A stretch of DNA of 64,000 nucleotides from Bacteroidota bacterium (lineage in GTDB: Bacteria; Bacteroidota; Bacteroidia; CAILMK01; JAAYUY01): NCBI GenBank assembly GCA_016776505.1, contig JADHTG010000006.1:1-64000 (forward strand), in the 5' to 3' direction. Below, piece by piece: positions 1 to 64,000 of this stretch (positions are counted from its first letter, which is position 1; every line of letters starts with the position of its first letter). The notes under the pieces were generated by a model. That model saw nothing but the letters and a program-made list of their open reading frames with translations. It did no database searches and was not told the origin of the DNA. A program made the translations under genes and the position numbers.

Positions 1-990
1 AGGATTTGTTATGATAATCCAAGGGTCATGAACCTGGAATGGGTCACTGAAGGAGCCATTGAATTTATTGATGAAAACAAATCCAGGCCTTTTTACCTTT
101 ACCTTCCATTGCCCTTTCCCCATGCACAGTACAATAAATTTGCCGACTGGGATATTCTTGCTACCCCTGCAGGAATGATAGATGAAGAGCCTGCTGGACA
201 AATGACATTTAAAGAAGCCTGTCGTATCAATCGTTTTAAACTACTTGATAAACGAAAAAGCATGGGAACCTATCTCGATGATTGTGTGGGGGCAATATGT
301 CGTAAACTTGCTGAACTCGATATTTCAGATAACACCCTGATCATCATCACAAGTGACCAACAAAGCAGGGGGAAATTTACAACTTATGAAAGCTGCCATA
401 TACCTTGCATCATGTATTGTCCTTCATTAATTAAAGCGGGAACAAGCATTGACGAGTTATGTCTTTTAAATGATATACCGGCTACGGCCATTGATCTGGC
501 AGGTGGCAAAAACCCTGAATATTATGATGGAAAAAGCATGAAACAACTAATGTTGGGTAAAAAGGTGGAGTGGCGGAATTCTCTCTTGCTTGAAATCGCT
601 TATAGCAAAGCAGTTGTGACTAAAGATTTTAAGTATATTGCCCTTAGGCCTCCTGGCGATATAATAGAACTCCTTGAAAATGATGCAATTGAAAGCAATC
701 GAAACAAAAAAAACAGACAGGTTGGTTGGGACGGTTCTAAAAATCCCCATCCTTATTATGATAATTATGGCGTCAGGTATGGTGCATCACTCGACTTTCC
801 TTATTATTTCGATTATGACCAGCTTTATAATCTTTCTGAGGATATCTATGAACAGGATAATGTATATAATAATAAAGAATACCTGGGCATACAAGCAGAA
901 TTAAAGCTGGAACTGGGAAAACTTTTAGCTGATTTTCCTCACAATTTTGGCGAATTCAAAACACAAGCTGAGACTGTTTTGATAAAGTAA
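1..990 (+). CDS. Sulfatase, C-terminal part (cut by window start)
   Basis: The reading frame is open from base 1, so this is the 3' part of a longer gene; the first in-frame ATG is at 28 but is not the true start. The visible 320 residues match the C-terminal half of type I (formylglycine) sulfatases: a PFPHA segment near residue 29, the metal-site strand TSDQQSRGKF near residues 108-117, where many relatives have TSDNG or TSDHQ, then a YES/IPCIMYCP stretch and a C-terminal QLYNLSEDIYEQDN block typical of the family's small second domain. The formylglycine site (CxPSR) would lie upstream of the window and cannot be checked. Family role is hydrolysis of sulfate esters, often on polysaccharides; the substrate cannot be told. 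It converges on lpxB with only 8 bases between stop codons. Confidence 0.85.
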   Translation, partial: RICYDNPRVMNLEWVTEGAIEFIDENKSRPFYLYLPLPFPHAQYNKFADWDILATPAGMIDEEPAGQMTFKEACRINRFKLLDKRKSMGTYLDDCVGAICRKLAELDISDNTLIIITSDQQSRGKFTTYESCHIPCIMYCPSLIKAGTSIDELCLLNDIPATAIDLAGGKNPEYYDGKSMKQLMLGKKVEWRNSLLLEIAYSKAVVTKDFKYIALRPPGDIIELLENDAIESNRNKKNRQVGWDGSKNPHPYYDNYGVRYGASLDFPYYFDYDQLYNLSEDIYEQDNVYNNKEYLGIQAELKLELGKLLADFPHNFGEFKTQAETVLIK

Positions 991-998
991 TAAAACTA

Positions 999-2111
999 TT
1001 AATTGTTCAAATAGGCACGGATGATTTCTGCTGCCCTCTTCGATGCCCCTGTATTTCCTAATTTCTCTTTTAGCGATCTAAAGTCTGCTTTCATTTTCAC
1101 TTTATATTCTTCGATTGAAATAAGATCCTCTAATTCACCGCTCAGTGATTCTAAGTTAAAATTATTTTGAATCAGTTCTTTTACGATCTCTTTTCCCATG
1201 ACTAAATTTACCAGGGCGATGAACGGGACTTTGATCCATGCCTTTGAAAGCCGGTAGGTAATTCCTGTAGTTTTATAAACGACTACAAAAGGAAGCTCAA
1301 AAAGTGCTGCCTCAATGGTGGATGTTCCTGATTTAATGATTCCTGCATCCGAGTGGTAAAGAATATTATAAGAATCGTCCATTACGAGTGCAGCGTTTGG
1401 AATTAATTTTACCGAGTTATACAATTGTGGATCAACAGAAGAAATAGCTGCAATTAAAAATGTATAATCCGGATATTTTTTGCATACTGAAAGTATAAGC
1501 GGAAGCAATTTTGAAATTTCCTGTTGCCTGCTTCCCGGCAAAACGGCTATCAGTTTCTTTTTTTGAGGATTGTATTTTAGCCTGAAATCCGTATCCGGGA
1601 CAAAAGCCCTGACCTGGTCAAGCAGGGGATGCCCCACATAATCTACAGGGAAATTATATGTGGAATAGAAATCTTTCTCAAAAGGGAGGATGCTGATCAT
1701 TTTGTCAACATACTTCCTGATTTTTTTTATCCTCTTTGCTTTCCATGCCCAGATCTGGGGTGAAATGTAATATATTACCTTGATGTTTAAATTTTTTGCA
1801 TATTGGGCCATGCGTAAATTAAATCCAGGGTAATCTATCAATACCACTACATCTGGATTGAATTTTAAGAGGTCCTTTTTGCATTCCCTGATCGCTTTTG
1901 AAATAGTTCCAAGATGAAGAGCAACTTCTTTAAATCCCATAAAGGCAATATCCTTGAAATGCTGGCTGATATGGACCCCGTTTTCCTGCATATGGTCACC
2001 GCCCAAACCCCTGAAAACAGCCGAGGAGTCTTGTTTCGCTATTTCACCTACAAGATTAGCCCCATGTATATCCCCAGAGTTTTCACCTGCTATGAGATAA
2101 TATTTAGACAT
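999..2111 (-). CDS. lpxB: Lipid-A-disaccharide synthase
   Basis: LpxB joins UDP-2,3-diacylglucosamine and lipid X into the tetra-acyl disaccharide of lipid A at the inner membrane. The 370 residues match a full-length GT19 enzyme: N-terminal LIAGENSGDIHG (6-17), IDYPGFN (92-98), SPQIWAW (117-123), LPGSRQQEI (191-199) and SGTSTIEAAL (261-270) are family signatures. The ATG overlaps the stop of the preceding small membrane gene by one base (TAATG), so the two are probably translationally coupled. It is the last gene of a leftward group that also holds surE. Confirms a Gram-negative outer membrane with lipid A. Confidence 0.96.
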   Translation of the reverse strand: MSKYYLIAGENSGDIHGANLVGEIAKQDSSAVFRGLGGDHMQENGVHISQHFKDIAFMGFKEVALHLGTISKAIRECKKDLLKFNPDVVVLIDYPGFNLRMAQYAKNLNIKVIYYISPQIWAWKAKRIKKIRKYVDKMISILPFEKDFYSTYNFPVDYVGHPLLDQVRAFVPDTDFRLKYNPQKKKLIAVLPGSRQQEISKLLPLILSVCKKYPDYTFLIAAISSVDPQLYNSVKLIPNAALVMDDSYNILYHSDAGIIKSGTSTIEAALFELPFVVVYKTTGITYRLSKAWIKVPFIALVNLVMGKEIVKELIQNNFNLESLSGELEDLISIEEYKVKMKADFRSLKEKLGNTGASKRAAEIIRAYLNN

Positions 2112-2404
2112 TATAGAAGCACTTTAATTAAAACAACAGCAAGCACTAAAATAAAAGTGGCTAATATTAATCCCTTTGCTGTTCTAAATTTTTCATTATT
2201 TAGAAAGAAATAAAATATTACCAGGTTAGGAATTCCAGCCAGGCTGAGTAAGGGAGCAAAAAGAGATTTATTTCTGATGAGTGTGGATAAATAATAGCTT
2301 AATTCCTGCTGCCTGAATTTAATGAGGTAGAAAACAAATATCGAGATAATTGACATAAGCAGGCCGATAACAACCCCCAACCACAAATTGTCATTTTTTT
2401 TCAT
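2111..2404 (-). CDS. Small three-helix membrane protein of unknown function
   Basis: A 97-residue protein, almost entirely hydrophobic, with three likely membrane helices (about 8-28, 48-68 and 77-96) and a short basic loop after the first. I do not recognise a family. Its start lies inside the end of surE (14-base overlap) and its stop overlaps the lpxB start by one base; this tight packing between two real genes supports that it is translated. Placement between surE and lpxB suggests an envelope role, but that is only guilt by association. No charged catalytic residues are visible inside the helices. Confidence 0.75.
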   Translation of the reverse strand: MKKNDNLWLGVVIGLLMSIISIFVFYLIKFRQQELSYYLSTLIRNKSLFAPLLSLAGIPNLVIFYFFLNNEKFRTAKGLILATFILVLAVVLIKVLL

Positions 2405-3170
2405 TCGAATAGATTTTTTTTAATTCTTCAAGATAGCTATGCCTGGTAAAATCCAGGTAAACAGGAACTATGGATGCATACCCATTTTCCAGGGCCCAGA
2501 TATCTGTTGTATCATCCTTATCATCACAAATGAAGTCTCCTCTCAACCAAAAAGACTGTTTCCCATTAAAATTGGCCTGTTCAATGAATTCTTCCTTCCA
2601 GTGCGCCAGGGATTGCCTGCAGAAACGATAACCTTTTAGATCTTCTTTTTTTATATCAGGAACATTCACATTCCACAAAGTAAAACGAGGAATAGGATTT
2701 AAAATTACCCGGGCTACCATTTCTTTTGCGATTTCTACAACAGCTGAAAGATCGGCATCCTCCTGGTAGCTAATAGAAGAAAATGCGATAGATGAAACAC
2801 CGTATAGCGCTCCTTCTACAGCCGCGGCAACCGTGCCTGAATAAATCATATTGACCGAGGCATTGGAACCGTGATTAATCCCTGAAACCAATAAATCAGG
2901 AGGACTTTTATAATATTGGGCCATTGCATATTTGACACAATCAGCAGGTGTTCCATCCAGTGCAAAAGAAGGAATACCATCAAAATGGTTGGTTTGTTCC
3001 ACTTCTATAGTTTTCCTTAAAGTGATGGCATGACCCACACCAGACATGGCATTTTTGGGTGCTATAATCACCAGCTCACCAAATTGCTTCATCGAATCTA
3101 CAAGGGTTGCCAAGCCGGGAGCATTAATTCCATCATCATTGGTAACAAATATTTGAGGTTTATCAGGCAC
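2391..3170 (-). CDS. surE: 5'/3'-nucleotidase SurE
   Basis: SurE is a divalent-metal phosphatase that removes phosphate from nucleoside monophosphates, usually cytosolic and linked to stationary-phase survival. The metal site is complete: VTNDDG with Asp12-Asp13, Ser43 in MSGVGHAITL, and Asn99 in SGINHGSNAS. DGTPADCVKYA is another family signature. At 259 residues the length is normal. It overlaps the next gene (small membrane protein) by 14 bases, and lpxB follows; a surE-lpxB neighbourhood is common in Bacteroidota. A 50-base gap separates it from the upstream membrane protein gene, so the whole set from nnr to lpxB may be one transcript. Confidence 0.96.
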   Translation of the reverse strand: MPDKPQIFVTNDDGINAPGLATLVDSMKQFGELVIIAPKNAMSGVGHAITLRKTIEVEQTNHFDGIPSFALDGTPADCVKYAMAQYYKSPPDLLVSGINHGSNASVNMIYSGTVAAAVEGALYGVSSIAFSSISYQEDADLSAVVEIAKEMVARVILNPIPRFTLWNVNVPDIKKEDLKGYRFCRQSLAHWKEEFIEQANFNGKQSFWLRGDFICDDKDDTTDIWALENGYASIVPVYLDFTRHSYLEELKKIYSNEKK

Positions 3171-3220
3171 TTCTTTTTTTTAGAGCAAAGATAAGAAGCT
3201 GAGCAGAATTAAAAAGTCTT

Positions 3221-3853
3221 CTAACTTCTGTGTTGCCTGTTGGAATGACTTCTTTTCTTTTGAAAATATGCACGGTAATATAAAACGGGAAGTAAGAGAA
3301 AGGGAAATATTTTAAGAAACGTCAATATCAAAGCACTGTTGTTGTATTCAATAGCATGCATTACATCCCCATCAAGAAATATGGAATAGCTAAATGACAG
3401 TATGCTTATCACAGGTATTAAATAAAAAGAGAGGGCAAATGGCAGGATCAATTTGGTTCTTTTTCGGGAGAGGGTCATTAATTTAGAAGCGAAAATGGCA
3501 TAGAACAACAGTAAAACAGTGGAGAGCAGAATGGCCATGGAAGAATAAATAAAATAAAAATCATTAGTTCGCTTCAGATTTTCAGAAAATATGATAATAA
3601 AAATAGCATGAACGATCTCCAGTGAAATAATCCATATAATGACATGGGTTTTGTCTTTAAAATTGTAATAATACTTTAGAAAGCGCTTGAAATATAGCAA
3701 GATAATGGATACGAGGACAGTTATCAGTATGAGGTATAAGGTAATTGCAGTATCGGACAAGCTTTCGCCGATCAATCCGAAACTATATATCATGCTGAAT
3801 ATCCCGTAGAATAAAGAAAATCCGGATGCAACTTTAAGATCTCTTCTATGCAT
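3221..3853 (-). CDS. Predicted integral membrane protein, unknown
   Basis: A 210-residue protein with about six predicted membrane helices (roughly 10-30, 35-56, 70-90, 100-122, 135-156, 175-195) and a basic C-terminal tail (KKRSHSNRQHRS). No motif allows a function to be assigned. Its start codon is one base past the end of the nnr gene, so it is almost certainly co-transcribed with nnr and perhaps read by re-initiation. The codon pattern and positive-inside charge placement look like a real protein rather than a chance frame. Confidence 0.75.
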   Translation of the reverse strand: MHRRDLKVASGFSLFYGIFSMIYSFGLIGESLSDTAITLYLILITVLVSIILLYFKRFLKYYYNFKDKTHVIIWIISLEIVHAIFIIIFSENLKRTNDFYFIYSSMAILLSTVLLLFYAIFASKLMTLSRKRTKLILPFALSFYLIPVISILSFSYSIFLDGDVMHAIEYNNSALILTFLKIFPFLLLPVLYYRAYFQKKRSHSNRQHRS

Positions 3854-3854
3854 T

Positions 3855-5363
3855 TTACTTTAGTAGTTTTTTAATTGCCTTTGGTATGTGACTGTTTATG
3901 TCTCCTGCTTTCAATGAAGTCTCTGTTAATTTTTTTGCAGCTGAATCTCCGGCCAAACCATGCAAATATACGGCAATTTTTGAAGCAGTTAAAAGGGGAT
4001 AGGATTGGGCCACAAATGCCAGTATCATACCTGTAAGCACATCTCCGCTTCCGGCAGTAGCCATGCCCGGATTTCCGGTTGGATTGAAATAAACCTGGCC
4101 ATCGCTATTTGCAATGGCCGTGTATCTTCCTTTCAGAATAATTATTGATTTCAGTTTTTTGGCCCATTGTATCAATTTTTCCAGTCGCTGGTAGTGATGA
4201 TCACTTTTACCCGCCAATCGATCAAATTCTCCAATATGAGGTGATAAAATACTTCCTGCAGGCAATAGTTTTAGCAATCCGGGATTTAAAGAAAGAATAT
4301 TAATCCCATCGGCATCAATCACCAACGGAAGCTGTAGCTGTTCTAAAAGAGTTTGAAATGCTTTAACAGTCATGGTGTTAGTGCCAATTCCAGGTCCGAT
4401 TCCTACTGCAGTATATGGTTGCAGATCAGGTGATTGCGAAATATGGTTGAGTTCAGGATCAGGAATACTCATCGCTTCTGGAACCGCTGTTTGAATGATT
4501 GCATTGCCCGACATTGGGACATTTACAGTTATCAATCCTATTCCCGATCGAATACAAGCAGAAGAGGCCAATACAGCTGCGCCCATTTTCCCTAATGATC
4601 CGCTGATGAGCAGTGCATGGCCGAATTTTCCTTTGTGATCAAAATGATCCCGGGGGCGAAAGAGTTGCTTAATTTCAGATGGTTCGGTCAATTGAAATGT
4701 GGTCTCCAGTTTGTTGATAAAGTCCTGGTTGAGTCCAATATCCACACATTCCCAGCTTTTCACGTAGTCTTGATTTTCCGGGATGAAAAACGAGAGTTTC
4801 GGACTTTGAAAACTGATGACATGATCTGCCTGAACAATGGCAGGGTCCGAATTTAATTCATCACAAAAAAGACCTGAAGGAATATCCAGAGCAATGATTT
4901 CAGCCTGACTATTATTTATATTTTCAATGATGGAACAGGCAAAACCCTCGATGGGCCGGCTTAATCCACTTCCCCACATGGCATCAATAAGGGTGTCTTC
5001 AGCATCCAAAAGAGGGAAATCTGAATCTTGATCCAAATGAATTATTTCTGCGGATTCAAGCTCTTTTAAGCGCTCGAAGTTAATAGCGAAATCAGCTGAA
5101 GATTGATGGCTGTATTCAACAATATATGTTTTAACAGAAAAGTTCTTCTGAATAAGAAGGCGGGCAGCAACCAAGCCGTCTCCTCCATTATTTCCCTTGC
5201 CACAAAAAATATGAATTATTCTTGTGTTTTTAATCTTTTTAAGTAATCTTTTTACAAATAATCCAGCTGCTCTTTCCATGAGATCAATGGATGCAATAGG
5301 ATCATGTTGAATAGTGTAAGCATCAGCTTCACGGATTTGCTGTCGGTTTAGAATCTTCATCAA
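3855..5363 (-). CDS. nnr: Bifunctional NAD(P)HX epimerase / ADP-dependent dehydratase
   Basis: Repairs hydrated NAD(P)H: the N-terminal YjeF-type epimerase interconverts R- and S-NAD(P)HX, and the C-terminal ribokinase-like domain dehydrates S-NAD(P)HX using ADP. Both halves are present in 502 residues. Epimerase: GNNGGDG (57-63) and ALDIPSGL (158-165). Dehydratase: HKGKFGH (243-249), GIGPGIG (321-327), ADGIN (351-355), PHIGEFDRL (375-383) and NPGMATAGSGDVLTG (431-445), the last being the nucleotide-binding signature. ATG at 5363 gives a normal epimerase N-terminus (MKILNRQQIREAD). First gene of the leftward nnr-to-lpxB group. Confidence 0.96.
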   Translation of the reverse strand: MMKILNRQQIREADAYTIQHDPIASIDLMERAAGLFVKRLLKKIKNTRIIHIFCGKGNNGGDGLVAARLLIQKNFSVKTYIVEYSHQSSADFAINFERLKELESAEIIHLDQDSDFPLLDAEDTLIDAMWGSGLSRPIEGFACSIIENINNSQAEIIALDIPSGLFCDELNSDPAIVQADHVISFQSPKLSFFIPENQDYVKSWECVDIGLNQDFINKLETTFQLTEPSEIKQLFRPRDHFDHKGKFGHALLISGSLGKMGAAVLASSACIRSGIGLITVNVPMSGNAIIQTAVPEAMSIPDPELNHISQSPDLQPYTAVGIGPGIGTNTMTVKAFQTLLEQLQLPLVIDADGINILSLNPGLLKLLPAGSILSPHIGEFDRLAGKSDHHYQRLEKLIQWAKKLKSIIILKGRYTAIANSDGQVYFNPTGNPGMATAGSGDVLTGMILAFVAQSYPLLTASKIAVYLHGLAGDSAAKKLTETSLKAGDINSHIPKAIKKLLK

Positions 5364-5592
5364 GCTAAATTTCTAGCTATGGTCAGAATTTTTAGTTTGT
5401 AAAGTTATTCTAAAATTCATATAAAATGAAAACCTATGCAGAAAACAGGGTAAAATGGAACATTTTAGAATTACGGTTACAAATTGAGGACTTGGGTATA
5501 AAGTTATAAAATAGGGAAAAACAATACCTTGTACCCTATACTATTTTTTCTATGCGCATTTTGTAATTAATTAAACTCTCAGCAGCATACTA

Positions 5593-5600
5593 TAAGTTTG
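5593..5600 (+). promoter_or_regulatory. Candidate -7 promoter element for the CNNM/GldE-like gene
   Basis: TAAGTTTG matches the Bacteroidota -7 consensus TAnnTTTG exactly and lies 14-39 bases before the two candidate start codons. No well-spaced TTG (-33) was seen, so the call rests on the -7 box alone. Confidence 0.35.
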
Positions 5601-5613
5601 GAAATAACTAATT

Positions 5614-6903
5614 TTGAATTTGAATAAGAATATGAGTGTTTATTTAGTAGTTATTTTGGCTAGCCTGTTTTTTTCTGCTTTTTTCAGTGGGATTGAGATT
5701 GCCTATTACCAGGCAAACCGCTTGAAAATTGAATTGGAAAAAAACAAAGGTTCTTTATCCGCCCGTGTATTGTCAAGTTTTATTACCTATCCTACAAAGT
5801 TCATTACCAATACATTGGTTGGTAATAATGTCGCATTGGTGATTTATGGACTGGTATTCACCCGCTTGTTTGATCAATTATACCCTTCCGGCATATTTGG
5901 CATACAAAGTGGCTTTTTATCCTTTTTGATCCTGACTTTATTATCCGGAACCATTGTGCTGATTTTTGCCGAGTTTTTTCCCAAGGCTCTGTTCATCATC
6001 AATCCCAACCAGATATTAAAGTTTATCATTATTCCATTTCAAGCTTTATATTACCTGCTTTACCCGGTGAATATCTTTGTTTCCACTTTTTCGCAATTGT
6101 TGTTCAGGATTTTTGGTGTTCAGATAGATGACAGCAAGCCGTCTTTTGATCATCATGATCTTTTTTACATGGTACATGAAGAAGATGTCAATTCAGATGA
6201 AGTGGCAGAGGTGGATTTAGATACCCAGATCTTAAAGAATGCAATTGAATTGCCGAAGATCAAAGTAAGGGAATGCATGATTCCACGACCTGAAATTATT
6301 GCTGTAGATAGTGAAAGTGATATTGAAACACTTAAAGAAAAGTTTATTGATAGCGGACATTCAAAAATAGTGGTCTATGCAGAAACCATTGATCAGATCA
6401 TAGGATATGTCCATTTGGTTGATCTGCTGGGTGATCCGTCTTCCATTAAGAAACTAATCCGACCTGTTTTTATTATTGCTGAATCCATGCCTGCCAATGA
6501 ATTATTAAAAGAATTTACCTCCTCCAATGAAAGCATTGGCTTGGTCGTTGACGAGTATGGTGGAACAGCTGGTATAGTTTCCATTGAAGACGTATTAGAG
6601 GAAATTTTTGGCGAGATTGAAGATGAATTTGATAGCGATGAATTAAGAGAAGTGAAGGTGAGTGAACACGAGTATATTTTCAGCACCCGTCTTGAAATAG
6701 ATTATCTCAATGAAAAATATGGATTTGACCTGCCTGAAGGAGATTTTGAAACACTCGGTGGCTTAATTCTGGAATCATACCAAAGCATCCCTGTTAAAAA
6801 TCATGTAATTAAAATTGACCGCTTCTCCTTTAAAATTCAATCTGCAACAGAAAGCCGGATTGATGAAGTGGTCATGAAGTTACTTTTTGATGTGGATGAA
6901 TAA
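5614..6903 (+). CDS. gldE: CNNM/CorC-family transporter-associated protein, GldE-like
   Basis: Three-part architecture of the CNNM/HlyC-CorC family: an N-terminal DUF21 membrane domain with about four helices (residues 7-165), a pair of CBS domains (about 205-340, with KIVVYAETIDQIIGYV and the typical TAGIVSIEDVLEEIFGEI), and a C-terminal CorC_HlyC domain (LEIDYLNEKYGFDLPEGD onward). Members are linked to Mg2+/Co2+ efflux; in gliding Bacteroidota the paralogue GldE supports GldD and T9SS motility. The gldE symbol is an inference, because gldD is not next door; a general CNNM paralogue is equally possible. The frame can begin at TTG 5614 or at ATG 5632; the ATG (423 residues, start MSVYLVVILASLFFS) is the more likely start. 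Confidence 0.85.
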   Translation: MNLNKNMSVYLVVILASLFFSAFFSGIEIAYYQANRLKIELEKNKGSLSARVLSSFITYPTKFITNTLVGNNVALVIYGLVFTRLFDQLYPSGIFGIQSGFLSFLILTLLSGTIVLIFAEFFPKALFIINPNQILKFIIIPFQALYYLLYPVNIFVSTFSQLLFRIFGVQIDDSKPSFDHHDLFYMVHEEDVNSDEVAEVDLDTQILKNAIELPKIKVRECMIPRPEIIAVDSESDIETLKEKFIDSGHSKIVVYAETIDQIIGYVHLVDLLGDPSSIKKLIRPVFIIAESMPANELLKEFTSSNESIGLVVDEYGGTAGIVSIEDVLEEIFGEIEDEFDSDELREVKVSEHEYIFSTRLEIDYLNEKYGFDLPEGDFETLGGLILESYQSIPVKNHVIKIDRFSFKIQSATESRIDEVVMKLLFDVDE

Positions 6904-6931
6904 ATGATCCTTTTTTCTACTCTTTTTGATC

Positions 6932-9721
6932 TTATTCGATCTCAATAATAGGTGATGAAACAAATACAATAGCGTTTTTTCCAAACATGACCTCTGATGA
7001 CTTGATGATCTCAGGTGCCTGGTAGATATGATCATTGGTTCTGTCAGAAGCAGCCCCAGATATCAGGACAGCCACCTGATTGTGCAATTCAATGATTTGT
7101 CCATCCTTTGTTTTGAAAATTTTGCCATGACTCAGCCATCTTTTAAATTTTATTTGTGACCAGTTTCGATAAGGCTGAATAATACCCAGTAAATTCTCTG
7201 CAAAACGCAAGCCGGCAGTATTCCAAAGTGACATTTCTAATTCTTCTGACTCTTTAAGTATCTCCTGCATTTCGCTGGTTGACAGCCATAAAGCGGTGAC
7301 CGATGTGTCGGCAATAACAGTAGCTGTCCGGGGGACATTTGCAAGCACTGACATTTCACCAATCACACCTCCTGCACCTTGCAGGTCGACCATGCTTTCA
7401 CCTACTATGACTTTAACTGCACCCTGGGCGATGATGACCATCCCTGATTCAGCCGAATCACCCTGTTTGATAAGGACCTGACCTGCCTGATGGATTTTCT
7501 CTTCGGCAATGGATTTAACCTTCTGAATAACAGACTCATCCAATTGTGTTAGCCAGTGTAATTGTTCCAGTATCTCAATCGGTTCAGGCATTTTAATGAT
7601 CAAGGGTGCTTCCATTAATCTTTTCATACGCAACTCCATATCCACAATCAATGCCTGTGCCTCAGAATCCTCCAGTTTTCCTTCTTTCTGCAATTTAATA
7701 ATGGAGTTTTTCTCAAAATTTAGAACAGATCGTGTCGCCTGGCGGGTTTCAATAGCTTTTGATATTTCAGGATAAGCCTGGTGGGTTTCTTTCAGATAAT
7801 TGATCCCTTTCAGCCTGTTGGAATTTATTTCATCCTTTAAAAGCATCGAAATTCTTTCTTCTTCTTCGTCGGTTATATCATCCTGGTTGAAATCAAAATC
7901 CAGGGTAGATGCCAGGTTTAAAACTTCTTCCTGTGCAATAACAAATCCCCTGGCCGTATCATAACTAATAGCTAAACTATCCAGAAGGACTTTTCTAATA
8001 GTTCTCTTTAATAAGGGAGCAGCTTGTAATTTACTCCACAATTTCGGAGCCCTCCATAAAGACAGCAGGTATTCTCTTTCATTCAATGGAATTGTTCCCT
8101 CTTTATCAATTACTTCTTTAATATGGTCCGTAAGCTTTGAATAGGCAAGCGGGGCCAGCAAGCCTTCCTTAAATTGATTCCAATAGCTGCTTTTTTCTTT
8201 TTCAAGCATCCTTCTTCTTGCTTCAGAAACCGGATCCATGGAAGCAATATCTTCAGAAGTAAGTTCTTGTATTTTGTGAGAGGGCAAATAATTCCTTACC
8301 TCTTTCCAGTCTGCTCCATGCATGAAGCGGTCTTTATGCAATATGTCAATTTCCTCATCCAGGCTTTTGTCAATAGAACGATACACATTTGAAAACATCA
8401 TGACTTTAACAGGAGGAATTTTGGTCAGCCCGAGTTTATTTACAAGAAATTTAATGGTAGTGGCATTAATAAGTAATGTCAATGCGACAATACCGGCCAG
8501 GTAAAACAGAAACTGATCGGCTATCAGCAAGAGGGCAGGAGATGCATTTTCAATTTTGGCAATTTCCCCAACAAAAACCAGTGCCAAGGCCAGTCCTACG
8601 GCTCCTCTTAAGCCACCATACCAGGCAACAACAGCATCTTTCTTGGGTAATCCATACCCTATTTTTTTCATTAGAGGGTAAAACAGGGTAATTACAAAGG
8701 CCCTGATTATATGGATACCAACATAAAGAATCATCAAAGCAGCAAAATCGTTTAATGAAAAAACGGTTCGCTCAGCAATGACCACTCCCACAATGACAAA
8801 AATGAGGGTATTGGCAATAAAAGCGGCTAATTCCCAAAACTCATGAAGAAAATGCTGTACTTCTGCACTAATTCGTGTCCTGCCGGCACTTGCCATAGCC
8901 AAACCCAATGATACCAGCCCTAGTACACCGGAAACATGCAGAAAATGTTCTGCAATATAGAATGTCAGGTAAGCTGCAACCACAATGAGTGTGATCTCAA
9001 TCATGGCATCATTGAACACTTTTCGAACCCACATCAAAGTAATACTTCCTATGACAAGTCCCAATAAAACTCCTCCAAGGGACACCCGGAAAAATTCGTA
9101 CAATACACTGTGGTCACTACTATGGGTTCCTAATTGAAAGGGCAGGATGGCCATAAAAACAAAGAAAAGGACAATAGCTGTTCCATCGTTCAACAAGGAT
9201 TCTCCCTCAATCAAAGTACCCAGTTTTTTGCTTGCTCCAAGTTCTTTCAACAACGCAACCACAGCTACCGGATCAGTTGCACTGACCACTGCACCGAACA
9301 AGAATGCCAGCGACCATCCCCAGTCTTTAAAGCCAATATGGATTGAACTTAAACCCTCCACCAATGCACCTGTGAGAAATAAAGCAATTAAAATTCCCGG
9401 AATGGCAAGGATTGCGGCATTCCCGACTGATTTCTTGAAGGTGTGAACATCCATGGCAAAAGCAGCCTCAAAGATTAAGATGGGAAGGAATATGAATAAT
9501 ATGACATGCGGATCGATAGCACTTGCCCAGGCTAATGCCCCATGCAAAGAATGCCAGAAATGAGCATGTAAATTTTCAAATATGTCGAAACGCACAAGAA
9601 GTCCCAGGCCAATTCCAAAGATCATCAGCAACACTGTATAGGGAAGAGGAGTTTTTTTTAGAAAATGACGTGTGGCAGCTCCAATGATCAAGGCAATTAC
9701 AATAAAAAATAATGGTTCCAT
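6932..9721 (-). CDS. NhaP-type Na+(K+)/H+ antiporter with cyclic-nucleotide-binding-like domain
   Basis: A CPA1 cation/proton antiporter of 929 residues. Residues 1-430 form a 12-13-helix membrane domain with family motifs LPILIFEAAF (79-88), SATDPVAV (147-154) and EGESLLNDGTA (172-182), where the Asp of ND is the expected proton/cation site. A hydrophilic, helix-rich region follows (about 440-720), then a cyclic-nucleotide-binding fold (about 730-840) with GDSAESGMVIIAQGAV, GGVIGEMSVLANVPRTATV and the PRTATV-type phosphate-binding cassette, and a short C-terminal extension. This layout resembles SOS1/NHE-like antiporters gated by a cytosolic sensor. Whether it really binds cNMP is unproven. 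It converges with the CNNM gene and has its own upstream AT-rich region. Confidence 0.92.
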   Translation of the reverse strand: MEPLFFIVIALIIGAATRHFLKKTPLPYTVLLMIFGIGLGLLVRFDIFENLHAHFWHSLHGALAWASAIDPHVILFIFLPILIFEAAFAMDVHTFKKSVGNAAILAIPGILIALFLTGALVEGLSSIHIGFKDWGWSLAFLFGAVVSATDPVAVVALLKELGASKKLGTLIEGESLLNDGTAIVLFFVFMAILPFQLGTHSSDHSVLYEFFRVSLGGVLLGLVIGSITLMWVRKVFNDAMIEITLIVVAAYLTFYIAEHFLHVSGVLGLVSLGLAMASAGRTRISAEVQHFLHEFWELAAFIANTLIFVIVGVVIAERTVFSLNDFAALMILYVGIHIIRAFVITLFYPLMKKIGYGLPKKDAVVAWYGGLRGAVGLALALVFVGEIAKIENASPALLLIADQFLFYLAGIVALTLLINATTIKFLVNKLGLTKIPPVKVMMFSNVYRSIDKSLDEEIDILHKDRFMHGADWKEVRNYLPSHKIQELTSEDIASMDPVSEARRRMLEKEKSSYWNQFKEGLLAPLAYSKLTDHIKEVIDKEGTIPLNEREYLLSLWRAPKLWSKLQAAPLLKRTIRKVLLDSLAISYDTARGFVIAQEEVLNLASTLDFDFNQDDITDEEEERISMLLKDEINSNRLKGINYLKETHQAYPEISKAIETRQATRSVLNFEKNSIIKLQKEGKLEDSEAQALIVDMELRMKRLMEAPLIIKMPEPIEILEQLHWLTQLDESVIQKVKSIAEEKIHQAGQVLIKQGDSAESGMVIIAQGAVKVIVGESMVDLQGAGGVIGEMSVLANVPRTATVIADTSVTALWLSTSEMQEILKESEELEMSLWNTAGLRFAENLLGIIQPYRNWSQIKFKRWLSHGKIFKTKDGQIIELHNQVAVLISGAASDRTNDHIYQAPEIIKSSEVMFGKNAIVFVSSPIIEIE

Positions 9722-9869
9722 ATTTCTTTATTTATTTTTTTAAACTGCAAGTAAGAAAAATAATAAATTGAAATTAAATTATTTAGATAAAAATAGTAAT
9801 TGAATTCAGCTGAAATTTAGTAATAATTATTAATATCTTAATTGAGACTTATCAATTGATGTCAAGATG

Positions 9870-9877
9870 TAACTTTG
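9870..9877 (+). promoter_or_regulatory. Candidate -7 promoter element for the RsmI-like gene
   Basis: TAACTTTG is an exact match to TAnnTTTG, 25 bases before the ATG at 9903. A TTG at 9842 sits 25 bases upstream, slightly longer than the usual spacer. Confidence 0.4.
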
Positions 9878-9902
9878 GGTTTTTTTTCAATAAGCAGCAA
9901 AT

Positions 9903-10613
9903 ATGAAAGGGCTACTATACCTAATTCCAAATCGTTTAGCTTCTGAAAATGCAGATCGATTTATTCCATTTCACAATAAAGAAATAATCAGGTCATTGAA
10001 ACATTTTATTGTGGAGAATTTAAAACCTGCCCGTGCTTTTCTCAAATTAGCTGGTGTAAAAACTCCTTTTGACGACATCACTTTTTACGAACTAAATAAG
10101 CATAGCAGGGATCAAGAAATTTCAGATATGATTTCAGTCCTGCTGGCTGGTAACTCAGTGGGATTGATTTCAGATGCAGGCTATCCTTCCATTGCTGATC
10201 CAGGTGAACAAATCATTTTCAAAGCTCATCAAAATGGAATTCAAGTGATTCCTTTGACCGGACCTTCTTCGATCTTATTTGCTATAGCCAGTTCAGGATT
10301 AAATGCTGAACAATTTACATTTCATGCCTATTTGCCTGTGAATGAGAATGAACTAAAAAGATCATTGAAAAAGCTGGAAAAAGAAATTGTACACAGCGGA
10401 TATACACAAGTATTCATTGAAACACCTTACAGAGCCCAGAAAATATTTGATGTGATCCTGAAACAAATTGATGCATCCCTGTATTTATCCATTTGTGCAG
10501 ATTTGCATTCTAAAAATGAGTTTATTTCAACCAAAAGTATCTCTGAATGGAGAAAAGAGAAAGCGGTGTTAAAAAACAAATTAGTTGTTATTAGCATTGG
10601 AGTAGCAGGATAA
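9903..10613 (+). CDS. SAM-dependent methyltransferase, tetrapyrrole-methylase fold (RsmI paralogue)
   Basis: The 236 residues match the short RsmI-related proteins of Bacteroidota: LYLIPNRLA at the start, VGLISDAGYPSIADPGE (the SAM-loop signature of the RsmI branch, RsmI itself having SDAGTPLISDPG), IPLTGPSSILFAIASSG and FIETPYRAQKIF. RsmI 2'-O-methylates C1402 of 16S rRNA; this shorter paralogue lacks the C-terminal extension of true RsmI (about 280 residues), so its substrate is uncertain. It stands alone between the divergent antiporter and nhaD. Start ATG 9903 follows a run of T and a candidate -7 box. Confidence 0.85.
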   Translation: MKGLLYLIPNRLASENADRFIPFHNKEIIRSLKHFIVENLKPARAFLKLAGVKTPFDDITFYELNKHSRDQEISDMISVLLAGNSVGLISDAGYPSIADPGEQIIFKAHQNGIQVIPLTGPSSILFAIASSGLNAEQFTFHAYLPVNENELKRSLKKLEKEIVHSGYTQVFIETPYRAQKIFDVILKQIDASLYLSICADLHSKNEFISTKSISEWRKEKAVLKNKLVVISIGVAG

Positions 10614-10665
10614 TAGAGATTATCGATATGATATATATCAATGTTATAAAATAAATTTTCAATCA

Positions 10666-10697
10666 TTGTACTTTATTTAAATACTTTTCTACTTTTG
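10666..10697 (+). promoter_or_regulatory. Promoter candidate for nhaD
   Basis: TTG at 10666-10668 and TACTTTTG at 10690-10697 are separated by 21 bases, fitting the Bacteroidota TTG / TAnnTTTG pattern well. The ATG of nhaD is 31 bases downstream of the -7 box. This is the best-spaced promoter in the window. Confidence 0.55.
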
Positions 10698-10728
10698 CGC
10701 TTTATCTAAAAATCAAAAATTAATAACT

Positions 10729-12141
10729 ATGATTTGGTTTTATTTAATGATCATCATCTTCATTTTGGGCTACACTGCAATAGCACTTGAACACCCCTTA
10801 AAAATTGATAAAGCTGCTTCCGCACTTTTAATTGGCGTACTGACATGGGTTGCCTTTATAATTGGTGGTGAGGATATTATTCACACTTTTGAAAGTTTTT
10901 TGGGTGCACCCTATGAAAAATGGCACGCATTCCTGGCCCTGCATGCAGAAGGAGGAACTCATCATGCCATAGAAACATTTATTGGAAAACATGAATTATT
11001 GCATCATCTTGGTGAGATTTCCGAGATTTTATTCTTCCTTCTGGGAGCCATGACCATTGTTGAAATTATTGACCAGCATGAAGGCTTTAAGATTATAACA
11101 GATAAAATTAAAACCCTGAAAAAAGTTAAACTCCTTTGGATCCTCAGTGTATTGACCTTTTTTATGTCAGCTGCCCTGGACAACCTGACTACCACTATTG
11201 TCATGGTGGCCTTATTGAGAAAACTGGTTGGAACGAAAAAGGACAGGTGGTTCTTCGCCAGTATGATAATTCTTGCAGCCAATGCGGGTGGAGCCTGGTC
11301 GCCTATTGGGGACGTGACCACTATCATGCTCTGGGTAAAAGGAAATGTGACAACTATTCCAATTATTGTGGATGTGATCCTTCCAAGTCTGGTCACTATG
11401 ATCGCTCCACTGATCATACTTTCTTTCACTATGAAAGGCGAGATTGAAAGACCAGACCTTTCCGCACATCATGAAGAGGAAGAAGGGCATGTTTCAAAAA
11501 GAACAAGTACATTCATTTTATTTTTAGGAGTTGGTTCATTGCTTTTTGTTCCTGTTTTCAAAACCATTACACATTTGCCTCCTTATATGGGCATGTTATT
11601 GGGACTTGGAAACTTGTGGCTGATCACGGAAATTCTTCATAAAAGAAGGCATAAGGAAACATCCACCAAATTAACTGTTGTCGGAATTTTAACCCGGGTT
11701 GATGTGCCAACCGTATTATTCTTCCTGGGCATATTATTAGCGGTAGCTTCTTTGCAATCTGCCGGACATTTAACCCTCCTGGCTGGTTGGCTGGATGTTG
11801 TGACCAACCAGAATATTTACGTGATCAACCTGGCAATTGGGTTATTATCTGCCATAGTTGACAATGTTCCATTAGTTGCCGGAGCTATGGGTATGTATGA
11901 AATTTCTCCAGCTGGCTCAGTCGGTAATGCCGCATTGTTTATGGTTGATGGCAAGTTCTGGCAGTTCCTGGCCTATTGTGCCGGAACAGGAGGAAGTATT
12001 TTAATCATTGGTTCTGCCGCTGGAGTTGCTGCCATGGGCATGGAAAAAATTGACTTTATCTGGTATATGAAAAAGATTTCATTACTGGCATTAGTCGGTT
12101 ACTTTGCAGGTGCTGCAACGTATTATTTGATGTTCTCCTAG
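10729..12141 (+). CDS. nhaD: NhaD-type Na+/H+ antiporter
   Basis: A 470-residue inner-membrane antiporter of the NhaD / ion transporter superfamily. About 11-13 hydrophobic helices are visible. Family signatures: SAALDNLTTTIVMVALLRKL (147-166), in which the Asp-Asn-Leu-Thr-Thr run is diagnostic, NAGGAWSPIGDVTT (185-198), and a second inverted-repeat counterpart AIVDNVPLVAGAMGMY near residues 378-395. A His- and Glu-rich loop (ALHAEGGTHHAIETFIGKHE, about 70-89) and an acidic His loop (AHHEEEEGH) could sense pH, but this is speculation. NhaD exports Na+ or Li+ in exchange for H+ under alkaline or saline conditions and is common in marine and soda-lake bacteria. A single gene with its own promoter. 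Confidence 0.94.
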   Translation: MIWFYLMIIIFILGYTAIALEHPLKIDKAASALLIGVLTWVAFIIGGEDIIHTFESFLGAPYEKWHAFLALHAEGGTHHAIETFIGKHELLHHLGEISEILFFLLGAMTIVEIIDQHEGFKIITDKIKTLKKVKLLWILSVLTFFMSAALDNLTTTIVMVALLRKLVGTKKDRWFFASMIILAANAGGAWSPIGDVTTIMLWVKGNVTTIPIIVDVILPSLVTMIAPLIILSFTMKGEIERPDLSAHHEEEEGHVSKRTSTFILFLGVGSLLFVPVFKTITHLPPYMGMLLGLGNLWLITEILHKRRHKETSTKLTVVGILTRVDVPTVLFFLGILLAVASLQSAGHLTLLAGWLDVVTNQNIYVINLAIGLLSAIVDNVPLVAGAMGMYEISPAGSVGNAALFMVDGKFWQFLAYCAGTGGSILIIGSAAGVAAMGMEKIDFIWYMKKISLLALVGYFAGAATYYLMFS

Positions 12142-12177
12142 TTAGAAAAAATTCTAATCATTTAGTCCTCTTTCCTA

Positions 12178-12357
12178 CAAGGGACACTGAGATTGGTGTT
12201 TCGGTCCCCTCAGTGTCTCCAGCAAAGGACACTGAGATTGTTGATTAACTTAATTTCGGTCCTCTCAGTGTCTCCTGCAAGGGACGCTGAGATTGGTGAT
12301 TCGGTCCCTTCAGTGTCACCTGCAAGGGACGCTGAGATTGGTGATTAACTTAAATAT
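12178..12357. repeat. Tandem hairpin-forming repeats (three full units and a partial)
   Basis: Units begin with CAAGGGACRCTGAGATTG at 12178, 12223, 12278 and 12323. Each full unit carries an inverted pair, GACACTGAG with CTCAGTGTC (units 1 and 2) or GACGCTGAG with TTCAGTGTC (unit 3), plus an inner GGTCC(C) that can also pair with the leading GGGAC. Unit 2 has a 10-base insertion (ATTAACTTAA-like) in the loop that reappears in the partial unit 4. The array lies in the 364-base gene-free gap between the converging nhaD and C1B peptidase genes. It could act as a terminator or RNA-stability element, or be a REP-like repeat. Confidence 0.8.
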
Positions 12358-12397
12358 CATCATTTACAGGATTCCGTAAATCATGTACTTTGTTTTC

Positions 12398-12425
12398 ATC
12401 ACTTTCCTTTGCAAGAGAAAGTGAT
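12398..12425. repeat. Perfect 9-bp inverted repeat
   Basis: ATCACTTTC (12398-12406) is followed after ten bases by GAAAGTGAT (12417-12425). It is in the same gap as the tandem hairpins, about 80 bases before the end of the C1B peptidase gene. There is no T-run on either side, so it is not a standard terminator. The remainder of the gap to 12505 shows nothing I can name. Confidence 0.5.
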
Positions 12426-12505
12426 AGGACAGGTGGAGGGGGCCATTCTGCCTACTCTTGTCTACTGAAAAATGAGAATTGTGAAACTCTTAATTGATTC
12501 CTTTA

Positions 12506-13906
12506 TTACTCTTCCGGAGCAAACATTGGATCCCATGGAGGAAGTTTGATTGCTTTTTTAGTGAGTATCTTTAATGTTTTGGCTGGAATGTATTTTTTGT
12601 TAACCACCAGTCTGAACATGTATTCGTCAAACCATTCATCGGTCATTAACAAGTGTCCCTGGTAGCCACTTGCAGCTCCCCAGCTGTTTTCCAGCAACCA
12701 TTTGGTGGTGTTTCCATTTTCGTCCACATCCACACCAATAAGTGCCATGCCATGTGAAGAGCCACTTTCGAAGCTCTGTATTCGCTCTTTCTTATCCATT
12801 CCAAATTCTACATCGAATAATGAATTGTAATCATAATTATGGATATCCAGGGTACCGGTTTTACTATCCAGGAATTTACCGACATCACATGAGAAATAAA
12901 GACCTTCATTGTTTTTAATTGACTCTAATGCCATGGATTTGATTTCGCCAGCCGGAAGGTTGATGTATTTCCAGTTATAGCCCTCCACCATATTTCTGTC
13001 AAATTCAATTTCATACAACTTGTCATATTCCCGTGTAGGATCATTCATAAACATGATGTAAGAAGAAAGGTCAATTCCAACTGCTTCATCATAAAAAGAT
13101 TTAGGTGTATAGCTTTTCAAATCACCCACTGTACCGTCCTTGTTCTGATATCTCCAGGCAAATTCTGTTGGGGGTTCTCCCAGGTTTATGACCAGCATTT
13201 TATAAATCTCTTTTAGCATGTCATTTTTTGCCAATCGGATGTCAGACTCACTATTGCCTAAATGATGCATCTCCCTTAAATCCAACGCATTTTCCTTTAG
13301 TTTCTTTTTTAAAAATACTGACATATTGCGTGTATTTTCACTGCTGTGTGTTTCAGGCATAATAGATTTTGGAACAGCACCATATTTTTGAACAATGTCG
13401 GCGAATGTGGTCCATTGGCCTCCATCTCCAATTGGGTTTTTTAAAAGCCACTCCACCGTTCTGTCTTCTAATCCTTTATTCCTGCTTGCAATAATTCCTT
13501 CCAGGAAGAGATTGGATTTTTCGAGTTGATCCCAAAAGAAATTAAAAGTATGTGAAAATTCAAATGAGGTGATATCATATTTTTCAATAACCAGGGGCTT
13601 AATCGTATTCAATCCTGTATAAAGCCAGCACCTGCCTGAAGATTTTTGATCACTTATTCCGGAAGTCTTTACCTTGTATTTGAAATAAAAATCAAGATTC
13701 TTTTTACTTGTTTTATTGATGGCCAGTTTTTTTATGTCGTTATTGGTTACTGCATTTCGTAAGGCTTTAATTTTAATTTCATCGAGTGATTGATGAAAAT
13801 CCCTTAACAGGGTTTCAGAAATTTCCCCTTTTTGCTGTGCATGAGAAACAACTGCTGAGAAAATAGAGATCGTAATTAGTACTAATTTTATTATTCGCAT
13901 CTGCAT
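12506..13906 (-). CDS. Exported C1B (bleomycin-hydrolase-like) cysteine peptidase
   Basis: A papain-clan aminopeptidase of the C1B family. The triad and oxyanion residue are visible: Gln87 and Cys93 in DQKSSGRCWLY, His385 in SSHGMALIG, and Asn407 in LLENSWG. The first 23 residues form a clear signal peptide ending in SHAQQ, so unlike classical cytosolic bleomycin hydrolase/PepC this copy is exported, probably to the periplasm; no T9SS domain or lipobox is present. Length 466 is normal for the family. Likely role: trimming peptides outside the cytoplasm. Start ATG at 13906 gives the signal peptide; a second ATG two codons later is possible. It stands alone between the repeat array and korB. 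Confidence 0.92.
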   Translation of the reverse strand: MQMRIIKLVLITISIFSAVVSHAQQKGEISETLLRDFHQSLDEIKIKALRNAVTNNDIKKLAINKTSKKNLDFYFKYKVKTSGISDQKSSGRCWLYTGLNTIKPLVIEKYDITSFEFSHTFNFFWDQLEKSNLFLEGIIASRNKGLEDRTVEWLLKNPIGDGGQWTTFADIVQKYGAVPKSIMPETHSSENTRNMSVFLKKKLKENALDLREMHHLGNSESDIRLAKNDMLKEIYKMLVINLGEPPTEFAWRYQNKDGTVGDLKSYTPKSFYDEAVGIDLSSYIMFMNDPTREYDKLYEIEFDRNMVEGYNWKYINLPAGEIKSMALESIKNNEGLYFSCDVGKFLDSKTGTLDIHNYDYNSLFDVEFGMDKKERIQSFESGSSHGMALIGVDVDENGNTTKWLLENSWGAASGYQGHLLMTDEWFDEYMFRLVVNKKYIPAKTLKILTKKAIKLPPWDPMFAPEE

Positions 13907-13931
13907 TAATTTAATAAGATTTATTAAGCCT

Positions 13932-13939
13932 CAAAAGTA
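13932..13939 (-). promoter_or_regulatory. Candidate -7 promoter element for the C1B peptidase
   Basis: On the minus strand this reads TACTTTTG, an exact TAnnTTTG match, 25 bases upstream of the ATG at 13906. No TTG with proper spacing was found. Confidence 0.4.
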
Positions 13940-14063
13940 TATAAATGTAAACAGAAATTTATGAAATGGATTATTCAAAAAAAGAAGCTGGCTTTCACAT
14001 GAAAAATGAATGCTTTGTAAAAATTTGACTTATGAATGGCTCTGTAGGATTGTAAAAAATATT

Positions 14064-15101
14064 TTATTCCAATTCGAATATATCCCCACTGAAAAGCAAA
14101 TCATTCATATTCTTGTATTTTGAATTTTTGCGTGCATTTTCAATTTGTCCATCTAATAGCTCATTGTAGGTGACTTGTTCAACTTCCCTGATAATGCCCA
14201 AAGCCAATGGCATTTCAGGAGGATGTAACTGGATCAGCATGAGCTGGATACTGTAATTCGGATCATGCGCATTATGCACCAGAATATCGTCCATAGTGAT
14301 TCCATTTTCACCGATCACCACCTGCTCCAATTGGAGAGTATCCCTGTTCAGGATAATTCCTTTTGAGTTATTCTCTCCAAAGAGCATAGGTTCACCATGT
14401 TGAAGTACGAGTTGATGATCGTTCCTTGTCTCTTTTGCGGTCACAATTTCATGCACATGATTATTGAAAATAACGCAGTTTTGCAATATTTCGACCACTG
14501 AGGTCCCTTTATGATTTGCTGCTGCAATCAAAGTTTCACGAATCAGTTTTGGATTGGTATCAATCAAGCGGGCGAAAAAATTTCCCTGTGCCCCAACCGT
14601 TAGCAATCCGGGTCTGAATGGAGGCTCAATCGTTCCATCCGGTGATGTTTTGGTTTTACTGCCAATCGGGGTTGTAGGCGAAGCCTGTCCTTTGGTTAAT
14701 CCGTAAATTTTATTGTTCAGCAATACGACATTGATATCAATATTTCTTCTAATCAAGTGGATAAAGTGATTACCACCAATGGCCATGCAATCTCCATCGC
14801 CTGTAATTTGCCAGACACTCAGGTTTGGGTTAGCAAGTTTTACTCCACTCGCAATTGCAGCAGCACGCCCATGTATCCCGTGAAAACCATAAGTATCTAC
14901 ATAATAGGGAAACCTGGAGGAGCAACCGATCCCGGACACAAATGCAATGTCTTCTTTTCGTTTACCAATTTCAGGCAGAATTTGATGTACTGAATTTAAA
15001 ACAGTATAATCACCACAACCCGGGCACCATTTTACTTCATTTCCAGGTACAAAATCTTTTTTAGTCAGTACCGGCATATCATTATTATTTATTTCTCCCA
15101 T
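14064..15101 (-). CDS. korB: 2-oxoacid:ferredoxin oxidoreductase, beta subunit
   Basis: The thiamine-diphosphate subunit of a 2-oxoacid (probably 2-oxoglutarate) ferredoxin oxidoreductase. CPGCG (26-30) supplies cluster ligands, GIGCSSRFP (58-66) follows, and GDGDCMAIGGNH (101-112) with LNNKIYGLTKGQ (128-139) forms the TPP/Mg2+ site. 345 residues is a normal length. It converts 2-oxoacid plus CoA into acyl-CoA, CO2 and reduced ferredoxin in the cytoplasm, standing in for the dehydrogenase step of the citric acid cycle. It follows korA by 8 bases, so the two are one operon with alpha first. Substrate preference (2-oxoglutarate versus branched-chain or indole-pyruvate) cannot be settled from sequence alone. 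Confidence 0.93.
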   Translation of the reverse strand: MGEINNNDMPVLTKKDFVPGNEVKWCPGCGDYTVLNSVHQILPEIGKRKEDIAFVSGIGCSSRFPYYVDTYGFHGIHGRAAAIASGVKLANPNLSVWQITGDGDCMAIGGNHFIHLIRRNIDINVVLLNNKIYGLTKGQASPTTPIGSKTKTSPDGTIEPPFRPGLLTVGAQGNFFARLIDTNPKLIRETLIAAANHKGTSVVEILQNCVIFNNHVHEIVTAKETRNDHQLVLQHGEPMLFGENNSKGIILNRDTLQLEQVVIGENGITMDDILVHNAHDPNYSIQLMLIQLHPPEMPLALGIIREVEQVTYNELLDGQIENARKNSKYKNMNDLLFSGDIFELE

Positions 15102-15109
15102 TGGACTGA

Positions 15110-16960
15110 TTATTTTTCTTCAAGTAATTGATTAAATTGATCTTTAAGTTCAGAAACCATAAAGGGTAATCCTTGTATTTTATTGAATTTTGAGCATTTA
15201 AAGCCAGGTACTTTAATTTTCAAATAGTCAGCAAACTGACCTCCGTTTAACTCACAAACAATAATTTTTTTGAATCCTTTAAAAAGGTCAGCTGTATTTG
15301 TTGGAAGTGGTTTGATGTAGTTAAAATGCACCAGGCTGACACTCTTGCCTTCCTCTCTCAGCTGGTTTACTGATGTAAGCAGTGCTCCAAAAGTTCCACC
15401 CCAGCCAACAACCAACAAATCGCCCCTGTCTTTACCATAAATTCGTTGCAAGGGAATGACTTTTTCAATACGCTGTATTTTTTCTTCTCTCAATTCCGTC
15501 ATGATCTGATGATTCAAAGGATCATGTGAGACTGCTCCATGAATATTCGCCTTTTCAAGTCCTCCAATCCGGTGGCACAAACCCTCTGTTCCGGGGATCG
15601 CCCAACTTCTTGCAAGTGTTTCTGCATCCCGTTTATAGGGTTGGTAATCCGGATCATTTGCTTTCGCCATACGCAGATTAATTTCCGGAAGTTCCTCCAT
15701 CTTGAGCAATTTTAATAATTCTGATCCATTGGCAAGATAACCATCCGTTAGTAGAATCACAGGAGTCATGTGCTCCAATGCATATTTTGCTGCATAAAAA
15801 GCATAGAAAAAACAATCTGAAGAGGAAGAAGCCGCCATCACCATGCATGGACTTTCTCCATTTCTACCATAGAGAGCCTGCATTAAATCAGATTGTTCTG
15901 TTTTTGTTGGCAGGCCGGTGGATGGCCCTCCCCGCTGAACATTCACAATAACAAGCGGAAGTTCAGCCATTACTGCTAAGCCTATGCCTTCTCCCTTTAA
16001 TGCTAAACCGGGACCAGATGTGTTTGTGGTTGCCAAATTACCAGCAAAACTGGCTCCAATAGCAGAACATATACCAGCAATTTCGTCTTCTGCCTGAAAG
16101 GTTTTTACTCCAAAATGATGGTGATTGGAAAGTTCCTGTAATATTTCTGATGCAGGGGTAATAGGGTATGAACCTAAAAATAATGGCAATTTTGATTTTT
16201 CTGAAGCAGCCATTAATCCCCAAGCTGTTGCTACATTCCCGGTAATGTTCCTGTATTTTCCTGGTTTGTGTTTTCTAACAGGTAGGATCTTATAGGTGAC
16301 ATCCAGTTCCTGAACATTATATGCATAGTAATAACCTGCTTTTAGCACTTTTTTATTTGCATCAATGAGTACCGGTTTGTTTTTAAATTTTGCTTCGAAG
16401 AATTTTTCAGAAGTAGTGAGCTCTTTACTGAATAACCAATAGAGCATGCCCAGGGCAAACATGTTTTTCGAGCGAATAACCGTCTTATTATCCAGATTCA
16501 TTCCGCTAAGAGCTTGCTGAGTGAGAGTAGTGATAGGAGCTTTTACCACATTGTATCCTACCAGTTCACTGCTTTTAAAAAAATCTTCCTCATAGCCGGC
16601 CTTGAGCAGGTTTTTAGATCCAAAACTATCAGAATCCAGGATAATAGTAGATCCACGTTTGGCCCATTTTAAATTTGTTTTAAGAGCAGCAGGATTCATC
16701 ACAACCAGTACATCTGCTAAATCTCCCGAAGTAAAAACCTCTTTATGACCAATATGGACAGTGAATCCAGAAACTCCGGCTACAGTACCCTGCGGGGCCC
16801 TGATTTCTGACGGATAATCTGGAAAAGTGGCAATATCATTCCCGGTAAATGCAGACGTTTCTGAAAATTGATTACCGGTTAATTGCATTCCATCCCCGGA
16901 ATCTCCTGCAAACTTGATTACCACCTCATCCAGTTCAACTACTCTTGTCTTTTCTGACAT
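15110..16960 (-). CDS. korA: 2-oxoacid:ferredoxin oxidoreductase, fused gamma-alpha subunit
   Basis: Residues 1-190 are the gamma (CoA-side) domain, starting with IKFAGDSGDGMQLTG (15-29); the alpha domain follows with GSYPITPASE (263-272), QAEDEIAG (289-296), TSGPGLALKGE (314-324) and RGGPSTGLPTKTEQSDL (343-359). A gamma-alpha fusion of about 610 residues is the usual form in Bacteroidota and actinobacteria. Partner of KorB, encoded 8 bases downstream. There is no ferredoxin-like delta domain, so electrons must go to a separate ferredoxin. The gene diverges from nifJ across 302 bases, which may allow joint regulation. Confidence 0.94.
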   Translation of the reverse strand: MSEKTRVVELDEVVIKFAGDSGDGMQLTGNQFSETSAFTGNDIATFPDYPSEIRAPQGTVAGVSGFTVHIGHKEVFTSGDLADVLVVMNPAALKTNLKWAKRGSTIILDSDSFGSKNLLKAGYEEDFFKSSELVGYNVVKAPITTLTQQALSGMNLDNKTVIRSKNMFALGMLYWLFSKELTTSEKFFEAKFKNKPVLIDANKKVLKAGYYYAYNVQELDVTYKILPVRKHKPGKYRNITGNVATAWGLMAASEKSKLPLFLGSYPITPASEILQELSNHHHFGVKTFQAEDEIAGICSAIGASFAGNLATTNTSGPGLALKGEGIGLAVMAELPLVIVNVQRGGPSTGLPTKTEQSDLMQALYGRNGESPCMVMAASSSSDCFFYAFYAAKYALEHMTPVILLTDGYLANGSELLKLLKMEELPEINLRMAKANDPDYQPYKRDAETLARSWAIPGTEGLCHRIGGLEKANIHGAVSHDPLNHQIMTELREEKIQRIEKVIPLQRIYGKDRGDLLVVGWGGTFGALLTSVNQLREEGKSVSLVHFNYIKPLPTNTADLFKGFKKIIVCELNGGQFADYLKIKVPGFKCSKFNKIQGLPFMVSELKDQFNQLLEEK

Positions 16961-17262
16961 ATTTCTAAATTTATTTAAGAACCAATCCCATCCTGTTAAA
17001 AGGGATAAATTATCAGGACAAAGTAATAGAATTTTATTTGTTTCACAGGCAAAATAAATTCAGTTTTTTCAATAGAAATTAATCCTAAACAGAAGTGTTT
17101 ATTTAGGCGCTCATTTGACAATAATTGTTTAGAATTATACTAATTATAAGTTCTTCATTTATGCTGTATTGCATTATATTTCTTTAAATAATTAGCTAAC
17201 TTGCGCTCGTTTTAAATAATTTAAAATAATTATATTTTATTGATATAAAAAATTAGATCTAT
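16961..17262. other. Divergent korA / nifJ intergenic region
   Basis: 302 AT-rich bases with no gene. On the minus strand CAAAGTA at 17019-17025 (TACTTTG read leftward, one base short of the -7 consensus) with a CAAAA about 24 bases further out is a weak promoter for korAB. On the plus strand TAACTTGC at 17197-17204 is one mismatch from TAnnTTTG and lies 58 bases before nifJ. I saw no clear operator palindrome. Confidence 0.4.
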
Positions 17263-20200
17263 ATGTCTAAGAAGAAAAATTTTATTACTTGTGAGGGAAA
17301 TATGGCAGCTGCCCATATTGCTTATATGTTTAGCGAAGTTGCAGCCATTTACCCGATCACTCCTTCATCAAATATGGCTGAATTTGTTGATGAATGGGCA
17401 TCATTCGGAAGGAAAAATTTATTTGGTGAAACAGTCAGGGTTTCTGAAATGCAGTCTGAAGGGGGTGCCTCCGGAGCTGTTCACGGTGCTCTCCAGGCAG
17501 GAGTTTTAACAACTACTTATACCGCATCTCAGGGCTTGTTGTTGATGATTCCTAATATGTATAAAATAGCAGCAGAGCTCTTGCCGGCTGTTTTTCATGT
17601 TTCAGCACGTAGTGTTGCAGCTCACGCCTTATCTATTTTCGGAGATCATTCCGATATTTATGCAACCCGACAAACAGGTTTTGCCTTATTGGCGAGTGGC
17701 AGTGTTCAGCAAATTATGGATCTTGCAGGAGTAGCACACCTGGCAGCTATAAAATCAAAGATCCCTTTTCTTCACTTTTTTGATGGATTTCGTTCATCAC
17801 ATGAAATTCAAAAAGTAGAAGTTCTTTCAGAGGACGATTTCAAAAGTCTGATCGATTTCGATGCGCTATTGAGTTACAGGAATAATGCTTTGAATCCTGA
17901 AAATCCCGTAACACGCGGCACAGCGCAAAACCCGGATATTTTCTTCCAGGCTAAAGAGGCTATTAATCGATTTTATGATCCTGTGGCTGACATTGTTAAT
18001 GACTATATGCAGGATATTGCCAAACTGACAGGGAGGGAGTATAAACCGTTCACCTATTATGGTGCTGAAGATGCAGAACATATCATTATTGCCATGACTT
18101 CTGTCACTGAAACAATTAAGGAAGTCGTGGATTACCTGGTAGAAAAAGGAGAAAAAGTAGGATTAATAACCTGCCATTTATACCGGCCCTTTTCTGGAAA
18201 ATACTTTTTTAATGTCCTACCCAAGTCTGTTAAGAAAATCGCTGTTTTAGATCGTGCCAAAGAGCCTGGTGCCAATGGAGAACCCCTTTATCTGGATGTC
18301 AGGGATCTATTTTATGAAAAAGCAGAAAAACCAATTATAGTTGGAGGACGCTATGGATTGAGTTCAAAAGATACCGTCCCTTCAATGATTCTTTCGGTTT
18401 ACAATAATCTTAAACTGGATAAGCCTAGGAATGGATTCACTGTGGGTATTAATGATGATGTAACTAATCTTTCTTTAGCTCTTCTGCCTGATATTATGGT
18501 TGCAGATAAAGGAACTTATGAAGCAAAGTTTTACGGACTGGGTGCTGATGGAACTGTTGGTGCAAACAAGAATTCAATAAAAATTATTGGGGATACAACA
18601 GATAAGTATTGTCAGGGGTATTTCGCCTATGATTCAAAGAAATCGGGTGGATTTACAGCTTCACATTTAAGGTTTGGAGATCAACCTATTCGTTCTACTT
18701 ATTTAATCACGACTCCTGACTTTGTTGCCTGTCATGTTCCCTCCTACCTGGATAAATATGATATGCTGAAAGGTTTAAAGAAGGGAGGAATATTCCTGCT
18801 GAATAGTATTTGGGATGCAGAAGAAACAAAAAATCACCTGCCGGACCACATGAAAAAATACCTTGCAGAAAATCACATTAAATTTTATACTATCAATGCA
18901 ACAAAAATTGCGAATGAAATTGGCCTGGGCAGTCGTACAAATACCATTATGCAATCGGCTTTTTTCAAAGTGGCGGAGGTAATTCCCTATAAAAAAGCAG
19001 TTTCTGAAATGAAAACGGCTATCAAAAAAACCTATGGCAGGAAAGGGGAAGAAATAGTCAACATGAACAATGCAGCTGTTGATAGTGGCAGCAAGGTAGA
19101 AGAAATTATCATTCCTGAAAAATGGAAAAATATTAAAATTACCAGGCAAAGGGATAACAGGGATATTCCTGAATTCATAAAGAATGTGGTGGATCCTATA
19201 AATGCACAAAAAGGGGATAGTCTTCCTGTGAGCGCATTTCTGGGCCGTGAAGACGGCACATTTCCAGCAGGTACAACAGAGTATGAGAAGAGGGGAATTG
19301 CAGTGGATGTTCCGGAATGGATACCGGAAAATTGCTCACAGTGTAACCAATGTTCATATGTTTGTCCGCATGCTGCCATTCGACCTTTCATTTTAACAGA
19401 TGAGGAAGTCAATAAGGTGCCTGAAGGAACTGTTACAGTTAAAGGATTGGCCCAGCTGAAAGAATATCAATACAGGATACAGGTGAGTGTACTGGATTGT
19501 ACGGGTTGTGGTAATTGCGCAGACATTTGCCCTGGAAATAAATCAGGTCAGGCACTTGAAATGAAATCCTTAGGCAGCCAGCTGGATGAAATCGATCGAT
19601 GGAATCACATGGAAAAAAAGGTGGGCTACAAAGACCATATCCTTGATAAACAGAAAAGTGTAAAGAATTCTCAATTTGCACAACCATTGTTTGAATTTTC
19701 TGGAGCGTGTTCCGGTTGCGGAGAAACTCCATATATTAAAGCAATAACCCAGTTGTTTGGTGAGCAGATGATGATCGCCAATGCAACAGGTTGTTCTTCC
19801 ATTTATGGCGGATCTGCCCCTTCGACTCCTTATAGGGCCCATTATAAATCGGGTTATGGACCGGCATGGGCAAATTCACTGTTTGAAGACAATGCAGAGT
19901 ACGGATATGGTATGGCAATTGGAGTGGTTAAGCTGAGGGATAGAATTGCCAGAAAAATGAAGGAAGCCAATAGCTCGATTTCCAAAGCTACAAAGACATT
20001 ATTTGCTGAATGGATTGAAAATAAAGATGATTCAAATAAATCCAGGGAGGTTTCTGAAAAACTTCTGCCACTTTTGGCTAAGGAAAAAGATCCGCTTGCT
20101 AAGGAACTACTTCAATTGAAACAATATTTTGTTAAAAAATCTATTTGGATCATAGGAGGTGATGGCTGGGCTTATGATATTGGCTATGGTGGGCTGGATC

Positions 20201-20793
20201 ATGTGTTGGCATCTGGTGAAGATGTAAATGTTTTGGTTTTGGATACAGAAGTTTACTCCAACACGGGAGGTCAGGCATCAAAAGCTACTCCTGTCGGATC
20301 AGTTGCGAAATTTGCTGCTTCAGGGATGAAAACACGGAAAAAAGACCTCGGTGCCATGGCCATGACTTACGGATATGTATATGTTGCTCAGGTAGCTATG
20401 GGAGCCAGTCAGAGTCAATTTTTTAAAACTTTGAAAGAGGCTGAAGCCTATCCGGGACCCTCCATTATCATCGCTTATTCTCCCTGTATAAATCATGGCT
20501 TAAGAAAAGGCATGGGTAAAGCACAGGAGGAAATGGATGATGCAGTTAAAGCGGGCTACTGGCATAATTATCGTTACAATCCAAGCCTGGAGGCAGAAGG
20601 GAAAAATCCATTTATTCTCGATTCAAAAGAACCGGATTGGTCTAAATTCCAGGAATTCCTGAATTCAGAAGTACGCTATACTTCACTGAGTAAAGCATTT
20701 CCTGAAGAAGCAGTACGTTTATTTGCCATTGCTGAAAAAGATGCTAAATGGCGATATAATAACTACAAACGATTAGCTGAAATGGAATATTAA
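17263..20793 (+). CDS. nifJ: Pyruvate:ferredoxin (flavodoxin) oxidoreductase
   Basis: Homodimeric PFOR of 1176 residues with all domains in one chain. It oxidises pyruvate with CoA to acetyl-CoA, CO2 and two low-potential electrons. Visible in order: TPP/alpha domain with YPITPSS (about 31-37), gamma-like CoA domain in the middle, two ferredoxin-type 4Fe-4S motifs CSQCNQCSYVCP (691-702) and CTGCGNCADICP (746-757), then the beta TPP domain with cluster ligands ACSGCGE (Cys816, Cys819), GDGWAYDIGYGG (966-977) and VYSNTGGQASKATP near 1000. The TPP-site and cluster residues I checked are intact. An oxygen-sensitive enzyme, so anaerobic or microaerobic growth is implied. Monocistronic: it ends in a strong terminator. 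Confidence 0.97.
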   Translation: MSKKKNFITCEGNMAAAHIAYMFSEVAAIYPITPSSNMAEFVDEWASFGRKNLFGETVRVSEMQSEGGASGAVHGALQAGVLTTTYTASQGLLLMIPNMYKIAAELLPAVFHVSARSVAAHALSIFGDHSDIYATRQTGFALLASGSVQQIMDLAGVAHLAAIKSKIPFLHFFDGFRSSHEIQKVEVLSEDDFKSLIDFDALLSYRNNALNPENPVTRGTAQNPDIFFQAKEAINRFYDPVADIVNDYMQDIAKLTGREYKPFTYYGAEDAEHIIIAMTSVTETIKEVVDYLVEKGEKVGLITCHLYRPFSGKYFFNVLPKSVKKIAVLDRAKEPGANGEPLYLDVRDLFYEKAEKPIIVGGRYGLSSKDTVPSMILSVYNNLKLDKPRNGFTVGINDDVTNLSLALLPDIMVADKGTYEAKFYGLGADGTVGANKNSIKIIGDTTDKYCQGYFAYDSKKSGGFTASHLRFGDQPIRSTYLITTPDFVACHVPSYLDKYDMLKGLKKGGIFLLNSIWDAEETKNHLPDHMKKYLAENHIKFYTINATKIANEIGLGSRTNTIMQSAFFKVAEVIPYKKAVSEMKTAIKKTYGRKGEEIVNMNNAAVDSGSKVEEIIIPEKWKNIKITRQRDNRDIPEFIKNVVDPINAQKGDSLPVSAFLGREDGTFPAGTTEYEKRGIAVDVPEWIPENCSQCNQCSYVCPHAAIRPFILTDEEVNKVPEGTVTVKGLAQLKEYQYRIQVSVLDCTGCGNCADICPGNKSGQALEMKSLGSQLDEIDRWNHMEKKVGYKDHILDKQKSVKNSQFAQPLFEFSGACSGCGETPYIKAITQLFGEQMMIANATGCSSIYGGSAPSTPYRAHYKSGYGPAWANSLFEDNAEYGYGMAIGVVKLRDRIARKMKEANSSISKATKTLFAEWIENKDDSNKSREVSEKLLPLLAKEKDPLAKELLQLKQYFVKKSIWIIGGDGWAYDIGYGGLDHVLASGEDVNVLVLDTEVYSNTGGQASKATPVGSVAKFAASGMKTRKKDLGAMAMTYGYVYVAQVAMGASQSQFFKTLKEAEAYPGPSIIIAYSPCINHGLRKGMGKAQEEMDDAVKAGYWHNYRYNPSLEAEGKNPFILDSKEPDWSKFQEFLNSEVRYTSLSKAFPEEAVRLFAIAEKDAKWRYNNYKRLAEMEY

Positions 20794-20819
20794 GCGTAAA
20801 ATGTGAAAATATTTGGATA

Positions 20820-20852
20820 AAAAGCAGGTCATATTTTGGCCTGCTTTTTTTA
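20820..20852 (+). terminator. Rho-independent terminator after nifJ
   Basis: AAAAGCAGGTC (20820-20830), 7-base loop, GGCCTGCTTTT (20838-20848), then more T. An 11-bp stem with one G-T pair, 27 bases after the nifJ stop. Confidence 0.9.
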
Positions 20853-20950
20853 TTGGATTTTTCTTTTTCTGTAATTGGGAAGCAGGAAATCTTAAAATCA
20901 AGAAATTAATCAGATCAGCCCTCTCAAATGGAGATCAGAAACTTCAAAAA

Positions 20951-23170
20951 CTAGGATAGTTGTGCTTTAATATAATCCAGCATCAAAGGGAACTCTTCTG
21001 TATCAATCCCATGTTCGGCCATGAGTTGTTGATCATCCTGGTAAGTTTTTTCAAATAATTCCAGTCCCAGATCTTTGTCCTTAATACTTTTTATATAGAA
21101 CTGACTTGCCTTGTTCCTGTCTCCCAGGCACCAGTAAAGGTGCCCGATATTTATCAAATCAAATTTGGTCAATTCAGTTTCAGGCATTTTATCATAATAT
21201 GTTTGTGCATCTTCATATTTGCCCAGGATAAAAGAAATCCAGGCAATTGGTCTTAACACTTTATGATTGTTGGGTGCCAGGTATTCTACCTTAAAATAAT
21301 ATTCCAATGCCTTCTCGTACTCTTTTAAATCGAGATAGGAATGACCTATATTAGCCCATATGTATAGATTATCCTTTTCCAGCTTGGCTGCTTCATGATA
21401 ATACTCCAAAGCTTTTTCATGATTGTATAAATAACGATGGCATAAGGCTATTTTTTTCAGATTCCAAACGTTTTGCGATGAACTTAAGTCAGCTTTTTCA
21501 TAGTAAGCTAATGCCAGATCATACAATTCAAGCTTTTGATAACAATAGGCTGTTTTTTGAAACAGTTCTGTTTCTGATAAGCCCTTGGTTTCAAGCTTAT
21601 TATAAATATCTAAGGCCTGTTTGAAGTGTTCCTTTTGAAAATAATGCTCAGCAAGTTTTCGATACAATTCTGCATCATCATTCAGTTTTTGCGAGAAGCA
21701 GGTGTTTGAATAATTCAGTTCTTCATTGAAAATATCGTGAAATTGATCCTTATCCGGGAATAGTTTGAAAAATCTGTATAAGTCCTGTATGTATTGAGTG
21801 TAAATGCTTCGAATATGAGCACTTTTATTCAATGCTTCATCTTCTTTGCCAAGCTCAGTGATTTGACGCATTTCAGCAACAAACATTTCCATCATCATCC
21901 CTTTTTGAGCTTCTGGGATATGTTGGAAATTCAGGCAGAAAGAATATTTATCAGAATTACACATATAAGGTGCAGCTGTGATTGCTTCCAGGAATTCGCT
22001 TTTAAGGCTTCCAAAATCCTCCTTCTTAAATATCTCACTGACAGACTGTTGTTCAACATAGAATGGGATTAACCAATTAGTGATCGCATTGAAGAATGGA
22101 AATCTCTTCAGCATGGCAAAAGTGCTCATGAACACGTCTGAACCTTCCAGCTGCATGTTGGAGAATTCTTCTATTTTCTGGTATAGCTTGGGCGTATCTT
22201 TAAAAAACTCCTTCCAGTCAGGATTTTTGTCTTCATCCGCAGCATCAGAAAGCATATTTTCAATGTCAAGCTTATCATTCAATTTGGGCGCAAGTTTCAT
22301 GACCTCGGGTAGAATTTCATCCTTGAGTTTTTTGCTCAGACGTTCAGTATCTTTAGATTTAATTAATTGCATGAGGACCAGTTCCAGGTCTTCTTTAAAA
22401 TTATCCTGTTTATTCAGAACCAGAAATTCTTTTTCAATTTCAGGATATAATGACAATCGTTTATCGAATTTAAATAGGGAAAGAATAAATCCCACCAATG
22501 CACGCTGACAGACCTGTTCTTCTCCCATTTGATAAATAGCGGATAAGAGCAGAAACTTCTCTTTATCAAAATAATTCAATAAACTCAGGCTGACTGCGGT
22601 TACCAATAAACATTTATCATGGGCAGGGAAATGTTCAGATTTCATGAGTTCAGTCACAAAATATTTCTCTGTTTCCGTGTATTTGTCGGTTAGCCAGAGG
22701 CGCCTAAATACGGATAGCAGTGTACTATTTTCCTTTGCATTTTCAATGCTCTCAACCGAAGAGTTTTTTAACAGTTCCGATAATTCAATGTCAACGGTCA
22801 ATAAATCAATTAGTTTGGTGCCACTTTCGGTCGTCAATCGATCCTTTTGTTGTAAATCTATTTTGTCTTTGTAAAGGGGGAAATAGGAGTTTGACTGAAT
22901 TGTATACTGGTACACTTTATCAGTAAGCTCCAGGGTGGAGGCCATTAATTTGTTGTAGACTTTAGTTCGTTCCGGATCAGTTGATCCGGTTATGGTAAAC
23001 TTTAATATATTATCATAGGTCATTTTCAGAATTTCGAATTGAGATTGGTGCTCAGCCAACATATTAGCCTTTATTTGCGTTTCAAGCAGTGCAAAGGCTT
23101 CATGCATTTGTTTTGCATAAACCAGATTAATAATCTCTTCGAAAGATTTCGTTATGGCCTTTATCGTCAT
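20951..23170 (-). CDS. Large TPR-repeat protein, unknown function
   Basis: A soluble 739-residue protein without a signal peptide or membrane helix. The C-terminal third (about 505-710) holds five to six tetratricopeptide repeats; recognisable cores are AEHYFQKEHFKQALDIYNKL, AYCYQKLELYDLALAYYEKA, ALCHRYLYNHEKALEYYHEA and GHSYLDLKEYEKALEYYFKV. The N-terminal 500 residues are helix-rich and Lys/Glu-rich but match no family I know. TPRs bind partner proteins, so a scaffold role is likely, probably cytosolic. It stands alone: nifJ converges from the left and the nine-repeat cargo gene diverges to the right. Confidence 0.85.
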   Translation of the reverse strand: MTIKAITKSFEEIINLVYAKQMHEAFALLETQIKANMLAEHQSQFEILKMTYDNILKFTITGSTDPERTKVYNKLMASTLELTDKVYQYTIQSNSYFPLYKDKIDLQQKDRLTTESGTKLIDLLTVDIELSELLKNSSVESIENAKENSTLLSVFRRLWLTDKYTETEKYFVTELMKSEHFPAHDKCLLVTAVSLSLLNYFDKEKFLLLSAIYQMGEEQVCQRALVGFILSLFKFDKRLSLYPEIEKEFLVLNKQDNFKEDLELVLMQLIKSKDTERLSKKLKDEILPEVMKLAPKLNDKLDIENMLSDAADEDKNPDWKEFFKDTPKLYQKIEEFSNMQLEGSDVFMSTFAMLKRFPFFNAITNWLIPFYVEQQSVSEIFKKEDFGSLKSEFLEAITAAPYMCNSDKYSFCLNFQHIPEAQKGMMMEMFVAEMRQITELGKEDEALNKSAHIRSIYTQYIQDLYRFFKLFPDKDQFHDIFNEELNYSNTCFSQKLNDDAELYRKLAEHYFQKEHFKQALDIYNKLETKGLSETELFQKTAYCYQKLELYDLALAYYEKADLSSSQNVWNLKKIALCHRYLYNHEKALEYYHEAAKLEKDNLYIWANIGHSYLDLKEYEKALEYYFKVEYLAPNNHKVLRPIAWISFILGKYEDAQTYYDKMPETELTKFDLINIGHLYWCLGDRNKASQFYIKSIKDKDLGLELFEKTYQDDQQLMAEHGIDTEEFPLMLDYIKAQLS

Positions 23171-23350
23171 AAAACGCAGATCGTTATTGCAATTAAATTA
23201 CAAATTAATACTAAATTGCTGAATCATTGCAGTTTTGAGATGTACAAGAAAAATGCCCTTAATATGTCTTTGACAAAATGACAAGCAATAAAGCTTGATT
23301 TTGCTAAACATTTTTGTGTTTTAATAAACCAATATCTGAATTATTAAATT

Positions 23351-26300
23351 ATGAGAAAAATGAATACAGCTGGGAGCAGATCCAGCCGGATAAGATCTAT
23401 ATGGATGAGTATATTGTTTTTGTTGATCGCAGGACAAGTATATTCGCAAAACCTGCTATCTGTTTCTCCTGACAGTGCCATGCAAGGTCAACAGGTGACC
23501 ATCACCGTTCTTGGAACTCAAACACATTTTACAACAATCAACAACAGGTACTTTATTGCGCTGGTTCAGGGGAATATGCGTATTATCCCGGATTCTTTTG
23601 ATGCACAAAATGACTCCTTGTTATACGCTTACTTTACACTTCCATATACCACCTCAGGTTGGTGTGATATGAATGTATTGAATTTTACGGATGGAAATAT
23701 GATCATGACTAATGCATTTTACATCATTCCTTCCCCAACAGCTCCAAAGCTGGTCAGTATTAATCCAGACAGTGCTTATCAAGGAGCATCTGTTGTAACA
23801 AATATCACATCAGTTAATACAAATTATGCATCCGGAAATATTACGCGAATTCGACTTGAAAGGGGATTTCAGAATAGATTTATTGCGGATTCATTCACTG
23901 TCCATAACGATACAAATATCACTGCTTTTTTTACTTTTCCTTTTAATGCAGCAGCAGGGCTTTATGATCTTCGAATTGATCACAGCAATGATGGTACGCT
24001 ATATCTAAATGATGGTTTTGAAGTGGTGGAGTCACCATTTAAACCAATTTTAAAATACATCGAACCTGACAGCGCTTACCAGGGAACTCAGGCAACCACA
24101 TTAATAGTAGCATCAAACACTAATTTTACAACCGCTACATTTAATTCCGTGAGGATTCAGTTAGGATTCAACAATAATATTGCTGCTGATTCATTTTCAG
24201 TTATAAATGATACTGCTTTATACGCCTATTTTACCATATCCATGAATGCTGCAGCAGGAAATTACAATGTGGTAGTTGATAATTCAATGGATGGTTTTAT
24301 GGTTTTAGTGGGAGGATTTGAAGTAATATTATCTCCTTTCAGGCCCCAGATTATTTCCATTGTTCCTGATAGTGCTTTACAGGGAGAATCAGTTGCAGTG
24401 ACAGTTACAGCCATTAATACTCATTTTCAATCCGGTGTGAATACCTATATCCGACTGCAGCGTGGTTTTGGCAATATAGTGAATGCTGATTCTGCCAGTG
24501 TTATTAATGACACATTATTAATGGCCTACTTCAGCATATCCTATCAAACACAACCCAATACCTATGATTTCAGGATTAACAATTCGGTTGACGGATTAAT
24601 TAATTTACCCCGAATTTTCCTGATCAAGCAGTCTTTAACCGCTCCTCAGCTTCTAGCAGTTTATCCTGATGAGGGGGAACAAAATCAATATGTAAAAGTG
24701 ATTGTCAATGGAAGCCATACGCATTTCCTGTCAGGAACAACCACGCAAGTTTTGTTGCAGATGGGATTTAACAATATGATATATGCAGATTCTTTTGATG
24801 TTGTTAATGACAGCTTATTATACGCACATTTCAACATTGCTTTAGCGGCCCAAACGGGTGTTTATAATTTCAGAGTTGTTAACAATATCGATGGCACATT
24901 ACAGCTGAACCAGGCTTTTACCATTAATGCAACCCAGATATTTCCTAAAATACTATCTGTAAGCCCCGACAAAATCAGGCAAAATCTGAGCTATGTATTG
25001 TCAGTCACATGCCAGTATACTTCGCTGAATACACCTACACCTCCCATCATCCGTTTGATATTTGATGTAAATTATCATATTACGATGGATTCAGTTCATG
25101 TGGTAAATGATACATTTGTCAATGTATATATTACCATACCCGATACTGCCCCGGTTGGACTTTATGATGTGGAAATAATTCCTTATGGTGCTCCTCTCAT
25201 CACAGCGCAGGATTTAATTGAAGTACTCATTTCTCCATGGGCTCCTCAACTGGGAATAATAGATCCTGACAAAGCCCATCAGGGAGATTCCCTCTTGGTT
25301 TCTATCTATGGAAAAAATACACATTTCACTGGTGGAGCGGGATTGAGTGTCAGGCTGGTACAGACTTTTAGAATAATCAGTCCGCAAAGCATCCAGATTG
25401 TAAACGATTCATTGATTGAGGCCATTTTTGTATTTGCCCCTAATGTTAGGTTAGGCTTTTATGATGTGGAAGTAAACGGAACAGTGGATGGTAATTTGTC
25501 TTTGACTTCAGGTTTTGAAATTCTGGTTTCACCCAATGCGCCTCAAATTGAATATATCATGCCTGCAAGGGCCATGGTTGGGGAGATCCTTTCTATTTGG
25601 ATCAAAGGGAAAAACACACAATTTTCAGGTTCGAATAATCCCAGATTCCGACTCCAGAATAACCAGGGAATGATCATGGCAGATTCAGTAGGTGTGCTTA
25701 ATGATACTATCCTAATTGCCTTCATGACAATTCCTAAAACAGCAACAGCCGGATTGTATAATGTGATACTTTGGGGGATTACCGGCGGTAATATGATTCT
25801 ACCGGAGGGTTTTGAAATATTTACCCGCCCCATTGTTAATGAAATAATTTCTGTGACACCTGATAGTGCTTACCAGGGAGACACTGTGATGATAAGTATT
25901 ATCTGCAGAGGCACTGAATTTACAGAAGCCATGCTTTTGGAAGTCTTCCTTTCAAATCCTTTGGAACTGACTCTTTCCAGTACTTCAATTGTTGTTGTGG
26001 ATGATACTACTCTGATAGTTGAATTTATTTTCGCAAAAAACGCATGGGAAGGACTATGGGATCTTAACGTGATAACAGATTTAACTGGAAAAATTACGGG
26101 AATGGAACTCTTCAAGCTAATGAAATCCACTGTGGGGATAAGCGGTCCACAACCTGTTAAAAACATAAAAGTGTATCCCAATCCTTCATCAGATTATGTT
26201 ATTGCAGAGTTCGAATCAGTAGGAAAGACCAGTGTGATCGTTTTGCATGATTTGAAGGGCCAGTTGCTGTTTAGGAAAAAAATGGAACATTCAGGAATTC

Positions 26301-26401
26301 AGAAAGAGCAAATTAATCTGGAGCAGTTTGCGAACGGCCCCTATTTAATTCAAATTTGGTCGGATAAAAAAGCTTATTCCAGCTGGATAATAAAAAAGTA
26401 A
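23351..26401 (+). CDS. T9SS-secreted protein with nine ~100-residue beta repeats
   Basis: A 1016-residue exported protein. After a basic, hydrophobic signal segment (about 15-33, ending YSQN) come nine repeats of 95-105 residues, starting near residues 38, 136, 233, 332, 433, 533, 633, 734 and 835. The repeat opens with a line like ISVxPDSAYQGxxV, then an NTHF-type turn, a DSxxVxNDTLLxAYF middle and a GFEI(L)xSP end, resembling an IPT/TIG-like immunoglobulin fold. The last 80 residues are a type A T9SS sorting domain (VYPNPSSDYVIAEFES ... GPYLIQIWS). The protein should cross the outer membrane by T9SS and be anchored or released. Function may be adhesion or matrix, by architecture only. Confidence 0.88.
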   Translation: MRKMNTAGSRSSRIRSIWMSILFLLIAGQVYSQNLLSVSPDSAMQGQQVTITVLGTQTHFTTINNRYFIALVQGNMRIIPDSFDAQNDSLLYAYFTLPYTTSGWCDMNVLNFTDGNMIMTNAFYIIPSPTAPKLVSINPDSAYQGASVVTNITSVNTNYASGNITRIRLERGFQNRFIADSFTVHNDTNITAFFTFPFNAAAGLYDLRIDHSNDGTLYLNDGFEVVESPFKPILKYIEPDSAYQGTQATTLIVASNTNFTTATFNSVRIQLGFNNNIAADSFSVINDTALYAYFTISMNAAAGNYNVVVDNSMDGFMVLVGGFEVILSPFRPQIISIVPDSALQGESVAVTVTAINTHFQSGVNTYIRLQRGFGNIVNADSASVINDTLLMAYFSISYQTQPNTYDFRINNSVDGLINLPRIFLIKQSLTAPQLLAVYPDEGEQNQYVKVIVNGSHTHFLSGTTTQVLLQMGFNNMIYADSFDVVNDSLLYAHFNIALAAQTGVYNFRVVNNIDGTLQLNQAFTINATQIFPKILSVSPDKIRQNLSYVLSVTCQYTSLNTPTPPIIRLIFDVNYHITMDSVHVVNDTFVNVYITIPDTAPVGLYDVEIIPYGAPLITAQDLIEVLISPWAPQLGIIDPDKAHQGDSLLVSIYGKNTHFTGGAGLSVRLVQTFRIISPQSIQIVNDSLIEAIFVFAPNVRLGFYDVEVNGTVDGNLSLTSGFEILVSPNAPQIEYIMPARAMVGEILSIWIKGKNTQFSGSNNPRFRLQNNQGMIMADSVGVLNDTILIAFMTIPKTATAGLYNVILWGITGGNMILPEGFEIFTRPIVNEIISVTPDSAYQGDTVMISIICRGTEFTEAMLLEVFLSNPLELTLSSTSIVVVDDTTLIVEFIFAKNAWEGLWDLNVITDLTGKITGMELFKLMKSTVGISGPQPVKNIKVYPNPSSDYVIAEFESVGKTSVIVLHDLKGQLLFRKKMEHSGIQKEQINLEQFANGPYLIQIWSDKKAYSSWIIKK

Positions 26402-26434
26402 GTGGATTAATTCCCGGATAAAGTAAACTCTAAG

Positions 26435-26472
26435 AATGAGATTCCATGGATTGAATGGGATCTCATTTTTTA
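26435..26472. terminator. Bidirectional terminator between cargo gene and AlkD-like gene
   Basis: AATGAGATTCCAT (26435-26447) pairs with ATGGGATCTCATT (26455-26467) around a 7-base loop: 13 bp with one G-T pair, followed by T on the plus strand and by a mixed A/T tract on the minus strand. The right arm runs into the last codons and stop of the AlkD-like gene (TGA at 26463-26465). Confidence 0.8.
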
Positions 26473-27149
26473 TTATTCCTTTCAATCACTTTCAGAGCCT
26501 CACGCTTGCTTAGGCCTGAAAGCTGTTCTTCATATGTATCGACAAAATCAATGACCGATCCAGGATCAGTTTTTGAAAATTCCCTCAATGTCCAGCCAAT
26601 GGCTTTTCGGATAAAAAATTCTTCAGAGTCCATCAACTGAATAATATAATCAGATAATAAATGAAAATTCGTTGCTTTTTTATACTTTAATTGAAACAAC
26701 AATGCGGAACGTTGTAACCACATGTGACCAGATACCATCCATTTTTGAGTGCGGGGCATAATTTGCTCGGGAAAACGAATAAAATGATCAGCTGCTAAAC
26801 TTGCGGCAATAAAGTCCACGGTATCCCACCAGCTTTTATTGGTGATTAAAAATTCATATAGATTAATAGCGGATGCGTCAGTTTTTTTCTTGAATTTACT
26901 CAACAAATCCATAGCGAAGAATTGAAATTCTCTTTCTTTCCAATTCCATAGTTCTTTTATTATATCCACTATGGAATCCACTCCTGGTAGGCCATGTTCT
27001 TTTATAAACTGCCGGCCCAGTTCTCTTCGTATGGGCGCTTTTAATCCAATAAAATCAAATTGATTACGCATATATTTCTTCATGCCCGCAGCATGAGTTG
27101 CGTTTGCATTTTTGAAGAAGGAATCTTTAAGCGGAACCAGGTATTTCAT
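26463..27149 (-). CDS. AlkD-like DNA alkylation repair protein
   Basis: A 228-residue all-helical protein matching the AlkD/AlkC HEAT-like repeat glycosylases: KYMRNQFDFIGLKAPIRREL near residues 25-44, WNWKEREFQFFAMDLLSK (67-84), WWDTVDFIAASLAADHF (104-120), and WLQRSALLFQLKYK. WDTVD matches the catalytic-Asp strand of AlkD, which excises N3- and N7-alkylpurines without flipping the base. No signal peptide; cytosolic. Monocistronic, between a shared terminator and a 150-base leader. Fairly confident in family, less in substrate. Confidence 0.87.
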   Translation of the reverse strand: MKYLVPLKDSFFKNANATHAAGMKKYMRNQFDFIGLKAPIRRELGRQFIKEHGLPGVDSIVDIIKELWNWKEREFQFFAMDLLSKFKKKTDASAINLYEFLITNKSWWDTVDFIAASLAADHFIRFPEQIMPRTQKWMVSGHMWLQRSALLFQLKYKKATNFHLLSDYIIQLMDSEEFFIRKAIGWTLREFSKTDPGSVIDFVDTYEEQLSGLSKREALKVIERNNKK

Positions 27150-27299
27150 ATTTGAAATTTTGAAATCAAAATAAGTTAAATTTATAATTATTAGTTGCTT
27201 TTGTATATGAGGATTCTGAATATTTGGCTAAATTTACTCACTTTAAAATACTCCCCGAATAACATTGGAAGTTAATTCAATAAAAATAAATAAATATCT

Positions 27300-28313
27300 A
27301 TGATTGATCTAAAAACATCATACATGGGAATAGAGTTAAAAAATCCCGTGATAATTGGAGCCAGCAATTTAGTTACAAACCTGGAAACACTCAAACAACT
27401 TGAAATTGCTGGTGCCGCTGCAATTGTTTACAAATCACTTTTTGAAGAACAAATTCAATTGGAAGAGCTGGAGTTTGATGAAGAACTGACCACTTATAAC
27501 GAGCGACACGCTGAAATGCTGAGCTTATTTCCTGAAATGAAGCATGCAGGTCCAAAAGAACATTTAATGAAATTGAAACAGGCAAAAGAAATTCTGACGA
27601 TTCCTTTAATTGCCAGTTTAAATTGTGTAAATGAAGATACCTGGGTGGACTATGTGGAGAAAATTCAGGATAGCGGAGTGGATGGATTGGAATTGAATTT
27701 TTATGCAGTTCCGAAAGATCTAAGTATTGAAGGTCAAAGCATTGAAAATGAACAGATCGCTGTTCTTAAAAAAATCAAAAATAAAATAAAAATACCCTAT
27801 AGTGTTAAACTGAGTCCATTCTACTCCAATCCATTAAATGTCATTTCTAAAATGGACCAGCTGGGCGTTGGGGCTTTTGTTTTGTTTAATAAACTCTTTC
27901 AACCAGATATTAATGTAGACAGCAAGGAAATGATATTTCCCTACAACCTGAGTCACCCCGATGAAAATCGCCTGGCATTAAGATTTAGTGGATTACTTTA
28001 TGATCAAGTCAAAGCAAGTATATGTGGTGGCACTGGTATTTATTCCGGAACGGATGCAGTTAAAATGATTCTTGCAGGTGCTGATACAGTTCAGATTGTG
28101 AGTGCACTTTACAAAAATAAAGTGGAATATGTTGCTACCGTGCTAAAAGACATTGAATCCTATATGAATACCAATAACTACAACAAACTGGATGATTTTA
28201 GGGGATTGTTGTCAAAAAAATCTACGAAAGATCCATATGCATATAAGAGAGCTCAATATGTGGATATTCTTATGAAGTCTGACCATATATTTAATAAATA
28301 TTCACCCAGGTAA
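27300..28313 (+). CDS. Dihydroorotate dehydrogenase-like flavoprotein
   Basis: An FMN-binding TIM-barrel protein of 337 residues in the DHODH superfamily. The N-terminus reads LKTSYMGIELKNPVIIGASN, the barrel carries AIVYKSLFEEQI, IPLIASLNC and VDGLELNFYA, and the phosphate-binding end is CGGTGIYSGTDAVKMILAGA. Bacteroidota usually keep such a paralogue in addition to pyrD; it lacks the usual NCSCPN-type catalytic loop (here LELNFYAVP), so it probably does not oxidise dihydroorotate. Cytosolic, monocistronic. True substrate unknown. Confidence 0.85.
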   Translation: MIDLKTSYMGIELKNPVIIGASNLVTNLETLKQLEIAGAAAIVYKSLFEEQIQLEELEFDEELTTYNERHAEMLSLFPEMKHAGPKEHLMKLKQAKEILTIPLIASLNCVNEDTWVDYVEKIQDSGVDGLELNFYAVPKDLSIEGQSIENEQIAVLKKIKNKIKIPYSVKLSPFYSNPLNVISKMDQLGVGAFVLFNKLFQPDINVDSKEMIFPYNLSHPDENRLALRFSGLLYDQVKASICGGTGIYSGTDAVKMILAGADTVQIVSALYKNKVEYVATVLKDIESYMNTNNYNKLDDFRGLLSKKSTKDPYAYKRAQYVDILMKSDHIFNKYSPR

Positions 28314-28420
28314 ATTTTGGATATAACAAGGCAGGGATTTATATCATTTCTGGTGTCGTTAAAATCCTTCTTAATGCTCATTATTGTAGTCTAAATTCAT
28401 TTCACCAGCTAATTTTTCCA

Positions 28421-28428
28421 TAACTTTG
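28421..28428 (+). promoter_or_regulatory. Candidate -7 promoter element for the NHL-repeat gene
   Basis: TAACTTTG, exact TAnnTTTG, 41 bases upstream of the ATG at 28470. No spaced TTG seen. Confidence 0.4.
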
Positions 28429-28469
28429 TATGAATGAAGTTTAGAAAAAATTAACCAAATTAATATCAT

Positions 28470-30716
28470 ATGTTAAGAGTATTAAGCCTGTTTGTTTTAA
28501 CGGTACTGATAGCTACAACACATACTTTTGCTCAAAATGTGTCATTATATGCCGGGACTCCTAAAACTAGTGGACATGATCCTACGGGAATCCCTCGACT
28601 TAATGCCAAATTCAATAACCCAATAGGAGTTGCTATCGATAAGCATGGCTTTTTATGGGTATCCGAATGGTCTAATCATACAATTCGATTAATCACTCCG
28701 GATGGCTATGTATACACTAAGGCCGGAGGAGCACTGCTGGATTGTTTTAAGAACGCTGCTGCTACTTCTTCCAGGTACAGTAATCCGTCAGGAATATGTG
28801 TCGGACCTGATGATACCATCTATGTGGCAGACCATGGAAATCATGTGATCCGCAGAATTGATCCAACTCAAGGATCCCTGGGAAAAGCATTATGGTCAGG
28901 TGTAAAGGCAGGTAAATTTTCGCCTCCTGGTGCCGGAAATCCAAATTGTTTAACTAAATATCCTGGTCATCAGGATGGAAAATGGGAAAATGCCAAATTT
29001 AAAAATCCGGCTGATGTGGATTGCGATGCAGCTGGAAATATTTATGTAGCAGATCAGGGAAATCATTGCATTCGGAAAATTGGAATTAATGGTTTGGTAA
29101 CTACCATAGCTGGTATTCCTGATTCTTCCGGTTACGCTGATGGCAATGCTTTAGGACAGGCTTTATTTAATTGGCCGGTTGGTATCTATGTACATACGAA
29201 TGGGGATATTTATGTGGCTGAATACCAGAATTCGTCTTTGAGAAAAATTGCAGGAGGACAGGTTACCACTGTTCTGGGCTACCCGCCTTTATGGTTGCCT
29301 TCAGATGTTTATATCGATTCCAGGGGTATCATTTATGTGAGTGATTTGCATAGGATCATTCGATGGAATGGATCCAAATATTCCGTTTTTGCAGGAGGAA
29401 GCGATAAACTTCAGGCAGGTTATGTGAATGATACAGCCACTTCCGCCCGCTTTGATGATACGAAACAAATGGTTGTGGATCCGAACAATTATCATTTTGT
29501 TTATGTTGCTGACTACAATAACCATATCATTCGAAAAGTCACAATTTGTGATAATTATAAGCCAGTGGTTACTTTAAGTGGTGGAACAGTATTTTGTAAA
29601 GGAGATCAGCTTACACTGACAGCTGAGGATGGATATACAAAATACATGTGGTCTACAGGCGAAACAACCAAAAGTATTGTAGTGACGACAACAAAAGATG
29701 TGTCGGTTCAGGTACTGGATACCAATTTGTGTTGGGGTTATTCTGACACTTTTAATGTGAATGTATATACTCTTAAACCTACTGTTACACCAACCGCGAC
29801 TTCCTTTTGTATAGGAGATAGTGCATTTTTAGTAGGACAGGCCGGATTTGATTATTACACCTGGTTCAAGAATGGAGTTAAATTTAAAGAGGGGATCAAT
29901 GAACAAACACTCGTCGTTTACGACTCAGGAAGTTATGTTCTTGAGGTGATCTCAGGACCCTGCACAGGCAGATCCGACAAACTGGATATTTCATTAGGAC
30001 AACTAACACCGGGCCTGAATTACGAAGGAAATCAGGTTCTTTGCTTAGGTGATAGTATGATAGTGGAACCAAATGCAGATTATAATTCCTATGAATGGCG
30101 TAAAGATGGAAATCTAATTAGCACTTCAAAACAAGTAATCATAAAGGAAGCAGGAACTTATAATTTATTTGCCTCTACTGCAGCAGGTTGCAGTGGGTAT
30201 TCAGTAGACTTGATTGTAAGCACTTTTGCCAAACCACCCAAACCAACGATTTCAACTGCTGGTGATTCCATTTTAGTATCGAGTTCATTAATTGGAAATC
30301 AATGGTATCGAAATGACACTTTATTGTTTGGATCAACTGCACCCGGATACTATGCCACTATTCCAGGTTGGTATAAAGTGGTGGTAACATCTGACCAGAC
30401 CGGTTGTTATTCAGAATCCGATCCATTCCCATTTGGCGGTGTCAGTATTCCTGAAAACAATATAAATAAGCAACTGTTTATTTATCCCAATCCATCCCAT
30501 GGCGTTTTATCTATTTCAGGCTGTAGTCCTGTTAAAGAAAAGGGCAGTGTACAGATACTAAATATGATAGGTGAAATTGTTTATCAGGATGATGTCGATG
30601 TTGCAAAAAATCAATTCCAAAAAGAAATCAATGTGGAATATTTAGAAAAAGGAATTTATATCCTTTTATTTAGAATGGATAACAGCTCTCAAGGACATAA
30701 GATCATCATTAATTAA
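28470..30716 (+). CDS. T9SS-secreted NHL-repeat beta-propeller protein
   Basis: 748 residues. A signal peptide (about 1-22, ending FAQN) precedes an NHL-type propeller (about 30-360) with five to six blades; repeated cores are NPIGVAIDKHGFLWVSEWSN, IYVADHGNHVIRRI, IYVADQGNHCIRKI and VYVADYNNHIIRKV. Three short Ig-like modules follow (about 370-650), each with a CxGD(S/Q) turn (FCKGDQLTL, FCIGDSAFL, LCLGDSMIV). The final 80 residues are a T9SS type A sorting domain (FIYPNPSHGVLSISG ... KGIYILLFRM). Export by the T9SS encoded near the window's right end is expected. NHL propellers mediate protein or glycan contacts. It is followed at once by a strong terminator. Confidence 0.92.
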   Translation: MLRVLSLFVLTVLIATTHTFAQNVSLYAGTPKTSGHDPTGIPRLNAKFNNPIGVAIDKHGFLWVSEWSNHTIRLITPDGYVYTKAGGALLDCFKNAAATSSRYSNPSGICVGPDDTIYVADHGNHVIRRIDPTQGSLGKALWSGVKAGKFSPPGAGNPNCLTKYPGHQDGKWENAKFKNPADVDCDAAGNIYVADQGNHCIRKIGINGLVTTIAGIPDSSGYADGNALGQALFNWPVGIYVHTNGDIYVAEYQNSSLRKIAGGQVTTVLGYPPLWLPSDVYIDSRGIIYVSDLHRIIRWNGSKYSVFAGGSDKLQAGYVNDTATSARFDDTKQMVVDPNNYHFVYVADYNNHIIRKVTICDNYKPVVTLSGGTVFCKGDQLTLTAEDGYTKYMWSTGETTKSIVVTTTKDVSVQVLDTNLCWGYSDTFNVNVYTLKPTVTPTATSFCIGDSAFLVGQAGFDYYTWFKNGVKFKEGINEQTLVVYDSGSYVLEVISGPCTGRSDKLDISLGQLTPGLNYEGNQVLCLGDSMIVEPNADYNSYEWRKDGNLISTSKQVIIKEAGTYNLFASTAAGCSGYSVDLIVSTFAKPPKPTISTAGDSILVSSSLIGNQWYRNDTLLFGSTAPGYYATIPGWYKVVVTSDQTGCYSESDPFPFGGVSIPENNINKQLFIYPNPSHGVLSISGCSPVKEKGSVQILNMIGEIVYQDDVDVAKNQFQKEINVEYLEKGIYILLFRMDNSSQGHKIIIN

Positions 30717-30733
30717 ACATAGATTGAAAATGT

Positions 30734-30762
30734 AAAAGACCTGTTTTTCAGGTCTTTTTTTT
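30734..30762 (+). terminator. Terminator after the NHL-repeat gene
   Basis: AAAAGACCTG, TTTTT loop, CAGGTCTTTT then four further T: a perfect 10-bp stem 17 bases after the stop codon. Confidence 0.92.
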
Positions 30763-30800
30763 GTCCTGATAATATAAGCCAGCATCCTTTTTATTTATTC

Positions 30801-30808
30801 TAACTTTG
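30801..30808 (+). promoter_or_regulatory. Candidate -7 promoter element for nusB
   Basis: TAACTTTG, exact TAnnTTTG, 53 bases before the nusB ATG and just after the upstream terminator, where a new promoter is needed. Confidence 0.42.
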
Positions 30809-30861
30809 AAAGTCAAATAACAGGCATTATTGAATGCCTTTCTTATTTAACAGTTTGATTT

Positions 30862-31818
30862 ATGCTCAACAGAAGGCACATTCGGATTAAAGTGATGCAG
30901 GCATTGTATTCCTTATGGAGTTCGGGGATTGATAAAGAAGAGCGCCAGGTAGAGAAGGAAATGATAGAAAGCATAAACAAACTGTATGATCTGTATTTAT
31001 TTCTGTTGTTATTTACGAGAGAATTGACTTCATTTTCAGAAAACTATGATCATGAAGTGAGAGCAAACAACCTTCCCCAAGCCCGTGAAATTGCAATAAA
31101 CAAGAGTTTTTACCACAACAACCTCATTGATAAACTTTCATTGAATGAAATCCTGGAAAAGGAGCTGACATTGAAAAAACTGTTATGGGATCCCGAAGAT
31201 ATGAATCTGCTGCGCAGGCTGTTTATGGATCTGAAAGCAGGTGATCTATATAAGGATTTTATCTACAGAGAACATAATTCAGACGAAGAGATACTGGAAT
31301 TATTTTCATTTATTCTTAAGCATTATACGGTACACTTTGCCTTGGTTGATCAATTCCTGGAGGAAAAATTCTTCAACTGGCTCGATGATTCAAAAGTAGC
31401 TGTTCAAATGGCTATAAAGACGTTTAAGAATATTTTATCTGATCCTGATAAGGAGAATTTCCTGCTTCCACTTTCACCAGATGATGATGTCAGTTTTAAA
31501 TTTGCGAAAGATCTTTTTCATGAAACAGTTCTCAGGCAAAAAGAAAATAAGGAGCTCATTGAGCAAAAAATAGATAAATGGGAACCCAGCAGAATACCAC
31601 TTTTAGATAGCATTATTCTTCAAATGGGCTTAACGGAGTTTTTGTATTTTGATAGTATACCTGTAAAAGTCACAATCAACGAATGTATTGAATTATCAAA
31701 ATATTACAGCACGCCAAACAGCAAGAAGTTTATAAACGGTGTTTTGGACAATCTTTTGATTGACCTGGAAAAGGAAAAAAGGATTAATAAAAAAGGAATT
31801 GGTTTAATTGATAAATAA
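30862..31818 (+). CDS. nusB: Transcription antitermination factor NusB (long Bacteroidota form)
   Basis: NusB with NusE/S10 binds boxA RNA and supports antitermination of rRNA transcription. The start MLNRRHIRIKVMQALYS matches the NusB N-terminus, and the C-terminal domain (about 180-310) carries WEPSRIPLLDSIILQMGLTE, IPVKVTINECIELSKYY and NSKKFINGVLDNLL. Bacterial NusB is usually 130-160 residues; the 318-residue form with a helical insertion is typical of Bacteroidota. First gene of a rightward run nusB - DUF1573 - yajC - ybbR - coaE. Confidence 0.94.
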   Translation: MLNRRHIRIKVMQALYSLWSSGIDKEERQVEKEMIESINKLYDLYLFLLLFTRELTSFSENYDHEVRANNLPQAREIAINKSFYHNNLIDKLSLNEILEKELTLKKLLWDPEDMNLLRRLFMDLKAGDLYKDFIYREHNSDEEILELFSFILKHYTVHFALVDQFLEEKFFNWLDDSKVAVQMAIKTFKNILSDPDKENFLLPLSPDDDVSFKFAKDLFHETVLRQKENKELIEQKIDKWEPSRIPLLDSIILQMGLTEFLYFDSIPVKVTINECIELSKYYSTPNSKKFINGVLDNLLIDLEKEKRINKKGIGLIDK

Positions 31819-31826
31819 GAGTTTCC

Positions 31827-31834
31827 TAAATTTG
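31827..31834 (+). promoter_or_regulatory. Candidate -7 promoter element inside the nusB-DUF1573 gap
   Basis: TAAATTTG, exact TAnnTTTG, with TTG at 31808-31810 sixteen bases upstream (spacer slightly short). It would let the DUF1573-yajC-ybbR-coaE part be transcribed separately from nusB. Confidence 0.42.
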
Positions 31835-31857
31835 CTGCTTTAAATTATGGTTTGAAA

Positions 31858-32304
31858 ATGAGAATTATACCATTATTTTTTATTTCATTAATACTGATTT
31901 CATCCTCATGCAATAATAGCAACCCGGATACTGAAATTAATCCGGACCTTATTAATAATCCGGCAACTGCTTCAGGTAAAAACAACAATAAACAAGCTGT
32001 ATTGACCTTTAGGACTGAAACACATGACTTCGAGCGTGTGATCGAAGGAGCAAAAGTGAGCTATGCGTTTAAATTTACAAATACAGGGACTGGTGATTTG
32101 ATCATCAATAATTGTGTACCATCTTGTGGGTGCACAGTCCCGGAATTTCCAAAGCAACCCATTAAACCGGGAGAATCGGAATTCATAAAAATTATTTTTG
32201 ACAGTAAAGGACGAGAGGGTATATTTGAAAAAAACATTTCAGTTTATTCAAACACCATCCCCAATGTCCGGCAACTATATATTAAAGGAAAAGTAATTAA
32301 ATAG
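31858..32304 (+). CDS. DUF1573-domain lipoprotein
   Basis: A lipoprotein of 148 residues from ATG 31858 (a TTG two codons earlier is possible but less likely). Signal peptide and lipobox ISSSC give Cys18 as the lipidated residue. The rest is one DUF1573 Ig-like domain: HDFERVIEGAKVSYAFKFTN, then NNCVPSCGCTVPEF with the diagnostic CGC, and PGESEFIKIIFDSKGREG. Members are common in Bacteroidota envelopes with unknown function. Six bases before yajC, so it is part of the same transcript. Confidence 0.88.
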   Translation: MRIIPLFFISLILISSSCNNSNPDTEINPDLINNPATASGKNNNKQAVLTFRTETHDFERVIEGAKVSYAFKFTNTGTGDLIINNCVPSCGCTVPEFPKQPIKPGESEFIKIIFDSKGREGIFEKNISVYSNTIPNVRQLYIKGKVIK

Positions 32305-32310
32305 TAAAAA

Positions 32311-32649
32311 ATGACAATATTAAATGTACTTACCATTATTTTAATGGCAGCACCAGCAAATGGAGAAAAATCTAATCCATTAACATCTTTATTACCTTTT
32401 ATTTTAATTCTTGTTATCATTTATTTCTTTATGATACGGCCTCAATCTAAAAAGGCAAAAGATCAACGACTTTTTAAAGACACGATTTCCAAGGGAGATA
32501 AAGTCATCACCATTGGGGGTGTTCATGCAAAAATTGTTGAAATTAAGGAGAAGGATTTTATTATAGATGTTGGGAATGGTGTAAAAATGACTATTCAAAA
32601 AGAAGCTGTTTCAATGGAAGCATCGCGATCGTTGAACAATAAAAGTTGA
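32311..32649 (+). CDS. yajC: Preprotein translocase auxiliary subunit YajC
   Basis: YajC accompanies SecDF in the inner membrane. One membrane helix (about 26-46, LLPFILILVIIYFFMIRPQ) is followed by the signature RPQSKKAKDQ and the small cytosolic domain GDKVITIGGVHAKIVEIKE ... GVKMTIQKEAV. 112 residues is typical. An Ala/Pro-rich segment before the helix (LMAAPANGEKSN) suggests a short periplasmic start. The stop overlaps the start region of the ybbR-like gene. Confidence 0.94.
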   Translation: MTILNVLTIILMAAPANGEKSNPLTSLLPFILILVIIYFFMIRPQSKKAKDQRLFKDTISKGDKVITIGGVHAKIVEIKEKDFIIDVGNGVKMTIQKEAVSMEASRSLNNKS

Positions 32650-33626
32650 TCCGTATGGTGAGGAATACAAATTCCAAATCCGTATTAATAGAATTACCCA
32701 GGTCTACAAATCGTAAAGGCCTGGTTGTTTTTTTTATATCTTTCATTATTGCTGCAGTTTTCTGGTTATTGCAATCTTTTAGTCAAACCTATCAATCCAA
32801 TATCAGGGTTCCAATACAATATGCTCAGATTCCGGAAGGTTTGGCATTAAATAAACCACTACCAGATATACTGGAGATAAGATTTGAATCATCTGGTTGG
32901 GGTATCATGAAATTTAAGCGTTTCCAGCGAAATCAAGCCTTCGTTCTGAACCTGAATAAGTTCCCTGAGCAAAAGTCAGTCTCCACATCTAATTTTATCA
33001 TTTCAAATTTACCAGAAGAAATGGCCAGTATTAAGATATTGATGGTTAGTCCTGAAGTATTAAATCTAGGTTTCGAAAAGCGGCGGGAGAAGGAAGTTCC
33101 GGTTGTTCCTGATTTAAAAGTCAGTTTTAACAGTCAGTATGGTTTAGCCGGCCTGATTACGATAAAACCGGAAAAAGTCTTGGTATCAGGACCAGAATCA
33201 GAAATTAATAAAATAAATGAGGTTAAAACGGAGTTTAGAAAATATGATGAACTGGAAGACAAAGTGATTGATATTATAGGATTGGTTGATTTAGGTTCGA
33301 AGAATATCAAATATGATCAAGAGGAGTTCGAGCTCACAATTCCTGTTGAGCAGCTTGCTGAAGGTACTCTGACAATCCCAATTTCAATGCCTCAAAACCT
33401 GCAGAATACTATCAGTTTGATACCTGAAAAAGTACAGCTAAAGTTCCAGGCAGCAGTTAGTTTATACAATACTGTTTCGCAACTTGACTTTGATCCTTTT
33501 ATAAAAATGGAAGATTTTGAATCAACAAATGACGATAAACTAAAAGTGCATTGTAAAGTGAAACAGGATTTTATCTATAAAGTGAGTGTGAGTCCTGAAT
33601 ATGTTGATTATATTTTGATTAAATGA
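32646..33626 (+). CDS. YbbR-like domain membrane-anchored protein
   Basis: One N-terminal helix (about 27-46) anchors a mainly beta extracytoplasmic region with two or three YbbR-like units (for example IRVPIQYAQIPEGLALN near 58-74, VPVVPDLKVSFNSQYGLAG near 147-165 and LTIPISMPQNLQ near 240). In Firmicutes YbbR/CdaR regulates the diadenylate cyclase CdaA; no cdaA is next to it here. Possible starts are TTG 32646, overlapping the yajC stop, or ATG 32655; the ATG is as likely and gives 323 residues. Its stop overlaps the coaE start (ATGA), indicating coupling. Confidence 0.85.
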   Translation: MIRMVRNTNSKSVLIELPRSTNRKGLVVFFISFIIAAVFWLLQSFSQTYQSNIRVPIQYAQIPEGLALNKPLPDILEIRFESSGWGIMKFKRFQRNQAFVLNLNKFPEQKSVSTSNFIISNLPEEMASIKILMVSPEVLNLGFEKRREKEVPVVPDLKVSFNSQYGLAGLITIKPEKVLVSGPESEINKINEVKTEFRKYDELEDKVIDIIGLVDLGSKNIKYDQEEFELTIPVEQLAEGTLTIPISMPQNLQNTISLIPEKVQLKFQAAVSLYNTVSQLDFDPFIKMEDFESTNDDKLKVHCKVKQDFIYKVSVSPEYVDYILIK

Positions 33627-34216
33627 TACAAGTAGGCGTAACAGGGGGAATTGGAAGCGGGAAAACTACTGTTTGTGGGATATTTGAACATTTGGGTATC
33701 CCGGTTTATTATGCAGATTTAAGGAGCAAGGAGTTGATCCAGGAGGATGTTAAACTGGTTGAAGAAATAAAGCGAGCATTTGGCCGTGATCTTTATGATT
33801 CTGAAAATAAGCTGGATAAGGCAGCCCTCGCATCTATAGTTTTCAAGGATAAAAAAAAATTACAGCAATTAAATTCGATCGTTCATCCTGCAGTAGTTAA
33901 TGATTACAATTACTGGATCACTCAACAGAAGGATCAAGCTTATATCATTAAAGAATCAGCTTTGCTTTTTGAGTCGGGAACCTACAAAAATCTCGACCTT
34001 ATCATCTGTGTATATGCACCGCTTGAAATGCGCCTGGAACGCATAAAAGTTCGAGATAAGTTAAAGGAAGAAGATGTGATTTCCAGAATGGAATCGCAAC
34101 TCCCTGATAATGAGAAGATGAGGCTTAGTGATTATGTTATTTGCAACGACATGAAGCAGCCCTTGATCAGCCAGGTATTATCCCTCCATCATGAGCTTTC
34201 TAACAGCTTAATTTAG
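33623..34216 (+). CDS. coaE: Dephospho-CoA kinase
   Basis: Final step of CoA synthesis: ATP-dependent 3'-phosphorylation of dephospho-CoA. P-loop GGIGSGKTT (8-16), YYADLRSKEL (27-36, family YDAD..A), and LIICVYAPLEMRLERIKVRD (lid) are all present in 197 residues. The family's usual D in the YxAD loop is Asp30. ATG overlaps the ybbR-like stop by four bases. A 111-base gap follows before gyrB. Confidence 0.95.
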   Translation: MIQVGVTGGIGSGKTTVCGIFEHLGIPVYYADLRSKELIQEDVKLVEEIKRAFGRDLYDSENKLDKAALASIVFKDKKKLQQLNSIVHPAVVNDYNYWITQQKDQAYIIKESALLFESGTYKNLDLIICVYAPLEMRLERIKVRDKLKEEDVISRMESQLPDNEKMRLSDYVICNDMKQPLISQVLSLHHELSNSLI

Positions 34217-34315
34217 AATAAGATAAGTATCGTTTTTCGGCCTGAATATTGTGGATAAGTTAAGGCTTGAAATTAGACTTAAGCCTGTGACATTTCGTAA
34301 TTTTATACCTACTAA

Positions 34316-36286
<1,971 letters not shown>

Positions 36287-36288
36287 GT

Positions 36289-36543
36289 TTAATTAACGTA
36301 AGTTCGATATATTAGTTTTTGACTATCAACTATTTATACATATTTCTTAGAGAAATCCTCGTGGCTTTGGGTCTTCTGCCAAAGGCATGACTTTGTGGGT
36401 GGCAAAAAGTATTATTAATAATGCCACTAACCTGCCCGCCATAGCATTTTGGCAGGAGGGGACACCAAAACACAAAGGTTGATTTATGAATAATACATAG
36501 AGTGAATTGCTAATAATTGTCATAGCGAACTCACGTTAATTAA
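36289..36543. repeat. 255-bp element bounded by 22-bp inverted repeats (MITE-like)
   Basis: The left end TTAATTAACGTAAGTTCG (36289-36306, extending to 36310) and the right end, read on the minus strand as TTAATTAACGTGAGTTCG (36543-36526, extending to 36522), agree at 20 of 22 positions. Inside, parts of the two halves also mirror each other: TCTTCTGCCAAA near 36372 versus TCCTGCCAAAATG on the minus strand from 36457. A local hairpin CCTGCC / GGCAGG lies at 36431-36456. The element fills the whole gyrB-gldH gap, begins two bases after the gyrB stop, and supplies the last codons and stop of gldH. No ORF inside. Confidence 0.65.
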
Positions 36544-37027
36544 TATCCTTTTCAACACTCAATCCAACATCCATAATTCCAGTGAGCGTATTGGATCTCA
36601 TTTCGTGGTTAACATAGTAAGAATATTCACCTGAATGTTCAAATAATATGCTTTTTTCCAGCGGTATTTTATTGTCAATGATATCGCCCAATCCCTGGCC
36701 AAACCATCTACCGTCTATATCAGCAAGAATGAATTCATATTTCTTATCTGAAATCATGGCCCCATTTCTGTCAAATTTTTTAACCCTTATCCAGATATTG
36801 CTGTAAGGGTATCGACTACTTGTACGTAAATTGAAAAAAGTGTTGTATTTGGAAAGGCTGTCCTTGATGGTGAAATTAAATGGAATTGCATATTCATATG
36901 TCCAGTTAAAATCAGGGATCTTTTTATGTTTTTGATAAATCAGGGATTTAGTGCAGGAAGATGTGACAAATAATGCCACCAGACTAATGAAAAGCATTAT
37001 ATGAAAAAAACGAATGAATCTAAACAT
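36536..37027 (-). CDS. gldH: Gliding motility/T9SS lipoprotein GldH
   Basis: A 163-residue lipoprotein: signal peptide with lipobox TSSC, lipidated Cys25, then a mainly beta domain with PDFNWTYEYAIPFNFTIKD, NLRTSSRYPYSNIWI and DGRWFGQGLGDIIDNKIP, as in GldH. In F. johnsoniae GldH is required for gliding and T9SS function, probably at the periplasmic side of the envelope. Seven bases downstream of ricT, which is the usual Bacteroidota neighbour. The last few codons overlap the right inverted repeat of the 255-bp element, so its C-terminus may have been altered by that insertion. Confidence 0.9.
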   Translation of the reverse strand: MFRFIRFFHIMLFISLVALFVTSSCTKSLIYQKHKKIPDFNWTYEYAIPFNFTIKDSLSKYNTFFNLRTSSRYPYSNIWIRVKKFDRNGAMISDKKYEFILADIDGRWFGQGLGDIIDNKIPLEKSILFEHSGEYSYYVNHEMRSNTLTGIMDVGLSVEKDIN

Positions 37028-37034
37028 AATGGGA

Positions 37035-38093
37035 TCAATAATCTGTAATACCAGGATTTGTTACTACATCCACTTTTTCAATATAATTTGAAATATCAGG
37101 TTTCTGATTTTTTTGATTCATGTCCATAATCTTCTTTACATTCTGGATATGCAAAGGGAAAGGAGTACTCAGGTTGGAATCCTTATTAATAAACCACATC
37201 CAGCCTTTCAGGATATCAATTTTGAACACTTTTGCAAACCCGTCACTGATTTGCAATTCAATAGTCTCATCCGGGAAACTTTCGAAAGCCTCGAGGTAAC
37301 TATCCAACTCATAATTTAAGCAGCATTTCAATCGGCTGCACTGGCCCGAAAGTTTAGCCGGATTCAGGTAAAGATTTTGCTGTTTGGCAGCAATAGTTGG
37401 AACAGTAGTAAAATCAGTTAACCAGGCTGCGCAGCATAATTCCCTGCCACAATCTCCAATTCCACCAACACGACCGGATTCCTGTCGTATTCCAATTTGC
37501 TTCATTTCGATCTTTGTTCTAAAAGTTTTAGCAAAAACTTTTATCATCTCCCTGAAATCCACACGACCTTCGGCAGTGTAATAAAAAGTTATCTTCTTTC
37601 TATCAGCTTGATATTCCACATCATTGAACTTCATTTGCAGCTGCAATTCAACTGCAATCTGCCTGGCTTTGATCATAGTAGTGTACTCAAGCTTTTTGCT
37701 TTCTTCCCAATTCTGAAGATCTTTATCATTTGCAATACGAATGATATTGAGAACGGATTCTGAATTCAATGTGACAGCATGTTTTTTCATTTGCAGCTTT
37801 ACCAAATCACTGGAAATACTGACAAAGCCAATATCATGGCCTGTTGGGCATTCAACAACCACATAATCCCCCACATTAATTCTCAATTGATTTGGATTCT
37901 TACAAAATATCTTTTTAATGCTTTTAAATTGCACCTCCACCACTTCTGGAATAGCAGCTATATCAGGATCCAGGTATTTTTGCATCCAATCAGTTGTGGA
38001 TAGTTTGCTACAGCAAAACTTGCATGGATTCCTGCTTGGAAACTTAGGAATATTCAATTCATTGGGATTTATATTTAGCATGCTTGATTCCAT
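37035..38093 (-). CDS. ricT: PSP1-domain protein RicT-like
   Basis: PSP1 (YaaT/RicT) family, 352 residues. In Bacillus RicT forms an Fe-S complex with RicA/RicF that acts on RNase Y-dependent mRNA processing. The cysteines are kept: CKFCC (24-28), GDCGRELCCAAW (214-225) and QCSRLKCCLNYE (251-262); the PSP1 core includes ADRKKITFYYTAEGRVDFRE (163-182). Between holB (21 bases) and gldH (7 bases), a common holB-ricT-gldH layout in this phylum. The initial five residues before the second Met are optional. Cytosolic. Confidence 0.9.
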   Translation of the reverse strand: MESSMLNINPNELNIPKFPSRNPCKFCCSKLSTTDWMQKYLDPDIAAIPEVVEVQFKSIKKIFCKNPNQLRINVGDYVVVECPTGHDIGFVSISSDLVKLQMKKHAVTLNSESVLNIIRIANDKDLQNWEESKKLEYTTMIKARQIAVELQLQMKFNDVEYQADRKKITFYYTAEGRVDFREMIKVFAKTFRTKIEMKQIGIRQESGRVGGIGDCGRELCCAAWLTDFTTVPTIAAKQQNLYLNPAKLSGQCSRLKCCLNYELDSYLEAFESFPDETIELQISDGFAKVFKIDILKGWMWFINKDSNLSTPFPLHIQNVKKIMDMNQKNQKPDISNYIEKVDVVTNPGITDY

Positions 38094-38114
38094 TTTGAAG
38101 CGGACTAAAAGATG

Positions 38115-39233
38115 TCAGTTTTGCTTTAAAAGCTTGTGAAAATGCAAAGATAAATTAAAAAAGATGATTTTTGGATTTGCGTTTCTTTCGATATAATACT
38201 GTGTTTTACTCAGTAATTCATAGAATTTAAAGGCATTATTATCATTTGTAAATAATGAAAATTTTCTTGCAAAATCTTCTTCAGTTTTGGAAAGACTGTT
38301 GATTTGCTCTGCATGGTTTGAAATTAACATACATTCCCGTATAATTCGCATCCCGTACTGGAGGAAATCCTTGATGTATTCACGCCCTTTCTCGTTCAAT
38401 TTAACACCCCATTGAAAAATGTCGAGAACTTTAAATTCATAACATAAACGCATCCAGCTTATGAAATCATCCTCGTGATCACTTTGCTGGCTTTTGCTTA
38501 ATCGAAGGGCATTTGCATAATTTCCGTTTGCCAGTTTTGCGATTTGATTGATTTCTACATCTGTCAGATCTAAGTCCTGATTCAATTTTTCAGAAATACT
38601 CTCTATGGATATAGGCGGTACGAGCAGCAATTGAGCTCGTGACAGTATAGTATTTAAAATACGGTCTTTATTTCTTGCCAGAAAAAAGAAATAAGTATTT
38701 GGTGTAGGTTCTTCAATGATCTTTAAAAGGGTATTTCCATTAGGTCCTAAATGATCTGCCGACCATATGATCTGGATTTTATTTCTTCCATCAAAAGCTT
38801 TCAAACTTAAATTCCGAATAATGGCATGACATTCAGCCATAGTGATATTGCCTTGTTTGGCATCCGGACTTATCAGCTGCAACCAGTCAAAATAGCTCAA
38901 ATAAGGATTTTCGATCAGGGAGCTTCGCCATTCTTTATAAAAAGTACTGCTTAAAGAGGGTTTTCCCTTGGAATCGCTTATGGTGGGAAAGCTATAATGG
39001 ATATCAGGATGAATGTGTTTCGTCAATTTTCTGCAGGAGGGGCAATTCCCACAGGAATCATGATCAACAGGCTGCTGGCAGTTTAAATACTGGGCGAGAG
39101 CCAAAACTAGGGGAAGACCTCCATAACCTTCTTCTCCAACAAATAACAGGGCATGACTCAGCATGTTGTTTTGAATGCTTGTGATCAATTGCTCTTTCAG
39201 ATTGTCCTGCCCGGCTACCTCAGAAAACTTCAT
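38115..39233 (-). CDS. holB: DNA polymerase III, delta' subunit
   Basis: Clamp-loader delta' subunit, 372 residues. The N-terminal AAA+-like domain starts with FSEVAGQDNLKEQL and has SHALLFVGEEGYGG (26-39), a P-loop lacking the Lys-Ser/Thr, as is normal for this non-ATPase subunit. Zinc-binding cysteines Cys52, Cys61, Cys64 and Cys67 sit in the usual CGNCPSC cluster, followed by HPDIHYSFP. KIEEPTPNTYFFFLA corresponds to the canonical sensor region. Cytosolic; first gene of the leftward holB-ricT-gldH group. Confidence 0.92.
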   Translation of the reverse strand: MKFSEVAGQDNLKEQLITSIQNNMLSHALLFVGEEGYGGLPLVLALAQYLNCQQPVDHDSCGNCPSCRKLTKHIHPDIHYSFPTISDSKGKPSLSSTFYKEWRSSLIENPYLSYFDWLQLISPDAKQGNITMAECHAIIRNLSLKAFDGRNKIQIIWSADHLGPNGNTLLKIIEEPTPNTYFFFLARNKDRILNTILSRAQLLLVPPISIESISEKLNQDLDLTDVEINQIAKLANGNYANALRLSKSQQSDHEDDFISWMRLCYEFKVLDIFQWGVKLNEKGREYIKDFLQYGMRIIRECMLISNHAEQINSLSKTEEDFARKFSLFTNDNNAFKFYELLSKTQYYIERNANPKIIFFNLSLHFHKLLKQN

Positions 39234-39255
39234 TATTGGCTAAATTACTTTTGCT

Positions 39256-39263
39256 CAAAAATA
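39256..39263 (-). promoter_or_regulatory. Candidate -7 promoter element for holB-ricT-gldH
   Basis: Reads TATTTTTG on the minus strand, exact TAnnTTTG, 22 bases upstream of the holB ATG. No spaced TTG found. Confidence 0.38.
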
Positions 39264-39304
39264 ACCAAAATGAAGGGACTTTTTAATGAAAGAATAGTAT
39301 AAAC

Positions 39305-40462
39305 TTATTCAAAAGCCAGGTCGAGGAATACAATCTCAGGACGGTTTCCAATGCGGACCCTTGGACCCCATCCTCCTACACCTGAGGATACGTAAAAATG
39401 AGAATTTCCTCTTTTTTCATAACCCCAACTTAAATTGAAAATGGCCTGGGTAATGTAATTAATAGGCCACATTTGTCCATGATGCGTATGTCCGTGAAGT
39501 GATAAATCGATGCCTGCTTTGGCTTTTTCTTCCAACTCAAATGGCTGATGATCGAGCATAATCAGTGGTTTGCTTTGATCCAGATGATTTATTAAGTCTG
39601 CTATACTTTTTCTGTCCCTGCCGCTGTATCGCTTTTTATCACGGTCTTCACGTCCAATGATGTAAAACCCATTATCGATTAAAAGAGTGGAATCCCTTAA
39701 AAGCTTTATACCGCATTCTTCCAGGTATTGACAAGATCTATCAGCATTTCCGATATATTCATGGTTTCCTGTAATTGCCAGGGTGCCCAGGGGTGCTTTG
39801 AGTTTTTGAAATTCCCTGCCCATGTGATGAGTCAGAACTGGTTTAATGTCTTCATCCAGCATATCACCTGCCAGCAAAACCAGATCAGGATCGAGTTCAT
39901 TGATTTTTTTTATGACTTTCGCCAGGTATTTTCTATCTATCACATAACCCAAATGCAAATCGCTGATCATGGCAATTTGCAGATTTGATCGCCCTTCCAC
40001 TTTCTTTGAGATAGTTAAATTAAGGTTTTTAATTCTTGGATTTAATGAATTTATATGGCCTCCGAGCACCAGTAAACCGATGGAAATGACCGAGATAAAA
40101 AACAGGACATGTTTGGTTTTATCCATGGACAAAGTAATGAAAGAGGGTAAGAAATTCGTTAACTGGTGAATTCCCCTGATCAAATCTATCAATACGACCA
40201 ATAGAAAGAAATACAACATGAAAGCCATCCAGAAAGAGCCGACTCTGATAAAAATAGTGGCTATGTTTTCAGGTAAAAAATACATGCCGAACCGGCCTAT
40301 AATGAAGGAGGAGGCGAGGAGTATGAATAAGCCTATATAGGTGATGGACCAGGCTTTTCCATCCGGAATTGATTGATAACCACGAATAAAAATATAATAA
40401 TTGACAGTCGAATAAATGATAAGTACAATGGAAATAAATACAATGGCGGCTGAGGTTTTCAT
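39305..40462 (-). CDS. Membrane-anchored calcineurin-like metallophosphoesterase
   Basis: The N-terminal 145 residues hold four membrane helices (about 5-27, 37-57, 73-97, 117-136). The C-terminal catalytic domain shows the complete di-metal site: SDLHLG (Asp168, His170), LAGDMLDE (Asp200), GNHE (232-235), His305 in LDHQPFE and HGHTHHGQ (323-330). This resembles YkuE-type phosphodiesterases, which may act on UDP-diacylglucosamine or phospholipids, but the substrate cannot be told from sequence. A single gene, 299 bases after menD and with a terminator-like hairpin between them. Confidence 0.88.
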   Translation of the reverse strand: MKTSAAIVFISIVLIIYSTVNYYIFIRGYQSIPDGKAWSITYIGLFILLASSFIIGRFGMYFLPENIATIFIRVGSFWMAFMLYFFLLVVLIDLIRGIHQLTNFLPSFITLSMDKTKHVLFFISVISIGLLVLGGHINSLNPRIKNLNLTISKKVEGRSNLQIAMISDLHLGYVIDRKYLAKVIKKINELDPDLVLLAGDMLDEDIKPVLTHHMGREFQKLKAPLGTLAITGNHEYIGNADRSCQYLEECGIKLLRDSTLLIDNGFYIIGREDRDKKRYSGRDRKSIADLINHLDQSKPLIMLDHQPFELEEKAKAGIDLSLHGHTHHGQMWPINYITQAIFNLSWGYEKRGNSHFYVSSGVGGWGPRVRIGNRPEIVFLDLAFE

Positions 40463-40687
40463 GAAAAAATTGTTTCATCCACCAGTACAAGGATTATTCC
40501 TGAATGGAAATTGTGTCTTTTTGTCAATTTTAAATCCCAAATGCAAAATCCATTTAAACTATATTGTTCCAGCCTTCTTCCGAAACGCGACCTGGAACCT
40601 GGAATTTATTTCTATGGACATGAAATGAATTGAATTACTTCATTTTTAATTCATAACAAGATGTAGTCTCGGATGTACAACTGATTG

Positions 40688-40708
40688 AAAAGTCAGGAGA
40701 CTTTTTTT
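40688..40708 (-). terminator. Probable terminator of the menF-menD operon
   Basis: AAAAGTC (40688-40694), loop AGGA, GACTTTT (40699-40705) and more T on the plus strand. On the minus strand it lies 54 bases after the menD stop and is followed by a short T-run. The rest of the 299-base gap (40463-40761) has only a GTTCCAG/CTGGAAC inverted pair (40566-40572 with 40592-40598) and no gene. Confidence 0.6.
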
Positions 40709-40761
40709 AAAATCTGTTCCGGGAGACGCTCTACTAAATTCTTGAAACCACAACTGTTTCA

Positions 40762-42420
40762 CTAAATTTCTATCTCTAACAAACAAGGTAGTCCATTTTC
40801 CTTTAAAAACTTCTTAAAGATTTTATCGAAGGATTCAATGCCAGCAGTCTTGAAATATTTTAATTTATGCTGGTCGGCCAATAGTTTGAAGTTTGTTTCA
40901 ACATAATTAACAAAATACTCATCCAGCTCTTTTTGCCTGGCAGGACCTTCCATCCGACTGAAAATTTGTCCTCCTTTATTATGGATCAGAATGATTTTTA
41001 GATTTGCCTTCAGGTATTTGTTCCATAAAGCGTTTCGATCATACAGTAAGCTTTGATCACCAATAATAATAAAATGAAGTTGATCATTAACCAGGGAAGA
41101 TCCTACGCAAGTACTCAGACATCCATCAATTCCGGAAGTTCCGCGATTGCTGTAAACATCGATGTGTTTCGCATATTTATTATCGACCAGGCTAATTTCA
41201 TTGGCCTGCCTGATTATTGAACTGTTTCCCAAATGAATAGTGGCATTTTTGGGGATTTTATTTAAAATAGTAGCAAGTATGTCAAATTCGGCTTCTTTTT
41301 TCCTTTTTTGAATTACTTCTGAAAAGGCTTTTTTATTGCCCAGATCCCAATAGCGGTAATAACCTGAATAACTTCTTTTTTCAAATACCTTAACCTGCTG
41401 AAGAAGTTTGCTGAAAAATTGAACAGGACTTACCGGGATCACTCTTGTTAAGGACTGATAAGTATCGATGAAGTTAGCTGCAGATCCAATGTGCCAATGA
41501 TAGCTGGGTGGATAAGCTCTTAAAAAATTTCTGAGCTTTTTTGAAATCACATAATTACCAAATGTAATCAATAACTGTGGTTGTAATTTTTTCAGACTGT
41601 TTTCATCTGCACTGTCAATAACCTGTTCAGGATAGGTAATGGCTCTTTCAAAGTCATGAAGGTTAGCTGTAATATCTCTGATAAAAACTAAATCAGTCAA
41701 GCTGAATAATTTATCCAGTGTCTTTCTTAATTTCAGATCGGGATTTAGCATGCCTGCCAACACCATAATTTTATTGGGTGTTACCAACTGTTGAAACAAT
41801 TCTTTGTATCGCTTCCTGGTGAGTTCCGCTTCTGTAAATTCCTGCCGGATTAATTTAAAATCTGGTTTTGATCTTGATTGAATATCCTCGTAGAGAGGTT
41901 CTCGCAAGGGAATATTTACATGAATTGGTCCCGGATAAGGAAATTTACATTTGTGAATTGCCTCTGAAATAATCCGGTAGCCTTCTTTTTCAGCTTCCAG
42001 GTCAGGATAAGAAATATTGATCTGGTAACTGGCTCTCACATTAGGTTCAAAGAGATTCTCCTGCCTGATGCTTTGATTTTCTCCCTGATCAATCCATTCA
42101 ACAGGTCGATCAGCAGTTAGGACAAGCAATGGAATGCATTGATTATTTGCTTCGGCTATTGCCGGGGAATAATTTAAAGCGGCAGTTCCGGAAGTGCAAA
42201 CTAAAACAACTGTCTGATTGGTTCTTTTGGCAATACCCAGTGCTGTATAGGCTGCTGATCTTTCATCATTAATGACAAAGTGTTTGATGTTCTTATTTCG
42301 AATAATAGCCAGTGCGAGCGGAGCTGAACGGGATCCCGGGGATAATACAGCATACTGAATACTGAGTTTTTCACAAATGTTAACAATATTTTTCGTGATG
42401 AGGTTAATATTTTTTCCCAT
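40762..42420 (-). CDS. menD: SEPHCHC synthase (2-succinyl-5-enolpyruvyl-6-hydroxy-3-cyclohexene-1-carboxylate synthase)
   Basis: TPP enzyme of menaquinone synthesis that joins 2-oxoglutarate-derived succinic semialdehyde to isochorismate. In its 552 residues: SPGSRSAPLALA (27-38), NDERSAA (51-57) with the catalytic Glu53, CTSGTAA (75-81), LTADRP (101-106) and the RGTSGIDG core near 434. Typical full length. It is 8 bases downstream of menF, which makes its substrate. Cytosolic. Indicates a menaquinone-based respiratory chain. Confidence 0.95.
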   Translation of the reverse strand: MGKNINLITKNIVNICEKLSIQYAVLSPGSRSAPLALAIIRNKNIKHFVINDERSAAYTALGIAKRTNQTVVLVCTSGTAALNYSPAIAEANNQCIPLLVLTADRPVEWIDQGENQSIRQENLFEPNVRASYQINISYPDLEAEKEGYRIISEAIHKCKFPYPGPIHVNIPLREPLYEDIQSRSKPDFKLIRQEFTEAELTRKRYKELFQQLVTPNKIMVLAGMLNPDLKLRKTLDKLFSLTDLVFIRDITANLHDFERAITYPEQVIDSADENSLKKLQPQLLITFGNYVISKKLRNFLRAYPPSYHWHIGSAANFIDTYQSLTRVIPVSPVQFFSKLLQQVKVFEKRSYSGYYRYWDLGNKKAFSEVIQKRKKEAEFDILATILNKIPKNATIHLGNSSIIRQANEISLVDNKYAKHIDVYSNRGTSGIDGCLSTCVGSSLVNDQLHFIIIGDQSLLYDRNALWNKYLKANLKIILIHNKGGQIFSRMEGPARQKELDEYFVNYVETNFKLLADQHKLKYFKTAGIESFDKIFKKFLKENGLPCLLEIEI

Positions 42421-42428
42421 AAGTTGAT

Positions 42429-43475
42429 TTAAAGAAATGATCGGAGCGTATCCATCTTATACTCTGTTTCCCTCCATTCTTCCTCTGCGTTCGAATTGGA
42501 CAGTATTCCTGCTCCAGCATATAGGATTCCCTTATTCTCAATAATTTGGATACATCTCAAATTAACATACAATTCAGCATTTTGTAAACTGTAAACTGGG
42601 CCTAATAAACCTCCATATAAGATCCTGGAATATTTCTCGTGTTTCAGAATAAAAGCTTTTGAACGATCTCTCGGGTAGCCGCATATAGCAGGAGTGGGAT
42701 GCAATGTGTCAATAATGTGTTCCAGTTTGGAATCAGGATCAGCTGCTGTGAATGTAGTTTTAATATGATTTAAATTACCTGTATTAATAAGTTCAGGATT
42801 TGATTCAGTATAGGGCATGCCCAGGAATGTCAGTTTTTCACGGATAAATTGAGATACAATTTCCTGCTCAACCTGATCTTTTGAACTTACTTTTCCCCCA
42901 TTTTCTATTTCCAGGCTGCGGATTGTTCCGGCAAGTGAAATACTTTGAATAAAATCCTTCTCCTTTTTTATAAACAATTCAGGAGAGGCACCAATCCATG
43001 TTCCTGTATGAGGGGAACTAACCAGTGAAACAAAAGCTTTAGGATAGGCTTCAACTAATTGTAAAAATAATTCAACAGGATTGAAACTCTCATGGAAGTC
43101 TATTTGCAGTTGCCGGGATAATACTACTTTTTGAAAATCACCTTTTTGAATAGCATTAATCCCCCTTTTTACCAGATCTATATAGGAGTTTTTATCGAGT
43201 TTTCCAATTGGACTCAGCTGGGGGGGATTTATTGAATAATGAGCTTCTGCTTCTATTCTCTCCCTTTTTTCGATGATTAATAATTCCCCTGGTTTTTTAT
43301 CAAAGGGTGTAATAACAAAAGCGGGAAAATTAATTTCAGAAAATCTTTTTATAGTTGTTATGCCGGTAATATGCTGTATATCTGTTTCTTCAGGTAATCT
43401 CCATGCGGCAAAGGACAAATGACCTGAAGCAGCATTTTGGAAAGTAGAATTAATATCTGATGAAGTTGTACTCAT
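42429..43475 (-). CDS. menF: Isochorismate synthase (menaquinone)
   Basis: Chorismate-utilising enzyme that isomerises chorismate to isochorismate. Signatures: SLAGTIRS, TLHPTPAICGYP, GGLLGPV and YAGAGILSNSNAEEEW followed by E-KMDTL at the C-terminus. The open frame reaches ATG 43499, but an exact -7 box on the minus strand (43501-43508) ends two bases upstream of that ATG, so I prefer the second ATG at 43475 (348 residues, start MSTTSSDINS). The longer form would begin MNCFCNPYMST. Only 8 bases from menD, hence an operon. Confidence 0.9.
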   Translation of the reverse strand: MSTTSSDINSTFQNAASGHLSFAAWRLPEETDIQHITGITTIKRFSEINFPAFVITPFDKKPGELLIIEKRERIEAEAHYSINPPQLSPIGKLDKNSYIDLVKRGINAIQKGDFQKVVLSRQLQIDFHESFNPVELFLQLVEAYPKAFVSLVSSPHTGTWIGASPELFIKKEKDFIQSISLAGTIRSLEIENGGKVSSKDQVEQEIVSQFIREKLTFLGMPYTESNPELINTGNLNHIKTTFTAADPDSKLEHIIDTLHPTPAICGYPRDRSKAFILKHEKYSRILYGGLLGPVYSLQNAELYVNLRCIQIIENKGILYAGAGILSNSNAEEEWRETEYKMDTLRSFL

Positions 43476-43500
43476 ATAAGGATTGCAAAAACAATTCATG

Positions 43501-43508
43501 CAAAATTA
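43501..43508 (-). promoter_or_regulatory. Candidate -7 promoter element for menF-menD
   Basis: Reads TAATTTTG on the minus strand. A TTTG (CAAA at 43535) lies 26 bases further upstream, a little long. Its position next to ATG 43499 argues for the downstream start at 43475. Confidence 0.42.
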
Positions 43509-43626
43509 TTGAAAAAGTACTAATAAGGGGTGATCAAACGATCAGCATTTAGGCTTATTACAATTAAGTTCTAATTTTAAAATACCTAAATTCGTAAGAA
43601 AACAAACTTTCAATCTGCTTGGTAAA

Positions 43627-44427
43627 ATGGAAAGAAAAGCACCTGAAATTTTTTTTATTGATGACGGCAGCGGAGATGCCATTGTTTTTCTGCATGGTTT
43701 TTTGGAGAATCATGAGATCTGGGATAAATTCACGGATAAACTGAGCAGCAAATACCGGATTATCAGTATGGATTTACCCGGTCATGGGAGATCATCCGTT
43801 CTTTCTGATAATCAAAGCATGGAATTGATTGCTGCAGAAGTGAAAACAATACTCGAAATCCTTGGCATTCATAAATGTTTACTGATTGGCCATTCCATGG
43901 GAGGATATGCTGCGATTGAATTCGCCTCGAAATTCTCCAGGCTGTTAAAAGGATTGATTCTTTTGCATTCCCATGTGGAAGCAGATTCTGATGAGGACAA
44001 AATAAACCGAGATCGAACTATTGAAATTGTTCAGAAGGATCATCTAAATTTTATCAGCCAGTTTATTGTCCAGTTATTTGCAGCTTCAAATGTCGAAAAG
44101 TATAAGAAGGAGATTGAGTATCTGAAGAGAATTGCAATGAATACCTCCAGGCAGGGTGTAATAGCATCGCTTCAGGGCATGAGGGACAGGAATGATCACC
44201 TGGATACTCTAGTGAAGCTCAGGATTCCGGTTTTGCTGATTGCTGGTGACCAGGACTCCAGAATTCCGATTGACAAAGTGAAGAAACAGGCCCAGGCAGC
44301 ACCAAAAGTACGCCTGGAAATTCTGGAAGGCACTGGACATATGGGCTTTATTGAAGCTGAAGGGGATTGTTTCAAATTGATCAGGGATTTTGCTGAAGTC
44401 ATTTTTAAAAAATCGAAACCACATTAA
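43627..44427 (+). CDS. Alpha/beta hydrolase
   Basis: 266 residues with the alpha/beta hydrolase plan: oxyanion loop FLHGFLENHEIW (21-32), DLPGHGRS, nucleophile elbow GHSMGG (Ser near 92), Asp in LLIAGDQDSRIP (about 212-223) and His in EGTGHMGF (near 241). Next to menF-menD but on the other strand; MenH (which removes pyruvate from SEPHCHC) is of this fold, so it is a reasonable MenH candidate, but the wide family makes this uncertain. Six bases upstream of the preferred thyA start, so it is co-transcribed with thyA and folA. Confidence 0.85.
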   Translation: MERKAPEIFFIDDGSGDAIVFLHGFLENHEIWDKFTDKLSSKYRIISMDLPGHGRSSVLSDNQSMELIAAEVKTILEILGIHKCLLIGHSMGGYAAIEFASKFSRLLKGLILLHSHVEADSDEDKINRDRTIEIVQKDHLNFISQFIVQLFAASNVEKYKKEIEYLKRIAMNTSRQGVIASLQGMRDRNDHLDTLVKLRIPVLLIAGDQDSRIPIDKVKKQAQAAPKVRLEILEGTGHMGFIEAEGDCFKLIRDFAEVIFKKSKPH

Positions 44428-44433
44428 TTGCCG

Positions 44434-45228
44434 ATGCGTCCATATCTTGATTTATTGGATTTAATTCTTAAAGAGGGAATTGAAAAATCAGACCGAACAG
44501 GCACTGGAACAAAAAGTATTTTTGGTCATCAAATGCGCTTCGATCTGTCTTTAGGTTTCCCGGTTTTGACTACTAAAAAATTGCACTTAAAATCCATCAT
44601 TTACGAATTGTTGTGGTTTCTCAAGGGTGATACCCAGGTAAAATATCTGAACGATCATGGGGTCCATATTTGGGATGACTGGAAAGACGAAGAAGGCGAT
44701 CTCGGTCCGATTTATGGCGCCCAGTGGGTGAGTTGGCCTGATTATAATGGAAATACCATTAATCAGATTCAAAAATGTGTAGACTTAATTAATGCTAACC
44801 CGGATTCCAGGCGTATCATCGTGAATGCATGGAATGTGGGACAATTAGATGAAATGGCTCTCACTCCATGTCATGCCATGTTCCAGTTTTATGTTGCGGA
44901 TGGAAAGCTAAGTTGTCAATTGTATCAGCGAAGTGCAGATGTGTTTTTAGGTGTACCGTTCAACATAGCTTCGTATTCACTATTAACCATGATGATGGCC
45001 CAGGTTACACATTTAAAAGCAGGTGATTTTGTTCACACATTTGGTGATGTGCATTTATATCTGAACCATATCGAGCAGGCGAAACTCCAGTTGGATCGAA
45101 TTCCAAAACAACTTCCGAAAATGGAAATTAATCCGGATGTAAAGGATATTTTTGCTTTTCAGTATGATGATTTCAAATTGGTGGGTTATGATCCTGATCC
45201 ACATATAAAAGCACCAATTGCCGTTTAA
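44434..45228 (+). CDS. thyA: Thymidylate synthase
   Basis: Methylates dUMP to dTMP with methylenetetrahydrofolate. From ATG 44434 the protein is 264 residues, the same length as the E. coli enzyme, and the nucleophile in [11 protein letters not shown] falls at Cys146, the E. coli number; this fixes the start rather than the TTG two codons earlier. Other signatures: DRTGTGT (20-26), [26 protein letters not shown] and [18 protein letters not shown]. In an operon with the alpha/beta hydrolase upstream and folA 8-11 bases downstream, which regenerates its cofactor. Confidence 0.98.
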
Positions 45229-45236
45229 TTGAATTA

Positions 45237-45731
45237 ATGATGATATCAATAATAGTCGCCATAGCAGAAAATTATGCCATAGGAAAGGATAACGACCTAT
45301 TGTGGCATATTTCAGAAGACCTGAAACGCTTTAAGAAACTAACCACAGGTCATAAAATTTTAATGGGCAAAAATACCTATTTGTCATTACCCAGGCGTCC
45401 CTTACCTAATCGTACAAGCATTGTCATAACGGATATAGAGGGTGAAAAATTTGAAAATACAATTAGCGTGTATTCCATTCAAGAGGCTTTGGATCAATGC
45501 CATCCGGAGGAAGAGTGTTTTGTGATTGGCGGAGGAATGATTTACAGGCAATTGCTTCCTAAAGCAGATCGACTTTATCTGACCCTGGTGCATAAATCTT
45601 TTGAGGGAGATGTTTTCTTCCCTGAAATAGATTATAGTGAATGGAATGAAATTTCCAGGCAGCATTTTCCCGAGAATAAGCTTAATCCTGTTGGATATTC
45701 CTACCTGATTCTGGAAAGAATAAGGAAATGA
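45237..45731 (+). CDS. folA: Dihydrofolate reductase
   Basis: Reduces dihydrofolate (made by ThyA) with NADPH. 164 residues: ISIIVAIAENYAIGKDNDLL, WHISEDLKRFKKLT with the catalytic acidic residue (Glu27) and MGKNTYLSLP, then FVIGGGMIYRQLLPKADR at the NADP site. Two ATGs in a row (45237, 45240) are both possible; most relatives start at the second (MISIIVA). The last codon-stop (ATGA) overlaps the start of a second DHFR-like fragment. Confidence 0.96.
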   Translation: MMISIIVAIAENYAIGKDNDLLWHISEDLKRFKKLTTGHKILMGKNTYLSLPRRPLPNRTSIVITDIEGEKFENTISVYSIQEALDQCHPEEECFVIGGGMIYRQLLPKADRLYLTLVHKSFEGDVFFPEIDYSEWNEISRQHFPENKLNPVGYSYLILERIRK

Positions 45732-45847
45732 TCATCTCTTTAATTACTGCAATGTTCAAAAATAATGTAATTGGTCGTGGCCGGACTGTATTTCAAAAGT
45801 GGAAAGAAAAAAGGACAGGCATACTTCTTTTGATTACAGCATTCTGA
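45728..45847 (+). pseudogene. Truncated second dihydrofolate-reductase-like fragment (39 codons)
   Basis: ATG at 45728 overlaps the folA stop (ATGA). The first 18 residues, MIISLITAMFKNNVIGRG, look like a DHFR N-terminus (ISLI.A...NNVIG is the family's first strand and loop), but the LPW/LLW motif and the rest of the enzyme do not follow; after TVFQKWKEKRT the frame ends at 45847. It is probably the remnant of a duplicated or replaced folA copy, the remainder lost or displaced by the oppositely oriented gene ending at 45865. A functional mini-peptide is not excluded. Confidence 0.6.
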
Positions 45848-45864
45848 TTTATGGGAATAAATAT

Positions 45865-46587
45865 CTATTCGACACTCATACTGAAATCGCTGTCATGTTC
45901 ATTCGGATCCAGGTCAAATCCCATCCGCTTGCCAGTTTTTAAGGCAATATTTCCGGTGGCCCGAATTTTTTCCAACAGAGTAATTTGCTGAATTGCATCA
46001 ATTGGCGGGGCAAAAAGATCAAACTCAACTGCCTGTGTAACTGCAGATTCTACTATGGATCTGACAGCAGATGCATTTAAAATAAGGCGGGAGAAATCCC
46101 GGTGCAGGAAGCTGTATTGACGTTTTCCCTGCATAAAATAATGCCCATCTTTATTAATGAAAATTCTGCCTAATAAATAACCCAGGTCATTGACACGATT
46201 AAATTTAATTGAATCTGACAGGAAATTATAAATAAGAATCATTCCGCAATAAGCCCTGGAAGGATCTTTCTTCACATATTCTGTATTAAAAATAAAATGC
46301 TCAGGTTGGAAGGTAAATACATTGGAATGCATAATGAAAAATAAGGTATCTCCTGCAAATTTCATTTCCGTTTCATACTGCCCATGATCCTGGTAATGAA
46401 TATTTACATTTACTTCTTTTCGAAGAATGTATTCCTGAATCCATTCAGAAGCCAGTTTTAGTTCTGCTTTAATGAGGTCAAAAGCATTTGACGTATTTGA
46501 ATAAATATTTTGCTTCAAATCGGCTTTATTCAAAAAGGCTTCTAAAATCTTACTTTCCTGAGGTAATGGTTCCAGTTTATTTTCCAT
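45865..46587 (-). CDS. Conserved-looking protein of unknown function downstream of proS
   Basis: The open frame reaches ATG 46620, inside the end of proS, but the Met at 46587 (start MENKLEPLPQES, 240 residues, 10 bases after the proS stop) is the better start. A soluble alpha/beta-looking protein without signal or membrane helices. Recognisable but unassigned stretches: AELKLASEWIQEYILRKEVN, GQYETEMKFAGDTLFFIMHS, NDLGYLLGRIFINKDGHYFM and a C-terminal acidic tail. I do not recognise the family. The proS pairing suggests an operon only. Confidence 0.75.
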   Translation of the reverse strand: MENKLEPLPQESKILEAFLNKADLKQNIYSNTSNAFDLIKAELKLASEWIQEYILRKEVNVNIHYQDHGQYETEMKFAGDTLFFIMHSNVFTFQPEHFIFNTEYVKKDPSRAYCGMILIYNFLSDSIKFNRVNDLGYLLGRIFINKDGHYFMQGKRQYSFLHRDFSRLILNASAVRSIVESAVTQAVEFDLFAPPIDAIQQITLLEKIRATGNIALKTGKRMGFDLDPNEHDSDFSMSVE

Positions 46588-46597
46588 GCATTTTTTT

Positions 46598-48073
46598 TTA
46601 ATATGCTTTAGCAAAAACAACTTTGTGTTTTGCAGGCTTAGCTGAATAAATACATTTTCCTTCTATCTTTTCTTCATCCAATGGAATAAACCTGATAGTA
46701 GCTTTGGTTTCTTCCTTAATTTTTAGTTCAGTTTCAGTGGTTCCATCCCAATTTGCCCAAATAAAGCCAGCATTGCTATCTATTAAGCTTTTCAGTTCAT
46801 CATAAGTATTAGCGTAATGCGTGTTGTCTTCCCTGAATTTCAAGGCTTTATTGAATATATTTTGCTGGATTTCGGGCAAAAGTTTCGAAATATATTCACC
46901 GATATTATCAGCAGAAACCAATTCTTTAGCCAGTGTGTCCCTTCTGAATAACTCAACGCTGTTATTTTTTACATCTTTTGGTCCAATACCGATTCGCAAT
47001 GGAATTCCTTTCAGTTCATACTCTGCAAATTTCCATCCGGGTTTTTTGTTATCGTCCTGATCGTACTTAGCGGAAATCTTCAGAGCTTTAAGTTCATTAA
47101 CAATTCGTTCAGCTACATCATTTACTACAACTCTTTCATCTTCAGATTTATATATCGGGACAATCACCACCTTGATAGGGGCAATTGAAGGTGGAAGTAC
47201 CAGTCCCAGGTCGTCTGAGTGAGTCATGATCAAGCCTCCGATCAAGCGTGTGGAAACACCCCATGAGGTAGCCCAGACCAGTTCCTGTTTTCCTTCTTTG
47301 GTTTGGAATTTAACGTCAAAAGCTTTCGCAAAATTCTGTCCCAGAAAATGCGATGTACCAGCTTGAAGTGATTTTCCATCCTGCATCAAGGCTTCAATGC
47401 AATAAGTATCTATTGCACCGGCAAATCTCTCATTAATTGATTTCAAGCCTTTATGAACCGGGATGGCCAGAAAGTTTTCAGCAAAATCAGCATATAAATC
47501 CAAAATGAGTTTTGATTCATCGATTGCTTCCTGTTTTGAAGCATGTGCGGTATGGCCTTCCTGCCATAAGAACTCAGTCGTTCGAAGAAATAAGCGTGTT
47601 CTCATTTCCCATCGTACGATATTGGCCCACTGGTTTATTAATAAAGGCAAGTCCCTGTACGATTGGATCCAGTTTTTATAAGTATTCCAGATAATTGTTT
47701 CTGAAGTGGGGCGTACAATTAATTCTTCTTCAAGCTTCGCCTCAGGATCAACAACCACTTCCTTCCCATCAGCAGAAGATTTAAGACGATAATGGGTTAC
47801 CACAGCACATTCTTTCGCGAAGCCTTCCACATGAGCTGCTTCCTTGCTTAAAAATGATTTGGGTACAAAAAGAGGGAAATAAGCATTTTGATGACCTGTT
47901 TCTTTGAAACGTAAATTTAATTCTGTTTGGATGTTCTCCCAAAGTGCAAATCCATAGGGTTTGATAACCATGCATCCCTTAACTGCTGAATGCTCAGCTA
48001 ATTCAGCCTCTTTTACTATATCATTATACCATATAGAGTAATCTTCACTTCGCTTCGTAATCTTCTTTCCCAT
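46598..48073 (-). CDS. proS: Prolyl-tRNA synthetase (archaeal/eukaryotic-type)
   Basis: Charges tRNA-Pro. Class II motifs are visible: [15 protein letters not shown] (motif 2 region), [20 protein letters not shown], and [20 protein letters not shown] (motif 3). The 491 residues, the absence of the INS editing domain, and the C-terminal Tyr (AKAY) identify the archaeal/eukaryotic-type ProRS used by Bacteroidota and Thermus, not the E. coli type. The C-terminal Tyr is known to reach into the active site in this group. Followed 10 bases later by a gene of unknown function. Confidence 0.96.
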
Positions 48074-48081
48074 TCTTTCGG

Positions 48082-48089
48082 TATATTTG
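48082..48089 (+). promoter_or_regulatory. Candidate -7 element for the Tyr/Ser-rich lipoprotein
   Basis: TATATTTG on the plus strand, exact TAnnTTTG, 72 bases upstream of ATG 48162 in the gap divergent from proS. Confidence 0.35.
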
Positions 48090-48116
48090 GAATAGTTTTT
48101 GTTTTTTATATAACAG

Positions 48117-48124
48117 CAAAGATA
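48117..48124 (-). promoter_or_regulatory. Candidate -7 element for proS
   Basis: Reads TATCTTTG on the minus strand, an exact TAnnTTTG match, 43 bases upstream of the proS ATG. Confidence 0.42.
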
Positions 48125-48161
48125 AAAATTATTTATTGAGCATAATTAAATATACATAGTC

Positions 48162-49919
48162 ATGAAAACATTAAAAATAATCTCCGCACTGTTCTTCACA
48201 GGTTTAATAATTAGTAGCTGTACGAACACAAAGAACTTAACTTCTTATGATGATGTGTATTATGATCCATCAGATGCGAGCGAAGTAGTGGTGGTTGAAA
48301 AAGAGGTGATTATTGAGAAAGAAAAGCCCGTCACTAACATTCAAGCCGATCAGGTTGAAGAAGATGTGTATGATGAGTATTATGATGAGAGCGAATCAGA
48401 TTATTACAGGGATGAGGACGGGGATACTTATATAACGAATAATTATTATGGAAATACAAACACTTATGATGATTATGATTATTATGATTATGATTATTCG
48501 TATTCCCGCAGAATAAGGAGATTCCATCACCATTATTCTTTATTTAGCTACTATGATCCTTTCTTCTATAATCCTTACTGGTACAATCCGTATTATGGCG
48601 GATGGGGCTTTGGCTTTTCCATGCATTACGGTTATGGATATCCATATTATTATCCATACTATTATGGTTCTTATTATCATAGTTATGGATTTTACAATCA
48701 TTTTCATTACAATCCATGGCATTATGGTTATTCTCATTATGGTTACAATCCTTATTCATGGGGATACAACCAGGGGTATAATCACGGCTACTGGGATGGA
48801 TATAGTTATCACTATGATTACGATAAAAACAATCCTATTGCTTCAGGATCGACATATTATGGTCCACGGCAGGGTGTTGGGAGTCATGTCTCCAGCCGGG
48901 ATGTCAGGACTGAAGAATATTTTGGTTCCAGGAGAGAAACTGAAGATCCAAAGACATCTGTTAACAACTCAAGCAGGGGAACGGGTGTATCCACATCAGG
49001 TGCTACAATGTCTACAGGCAGCGGTTCATATACGAGAACAGCCACCCAGAAAGATCCGGATAAAACCCGCGACAATATAAATGAAAGAGTTACTGTTGAT
49101 AATAAATCAGTTGAATCTCCGACAGGCTCAACTTCTGTAAAACAGGGATCCACTTCGGCTACCAAAACCAATGTAGGTGCAGGAACTGTTAACAGGGATG
49201 AAATTAATAGCAATAATTCGGTTAGAACACAACCTCAATCTGGAACATCCAATTCAACAAAGGTCGGTGGGGATGATGTGAACAGGACAAATCAGGCAAC
49301 TACGAAAGATGTGAGTACCAAAACAGACAACAACTCCACTAGAGTAATTAAAGAAAATTCATCCACCAGGGGTACTAATTATACCAGGACAGAATCTGCA
49401 ACAAAGAGCACAGGAACGACAAAAAGTAGTACAACTACAAGAACATATACCAGGCCTCAGGGCAGCAGTTCAGGCACAAAGAATTATCAAAAAGGAAGCT
49501 CCGGAACCAGGCCAAACACTCAGACAACCAGACCAGGAACGTCTACTAATCGAAATTATTCAAGTCCTTCAAGAGGATCAGAAAATAAATCTAAAGGGAC
49601 ATATACTGCCCCCAAAAGGAGTTCAAGTACTTCACCAGGCAGAAGTTCAAGTTCATCTGCTACCAGAAGTTATTCCAAACCCAGTTCCAGTAGTAAAAGT
49701 TATTCATCACCTAATACTTCCAACAGAAGCTCCTCCTCCTCCTCCAGATCCTATTCCAGTCCCAGTAGAAGTAGCAGTAGCGGAAATAGTTCGAGATCTT
49801 ATTCTTCACCAAGTAGAAGTTCAAGTTCAAGTACCAGAAGTTCATCATCTGGCTCAAGTAGTTCAAGAAGTTCAAGTAGTTCGTCGTCTTCAAGGAGTAG
49901 TTCTCCAAACAGACGATAA
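48162..49919 (+). CDS. Low-complexity lipoprotein: acidic, Tyr-rich, then Ser/Thr/Arg-rich
   Basis: Lipobox ISSC gives lipidated Cys20. Beyond it the 585 residues fall into compositional zones: acidic 21-110 with an EYYDESESDYYRDEDGD stretch; a Tyr/His/Asn/Gly-rich zone about 125-235 (for example NPYYGGWGFGFSMHYGYGYP); then 350 residues dominated by Ser, Thr, Arg, Gly and Asn, ending in tandem SSSRSYSSPSRS-like units. No enzyme domain is visible. It should sit on the outer membrane or outer surface, with a largely disordered, sticky chain. Its operon partners (15 and 9 bases) are the FadL-like barrel and a HAD phosphatase. Function unknown; adhesive, matrix or stress protein are possible. Confidence 0.88.
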   Translation: MKTLKIISALFFTGLIISSCTNTKNLTSYDDVYYDPSDASEVVVVEKEVIIEKEKPVTNIQADQVEEDVYDEYYDESESDYYRDEDGDTYITNNYYGNTNTYDDYDYYDYDYSYSRRIRRFHHHYSLFSYYDPFFYNPYWYNPYYGGWGFGFSMHYGYGYPYYYPYYYGSYYHSYGFYNHFHYNPWHYGYSHYGYNPYSWGYNQGYNHGYWDGYSYHYDYDKNNPIASGSTYYGPRQGVGSHVSSRDVRTEEYFGSRRETEDPKTSVNNSSRGTGVSTSGATMSTGSGSYTRTATQKDPDKTRDNINERVTVDNKSVESPTGSTSVKQGSTSATKTNVGAGTVNRDEINSNNSVRTQPQSGTSNSTKVGGDDVNRTNQATTKDVSTKTDNNSTRVIKENSSTRGTNYTRTESATKSTGTTKSSTTTRTYTRPQGSSSGTKNYQKGSSGTRPNTQTTRPGTSTNRNYSSPSRGSENKSKGTYTAPKRSSSTSPGRSSSSSATRSYSKPSSSSKSYSSPNTSNRSSSSSSRSYSSPSRSSSSGNSSRSYSSPSRSSSSSTRSSSSGSSSSRSSSSSSSSRSSSPNRR

Positions 49920-49934
49920 TTAAAAATCAATTAA

Positions 49935-51401
49935 ATGAAAAAGATATTAATAATCCCAGTCATTATGGTGCTGGGAACACTAGGGGTCTTTGGTCAGTAC
50001 GACCTGCAGGCATTGCAATTTTCTCAAAATATATATCAATCGGATGCCAGAAGTACAGCTGTTGGTAATGCCATAGGAGCTGTAGGTGCTAATTATTTTT
50101 CATCCGTCATTAATCCTGCTGGCCTAGCATTCTTCAGAAGGGGGGAATTTCTTATTTCGACAGCATTCAATGGAATTAACACGACATCAAGTTATCTGGG
50201 TAACCAGGATAAATCGGTTCGAAACCAGTTGAGTATTCCAAGTATTGCTTTTGTTTTTCCAACCATTAATAAAATCAATGGCAAAGAAGTCACTGAAGGA
50301 TGGGTTTCCAATACATTTGCCTTTGGACTTAACCGGACCAATAGCTTTCTTGGAAGAAGCTATTATGCAGGCAAAAACACGAAATCATCGATACTGGATT
50401 ATTATGTCGAAAGTGCTGAAGGAAGAGCAGTTTCTCAGCTACCTAATGTGACCTGGCTGGCTTATGAAACTTATTTGATCAATCCTGTAGGTGGAAATTC
50501 TTATGAAAGTGCCATGGGTACAGCAGATTCCAGTTACAATGTAACACAGGCAAAAAGTTTTGCTTCTCGCGGTGCAGCATATGATATGAATTTTGCATTT
50601 GCCGGAAATTATTCGAATATGATTTATTTTGGCGCTAAGGTGGGTATTCCATTTATTGATAATGTCACTACATTTTCATTTAATGAGGTAAATAAAAATC
50701 CGGGAAGCAACTATTTAGCCTCTGAATATGAGAGTGAATCAGATATCAGTGCCGTTGGTTTCAATGCTGGAATCGGAGTCATTATTAAGCCAGTCAAATT
50801 CCTGCGAATTGGAGGAAGTATTATTACGCCCACTTTCTTAAGAGTGAATGAAAGTTATTATGAGCAAATCAGCTCTGAATTGGATACCATGTCCATCGAA
50901 CCTGAATCAATCGAAGGAAAGTTTAATTTTAATGCTACTACTCCTTTTAAAGCAACAGCCAGTGTGGCAATTATTGCCGGGAAAAATGGATTTATTTCCC
51001 TGGATTATGAATACCTGGATTATAGCACAGCTATTCTCTCCTCTGATGATTACCCTTTTAGCTATGAAAACAAGAATATTACCGATTATTACACAGCTGT
51101 GAATAATATTCGCGTGGGCGGAGAGTATAAAATCGGAATTTTTGCTTTCCGGGGAGGTTATGCTTTATATGAAAGCCCCTATCAGGAACAATTTAAACCT
51201 GAAAAAGGAGATCGGTCCTATAAGGTTTATTCGTTAGGACTTGGCTTAAGGGAAAAAGCGTATTATGTGGATCTGACCTGGCAAAGATTCATGACCAATG
51301 AATTTGAAATTCCTTACATATTGAGTTCTGTTGAAGTAGATCCTGCTACTAAGGAAATGACAGGAACTAACCTGATCATGACGGTAGGATTTAGATTTTA
51401 A
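49935..51401 (+). CDS. Outer membrane beta-barrel protein, OMPP1/FadL-like
   Basis: A 488-residue outer-membrane barrel: signal peptide ending GVFGQYD, then DARSTAVGNAIGAVGANYF and NPAGLAFFRRGEF, the signature of OMPP1/FadL/TodX and of PorV-type relatives, then alternating aromatic strands to a C-terminal Phe (TVGFRF), the usual barrel end. FadL proteins carry hydrophobic substrates across the outer membrane. Fifteen bases after the Ser-rich lipoprotein gene and nine before the phosphatase gene, in the same frame as the latter. Substrate unknown. Confidence 0.87.
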   Translation: MKKILIIPVIMVLGTLGVFGQYDLQALQFSQNIYQSDARSTAVGNAIGAVGANYFSSVINPAGLAFFRRGEFLISTAFNGINTTSSYLGNQDKSVRNQLSIPSIAFVFPTINKINGKEVTEGWVSNTFAFGLNRTNSFLGRSYYAGKNTKSSILDYYVESAEGRAVSQLPNVTWLAYETYLINPVGGNSYESAMGTADSSYNVTQAKSFASRGAAYDMNFAFAGNYSNMIYFGAKVGIPFIDNVTTFSFNEVNKNPGSNYLASEYESESDISAVGFNAGIGVIIKPVKFLRIGGSIITPTFLRVNESYYEQISSELDTMSIEPESIEGKFNFNATTPFKATASVAIIAGKNGFISLDYEYLDYSTAILSSDDYPFSYENKNITDYYTAVNNIRVGGEYKIGIFAFRGGYALYESPYQEQFKPEKGDRSYKVYSLGLGLREKAYYVDLTWQRFMTNEFEIPYILSSVEVDPATKEMTGTNLIMTVGFRF

Positions 51402-51410
51402 TACTCTAAG

Positions 51411-52076
51411 TTGAGCATTGGAAATAAACGAATAAAAGGTGTCATCTTCGATTTAGATGGCACCTTAATTAATAGTATAGAAGACATACATGATTCTCTG
51501 AACATCGTATTAGAACTTCACCACCACCCCACCATTAAGCTGAAAACATGTTCTGATTTAGTTGGAAATGGCCTAAGAAATCTGCTGAATGAAGCATTGC
51601 CCGATGAATTCAGAAAGGATTCCTATACGTCTCGATTGTTGAGTGAATTGAAAAAGGAATATGCAAAAAGATTACTGAACAAAACATGTATTTATGAAGG
51701 GATTGACAAAATGCTGGATGATTTAAGTATTAAGGGATATATTCTATGTGTTTTGTCCAATAAATTGCAGAAAAGTACTCAAAGCCTGGTGAATTCCTTA
51801 TTGGGCAAATGGCGCTTTGCAGTGGTTGCAGGTGCAACTGAAAACCGGCCACTTAAGCCACATCCTGAATCTGTCCGCTATATCCTAAATGAAACTGGTT
51901 TGACTGTAGATGAAATGATTATAGTGGGAGATGGAGAAACTGACGTAATTGCAGCAAAAAATACAGGAATGAAGATGATCGCTATCAGCTGGGGATACAG
52001 GAATAAAAAGGACCTATACAGCTTAAAGCCTGATTTCATGATTGATCATCCAGGCGAACTGGCTAAAATTCTATAA
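51411..52076 (+). CDS. HAD-family phosphatase (phosphoglycolate-phosphatase-like), TTG start
   Basis: HAD hydrolase of 221 residues: motif I IFDLDGTLINSIED, motif II CVLSNKLQ, Lys in RPLKPHPESV and motif III IIVGDGETDVIAAKNTGM. The small cap is helical (subfamily I). It resembles Gph/PGP enzymes but could act on other small phosphates. There is no usable ATG upstream of the DLDGT motif: an in-frame stop (the barrel gene's TAA at 51399) closes the frame 9 bases before TTG 51411, so TTG is the evident start, with MSIGNKRIKGVIFDLDG. Confidence 0.87.
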   Translation: MSIGNKRIKGVIFDLDGTLINSIEDIHDSLNIVLELHHHPTIKLKTCSDLVGNGLRNLLNEALPDEFRKDSYTSRLLSELKKEYAKRLLNKTCIYEGIDKMLDDLSIKGYILCVLSNKLQKSTQSLVNSLLGKWRFAVVAGATENRPLKPHPESVRYILNETGLTVDEMIIVGDGETDVIAAKNTGMKMIAISWGYRNKKDLYSLKPDFMIDHPGELAKIL

Positions 52077-52086
52077 ATTAATGTTT

Positions 52087-52108
52087 TAGATGGTTTCTTT
52101 TCCATCTA
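52087..52108 (+). terminator. Weak hairpin after the phosphatase gene
   Basis: TAGATGG / CCATCTA around an 8-base loop. It sits just past the stop but lacks a T-run after the stem; likely a weak or factor-dependent terminator. The groES leader continues to 52236. Confidence 0.4.
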
Positions 52109-52236
52109 GATTCTGACAAAATGACGAATGTTGTTTTAGTGTTTGCTGCAAAAATGACTAAAAATTGCTTTGGCATATATTGTGATGATTGCCTGTTGAA
52201 CTAAAAATTATTGTTTAATCTAAAATTAATAGTCAA

Positions 52237-52512
52237 ATGGCATTAAATATCAAACCATTAGCTGATCGGGTTATAATTGAAGCAGAAAAAGCTGAAGAAA
52301 AAACTACATCAGGAATCATCATTCCTGATACGGCTAAAGAAAAACCCCAAAAAGGAACAGTTGTCGCAGTTGGACCTGGAACTAAAGATGAACCCACTAC
52401 ACTTAAAAATGGAGACGTTGTGCTTTATGGAAAGTATGCTGGGACAGAAATTAAAATTGATGGATCTGATTATCTTATTATGAAAGAGTCAGATGTCCTT
52501 GCAATTGTATAA
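52237..52512 (+). CDS. groES: Co-chaperonin GroES
   Basis: 91 residues with the full GroES fold: [18 protein letters not shown] at the start, [18 protein letters not shown] mobile loop, and [21 protein letters not shown] then [12 protein letters not shown]-like end ([13 protein letters not shown]). Caps GroEL. 25 bases before groEL. No CIRCE inverted repeat was visible in the upstream 160 bases. Confidence 0.98.
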
Positions 52513-52534
52513 TATAACTTTAAAAAAAAATTGA

Positions 52535-54172
<1,638 letters not shown>

Positions 54173-54191
54173 ACCATTTTCATATATATTG

Positions 54192-54234
54192 AAAGAGACT
54201 GTTTCAAATATCAAAGAAACAGTCTCTTTTTTTT
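54192..54234 (+). terminator. Terminator after groEL
   Basis: Perfect 14-bp stem AAAGAGACTGTTTC (54192-54205) with GAAACAGTCTCTTT (54216-54229), 10-base loop and eight T in a row. Confidence 0.95.
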
Positions 54235-54276
54235 GGTTCAATTTTCAATAAAACAGGCTTACACGAGATAAATAAG

Positions 54277-54284
54277 TAATTTTG
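54277..54284 (+). promoter_or_regulatory. Candidate -7 promoter element for der
   Basis: TAATTTTG, exact TAnnTTTG, 19 bases before the der ATG and after the groEL terminator. Confidence 0.42.
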
Positions 54285-54303
54285 CAGCTGTTAAAATAAT
54301 TAC

Positions 54304-55617
54304 ATGAATAAACTGGTAGCAATTGTAGGGAGACCAAACGTGGGGAAATCGACACTTTTCAATCGACTGATAGAAAAGCGGAAAGCAATAGTTGATGATG
54401 TAAGTGGAGTTACCAGGGATCGTCAATATGATTATTCAGATTGGTCGGGAAGAGAATTTTTGGTAGTGGATACAGGCGGTTATGTCGAAAATTCAGAAGA
54501 TATTTTTGAGATTGAAATTAAAAAACAAGTTGAATTCGCAATCCATGAAGCAGATATTATTCTTTTTATGGTGGATACCAGTGTTGGGATAACAGACCAG
54601 GATCAGTCATTTGCAGCTTATTTGAGAAAAGTTAACAAACCTATTGTGATTGTTGCAAACAAAACTGACAATCATGCCAGAATCAATGATAGTTTCGAGT
54701 TTTACAAATTTGGCTTTGGAGAGGTAATTCCGGTTTCATCTATTAATGGATCCGGAACAGGTGAGTTACTGGATAAGATAGTTGAATTGATGGGAGAACA
54801 ATCGGAGGAAAAAATGGAAGCCGACTCTGGTTTAATGAGAATTGCAGTGATAGGAAAGCCAAATGTGGGAAAATCGACATTTGTTAACGCATTGTTGGGC
54901 CGGGACAGGAATATTGTATCAAAAATTCCCGGTACTACCCGCGATTCGATTCATAGTGAGTACAATCAATTCGGCAAGCAATTTATTCTAATCGATACAG
55001 CAGGCTTAAGAAAAAAAAGTGCGGTACATGAAGATATTGAATACTACTCTGTAATTCGTGCCGTCAAAGCAATAGATGAGTCCGATATTTGTTTCCTGCT
55101 GATTGATGCCCGGGAAGGAATTCAGGGACAGGATCAAAGTATCATTTCATTGGTTGAACGAAGAAATAAGGGGCTTATCATTTTAATTAATAAATGGGAT
55201 CTGGTGGAGAAAGACACAAATACGGCAATTGATTATGATGCAAAATTCCGCCAAAAGATTGCTCCATTCAATGATGTTCCCATTATTACTATCTCTGCAT
55301 TGAATAAATTAAGGATTATGAAAGCCCTGGACCAGGCATTTGAAGTGTTTGAGAATCGGAAGAGAAAAATATCCACTTCAGAATTAAACAGGGTCATGCT
55401 TGAAGCTGTGAATGAATTTCATCCACCAGCAGTTAAGGGAAAATTTGTCCGGATTAAATATGTCACACAGATTGGAGCCTCATTTCCATTTTTTGCTTTC
55501 TTTTGTAATCATCCCCAGTATATCAAGGATTCCTATAAAAGATACCTGGAGAATAAACTGAGGGATAAATTTAATTTTTTGGGGACACCGGTGCGCCTTT
55601 CGTTTCGTAAAAAATGA
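54304..55617 (+). CDS. der: Ribosome-biogenesis GTPase Der (EngA)
   Basis: Tandem-GTPase protein of 437 residues. First G domain: GRPNVGKST (9-17), DTGGY, and NKTD; second: GKPNVGKST (184-192), DTAGLRKKSAVHED, and NKWD. The C-terminal KH-like domain (about 350-437) ends LGTPVRLSFRKK. It binds the 50S subunit during late assembly. The doubling of the P-loop fold makes the identity certain. Single gene between the groEL terminator and the acidic mini-lipoprotein. Confidence 0.97.
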   Translation: MNKLVAIVGRPNVGKSTLFNRLIEKRKAIVDDVSGVTRDRQYDYSDWSGREFLVVDTGGYVENSEDIFEIEIKKQVEFAIHEADIILFMVDTSVGITDQDQSFAAYLRKVNKPIVIVANKTDNHARINDSFEFYKFGFGEVIPVSSINGSGTGELLDKIVELMGEQSEEKMEADSGLMRIAVIGKPNVGKSTFVNALLGRDRNIVSKIPGTTRDSIHSEYNQFGKQFILIDTAGLRKKSAVHEDIEYYSVIRAVKAIDESDICFLLIDAREGIQGQDQSIISLVERRNKGLIILINKWDLVEKDTNTAIDYDAKFRQKIAPFNDVPIITISALNKLRIMKALDQAFEVFENRKRKISTSELNRVMLEAVNEFHPPAVKGKFVRIKYVTQIGASFPFFAFFCNHPQYIKDSYKRYLENKLRDKFNFLGTPVRLSFRKK

Positions 55618-55676
55618 TATGAACAATTATACTTTTTAAATTAATTTGTAATTTTAAATCAAACAATAATTAAATA

Positions 55677-55898
55677 ATGAATAATATGAAAAATTTTTTT
55701 GCAATCTTAGCTCTTATCAGCCTGTTCTTCTTTATTTCATGCAATTCAGAACAGAGCAATGAAGACGAAGCAAGTGAAGTCGCGGCCATTGAGGAAGCAG
55801 TAGAAGAAGCGGTAAAGGAAGCTACTGAGGAGGATACTGTTGAGGCGATAATTACAGAAGAAACAGAAGTTGTTGATCAGGATGATCCGAGCGAATAA
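55677..55898 (+). CDS. Small acidic lipoprotein
   Basis: 73 residues. Signal peptide with lipobox FISC, lipidated Cys22, and an almost purely Glu/Asp/Ala/Val tail with repeated EEAVEEAVKEATEED-like units. A second ATG at 55686 would give a cleaner start (MKNFFAILALISLF). A bidirectional terminator follows at once. No family is recognised; a charged periplasmic or surface peptide is the only supportable statement. Confidence 0.72.
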   Translation: MNNMKNFFAILALISLFFFISCNSEQSNEDEASEVAAIEEAVEEAVKEATEEDTVEAIITEETEVVDQDDPSE

Positions 55899-55917
55899 TG
55901 CCAGGTTTCAGAGCATA

Positions 55918-55951
55918 AAAAAACCCTGACAATTGCAGTCAGGGTTTTTTT
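55918..55951. terminator. Bidirectional terminator
   Basis: AAAAAACCCTGAC (55918-55930) pairs with GTCAGGGTTTTTT (55938-55950) around a 7-base loop. It serves the rightward mini-lipoprotein and the leftward barrel gene ending at 55973. Confidence 0.93.
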
Positions 55952-55972
55952 GTATATACTGGTGATTGAGAA

Positions 55973-56917
55973 TTATCGCAAGAAATAAATATAACCTACA
56001 TAAACCCCCATCCCGGTGTTTCTCAGGTCTATTTTTGTTCTTCTTTCAACCCTGTAAAAATTGTTTGCTGCAATAGTAACAGGTACTCCATTTGTTACCG
56101 GAAATGATGAAAAAAGAAAATCGACATCATTGAAATAAGTTTTGTCGATGGTTAAAAGGCCCATAGAATATCTTCCATCTACGGTAAATTTAGAATTCTC
56201 AGAAACTTCAATACTAAAACCGATTCCAGCTGTAATACCTGCGTCAATTGCATTTAAGCCTGAAATTGAAGGATAATTTGGAACATCATTACTGAAAAAA
56301 TCTTCATTGTATGTAGAATCCGTTCTTGTAATTGTAACATTTTGTCCCATGAAAAATGAAGTAGAATCATAATTTGTTTCCGTGCCTGGAGTTGTTATTC
56401 CATCCTTTGTTATATCTCTTGTTCTAAGCACCTTCATTTTTGTGGATGAACCAAACCTGTACCCAAAATAGGGTCCAATGAAAATATCAAAATCTAATTT
56501 ACCTGTTTTTCTGTCATATGGAAATACACCTCCTCTGAGTGAAAATGATTTTTTTATTAAGAGGGGGATTTCCAGGTAAGATAGTTTTAACTCATTATCG
56601 TATTTCTTAATATCCAGGGTTGTAACAATGGTGTCAAATTCAGTAGTAGTTAATGTTTGCTGATGAGTGAAAAGCTGGTGAACACCTTTATCAATATAAA
56701 GGATCTCGGCTTGCAGGTTGAAATCAATTTTCAATTTATATCCCAAAATTGCACCAAATGAAGGAGCATTTAAATAGTTCATTCCTCCATAGGTATCTCC
56801 GGTTAATTTGTATCCGTTATACCCTCCAGTAACACCATAAAAAAATTGTGCTTGTGTACCCAGGCTAATTCCAAGAACAAATAAAGTAACGAATAATAGA
56901 ATTTTACTAATTTTCAT
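55973..56917 (-). CDS. Outer membrane beta-barrel protein (porin-like, OMP_b-brl family)
   Basis: 314 residues with a signal peptide (to about residue 23, TQAQ) and a one-domain barrel: FFYGVTGGYNGYKLTGD, FGAILGYKLKIDFNLQAEIL and LSYLEIPLLIKKSF are the classic N-terminal strands of the Bacteroidota PorT-like/OMP family, ending GVYVGYIYFLR. It follows gldJ by 29 bases, hence the T9SS/gliding operon. T9SS includes PorT-like barrels (SprT), but this one is not clearly PorT; annotate as barrel of unknown role. Confidence 0.85.
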   Translation of the reverse strand: MKISKILLFVTLFVLGISLGTQAQFFYGVTGGYNGYKLTGDTYGGMNYLNAPSFGAILGYKLKIDFNLQAEILYIDKGVHQLFTHQQTLTTTEFDTIVTTLDIKKYDNELKLSYLEIPLLIKKSFSLRGGVFPYDRKTGKLDFDIFIGPYFGYRFGSSTKMKVLRTRDITKDGITTPGTETNYDSTSFFMGQNVTITRTDSTYNEDFFSNDVPNYPSISGLNAIDAGITAGIGFSIEVSENSKFTVDGRYSMGLLTIDKTYFNDVDFLFSSFPVTNGVPVTIAANNFYRVERRTKIDLRNTGMGVYVGYIYFLR

Positions 56918-56946
56918 AGATCTGTTTTTTGTGATTTGATCAGCAA

Positions 56947-58377
56947 TTAGAAATTACGTGAATGTTTTTTAGCTTCACCCACGGACACCATGGCGCAGCG
57001 GAATCCAAGAAAAGGGGTGTTTTGTTCTTCATCAAGAAACCTTCTTGTACCCGGATTCTGCCAATAGGCCCGATCTATCCATGATCCCCCTTTGTAAATA
57101 CGTGCTTTATTGTTAACAAGTGAAGCAATTCCATACTCATACATTTGAGCACCTGCTTCATAGTTTTCTTCATCAATGTATCCAATGTTATCAGCAACCC
57201 GGTAATTCCTTCTGTCAATATTTTCTTCCAGTGTAACATCCCGGTAAACGATTCTGCCCAAACTGTCTTTTTCAAGTAAATATCCGTCTTCATCTTTAGC
57301 AGGTACCTGGAATACATTTCCTCTCATAGGATCCAAGTCTATCATATCTTCCAATGAAAGAGGTCTGTAAACATCCTGTACCCATTCGCTTACATTACCT
57401 GCCATGTTGTATAAACCATAATCGTTTGGCCAGTAGGCGCGAACTTCAGCTGTTCTTGACTCAGCATCATTCAGCTCACTTGCAGTACCCATCAAATCCC
57501 CTTTTCCTCTTCTCATATTAATAAGAATCTTGCCCCTGTATTTGGTATCCGTTTTTCTAAGTGAATGTCCTGCCCATGCATATTGTCTCCTCGTATTCAC
57601 ATTCTCAAATAAGGCATCTCCAATTTGAGCCAATGCAGCATATTCCCATTCAGCTTCCGTTGGTAAGCGGTAGGCAGGGAGTAAGACTCCATCTTCCAAT
57701 TTCACTCTTCTTTCCTTACTGGTGGTACTATAGCTTCTGACTTTTTTCTTTACCAGGCCTTCGTATTGCCCGGCAAGATATGCTTCAGAATTAAAATTAT
57801 CCTCATTGATCTGATCAGGATTTGGCTTTAGGAATCCTTCCCTGATCATCAGCATTTCATTGACCCGGTCTGTCCTCCAGGCGGCATAACCGGACGCCTG
57901 TATCCAATTGACCCCAACAACAGGATATTCATTGTAATTCGGATGTCTGAAGTAATACATGACCATAGGTTCATTAAATGCCAGTTTGTTTCTCCATGTA
58001 TTGGTGTCAGGTAAAGCTTGCTCATACACTTCAGGATAATCCACAAACACTCTGAGCAGCCAGTAACAATATTCCCGATAATCAATATTTCTGACTTCAG
58101 TTTCATCTATGTAGAAGGATGAAACGGTTACTCTGCGGGGATAGGCATTGTTGTCATAAGTAACATCTCCTTCCACCTGACCCATGGTGTAGGTACCTCC
58201 CTGGATAAATACCAGGTTTGGACCCGTTTCCTGGCCTTTATATTCGTGTTTTTCAAAACCACCCCATTTTACATCATTGTATTTCCAGCCGGTTGTACTG
58301 GATTTTTCTTTTGAGCAGGAACTTAATAATATTACTGCCAGGATGGTTATAGATAGTAATTGAAATATTTTTTTCAT
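56947..58377 (-). CDS. gldJ: Gliding motility/T9SS lipoprotein GldJ
   Basis: 476 residues: lipobox LSSC with lipidated Cys21, then a formylglycine-generating-enzyme-like (SUMF/FGE) fold. TGWKYNDVKWGGFE (33-46), GQETGPNLVFIQGGTYTMGQ, NEYPVVGVNWIQASGYAAWR, YRLPTEAEWEYAA, YNMAGNVSEWVQDVYRPL and YKGGSWIDRAYWQNPGTRR are shared with F. johnsoniae GldJ; FGE chemistry is not expected. GldJ is essential for gliding and for T9SS stability in the periplasmic/outer-membrane ring. The close paralogue GldK/PorK has the same fold, but the TGW...GGF start and the porU-porV neighbours favour GldJ. Confidence 0.88.
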   Translation of the reverse strand: MKKIFQLLSITILAVILLSSCSKEKSSTTGWKYNDVKWGGFEKHEYKGQETGPNLVFIQGGTYTMGQVEGDVTYDNNAYPRRVTVSSFYIDETEVRNIDYREYCYWLLRVFVDYPEVYEQALPDTNTWRNKLAFNEPMVMYYFRHPNYNEYPVVGVNWIQASGYAAWRTDRVNEMLMIREGFLKPNPDQINEDNFNSEAYLAGQYEGLVKKKVRSYSTTSKERRVKLEDGVLLPAYRLPTEAEWEYAALAQIGDALFENVNTRRQYAWAGHSLRKTDTKYRGKILINMRRGKGDLMGTASELNDAESRTAEVRAYWPNDYGLYNMAGNVSEWVQDVYRPLSLEDMIDLDPMRGNVFQVPAKDEDGYLLEKDSLGRIVYRDVTLEENIDRRNYRVADNIGYIDEENYEAGAQMYEYGIASLVNNKARIYKGGSWIDRAYWQNPGTRRFLDEEQNTPFLGFRCAMVSVGEAKKHSRNF

Positions 58378-58410
58378 GATGCGGAATTTATATTTGACAG
58401 TTACTTAACG

Positions 58411-58418
58411 CAAAATTA
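58411..58418 (-). promoter_or_regulatory. Candidate -7 promoter element for gldJ
   Basis: Reads TAATTTTG on the minus strand, 33 bases upstream of the gldJ ATG, in the 62-base gap after porP. Suggests gldJ can be transcribed apart from porP. Confidence 0.4.
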
Positions 58419-58439
58419 GATTAAAAAATTATAAAATTA

Positions 58440-59426
58440 TCAGAATCCAGGACAAATTAATTTAATCCATTTCTTTTGTGGCGGGCTTTTGTAAGTTTTG
58501 AATTCTATGGAAATAGATATCTCATGACTACTAATGGCTCCGAATCTGACATCCGTAATGGGCAGATCATAACTGTAGCCAATCTTGAACGGATCTTTTT
58601 TCAAACCAATTAAGGCCATAAAACCCTCAGATCCAATGGATGTATGCCTGTACCAAAAGCCAGCGATTACAAAATCCTTAATATAGTAAGCACCCAGGTT
58701 AAATTGAGCAAAATTATGTTGTTTCATAAACAACACATTTGGTGAAAAATAATGTGTTGGATCTCTTTCATTATCCAGCGGTATCTGCATGCCCACATGA
58801 GCAGTAAACCTCCTGGGAATGTAACTTTTATTAGAACTATAAAAAGATAAATTTGGTTCATTTATATGGTGCATGGCAACACCTATGTAGAATTTTTCAG
58901 TGAAACCAAGCAATCCGGCAGAAAAATCAGTTACTGCCCTGGATTTAAAAATACCCTTTTCCGGCAAAACCTCAGTAGTTTGCCTCACAAAACCAGATCG
59001 TGGTTCAATCATATCAAACCAGGATAAGCGTGAAAAATCAATGCTTTTTTGAAGCAATTGAGCCTGGATTCCTGCTTTTATGGCGAATTTTCTGGAGACA
59101 GAAAGGTGGTAAGAATACATAAAACTGGCTGCAGTAGTTGATAGATCTCCTTCACCAGCTTTGTCATACATGACCTGAACACCCAGTCCTCCAGAAATCT
59201 CTTCATAAAATCCATCGTAAGAAGATGCATAAGTAACATAAGAGCCTGCGATGCTTGGCCATTGATTTCTGTAATTCGAAATGATACGGTGCTGCATAGC
59301 AGATCCAGCCATGGCAGGATTCAAATAAACTGGATTGGCATAAAACTGAGTAAAATGAGGATCTTGTCCAAAGGATTGGTATAATCCTTGAGTAATTAGT
59401 AAAATTGCAAAGAAAAACTTTCTCAT
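58440..59426 (-). CDS. porP: T9SS membrane protein, PorP/SprF family
   Basis: 328 residues. Signal peptide, then HFTQFYANPVYLNPAMAGS, the hallmark N-terminus of PorP/SprF, and barrel-like strands such as WPSIAGSYVTYASSYDGF, PRRFTAHVGMQIPL and DPFKIGYSYDLPI. PorP/SprF barrels associate with PorK/N rings or chaperone surface export of SprB-like adhesins. Many Bacteroidota carry several paralogues, so the exact role is open. Divergent from porU with 72 bases between them. Confidence 0.9.
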   Translation of the reverse strand: MRKFFFAILLITQGLYQSFGQDPHFTQFYANPVYLNPAMAGSAMQHRIISNYRNQWPSIAGSYVTYASSYDGFYEEISGGLGVQVMYDKAGEGDLSTTAASFMYSYHLSVSRKFAIKAGIQAQLLQKSIDFSRLSWFDMIEPRSGFVRQTTEVLPEKGIFKSRAVTDFSAGLLGFTEKFYIGVAMHHINEPNLSFYSSNKSYIPRRFTAHVGMQIPLDNERDPTHYFSPNVLFMKQHNFAQFNLGAYYIKDFVIAGFWYRHTSIGSEGFMALIGLKKDPFKIGYSYDLPITDVRFGAISSHEISISIEFKTYKSPPQKKWIKLICPGF

Positions 59427-59450
59427 ATTACTGAATGAGTGGACTCAATT

Positions 59451-59481
59451 TTGAGCCTACAATTTTAGTGAATTAATTTCG
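59451..59481 (+). promoter_or_regulatory. Promoter candidate for porU
   Basis: TTG at 59451-59453, 20-base spacer, then TAATTTCG at 59474-59481 (one mismatch from TAnnTTTG). The ATG is 17 bases downstream, so the leader would be very short. Confidence 0.38.
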
Positions 59482-59498
59482 TTAAATAGATAAAAAAA

Positions 59499-62400
59499 AT
59501 GATAAACCAGGCTGCTGGAATTTTAATAAAACGATTTTATGTATCGATTATTATCATACTTTTTATTTTAACAGCTAATATACAAGGATTTTCACAAGAA
59601 ATTGCAATTAATAAAAGTATTAATTGGCTTCCCACTACCAAATATAATCTTCAAAAAGGAGAATATGAAATAATTCAATCATTTGAATCGGCTTATTATC
59701 CTGATAATGAAACGAATGTGCCGTTTATTTTCGAATCAGTTCGTATTAATTCCAATGGAAATCCAAAAATTGTATTGAAGGATATCGTTTCCGAAAAAAT
59801 GAATGGCAATGTATATCCGGCAAATATTTTTTCCGGTGAATTTGAAATTAATTATTCTAAATCTTATCATAAAGGGGAGGTTTTTGTTGACATCAGGCTC
59901 ATGCCGTTTCGTTATTTGAAGGATGAGGATAAAGTGGAGCGATTGAAAAGTTTTACACTGGAAATTTATGTACATCATCAGGACAAAGAAAGAATTATAA
60001 ACAGGCGATCTGTGGATAATTCTGTGCTTGCAGCTGGAGAATGGTATAAAGTAAAAATCCCGGAATCAGGAGTTTACAGAATTGATTATGATATGCTGAA
60101 GGATATGGGAATAGATCCGGCAACCATCAATCCAAAGCACATTAAAATATACGGAAATGGAGGAGGCATGCTTCCACAACCCAATAGTGCAGCACGTTTT
60201 GAGGATTTGCAGGAAAATGCTATTTATGTGGCCGGACAGGCTGATAATTCATTTGACCAATCCGATTATATACTTTTTTATGGACAGGGACCTCATGCCT
60301 GGAAGTACCATGATGCAAAGGAAATGTTTTTGCACGAATATAATTATTACAGCGATTTTGCCTATTATTTTATTACGCTGGGAAACGATGAAGGGAATCG
60401 AGTTCAAATACAAAACAACCTGGCACAAACTCCTGACTACACATCCACAACTTACCAATACCGCGCTTTTTATGAGAAAAATATGAGGACTGAAGTCTCG
60501 GATTATGTAAAATCTGGACGAGATTGGTTCGCTGATGAATTTAATTTGAACACACAGAAATCATTTCTTTTTAATGTGCCTACAATCAATAAATCATATC
60601 CTGTCAAGTTTATTTCCAGTACCGCAGGAAGGTCTTCAGCTGGCAATGGTTTTACTATTAGCGTGGATGGAAATTCCTTTAGTCAGAATTTCAGCCAGGT
60701 AAACACATCCGATTATTTAGCTCAGTATTGCAATGTGAATGTGAAAGATTTTGAGTTCATCCCTAAAAACGGAGACCTGGATTTCTCATACACTTATATC
60801 CGACCCAATAGTCATTCAATTGGCTGGATGAATTATATAGTTCTGAATGCAACATCCAACCTGGTATTGAATTCAGGCCAGATGAAATACAGGGATGTGG
60901 AAGCAAATAAATATGGAATAACTGAATATAGAATTTCATCCACATTAAGCAGCATGAGTGTATGGAATGTAAATGACATTCATAATCCCAAGCAGGTTCA
61001 AATTCAAAAGCAGTCGAATTATTTTTATTTCAAAGCTGCTGATACTGCTATTACTGAATATGTGGCTTTTGAGCATGCAAAAGCTAAAGCACCCGTTTTT
61101 GTTGAAAAGATCAATAATCAAAACCTGCATGCCCTGCATGATGTGGAATTGCTGATCATCACACACCCCAAATACATGGATGCTGCCAATAAACTCGCTA
61201 ATTACAGGAAGCAACACGATGGATATGCAGTTGAAGTAGTGAACATTCAGCAGGTGTACAACGAATTTAGCTCGGGAGCCCAGGATATTACGGCCATACG
61301 CGATTTTGTCAAACATGTATATGAGCAGGAAAATGCCCCAGCTAAAGAATTAAAGTACCTTTTATTGATAGGGGATGCCTCCTACGATTATAAAGATGTA
61401 CTTACAGGAAACACAAATGATATCCCAACTTATCAGTCTTTAAGAATTTATTCTCCTATTTATTCTTATGCATCTGATGATTACTTTGGTTTCCTGGATG
61501 ATAATGAGGGTGATTGGGATGATGAATTAAATACGCAATATCACAAAATTGATATCGGAATAGGTCGATTACCGGTCAATAATTCTCAACAAGCAATGGA
61601 AGTGGTGGATAAAATCATCCATTATTCTGAGACTTCATCATTAGGTGATTGGCGGAATATAGTCGCTTTCGTTGCCGATGATGTAGATGACAGTGGTTTG
61701 AATGCGCATTTTGATCAATCGGAAACCTTAACTAATTATATTTCGAATAATGAAAAAGTGGTAAACATCGAAAAAATATACATGGATGCCTACCAGCAAA
61801 TATCCTCTCCTAACGGACATAAATATCCTGAAGCACAATCAGCCATAATCGACCGGGTAAATAAAGGTGCTTTAATAGTGAACTATATTGGGCATGGAGG
61901 TGAAGTAGGCTGGGCTCATGAACGTGTATTGGAAGTGAGTGATATTAAATCCATGGATAATTTTGACAGGTTAGCGGTTTTTGTTACAGCCACTTGCGAA
62001 TTCGGCCGTTATGATGATCCTGACAGAGTATCTGCCGGTGAATTGGTTTTGTTGAATCCAAATGGAGGAGGAGTTGCTTTATTAACCACTTCAAGAGTTG
62101 TTTGGGTTCATGCCAATAACGACCTGACAAACAAGCTGTACATCAATAACCTGTTCAGCTTAATTGATGACCAACATAAAACTTTGGGAGAAGTGATCAT
62201 GAAAACCAAGAACCTCGCTACCTTCCATGAAAATACAAGAAAATTTATATTACTTGGAGATCCGTCCATGAAACTGGCATTGCCTGATAACCAGGTGGTG
62301 GCTACTTCAGTTCCGGATACACTGAAAGCTTTTCAATTGGTTGAAATCCGGGGTGAAGTCAGGGACTATAAAGGCGATAAAATGAGCGATTTCAATGGTA

Positions 62401-63338
62401 CCCTCTACCCAACCATTTATGACAAGGAAAATAAGCTCAGCACCCTGGATAATGACAACAAAGGCAAAGCCAGGGATTTTAATCTTAGGAAAAATATTAT
62501 TTATAAAGGACAGGCTACCGTAAACCAGGGCGAATTTGTTTTCCAGTTTGTCGTTCCAAAGGATATTTCCTATTTCAATGGCCAGGGAAAAATCAGTTTT
62601 TATGCAACAGATGGTGAAATAGACGCCAGTGGCTTTTATGATGAAATTGTGGTAGGGGGAACCGCTGATACGATTATTTTTGACACAGTGGGTCCGTTGA
62701 TTGAGCTTTTCATTGGGGATACGCATTTTGTTTCCGGAGGTTTAACAGATGAAAATCCTATTTTATTAGCCAAACTGTATGATGAAAGTGGAATAAATAC
62801 GGTTGGAAACGGGATAGGTCATGAGATCATAGCTTTCCTTGATGATGACAATCCTGTTGTTTTGAATGATTATTACCAATCCTTTATAAACAATTACCAG
62901 GAAGGGGAAATTAATTATCAGTTCTTCAACTTAAGTGAAGGATTGCACAGTCTGGTGTTGAAAGTATGGGATGTTCAGAACAATTCAGCAACGGCTACCA
63001 TAGATTTCATTGTTACTTATGGAGATCAGTTAGTTATTGAAGATTTATTCAATTATCCGAATCCATTTTCATCATCGACCACATTCTCATTTGAACATAA
63101 TCACGCAGAAGCGGAACTCACCTATAGCCTGGGCATTTATTCCATGTATGGAAATCTAATGAAGATGTTTGAAGGTGATCTGTATGCCGATGGCAACAGG
63201 GAAACAAGCTTAAAGTGGAATCCTCATAGTGAGTTTGGAAATTCAATGGAGGCAGGTGTATATATATATCGGTTGACCGTTAGCTCTCCGGATGGTCAAA
63301 CTGCTCAAAAATCAGGCAAACTTATTTATGTCCATTAG
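59499..63338 (+). CDS. porU: T9SS C-terminal signal peptidase PorU
   Basis: A C25 (gingipain-like) sortase of 1279 residues that removes the CTD of T9SS clients and transfers them to A-LPS or another anchor at the cell surface. Signal peptide to about residue 34. The catalytic dyad is visible: His799 in YIGHGGEVGW and Cys833 in TATCEFGRYDDP. The C-terminus keeps its own CTD-like domain (YPNPFSSSTTFSFEHN ... VYIYRLTV), as known PorU does. Followed 61 bases later by porV, its partner in the attachment complex, and facing gldJ/porP: the same neighbourhood is known in F. johnsoniae. Confidence 0.95.
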   Translation: MINQAAGILIKRFYVSIIIILFILTANIQGFSQEIAINKSINWLPTTKYNLQKGEYEIIQSFESAYYPDNETNVPFIFESVRINSNGNPKIVLKDIVSEKMNGNVYPANIFSGEFEINYSKSYHKGEVFVDIRLMPFRYLKDEDKVERLKSFTLEIYVHHQDKERIINRRSVDNSVLAAGEWYKVKIPESGVYRIDYDMLKDMGIDPATINPKHIKIYGNGGGMLPQPNSAARFEDLQENAIYVAGQADNSFDQSDYILFYGQGPHAWKYHDAKEMFLHEYNYYSDFAYYFITLGNDEGNRVQIQNNLAQTPDYTSTTYQYRAFYEKNMRTEVSDYVKSGRDWFADEFNLNTQKSFLFNVPTINKSYPVKFISSTAGRSSAGNGFTISVDGNSFSQNFSQVNTSDYLAQYCNVNVKDFEFIPKNGDLDFSYTYIRPNSHSIGWMNYIVLNATSNLVLNSGQMKYRDVEANKYGITEYRISSTLSSMSVWNVNDIHNPKQVQIQKQSNYFYFKAADTAITEYVAFEHAKAKAPVFVEKINNQNLHALHDVELLIITHPKYMDAANKLANYRKQHDGYAVEVVNIQQVYNEFSSGAQDITAIRDFVKHVYEQENAPAKELKYLLLIGDASYDYKDVLTGNTNDIPTYQSLRIYSPIYSYASDDYFGFLDDNEGDWDDELNTQYHKIDIGIGRLPVNNSQQAMEVVDKIIHYSETSSLGDWRNIVAFVADDVDDSGLNAHFDQSETLTNYISNNEKVVNIEKIYMDAYQQISSPNGHKYPEAQSAIIDRVNKGALIVNYIGHGGEVGWAHERVLEVSDIKSMDNFDRLAVFVTATCEFGRYDDPDRVSAGELVLLNPNGGGVALLTTSRVVWVHANNDLTNKLYINNLFSLIDDQHKTLGEVIMKTKNLATFHENTRKFILLGDPSMKLALPDNQVVATSVPDTLKAFQLVEIRGEVRDYKGDKMSDFNGTLYPTIYDKENKLSTLDNDNKGKARDFNLRKNIIYKGQATVNQGEFVFQFVVPKDISYFNGQGKISFYATDGEIDASGFYDEIVVGGTADTIIFDTVGPLIELFIGDTHFVSGGLTDENPILLAKLYDESGINTVGNGIGHEIIAFLDDDNPVVLNDYYQSFINNYQEGEINYQFFNLSEGLHSLVLKVWDVQNNSATATIDFIVTYGDQLVIEDLFNYPNPFSSSTTFSFEHNHAEAELTYSLGIYSMYGNLMKMFEGDLYADGNRETSLKWNPHSEFGNSMEAGVYIYRLTVSSPDGQTAQKSGKLIYVH

Positions 63339-63368
63339 ATAATAATATAACAAATTGAATCGTTTTAC

Positions 63369-63376
63369 TATTTTTG
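63369..63376 (+). promoter_or_regulatory. Candidate -7 element in the porU-porV gap
   Basis: TATTTTTG, exact TAnnTTTG, 24 bases before porV. No spaced TTG; porV could equally be read from porU. Confidence 0.35.
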
Positions 63377-63399
63377 CATATCATTTTGAATAAGAAAAT

Positions 63400-64000
63400 A
63401 TGAAAAATATCAAAGGATTAAGTCTCCTTTCCTTACTTGCTGTGTTGAGTTTATTGCCTTCTACCTTATTTGCCCAGTGGAATCTAGACGGGCGAAGAAA
63501 TGTAGTTACTACGGCTGTACCGTTTTTAATGATCACCCCGGATTCACGAGCAGGTGCACTTGGTGATGCAGGAGTAGCTCTTCCCACTGATGCCAATGCA
63601 ATCCACTGGAATCCTGCAAAACTGGCATTTGCTGAAGATAATGTCGGTTTTACCCTATCTTACGTTCCCTGGTTAAAGGCGCTGGTTCCTGATATAAACC
63701 TTTCGTATTTATCGGGTTATACTCGCATTGATGATATGTCTGCATTTGGTGCTTCACTCCGTTATTTCTCACTTGGAGACATTACTTTTACCAATGATTA
63801 TGGAGAATTCCTTGGCGATTTCAGACCTTATGAACTGGCTGTTGACGGAGCTTATGCACGTAAACTTTCAGAAACATTTTCACTTGGATTGGCATTACGG
63901 CTTATTTATTCGAACCTTGCCGGAAACACCCCTTTATCGAATGGAACTGAAACAAAACCGGGAATTGCATTTGCTGGAGACATATCTGCCTATTGGAAGC
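63400..64000 (+). CDS. porV: T9SS outer membrane protein PorV (LptO), 5' part cut by window end
   Basis: About 200 codons are visible and the frame is still open at base 64000. Signal peptide ending LFAQWN, then VPFLMITPDSRAGALGDAGV and ANAIHWNPAKLAFAEDNVG: the PorV signature of a FadL-type barrel. PorV shuttles client proteins from the translocon to PorU. Its order after porU is conserved in F. johnsoniae and relatives. The opposite-strand frame over 63381-63596 is only a shadow. Confidence 0.94.
   Translation, partial: MKNIKGLSLLSLLAVLSLLPSTLFAQWNLDGRRNVVTTAVPFLMITPDSRAGALGDAGVALPTDANAIHWNPAKLAFAEDNVGFTLSYVPWLKALVPDINLSYLSGYTRIDDMSAFGASLRYFSLGDITFTNDYGEFLGDFRPYELAVDGAYARKLSETFSLGLALRLIYSNLAGNTPLSNGTETKPGIAFAGDISAYWK

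Follow-up and report, generated by a model that had tools for sequence, protein, structure and literature searches.

A predicted lipoprotein family encoded beside a FadL-fold barrel in Bacteroidia: gene pairing, conserved motifs and a possible inward-facing envelope complex

For the FadL/TodX-type outer-membrane transporters of hydrophobic compounds, we know of no dedicated low-complexity lipoprotein. A barrel of this fold that is partnered with a lipoprotein is represented by BamG/BamH of the Bacteroidota BAM complex, in which, according to passages in two reports, the FadL-fold barrel holds the lipoprotein by its N-terminal tail (PMC12611786, PMC12578637). A lipoprotein gene near that of a FadL homologue also occurs in F. 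johnsoniae; the section of a study on TamL depletion dealing with this pair reports 5.6-fold (Fjoh_4941, FadL homologue) and 2.6-fold (Fjoh_4940, lipoprotein) increases in the outer-membrane fraction, and its authors consider that the proximity of both might indicate a functional link (PMC12045153). The same section gives a lowered level of Fjoh_4941 (0.4-fold) in outer-membrane vesicles (PMC12045153), a point against the complex preferred below.

The window, i.e., the 64,000-nucleotide stretch of DNA analyzed here, contains a similar arrangement of a predicted lipoprotein gene followed by a gene for a FadL-superfamily barrel, with proS on the opposite side (Table 1). The reading preferred in the following, at slightly less than an even chance, is a two-part outer-membrane complex, with the lipoprotein as dedicated subunit of the FadL-fold barrel, resembling BamG/BamH but facing inward.

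Table 1 Features of the lipoprotein–barrel locus in the window
Feature	Position	Strand	Basis
proS (prolyl-tRNA synthetase), divergent, conserved neighbour	46598..48073	-	TIGR00408 over cut-off
TATATTTG, possible -7 promoter element	48082..48089	+	sequence
Lipoprotein gene, 585 aa, ATG start	48162..49919	+	ORF listing, sequence, composition
Signal peptide and lipobox up to Cys20	48162..48221	+	sequence
DDVYY motif, residues 30-34	48249..48263	+	most conserved element past the lipid anchor
Predicted β-hairpin with TYITNNYY, strands 80-83 and 89-92	48396..48440	+	AlphaFold2; motif in relatives
Aromatic core with RIRRFH, residues 99-176	48456..48689	+	alignments A2, A6; shuffle controls
YYGPR motif, residues 232-236	48855..48869	+	YYG(P/H/Q)R in relatives, frequently preceded by NSYDxNS
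Long Ser/Thr/Arg tail with four SYS units and Arg-Arg end	48897..49916	+	composition
Partner gene for an outer-membrane barrel of the FadL superfamily, 488 aa	49935..51401	+	sequence profile, fold match

The product of the lipoprotein gene starts with a signal peptide (MKTLKIISALFFTGLIISS), followed by C20 and matching the lipobox motif of bacterial lipoproteins (ISSC, residues 17–20). Residues 20–113 are acidic (28 D/E among 94 residues, net charge -23), residues 114–245 are rich in Y (28.0 %), G (13.6 %) and H (9.1 %), residues 246–440 in T (21.0 %) and S (15.9 %), and residues 441–585 in S (49.0 %) and R (11.7 %), the latter stretch having a net charge of +22. Hence, sequence and composition confirm the reading frame, the lipobox and the three zones of the original prediction; its description of all three zones as low complexity needs correction for the middle one, which is a conserved sequence module beyond generic low complexity, with a core profile that outscores shuffled sequences (see below). 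The order of the zones, which the original prediction proposed to check in relatives, is kept: of 151 family members, 89 % have a negative net charge over the 80 residues behind the anchor, and all 151 a positive one over the last 80. The predicted tandem SRSYSSPS-like units are real as well, since the tail carries four [RK]SYS[SK]P units (at residues 502, 512, 529 and 545), a number reached by none of 10,000 tail shuffles. Repetition resides at the protein level, because the serines of the tail draw on all six codons (AGT 27, TCA 18, TCC 11, TCT 8, AGC 4 and TCG 3) and Tandem Repeats Finder detects only short arrays in the DNA (top score 63). A single copy of the lipoprotein was found in its own genome.

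The protein is not an orphan, but belongs to a family without Pfam match (0 of the 67 members scanned), which makes this family invisible to Pfam annotation. NCBIfam matches one of the 67 (PspC), which looks like shared composition, and the only chain obtained from solved structures with the lipoprotein profile, a splicing factor (CWF21, E 0.0027), is read in the same way. Neither database holds a model matching the window lipoprotein, in agreement with the earlier statement that no characterised counterpart is known; databases may have overlooked the family on account of its low-complexity appearance. "Vitellogenin II", presumably a label in use for such flavobacterial proteins, led only to two chicken papers in the open-licence literature. 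The family is spread over the class of the window, taken to be Bacteroidia from the names of the family records (Bacteroidales, Flavobacteriales, Chitinophaga, Sphingobacteriales and similar; one Chlorobiota, L167). A protein search of 60 relative genomes retrieved relatives of the lipoprotein from 20 and of the neighbouring barrel from 50; in the fetched loci, proS and the barrel gene nearly always enclose a gene for this kind of protein, including loci in which the sequence search fails. The core profile matches 101 of 198 class genomes and 5 of the 196 genomes of a phylum sample (all five within the class), counts which support an absence of the family from other classes only weakly, since this profile misses members revealed by synteny (it reaches only 2 of 38 in the core-negative group L182–L221).

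Of 171 loci examined jointly, 158 gave a match to the barrel profile, and in 153 an ORF was called no more than 400 nt upstream. Two of these ORFs were dropped, L070 as spurious and L209 because its frame is wrong and a contig end truncates it, leaving 151 for the counts of composition, proS and export signal, and in a few others the start is misjudged (e.g., L113, L127, L135, L186 and L219). In 137 of the 151 pair loci, the lipoprotein gene is located between divergent proS and the barrel gene. The proS gene was found in 141 loci, divergent in each of them and within 400 nt in 137; eight loci with at least 1.5 kb of upstream sequence have the pair and no proS, and two further ones showed too little sequence. 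The median gap between the lipoprotein and barrel genes is 35 nt, and in the window the barrel gene begins 15 nt past the lipoprotein stop codon, bearing out the predicted co-encoding of the lipoprotein with a FadL-like barrel.

Among the 89 loci chosen by the barrel (L051–L099 and L182–L221, of which the last 40 stem from genomes missed by the core profile), 84 have an upstream ORF within 400 nt (including L070 and L209), two are cut by a contig end (L065, L066), and three show upstream sequence and no adjacent lipoprotein gene (L061, L182, L220). Conversely, the barrel adjoins in 68 of the 81 loci chosen by the lipoprotein (L100 and L102–L181); 11 of the other 13 reach a contig end, and L163 and L175 have downstream sequence in view and no adjacent barrel gene. 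This retention of both genes side by side in most sampled members of the class suggests that barrel and lipoprotein work together in the outer membrane, and a gene pair kept at a single locus to this extent usually serves something basic.

If the barrel were a mere chromosomal neighbour, the lipoprotein might be a periplasmic tether or filler, with its tail binding peptidoglycan or phosphate-rich lipid electrostatically. Such a role would suit the invariably positive tail and the loci in which one gene lacks the other (L163 and L175; L061, L182 and L220), but it leaves unexplained the short co-directional gap between both genes as well as the behaviour of those 10 barrel-chosen loci that have enough upstream sequence and no proS in view: the pair is kept in seven (L052, L067, L197, L204, L207, L208, L213) and not in three (L061, L182, L220). 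A comparison of protein distances across 94 loci is in its favour, since co-variation of the lipoprotein with the barrel (partial correlation given proS, 0.263; reached by 0 of 1,000 permutations) does not go beyond that with proS (0.316 given the barrel). Shared descent may therefore explain the agreement in distances, and co-evolution with the barrel was set aside as support for a joint function. On balance, a tether independent of the barrel is rather unlikely. Five genomes of family f15 (G022, G289, G317, G343, G369) show no or weak matches to the barrel and to this type of proS, and the entire locus seems to be missing from them.

The export signal of Bacteroidota surface lipoproteins is placed at +2 to +6 by the text of a study on this signal, which also describes the position as critical (PMC5080379). 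A lipobox was recognized by pattern in 131 of 153 members. Another 14 have an SPase I-like signal without lipobox, so lipidation would not be strictly needed. Two members (L197, L204) have no lipobox, a C-terminal His after KPS instead of Arg, and no proS in view. Across the 131 lipobox members, acidic residues at +2 to +6 average 0.12, and no member reaches two of them there or at +2 to +7; in the latter range 114 have none. The conserved Asp pair of the family is found further downstream at about +11 to +14. By the same measure, 0 of 10 BamD controls carry two such residues (lipobox pattern in 10 of 28, with at least L266 apparently mis-parsed), and SusD controls have them in 3 of 7 cases at +2 to +6 and in 6 of 7 at +2 to +7; the latter set is small as well (lipobox pattern in 7 of 11 loci, L255 and L262 below the Pfam cut-off) and was drawn from other families, since no SusD match occurs in the genome of the window. 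With the known surface-export signal absent, a periplasm-facing anchor of the lipoprotein is more likely as judged from the N-termini, and surface location was given up as the default. The lack of the acidic residues that BamH-K have behind the Cys, and the mostly disordered model, set the window lipoprotein apart from them.

The cell-surface role assigned in the original prediction is thus not supported. An adhesive or condensate-forming surface layer along these lines would be anchored by lipid, with Tyr and Arg as stickers and Ser and Gly as spacers. The preserved charge separation, the Tyr-rich middle and the Arg-rich tail would be compatible with such a layer, as would the extent of predicted disorder (474 of 585 residues below pLDDT 50 in the AlphaFold2 model of the lipoprotein alone, mean pLDDT 45.9). 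Nevertheless, it is improbable, given the export-signal counts and conserved motifs whose fixed positions exceed what a sticker-spacer grammar needs; for adhesion, mineral binding or phase separation, composition was the only pointer found.

These motifs form a series in the alignments, DD(V/I)YY, GNTY(V/I)TNNYY, DYYDYxYxxRIRRFH, YYTNxYWY and NSYDxNSxYYG(P/H/Q)R. The first of them recurs as DDxY in 139 of 153 members at a median of 12 residues beyond the anchor, D30 being the sole invariant column in alignment A4 (67 sequences). A looser pattern for the hairpin matches 35 of 153 members. With the core profile, 106 of the 153 score above 20 and 107 above 10, a value exceeded by none of 765 whole-protein and none of 1,070 local shuffles; the shuffles and not the match count serve as control, because many scored members belong to the 38 seed sequences or were picked by the core pattern. 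The core is common, but not universal across the family. A strict YYGPR-type pattern was found in 48 of 106 core-positive members, among which the match in the tail of L141 is probably due to chance, and in 5 of the 45 core-negative ones; a relaxed pattern that also accepts H, Q or R at the P position occurs in 81 of 151. Finally, the C-terminus is Arg in 125 of 151 members (the same 125 among 153), and Arg or Lys is among the last four residues in 149 of 153 (147 of 151 after dropping two ORFs). Arg occupies position -1 in 83 %, -2 in 54 % and -3 in 41 % of the 151 members, compared to 7–9 % at -6 to -15.

Apart from the signal peptide, the sole confident element in the model of the lipoprotein alone is the hairpin (block 81–90, pLDDT 86). 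A read-through model, i.e., one run with the two genes of the window as a single chain and without inter-chain error, draws on a different and shallower alignment (33 vs 67 rows). Comparing both, pLDDT rises from 62 to 75 for the DDVYY block (31–40) and from 42 to 60 for the YYGPR block (231–240; block 221–230 gains 3), but falls from 86 to 52 for the hairpin block; the remaining lipoprotein blocks are level or lower, the barrel is confident and the tail of low confidence. This modest gain in one read-through model hints that DDVYY and YYGPR may touch the barrel. Moreover, four alignments of the read-through model to EspP barrel entries begin at model residues 237–239, corresponding to EspP 1003–1005, which we take to lie inside that barrel.

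RcsF provides a precedent for a lipoprotein threading through a barrel, and one may ask whether the Arg-ended tail passes in this manner through the lumen to the surface, with lipid and DDVYY staying periplasmic. The conserved C-terminal Arg and the starting points of the four EspP alignments would fit. However, threading to the surface is quite unlikely, considering the low confidence of the tail in the read-through model and the description, in a passage of the BamG literature, of FadL-family lumens as holding their own N-terminal tail (PMC12611786).

The window barrel has the FadL fold, as predicted by the model: residues 614–1079 of the read-through model align with FadL, TodX, TbuX, CymD, BamG and PorV chains at Z 24.9–31.2, and Foldseek gives a best E of 5.1e-15. 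By sequence, the barrel profile matches a FadL homologue (5.5e-8), TbuX (2.1e-7) and PorV (0.00027). Pfam Toluene_X matches 13 of 44 barrel family members at E up to 0.01, though not the window barrel itself. Further likeness to FadL/TodX transporters is found in the conserved N60-P61 and the nearly invariant A62 of the window barrel, resembling the NPA element that an entry for a FadL mutant mentions. Identity with BamG is ruled out: the BamG model (NCBIfam NF053685, 250-bit cut-off) does not match the window barrel at E up to 0.1, and the same genome encodes a separate BamG above this cut-off (G000:C102, 307.6 bits), which distinguishes the pair from BamG/BamH. PorV shares the fold (Z 26.0 to 6h3i_F), whereas the sequence match of the window barrel to its family (32.3 bits) remains far below the 90-bit cut-off.

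The distribution of the barrel dissociates from SprA. In the 198 class genomes, the barrel profile and SprA were each found in 191, these being different sets of genomes: strong barrels without SprA occur in G043, G050, G272 and G328 (in G043 and G050 together with the lipoprotein), and SprA without barrel match in G030, G034, G317, G322 and G325; the six f15 genomes listed all have SprA and no or only weak barrel matches. Since this dissociation runs both ways, the pair is not a regular part of type IX secretion, and it was rejected as a component of that system. An accessory role in type IX secretion or in the BAM machinery would find some basis in the weak family matches of barrel members to PorV (27 of 44) and BamG (4 of 44, best 3.4e-11) and in the fold shared with both; it is nevertheless very unlikely in view of the SprA distribution and the separate BamG.

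For the preferred two-part complex, the following arrangement may be envisaged. The lipid would anchor the lipoprotein in the inner leaflet of the outer membrane, facing the periplasm; the short DDVYY linker and, past the aromatic core, YYG(P/H/Q)R could hold it to the barrel; and the long, basic, Arg-ended disordered tail might reach into the periplasm or the barrel mouth. A more detailed form of this reading, in which a lipoprotein that faces inward and is mostly disordered would plug or thread its dedicated FadL-fold barrel by means of DDVYY, YYG(P/H/Q)R and the Arg-ended tail throughout the Bacteroidia, is doubtful. If a periplasm-facing complex of barrel and lipoprotein is formed, it would add a further FadL-fold scaffold to BamG and PorV in the Bacteroidota envelope, possibly with a role in outer-membrane upkeep.

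In this context, the Fjoh_4940/Fjoh_4941 pair resembles that of the window by description rather than by sequence comparison, as far as the relevant section of the TamL study goes (PMC12045153). Provided that they are orthologues, the pairing has already been remarked on in one species, and the locus would offer a way to study how the outer membrane responds when TamL is depleted (PMC12045153). Beyond this study, the open-licence literature yielded nothing on a proS linkage of Fjoh_4940, nor were class-wide conservation, motifs or missing export signal of the pair found there.

The region between proS and the lipoprotein gene (48074–48161 in the window) is a possible conserved divergent promoter region. 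Going by the consensus, TATATTTG may represent a Bacteroidota -7 element. Among the 150-nt stretches that precede the lipoprotein start in 141 loci, 51 contain TANNTTTG on the strand directed toward the lipoprotein gene (shuffles: mean 16.6, maximum 29) and 105 on the strand directed toward proS. Elsewhere in the window, an outer-membrane β-barrel is encoded at 55973–56917 (- strand; Pfam OMP_b-brl_2, 1.5e-16), with no link to the lipoprotein finding. Next to proS, a gene at 45865–46620 (- strand) encodes a 251-aa protein that neither Pfam nor NCBIfam matches at E up to 0.1 and for which tblastn gave matches in 30 of 50 class loci, making it an unnamed conserved neighbour.
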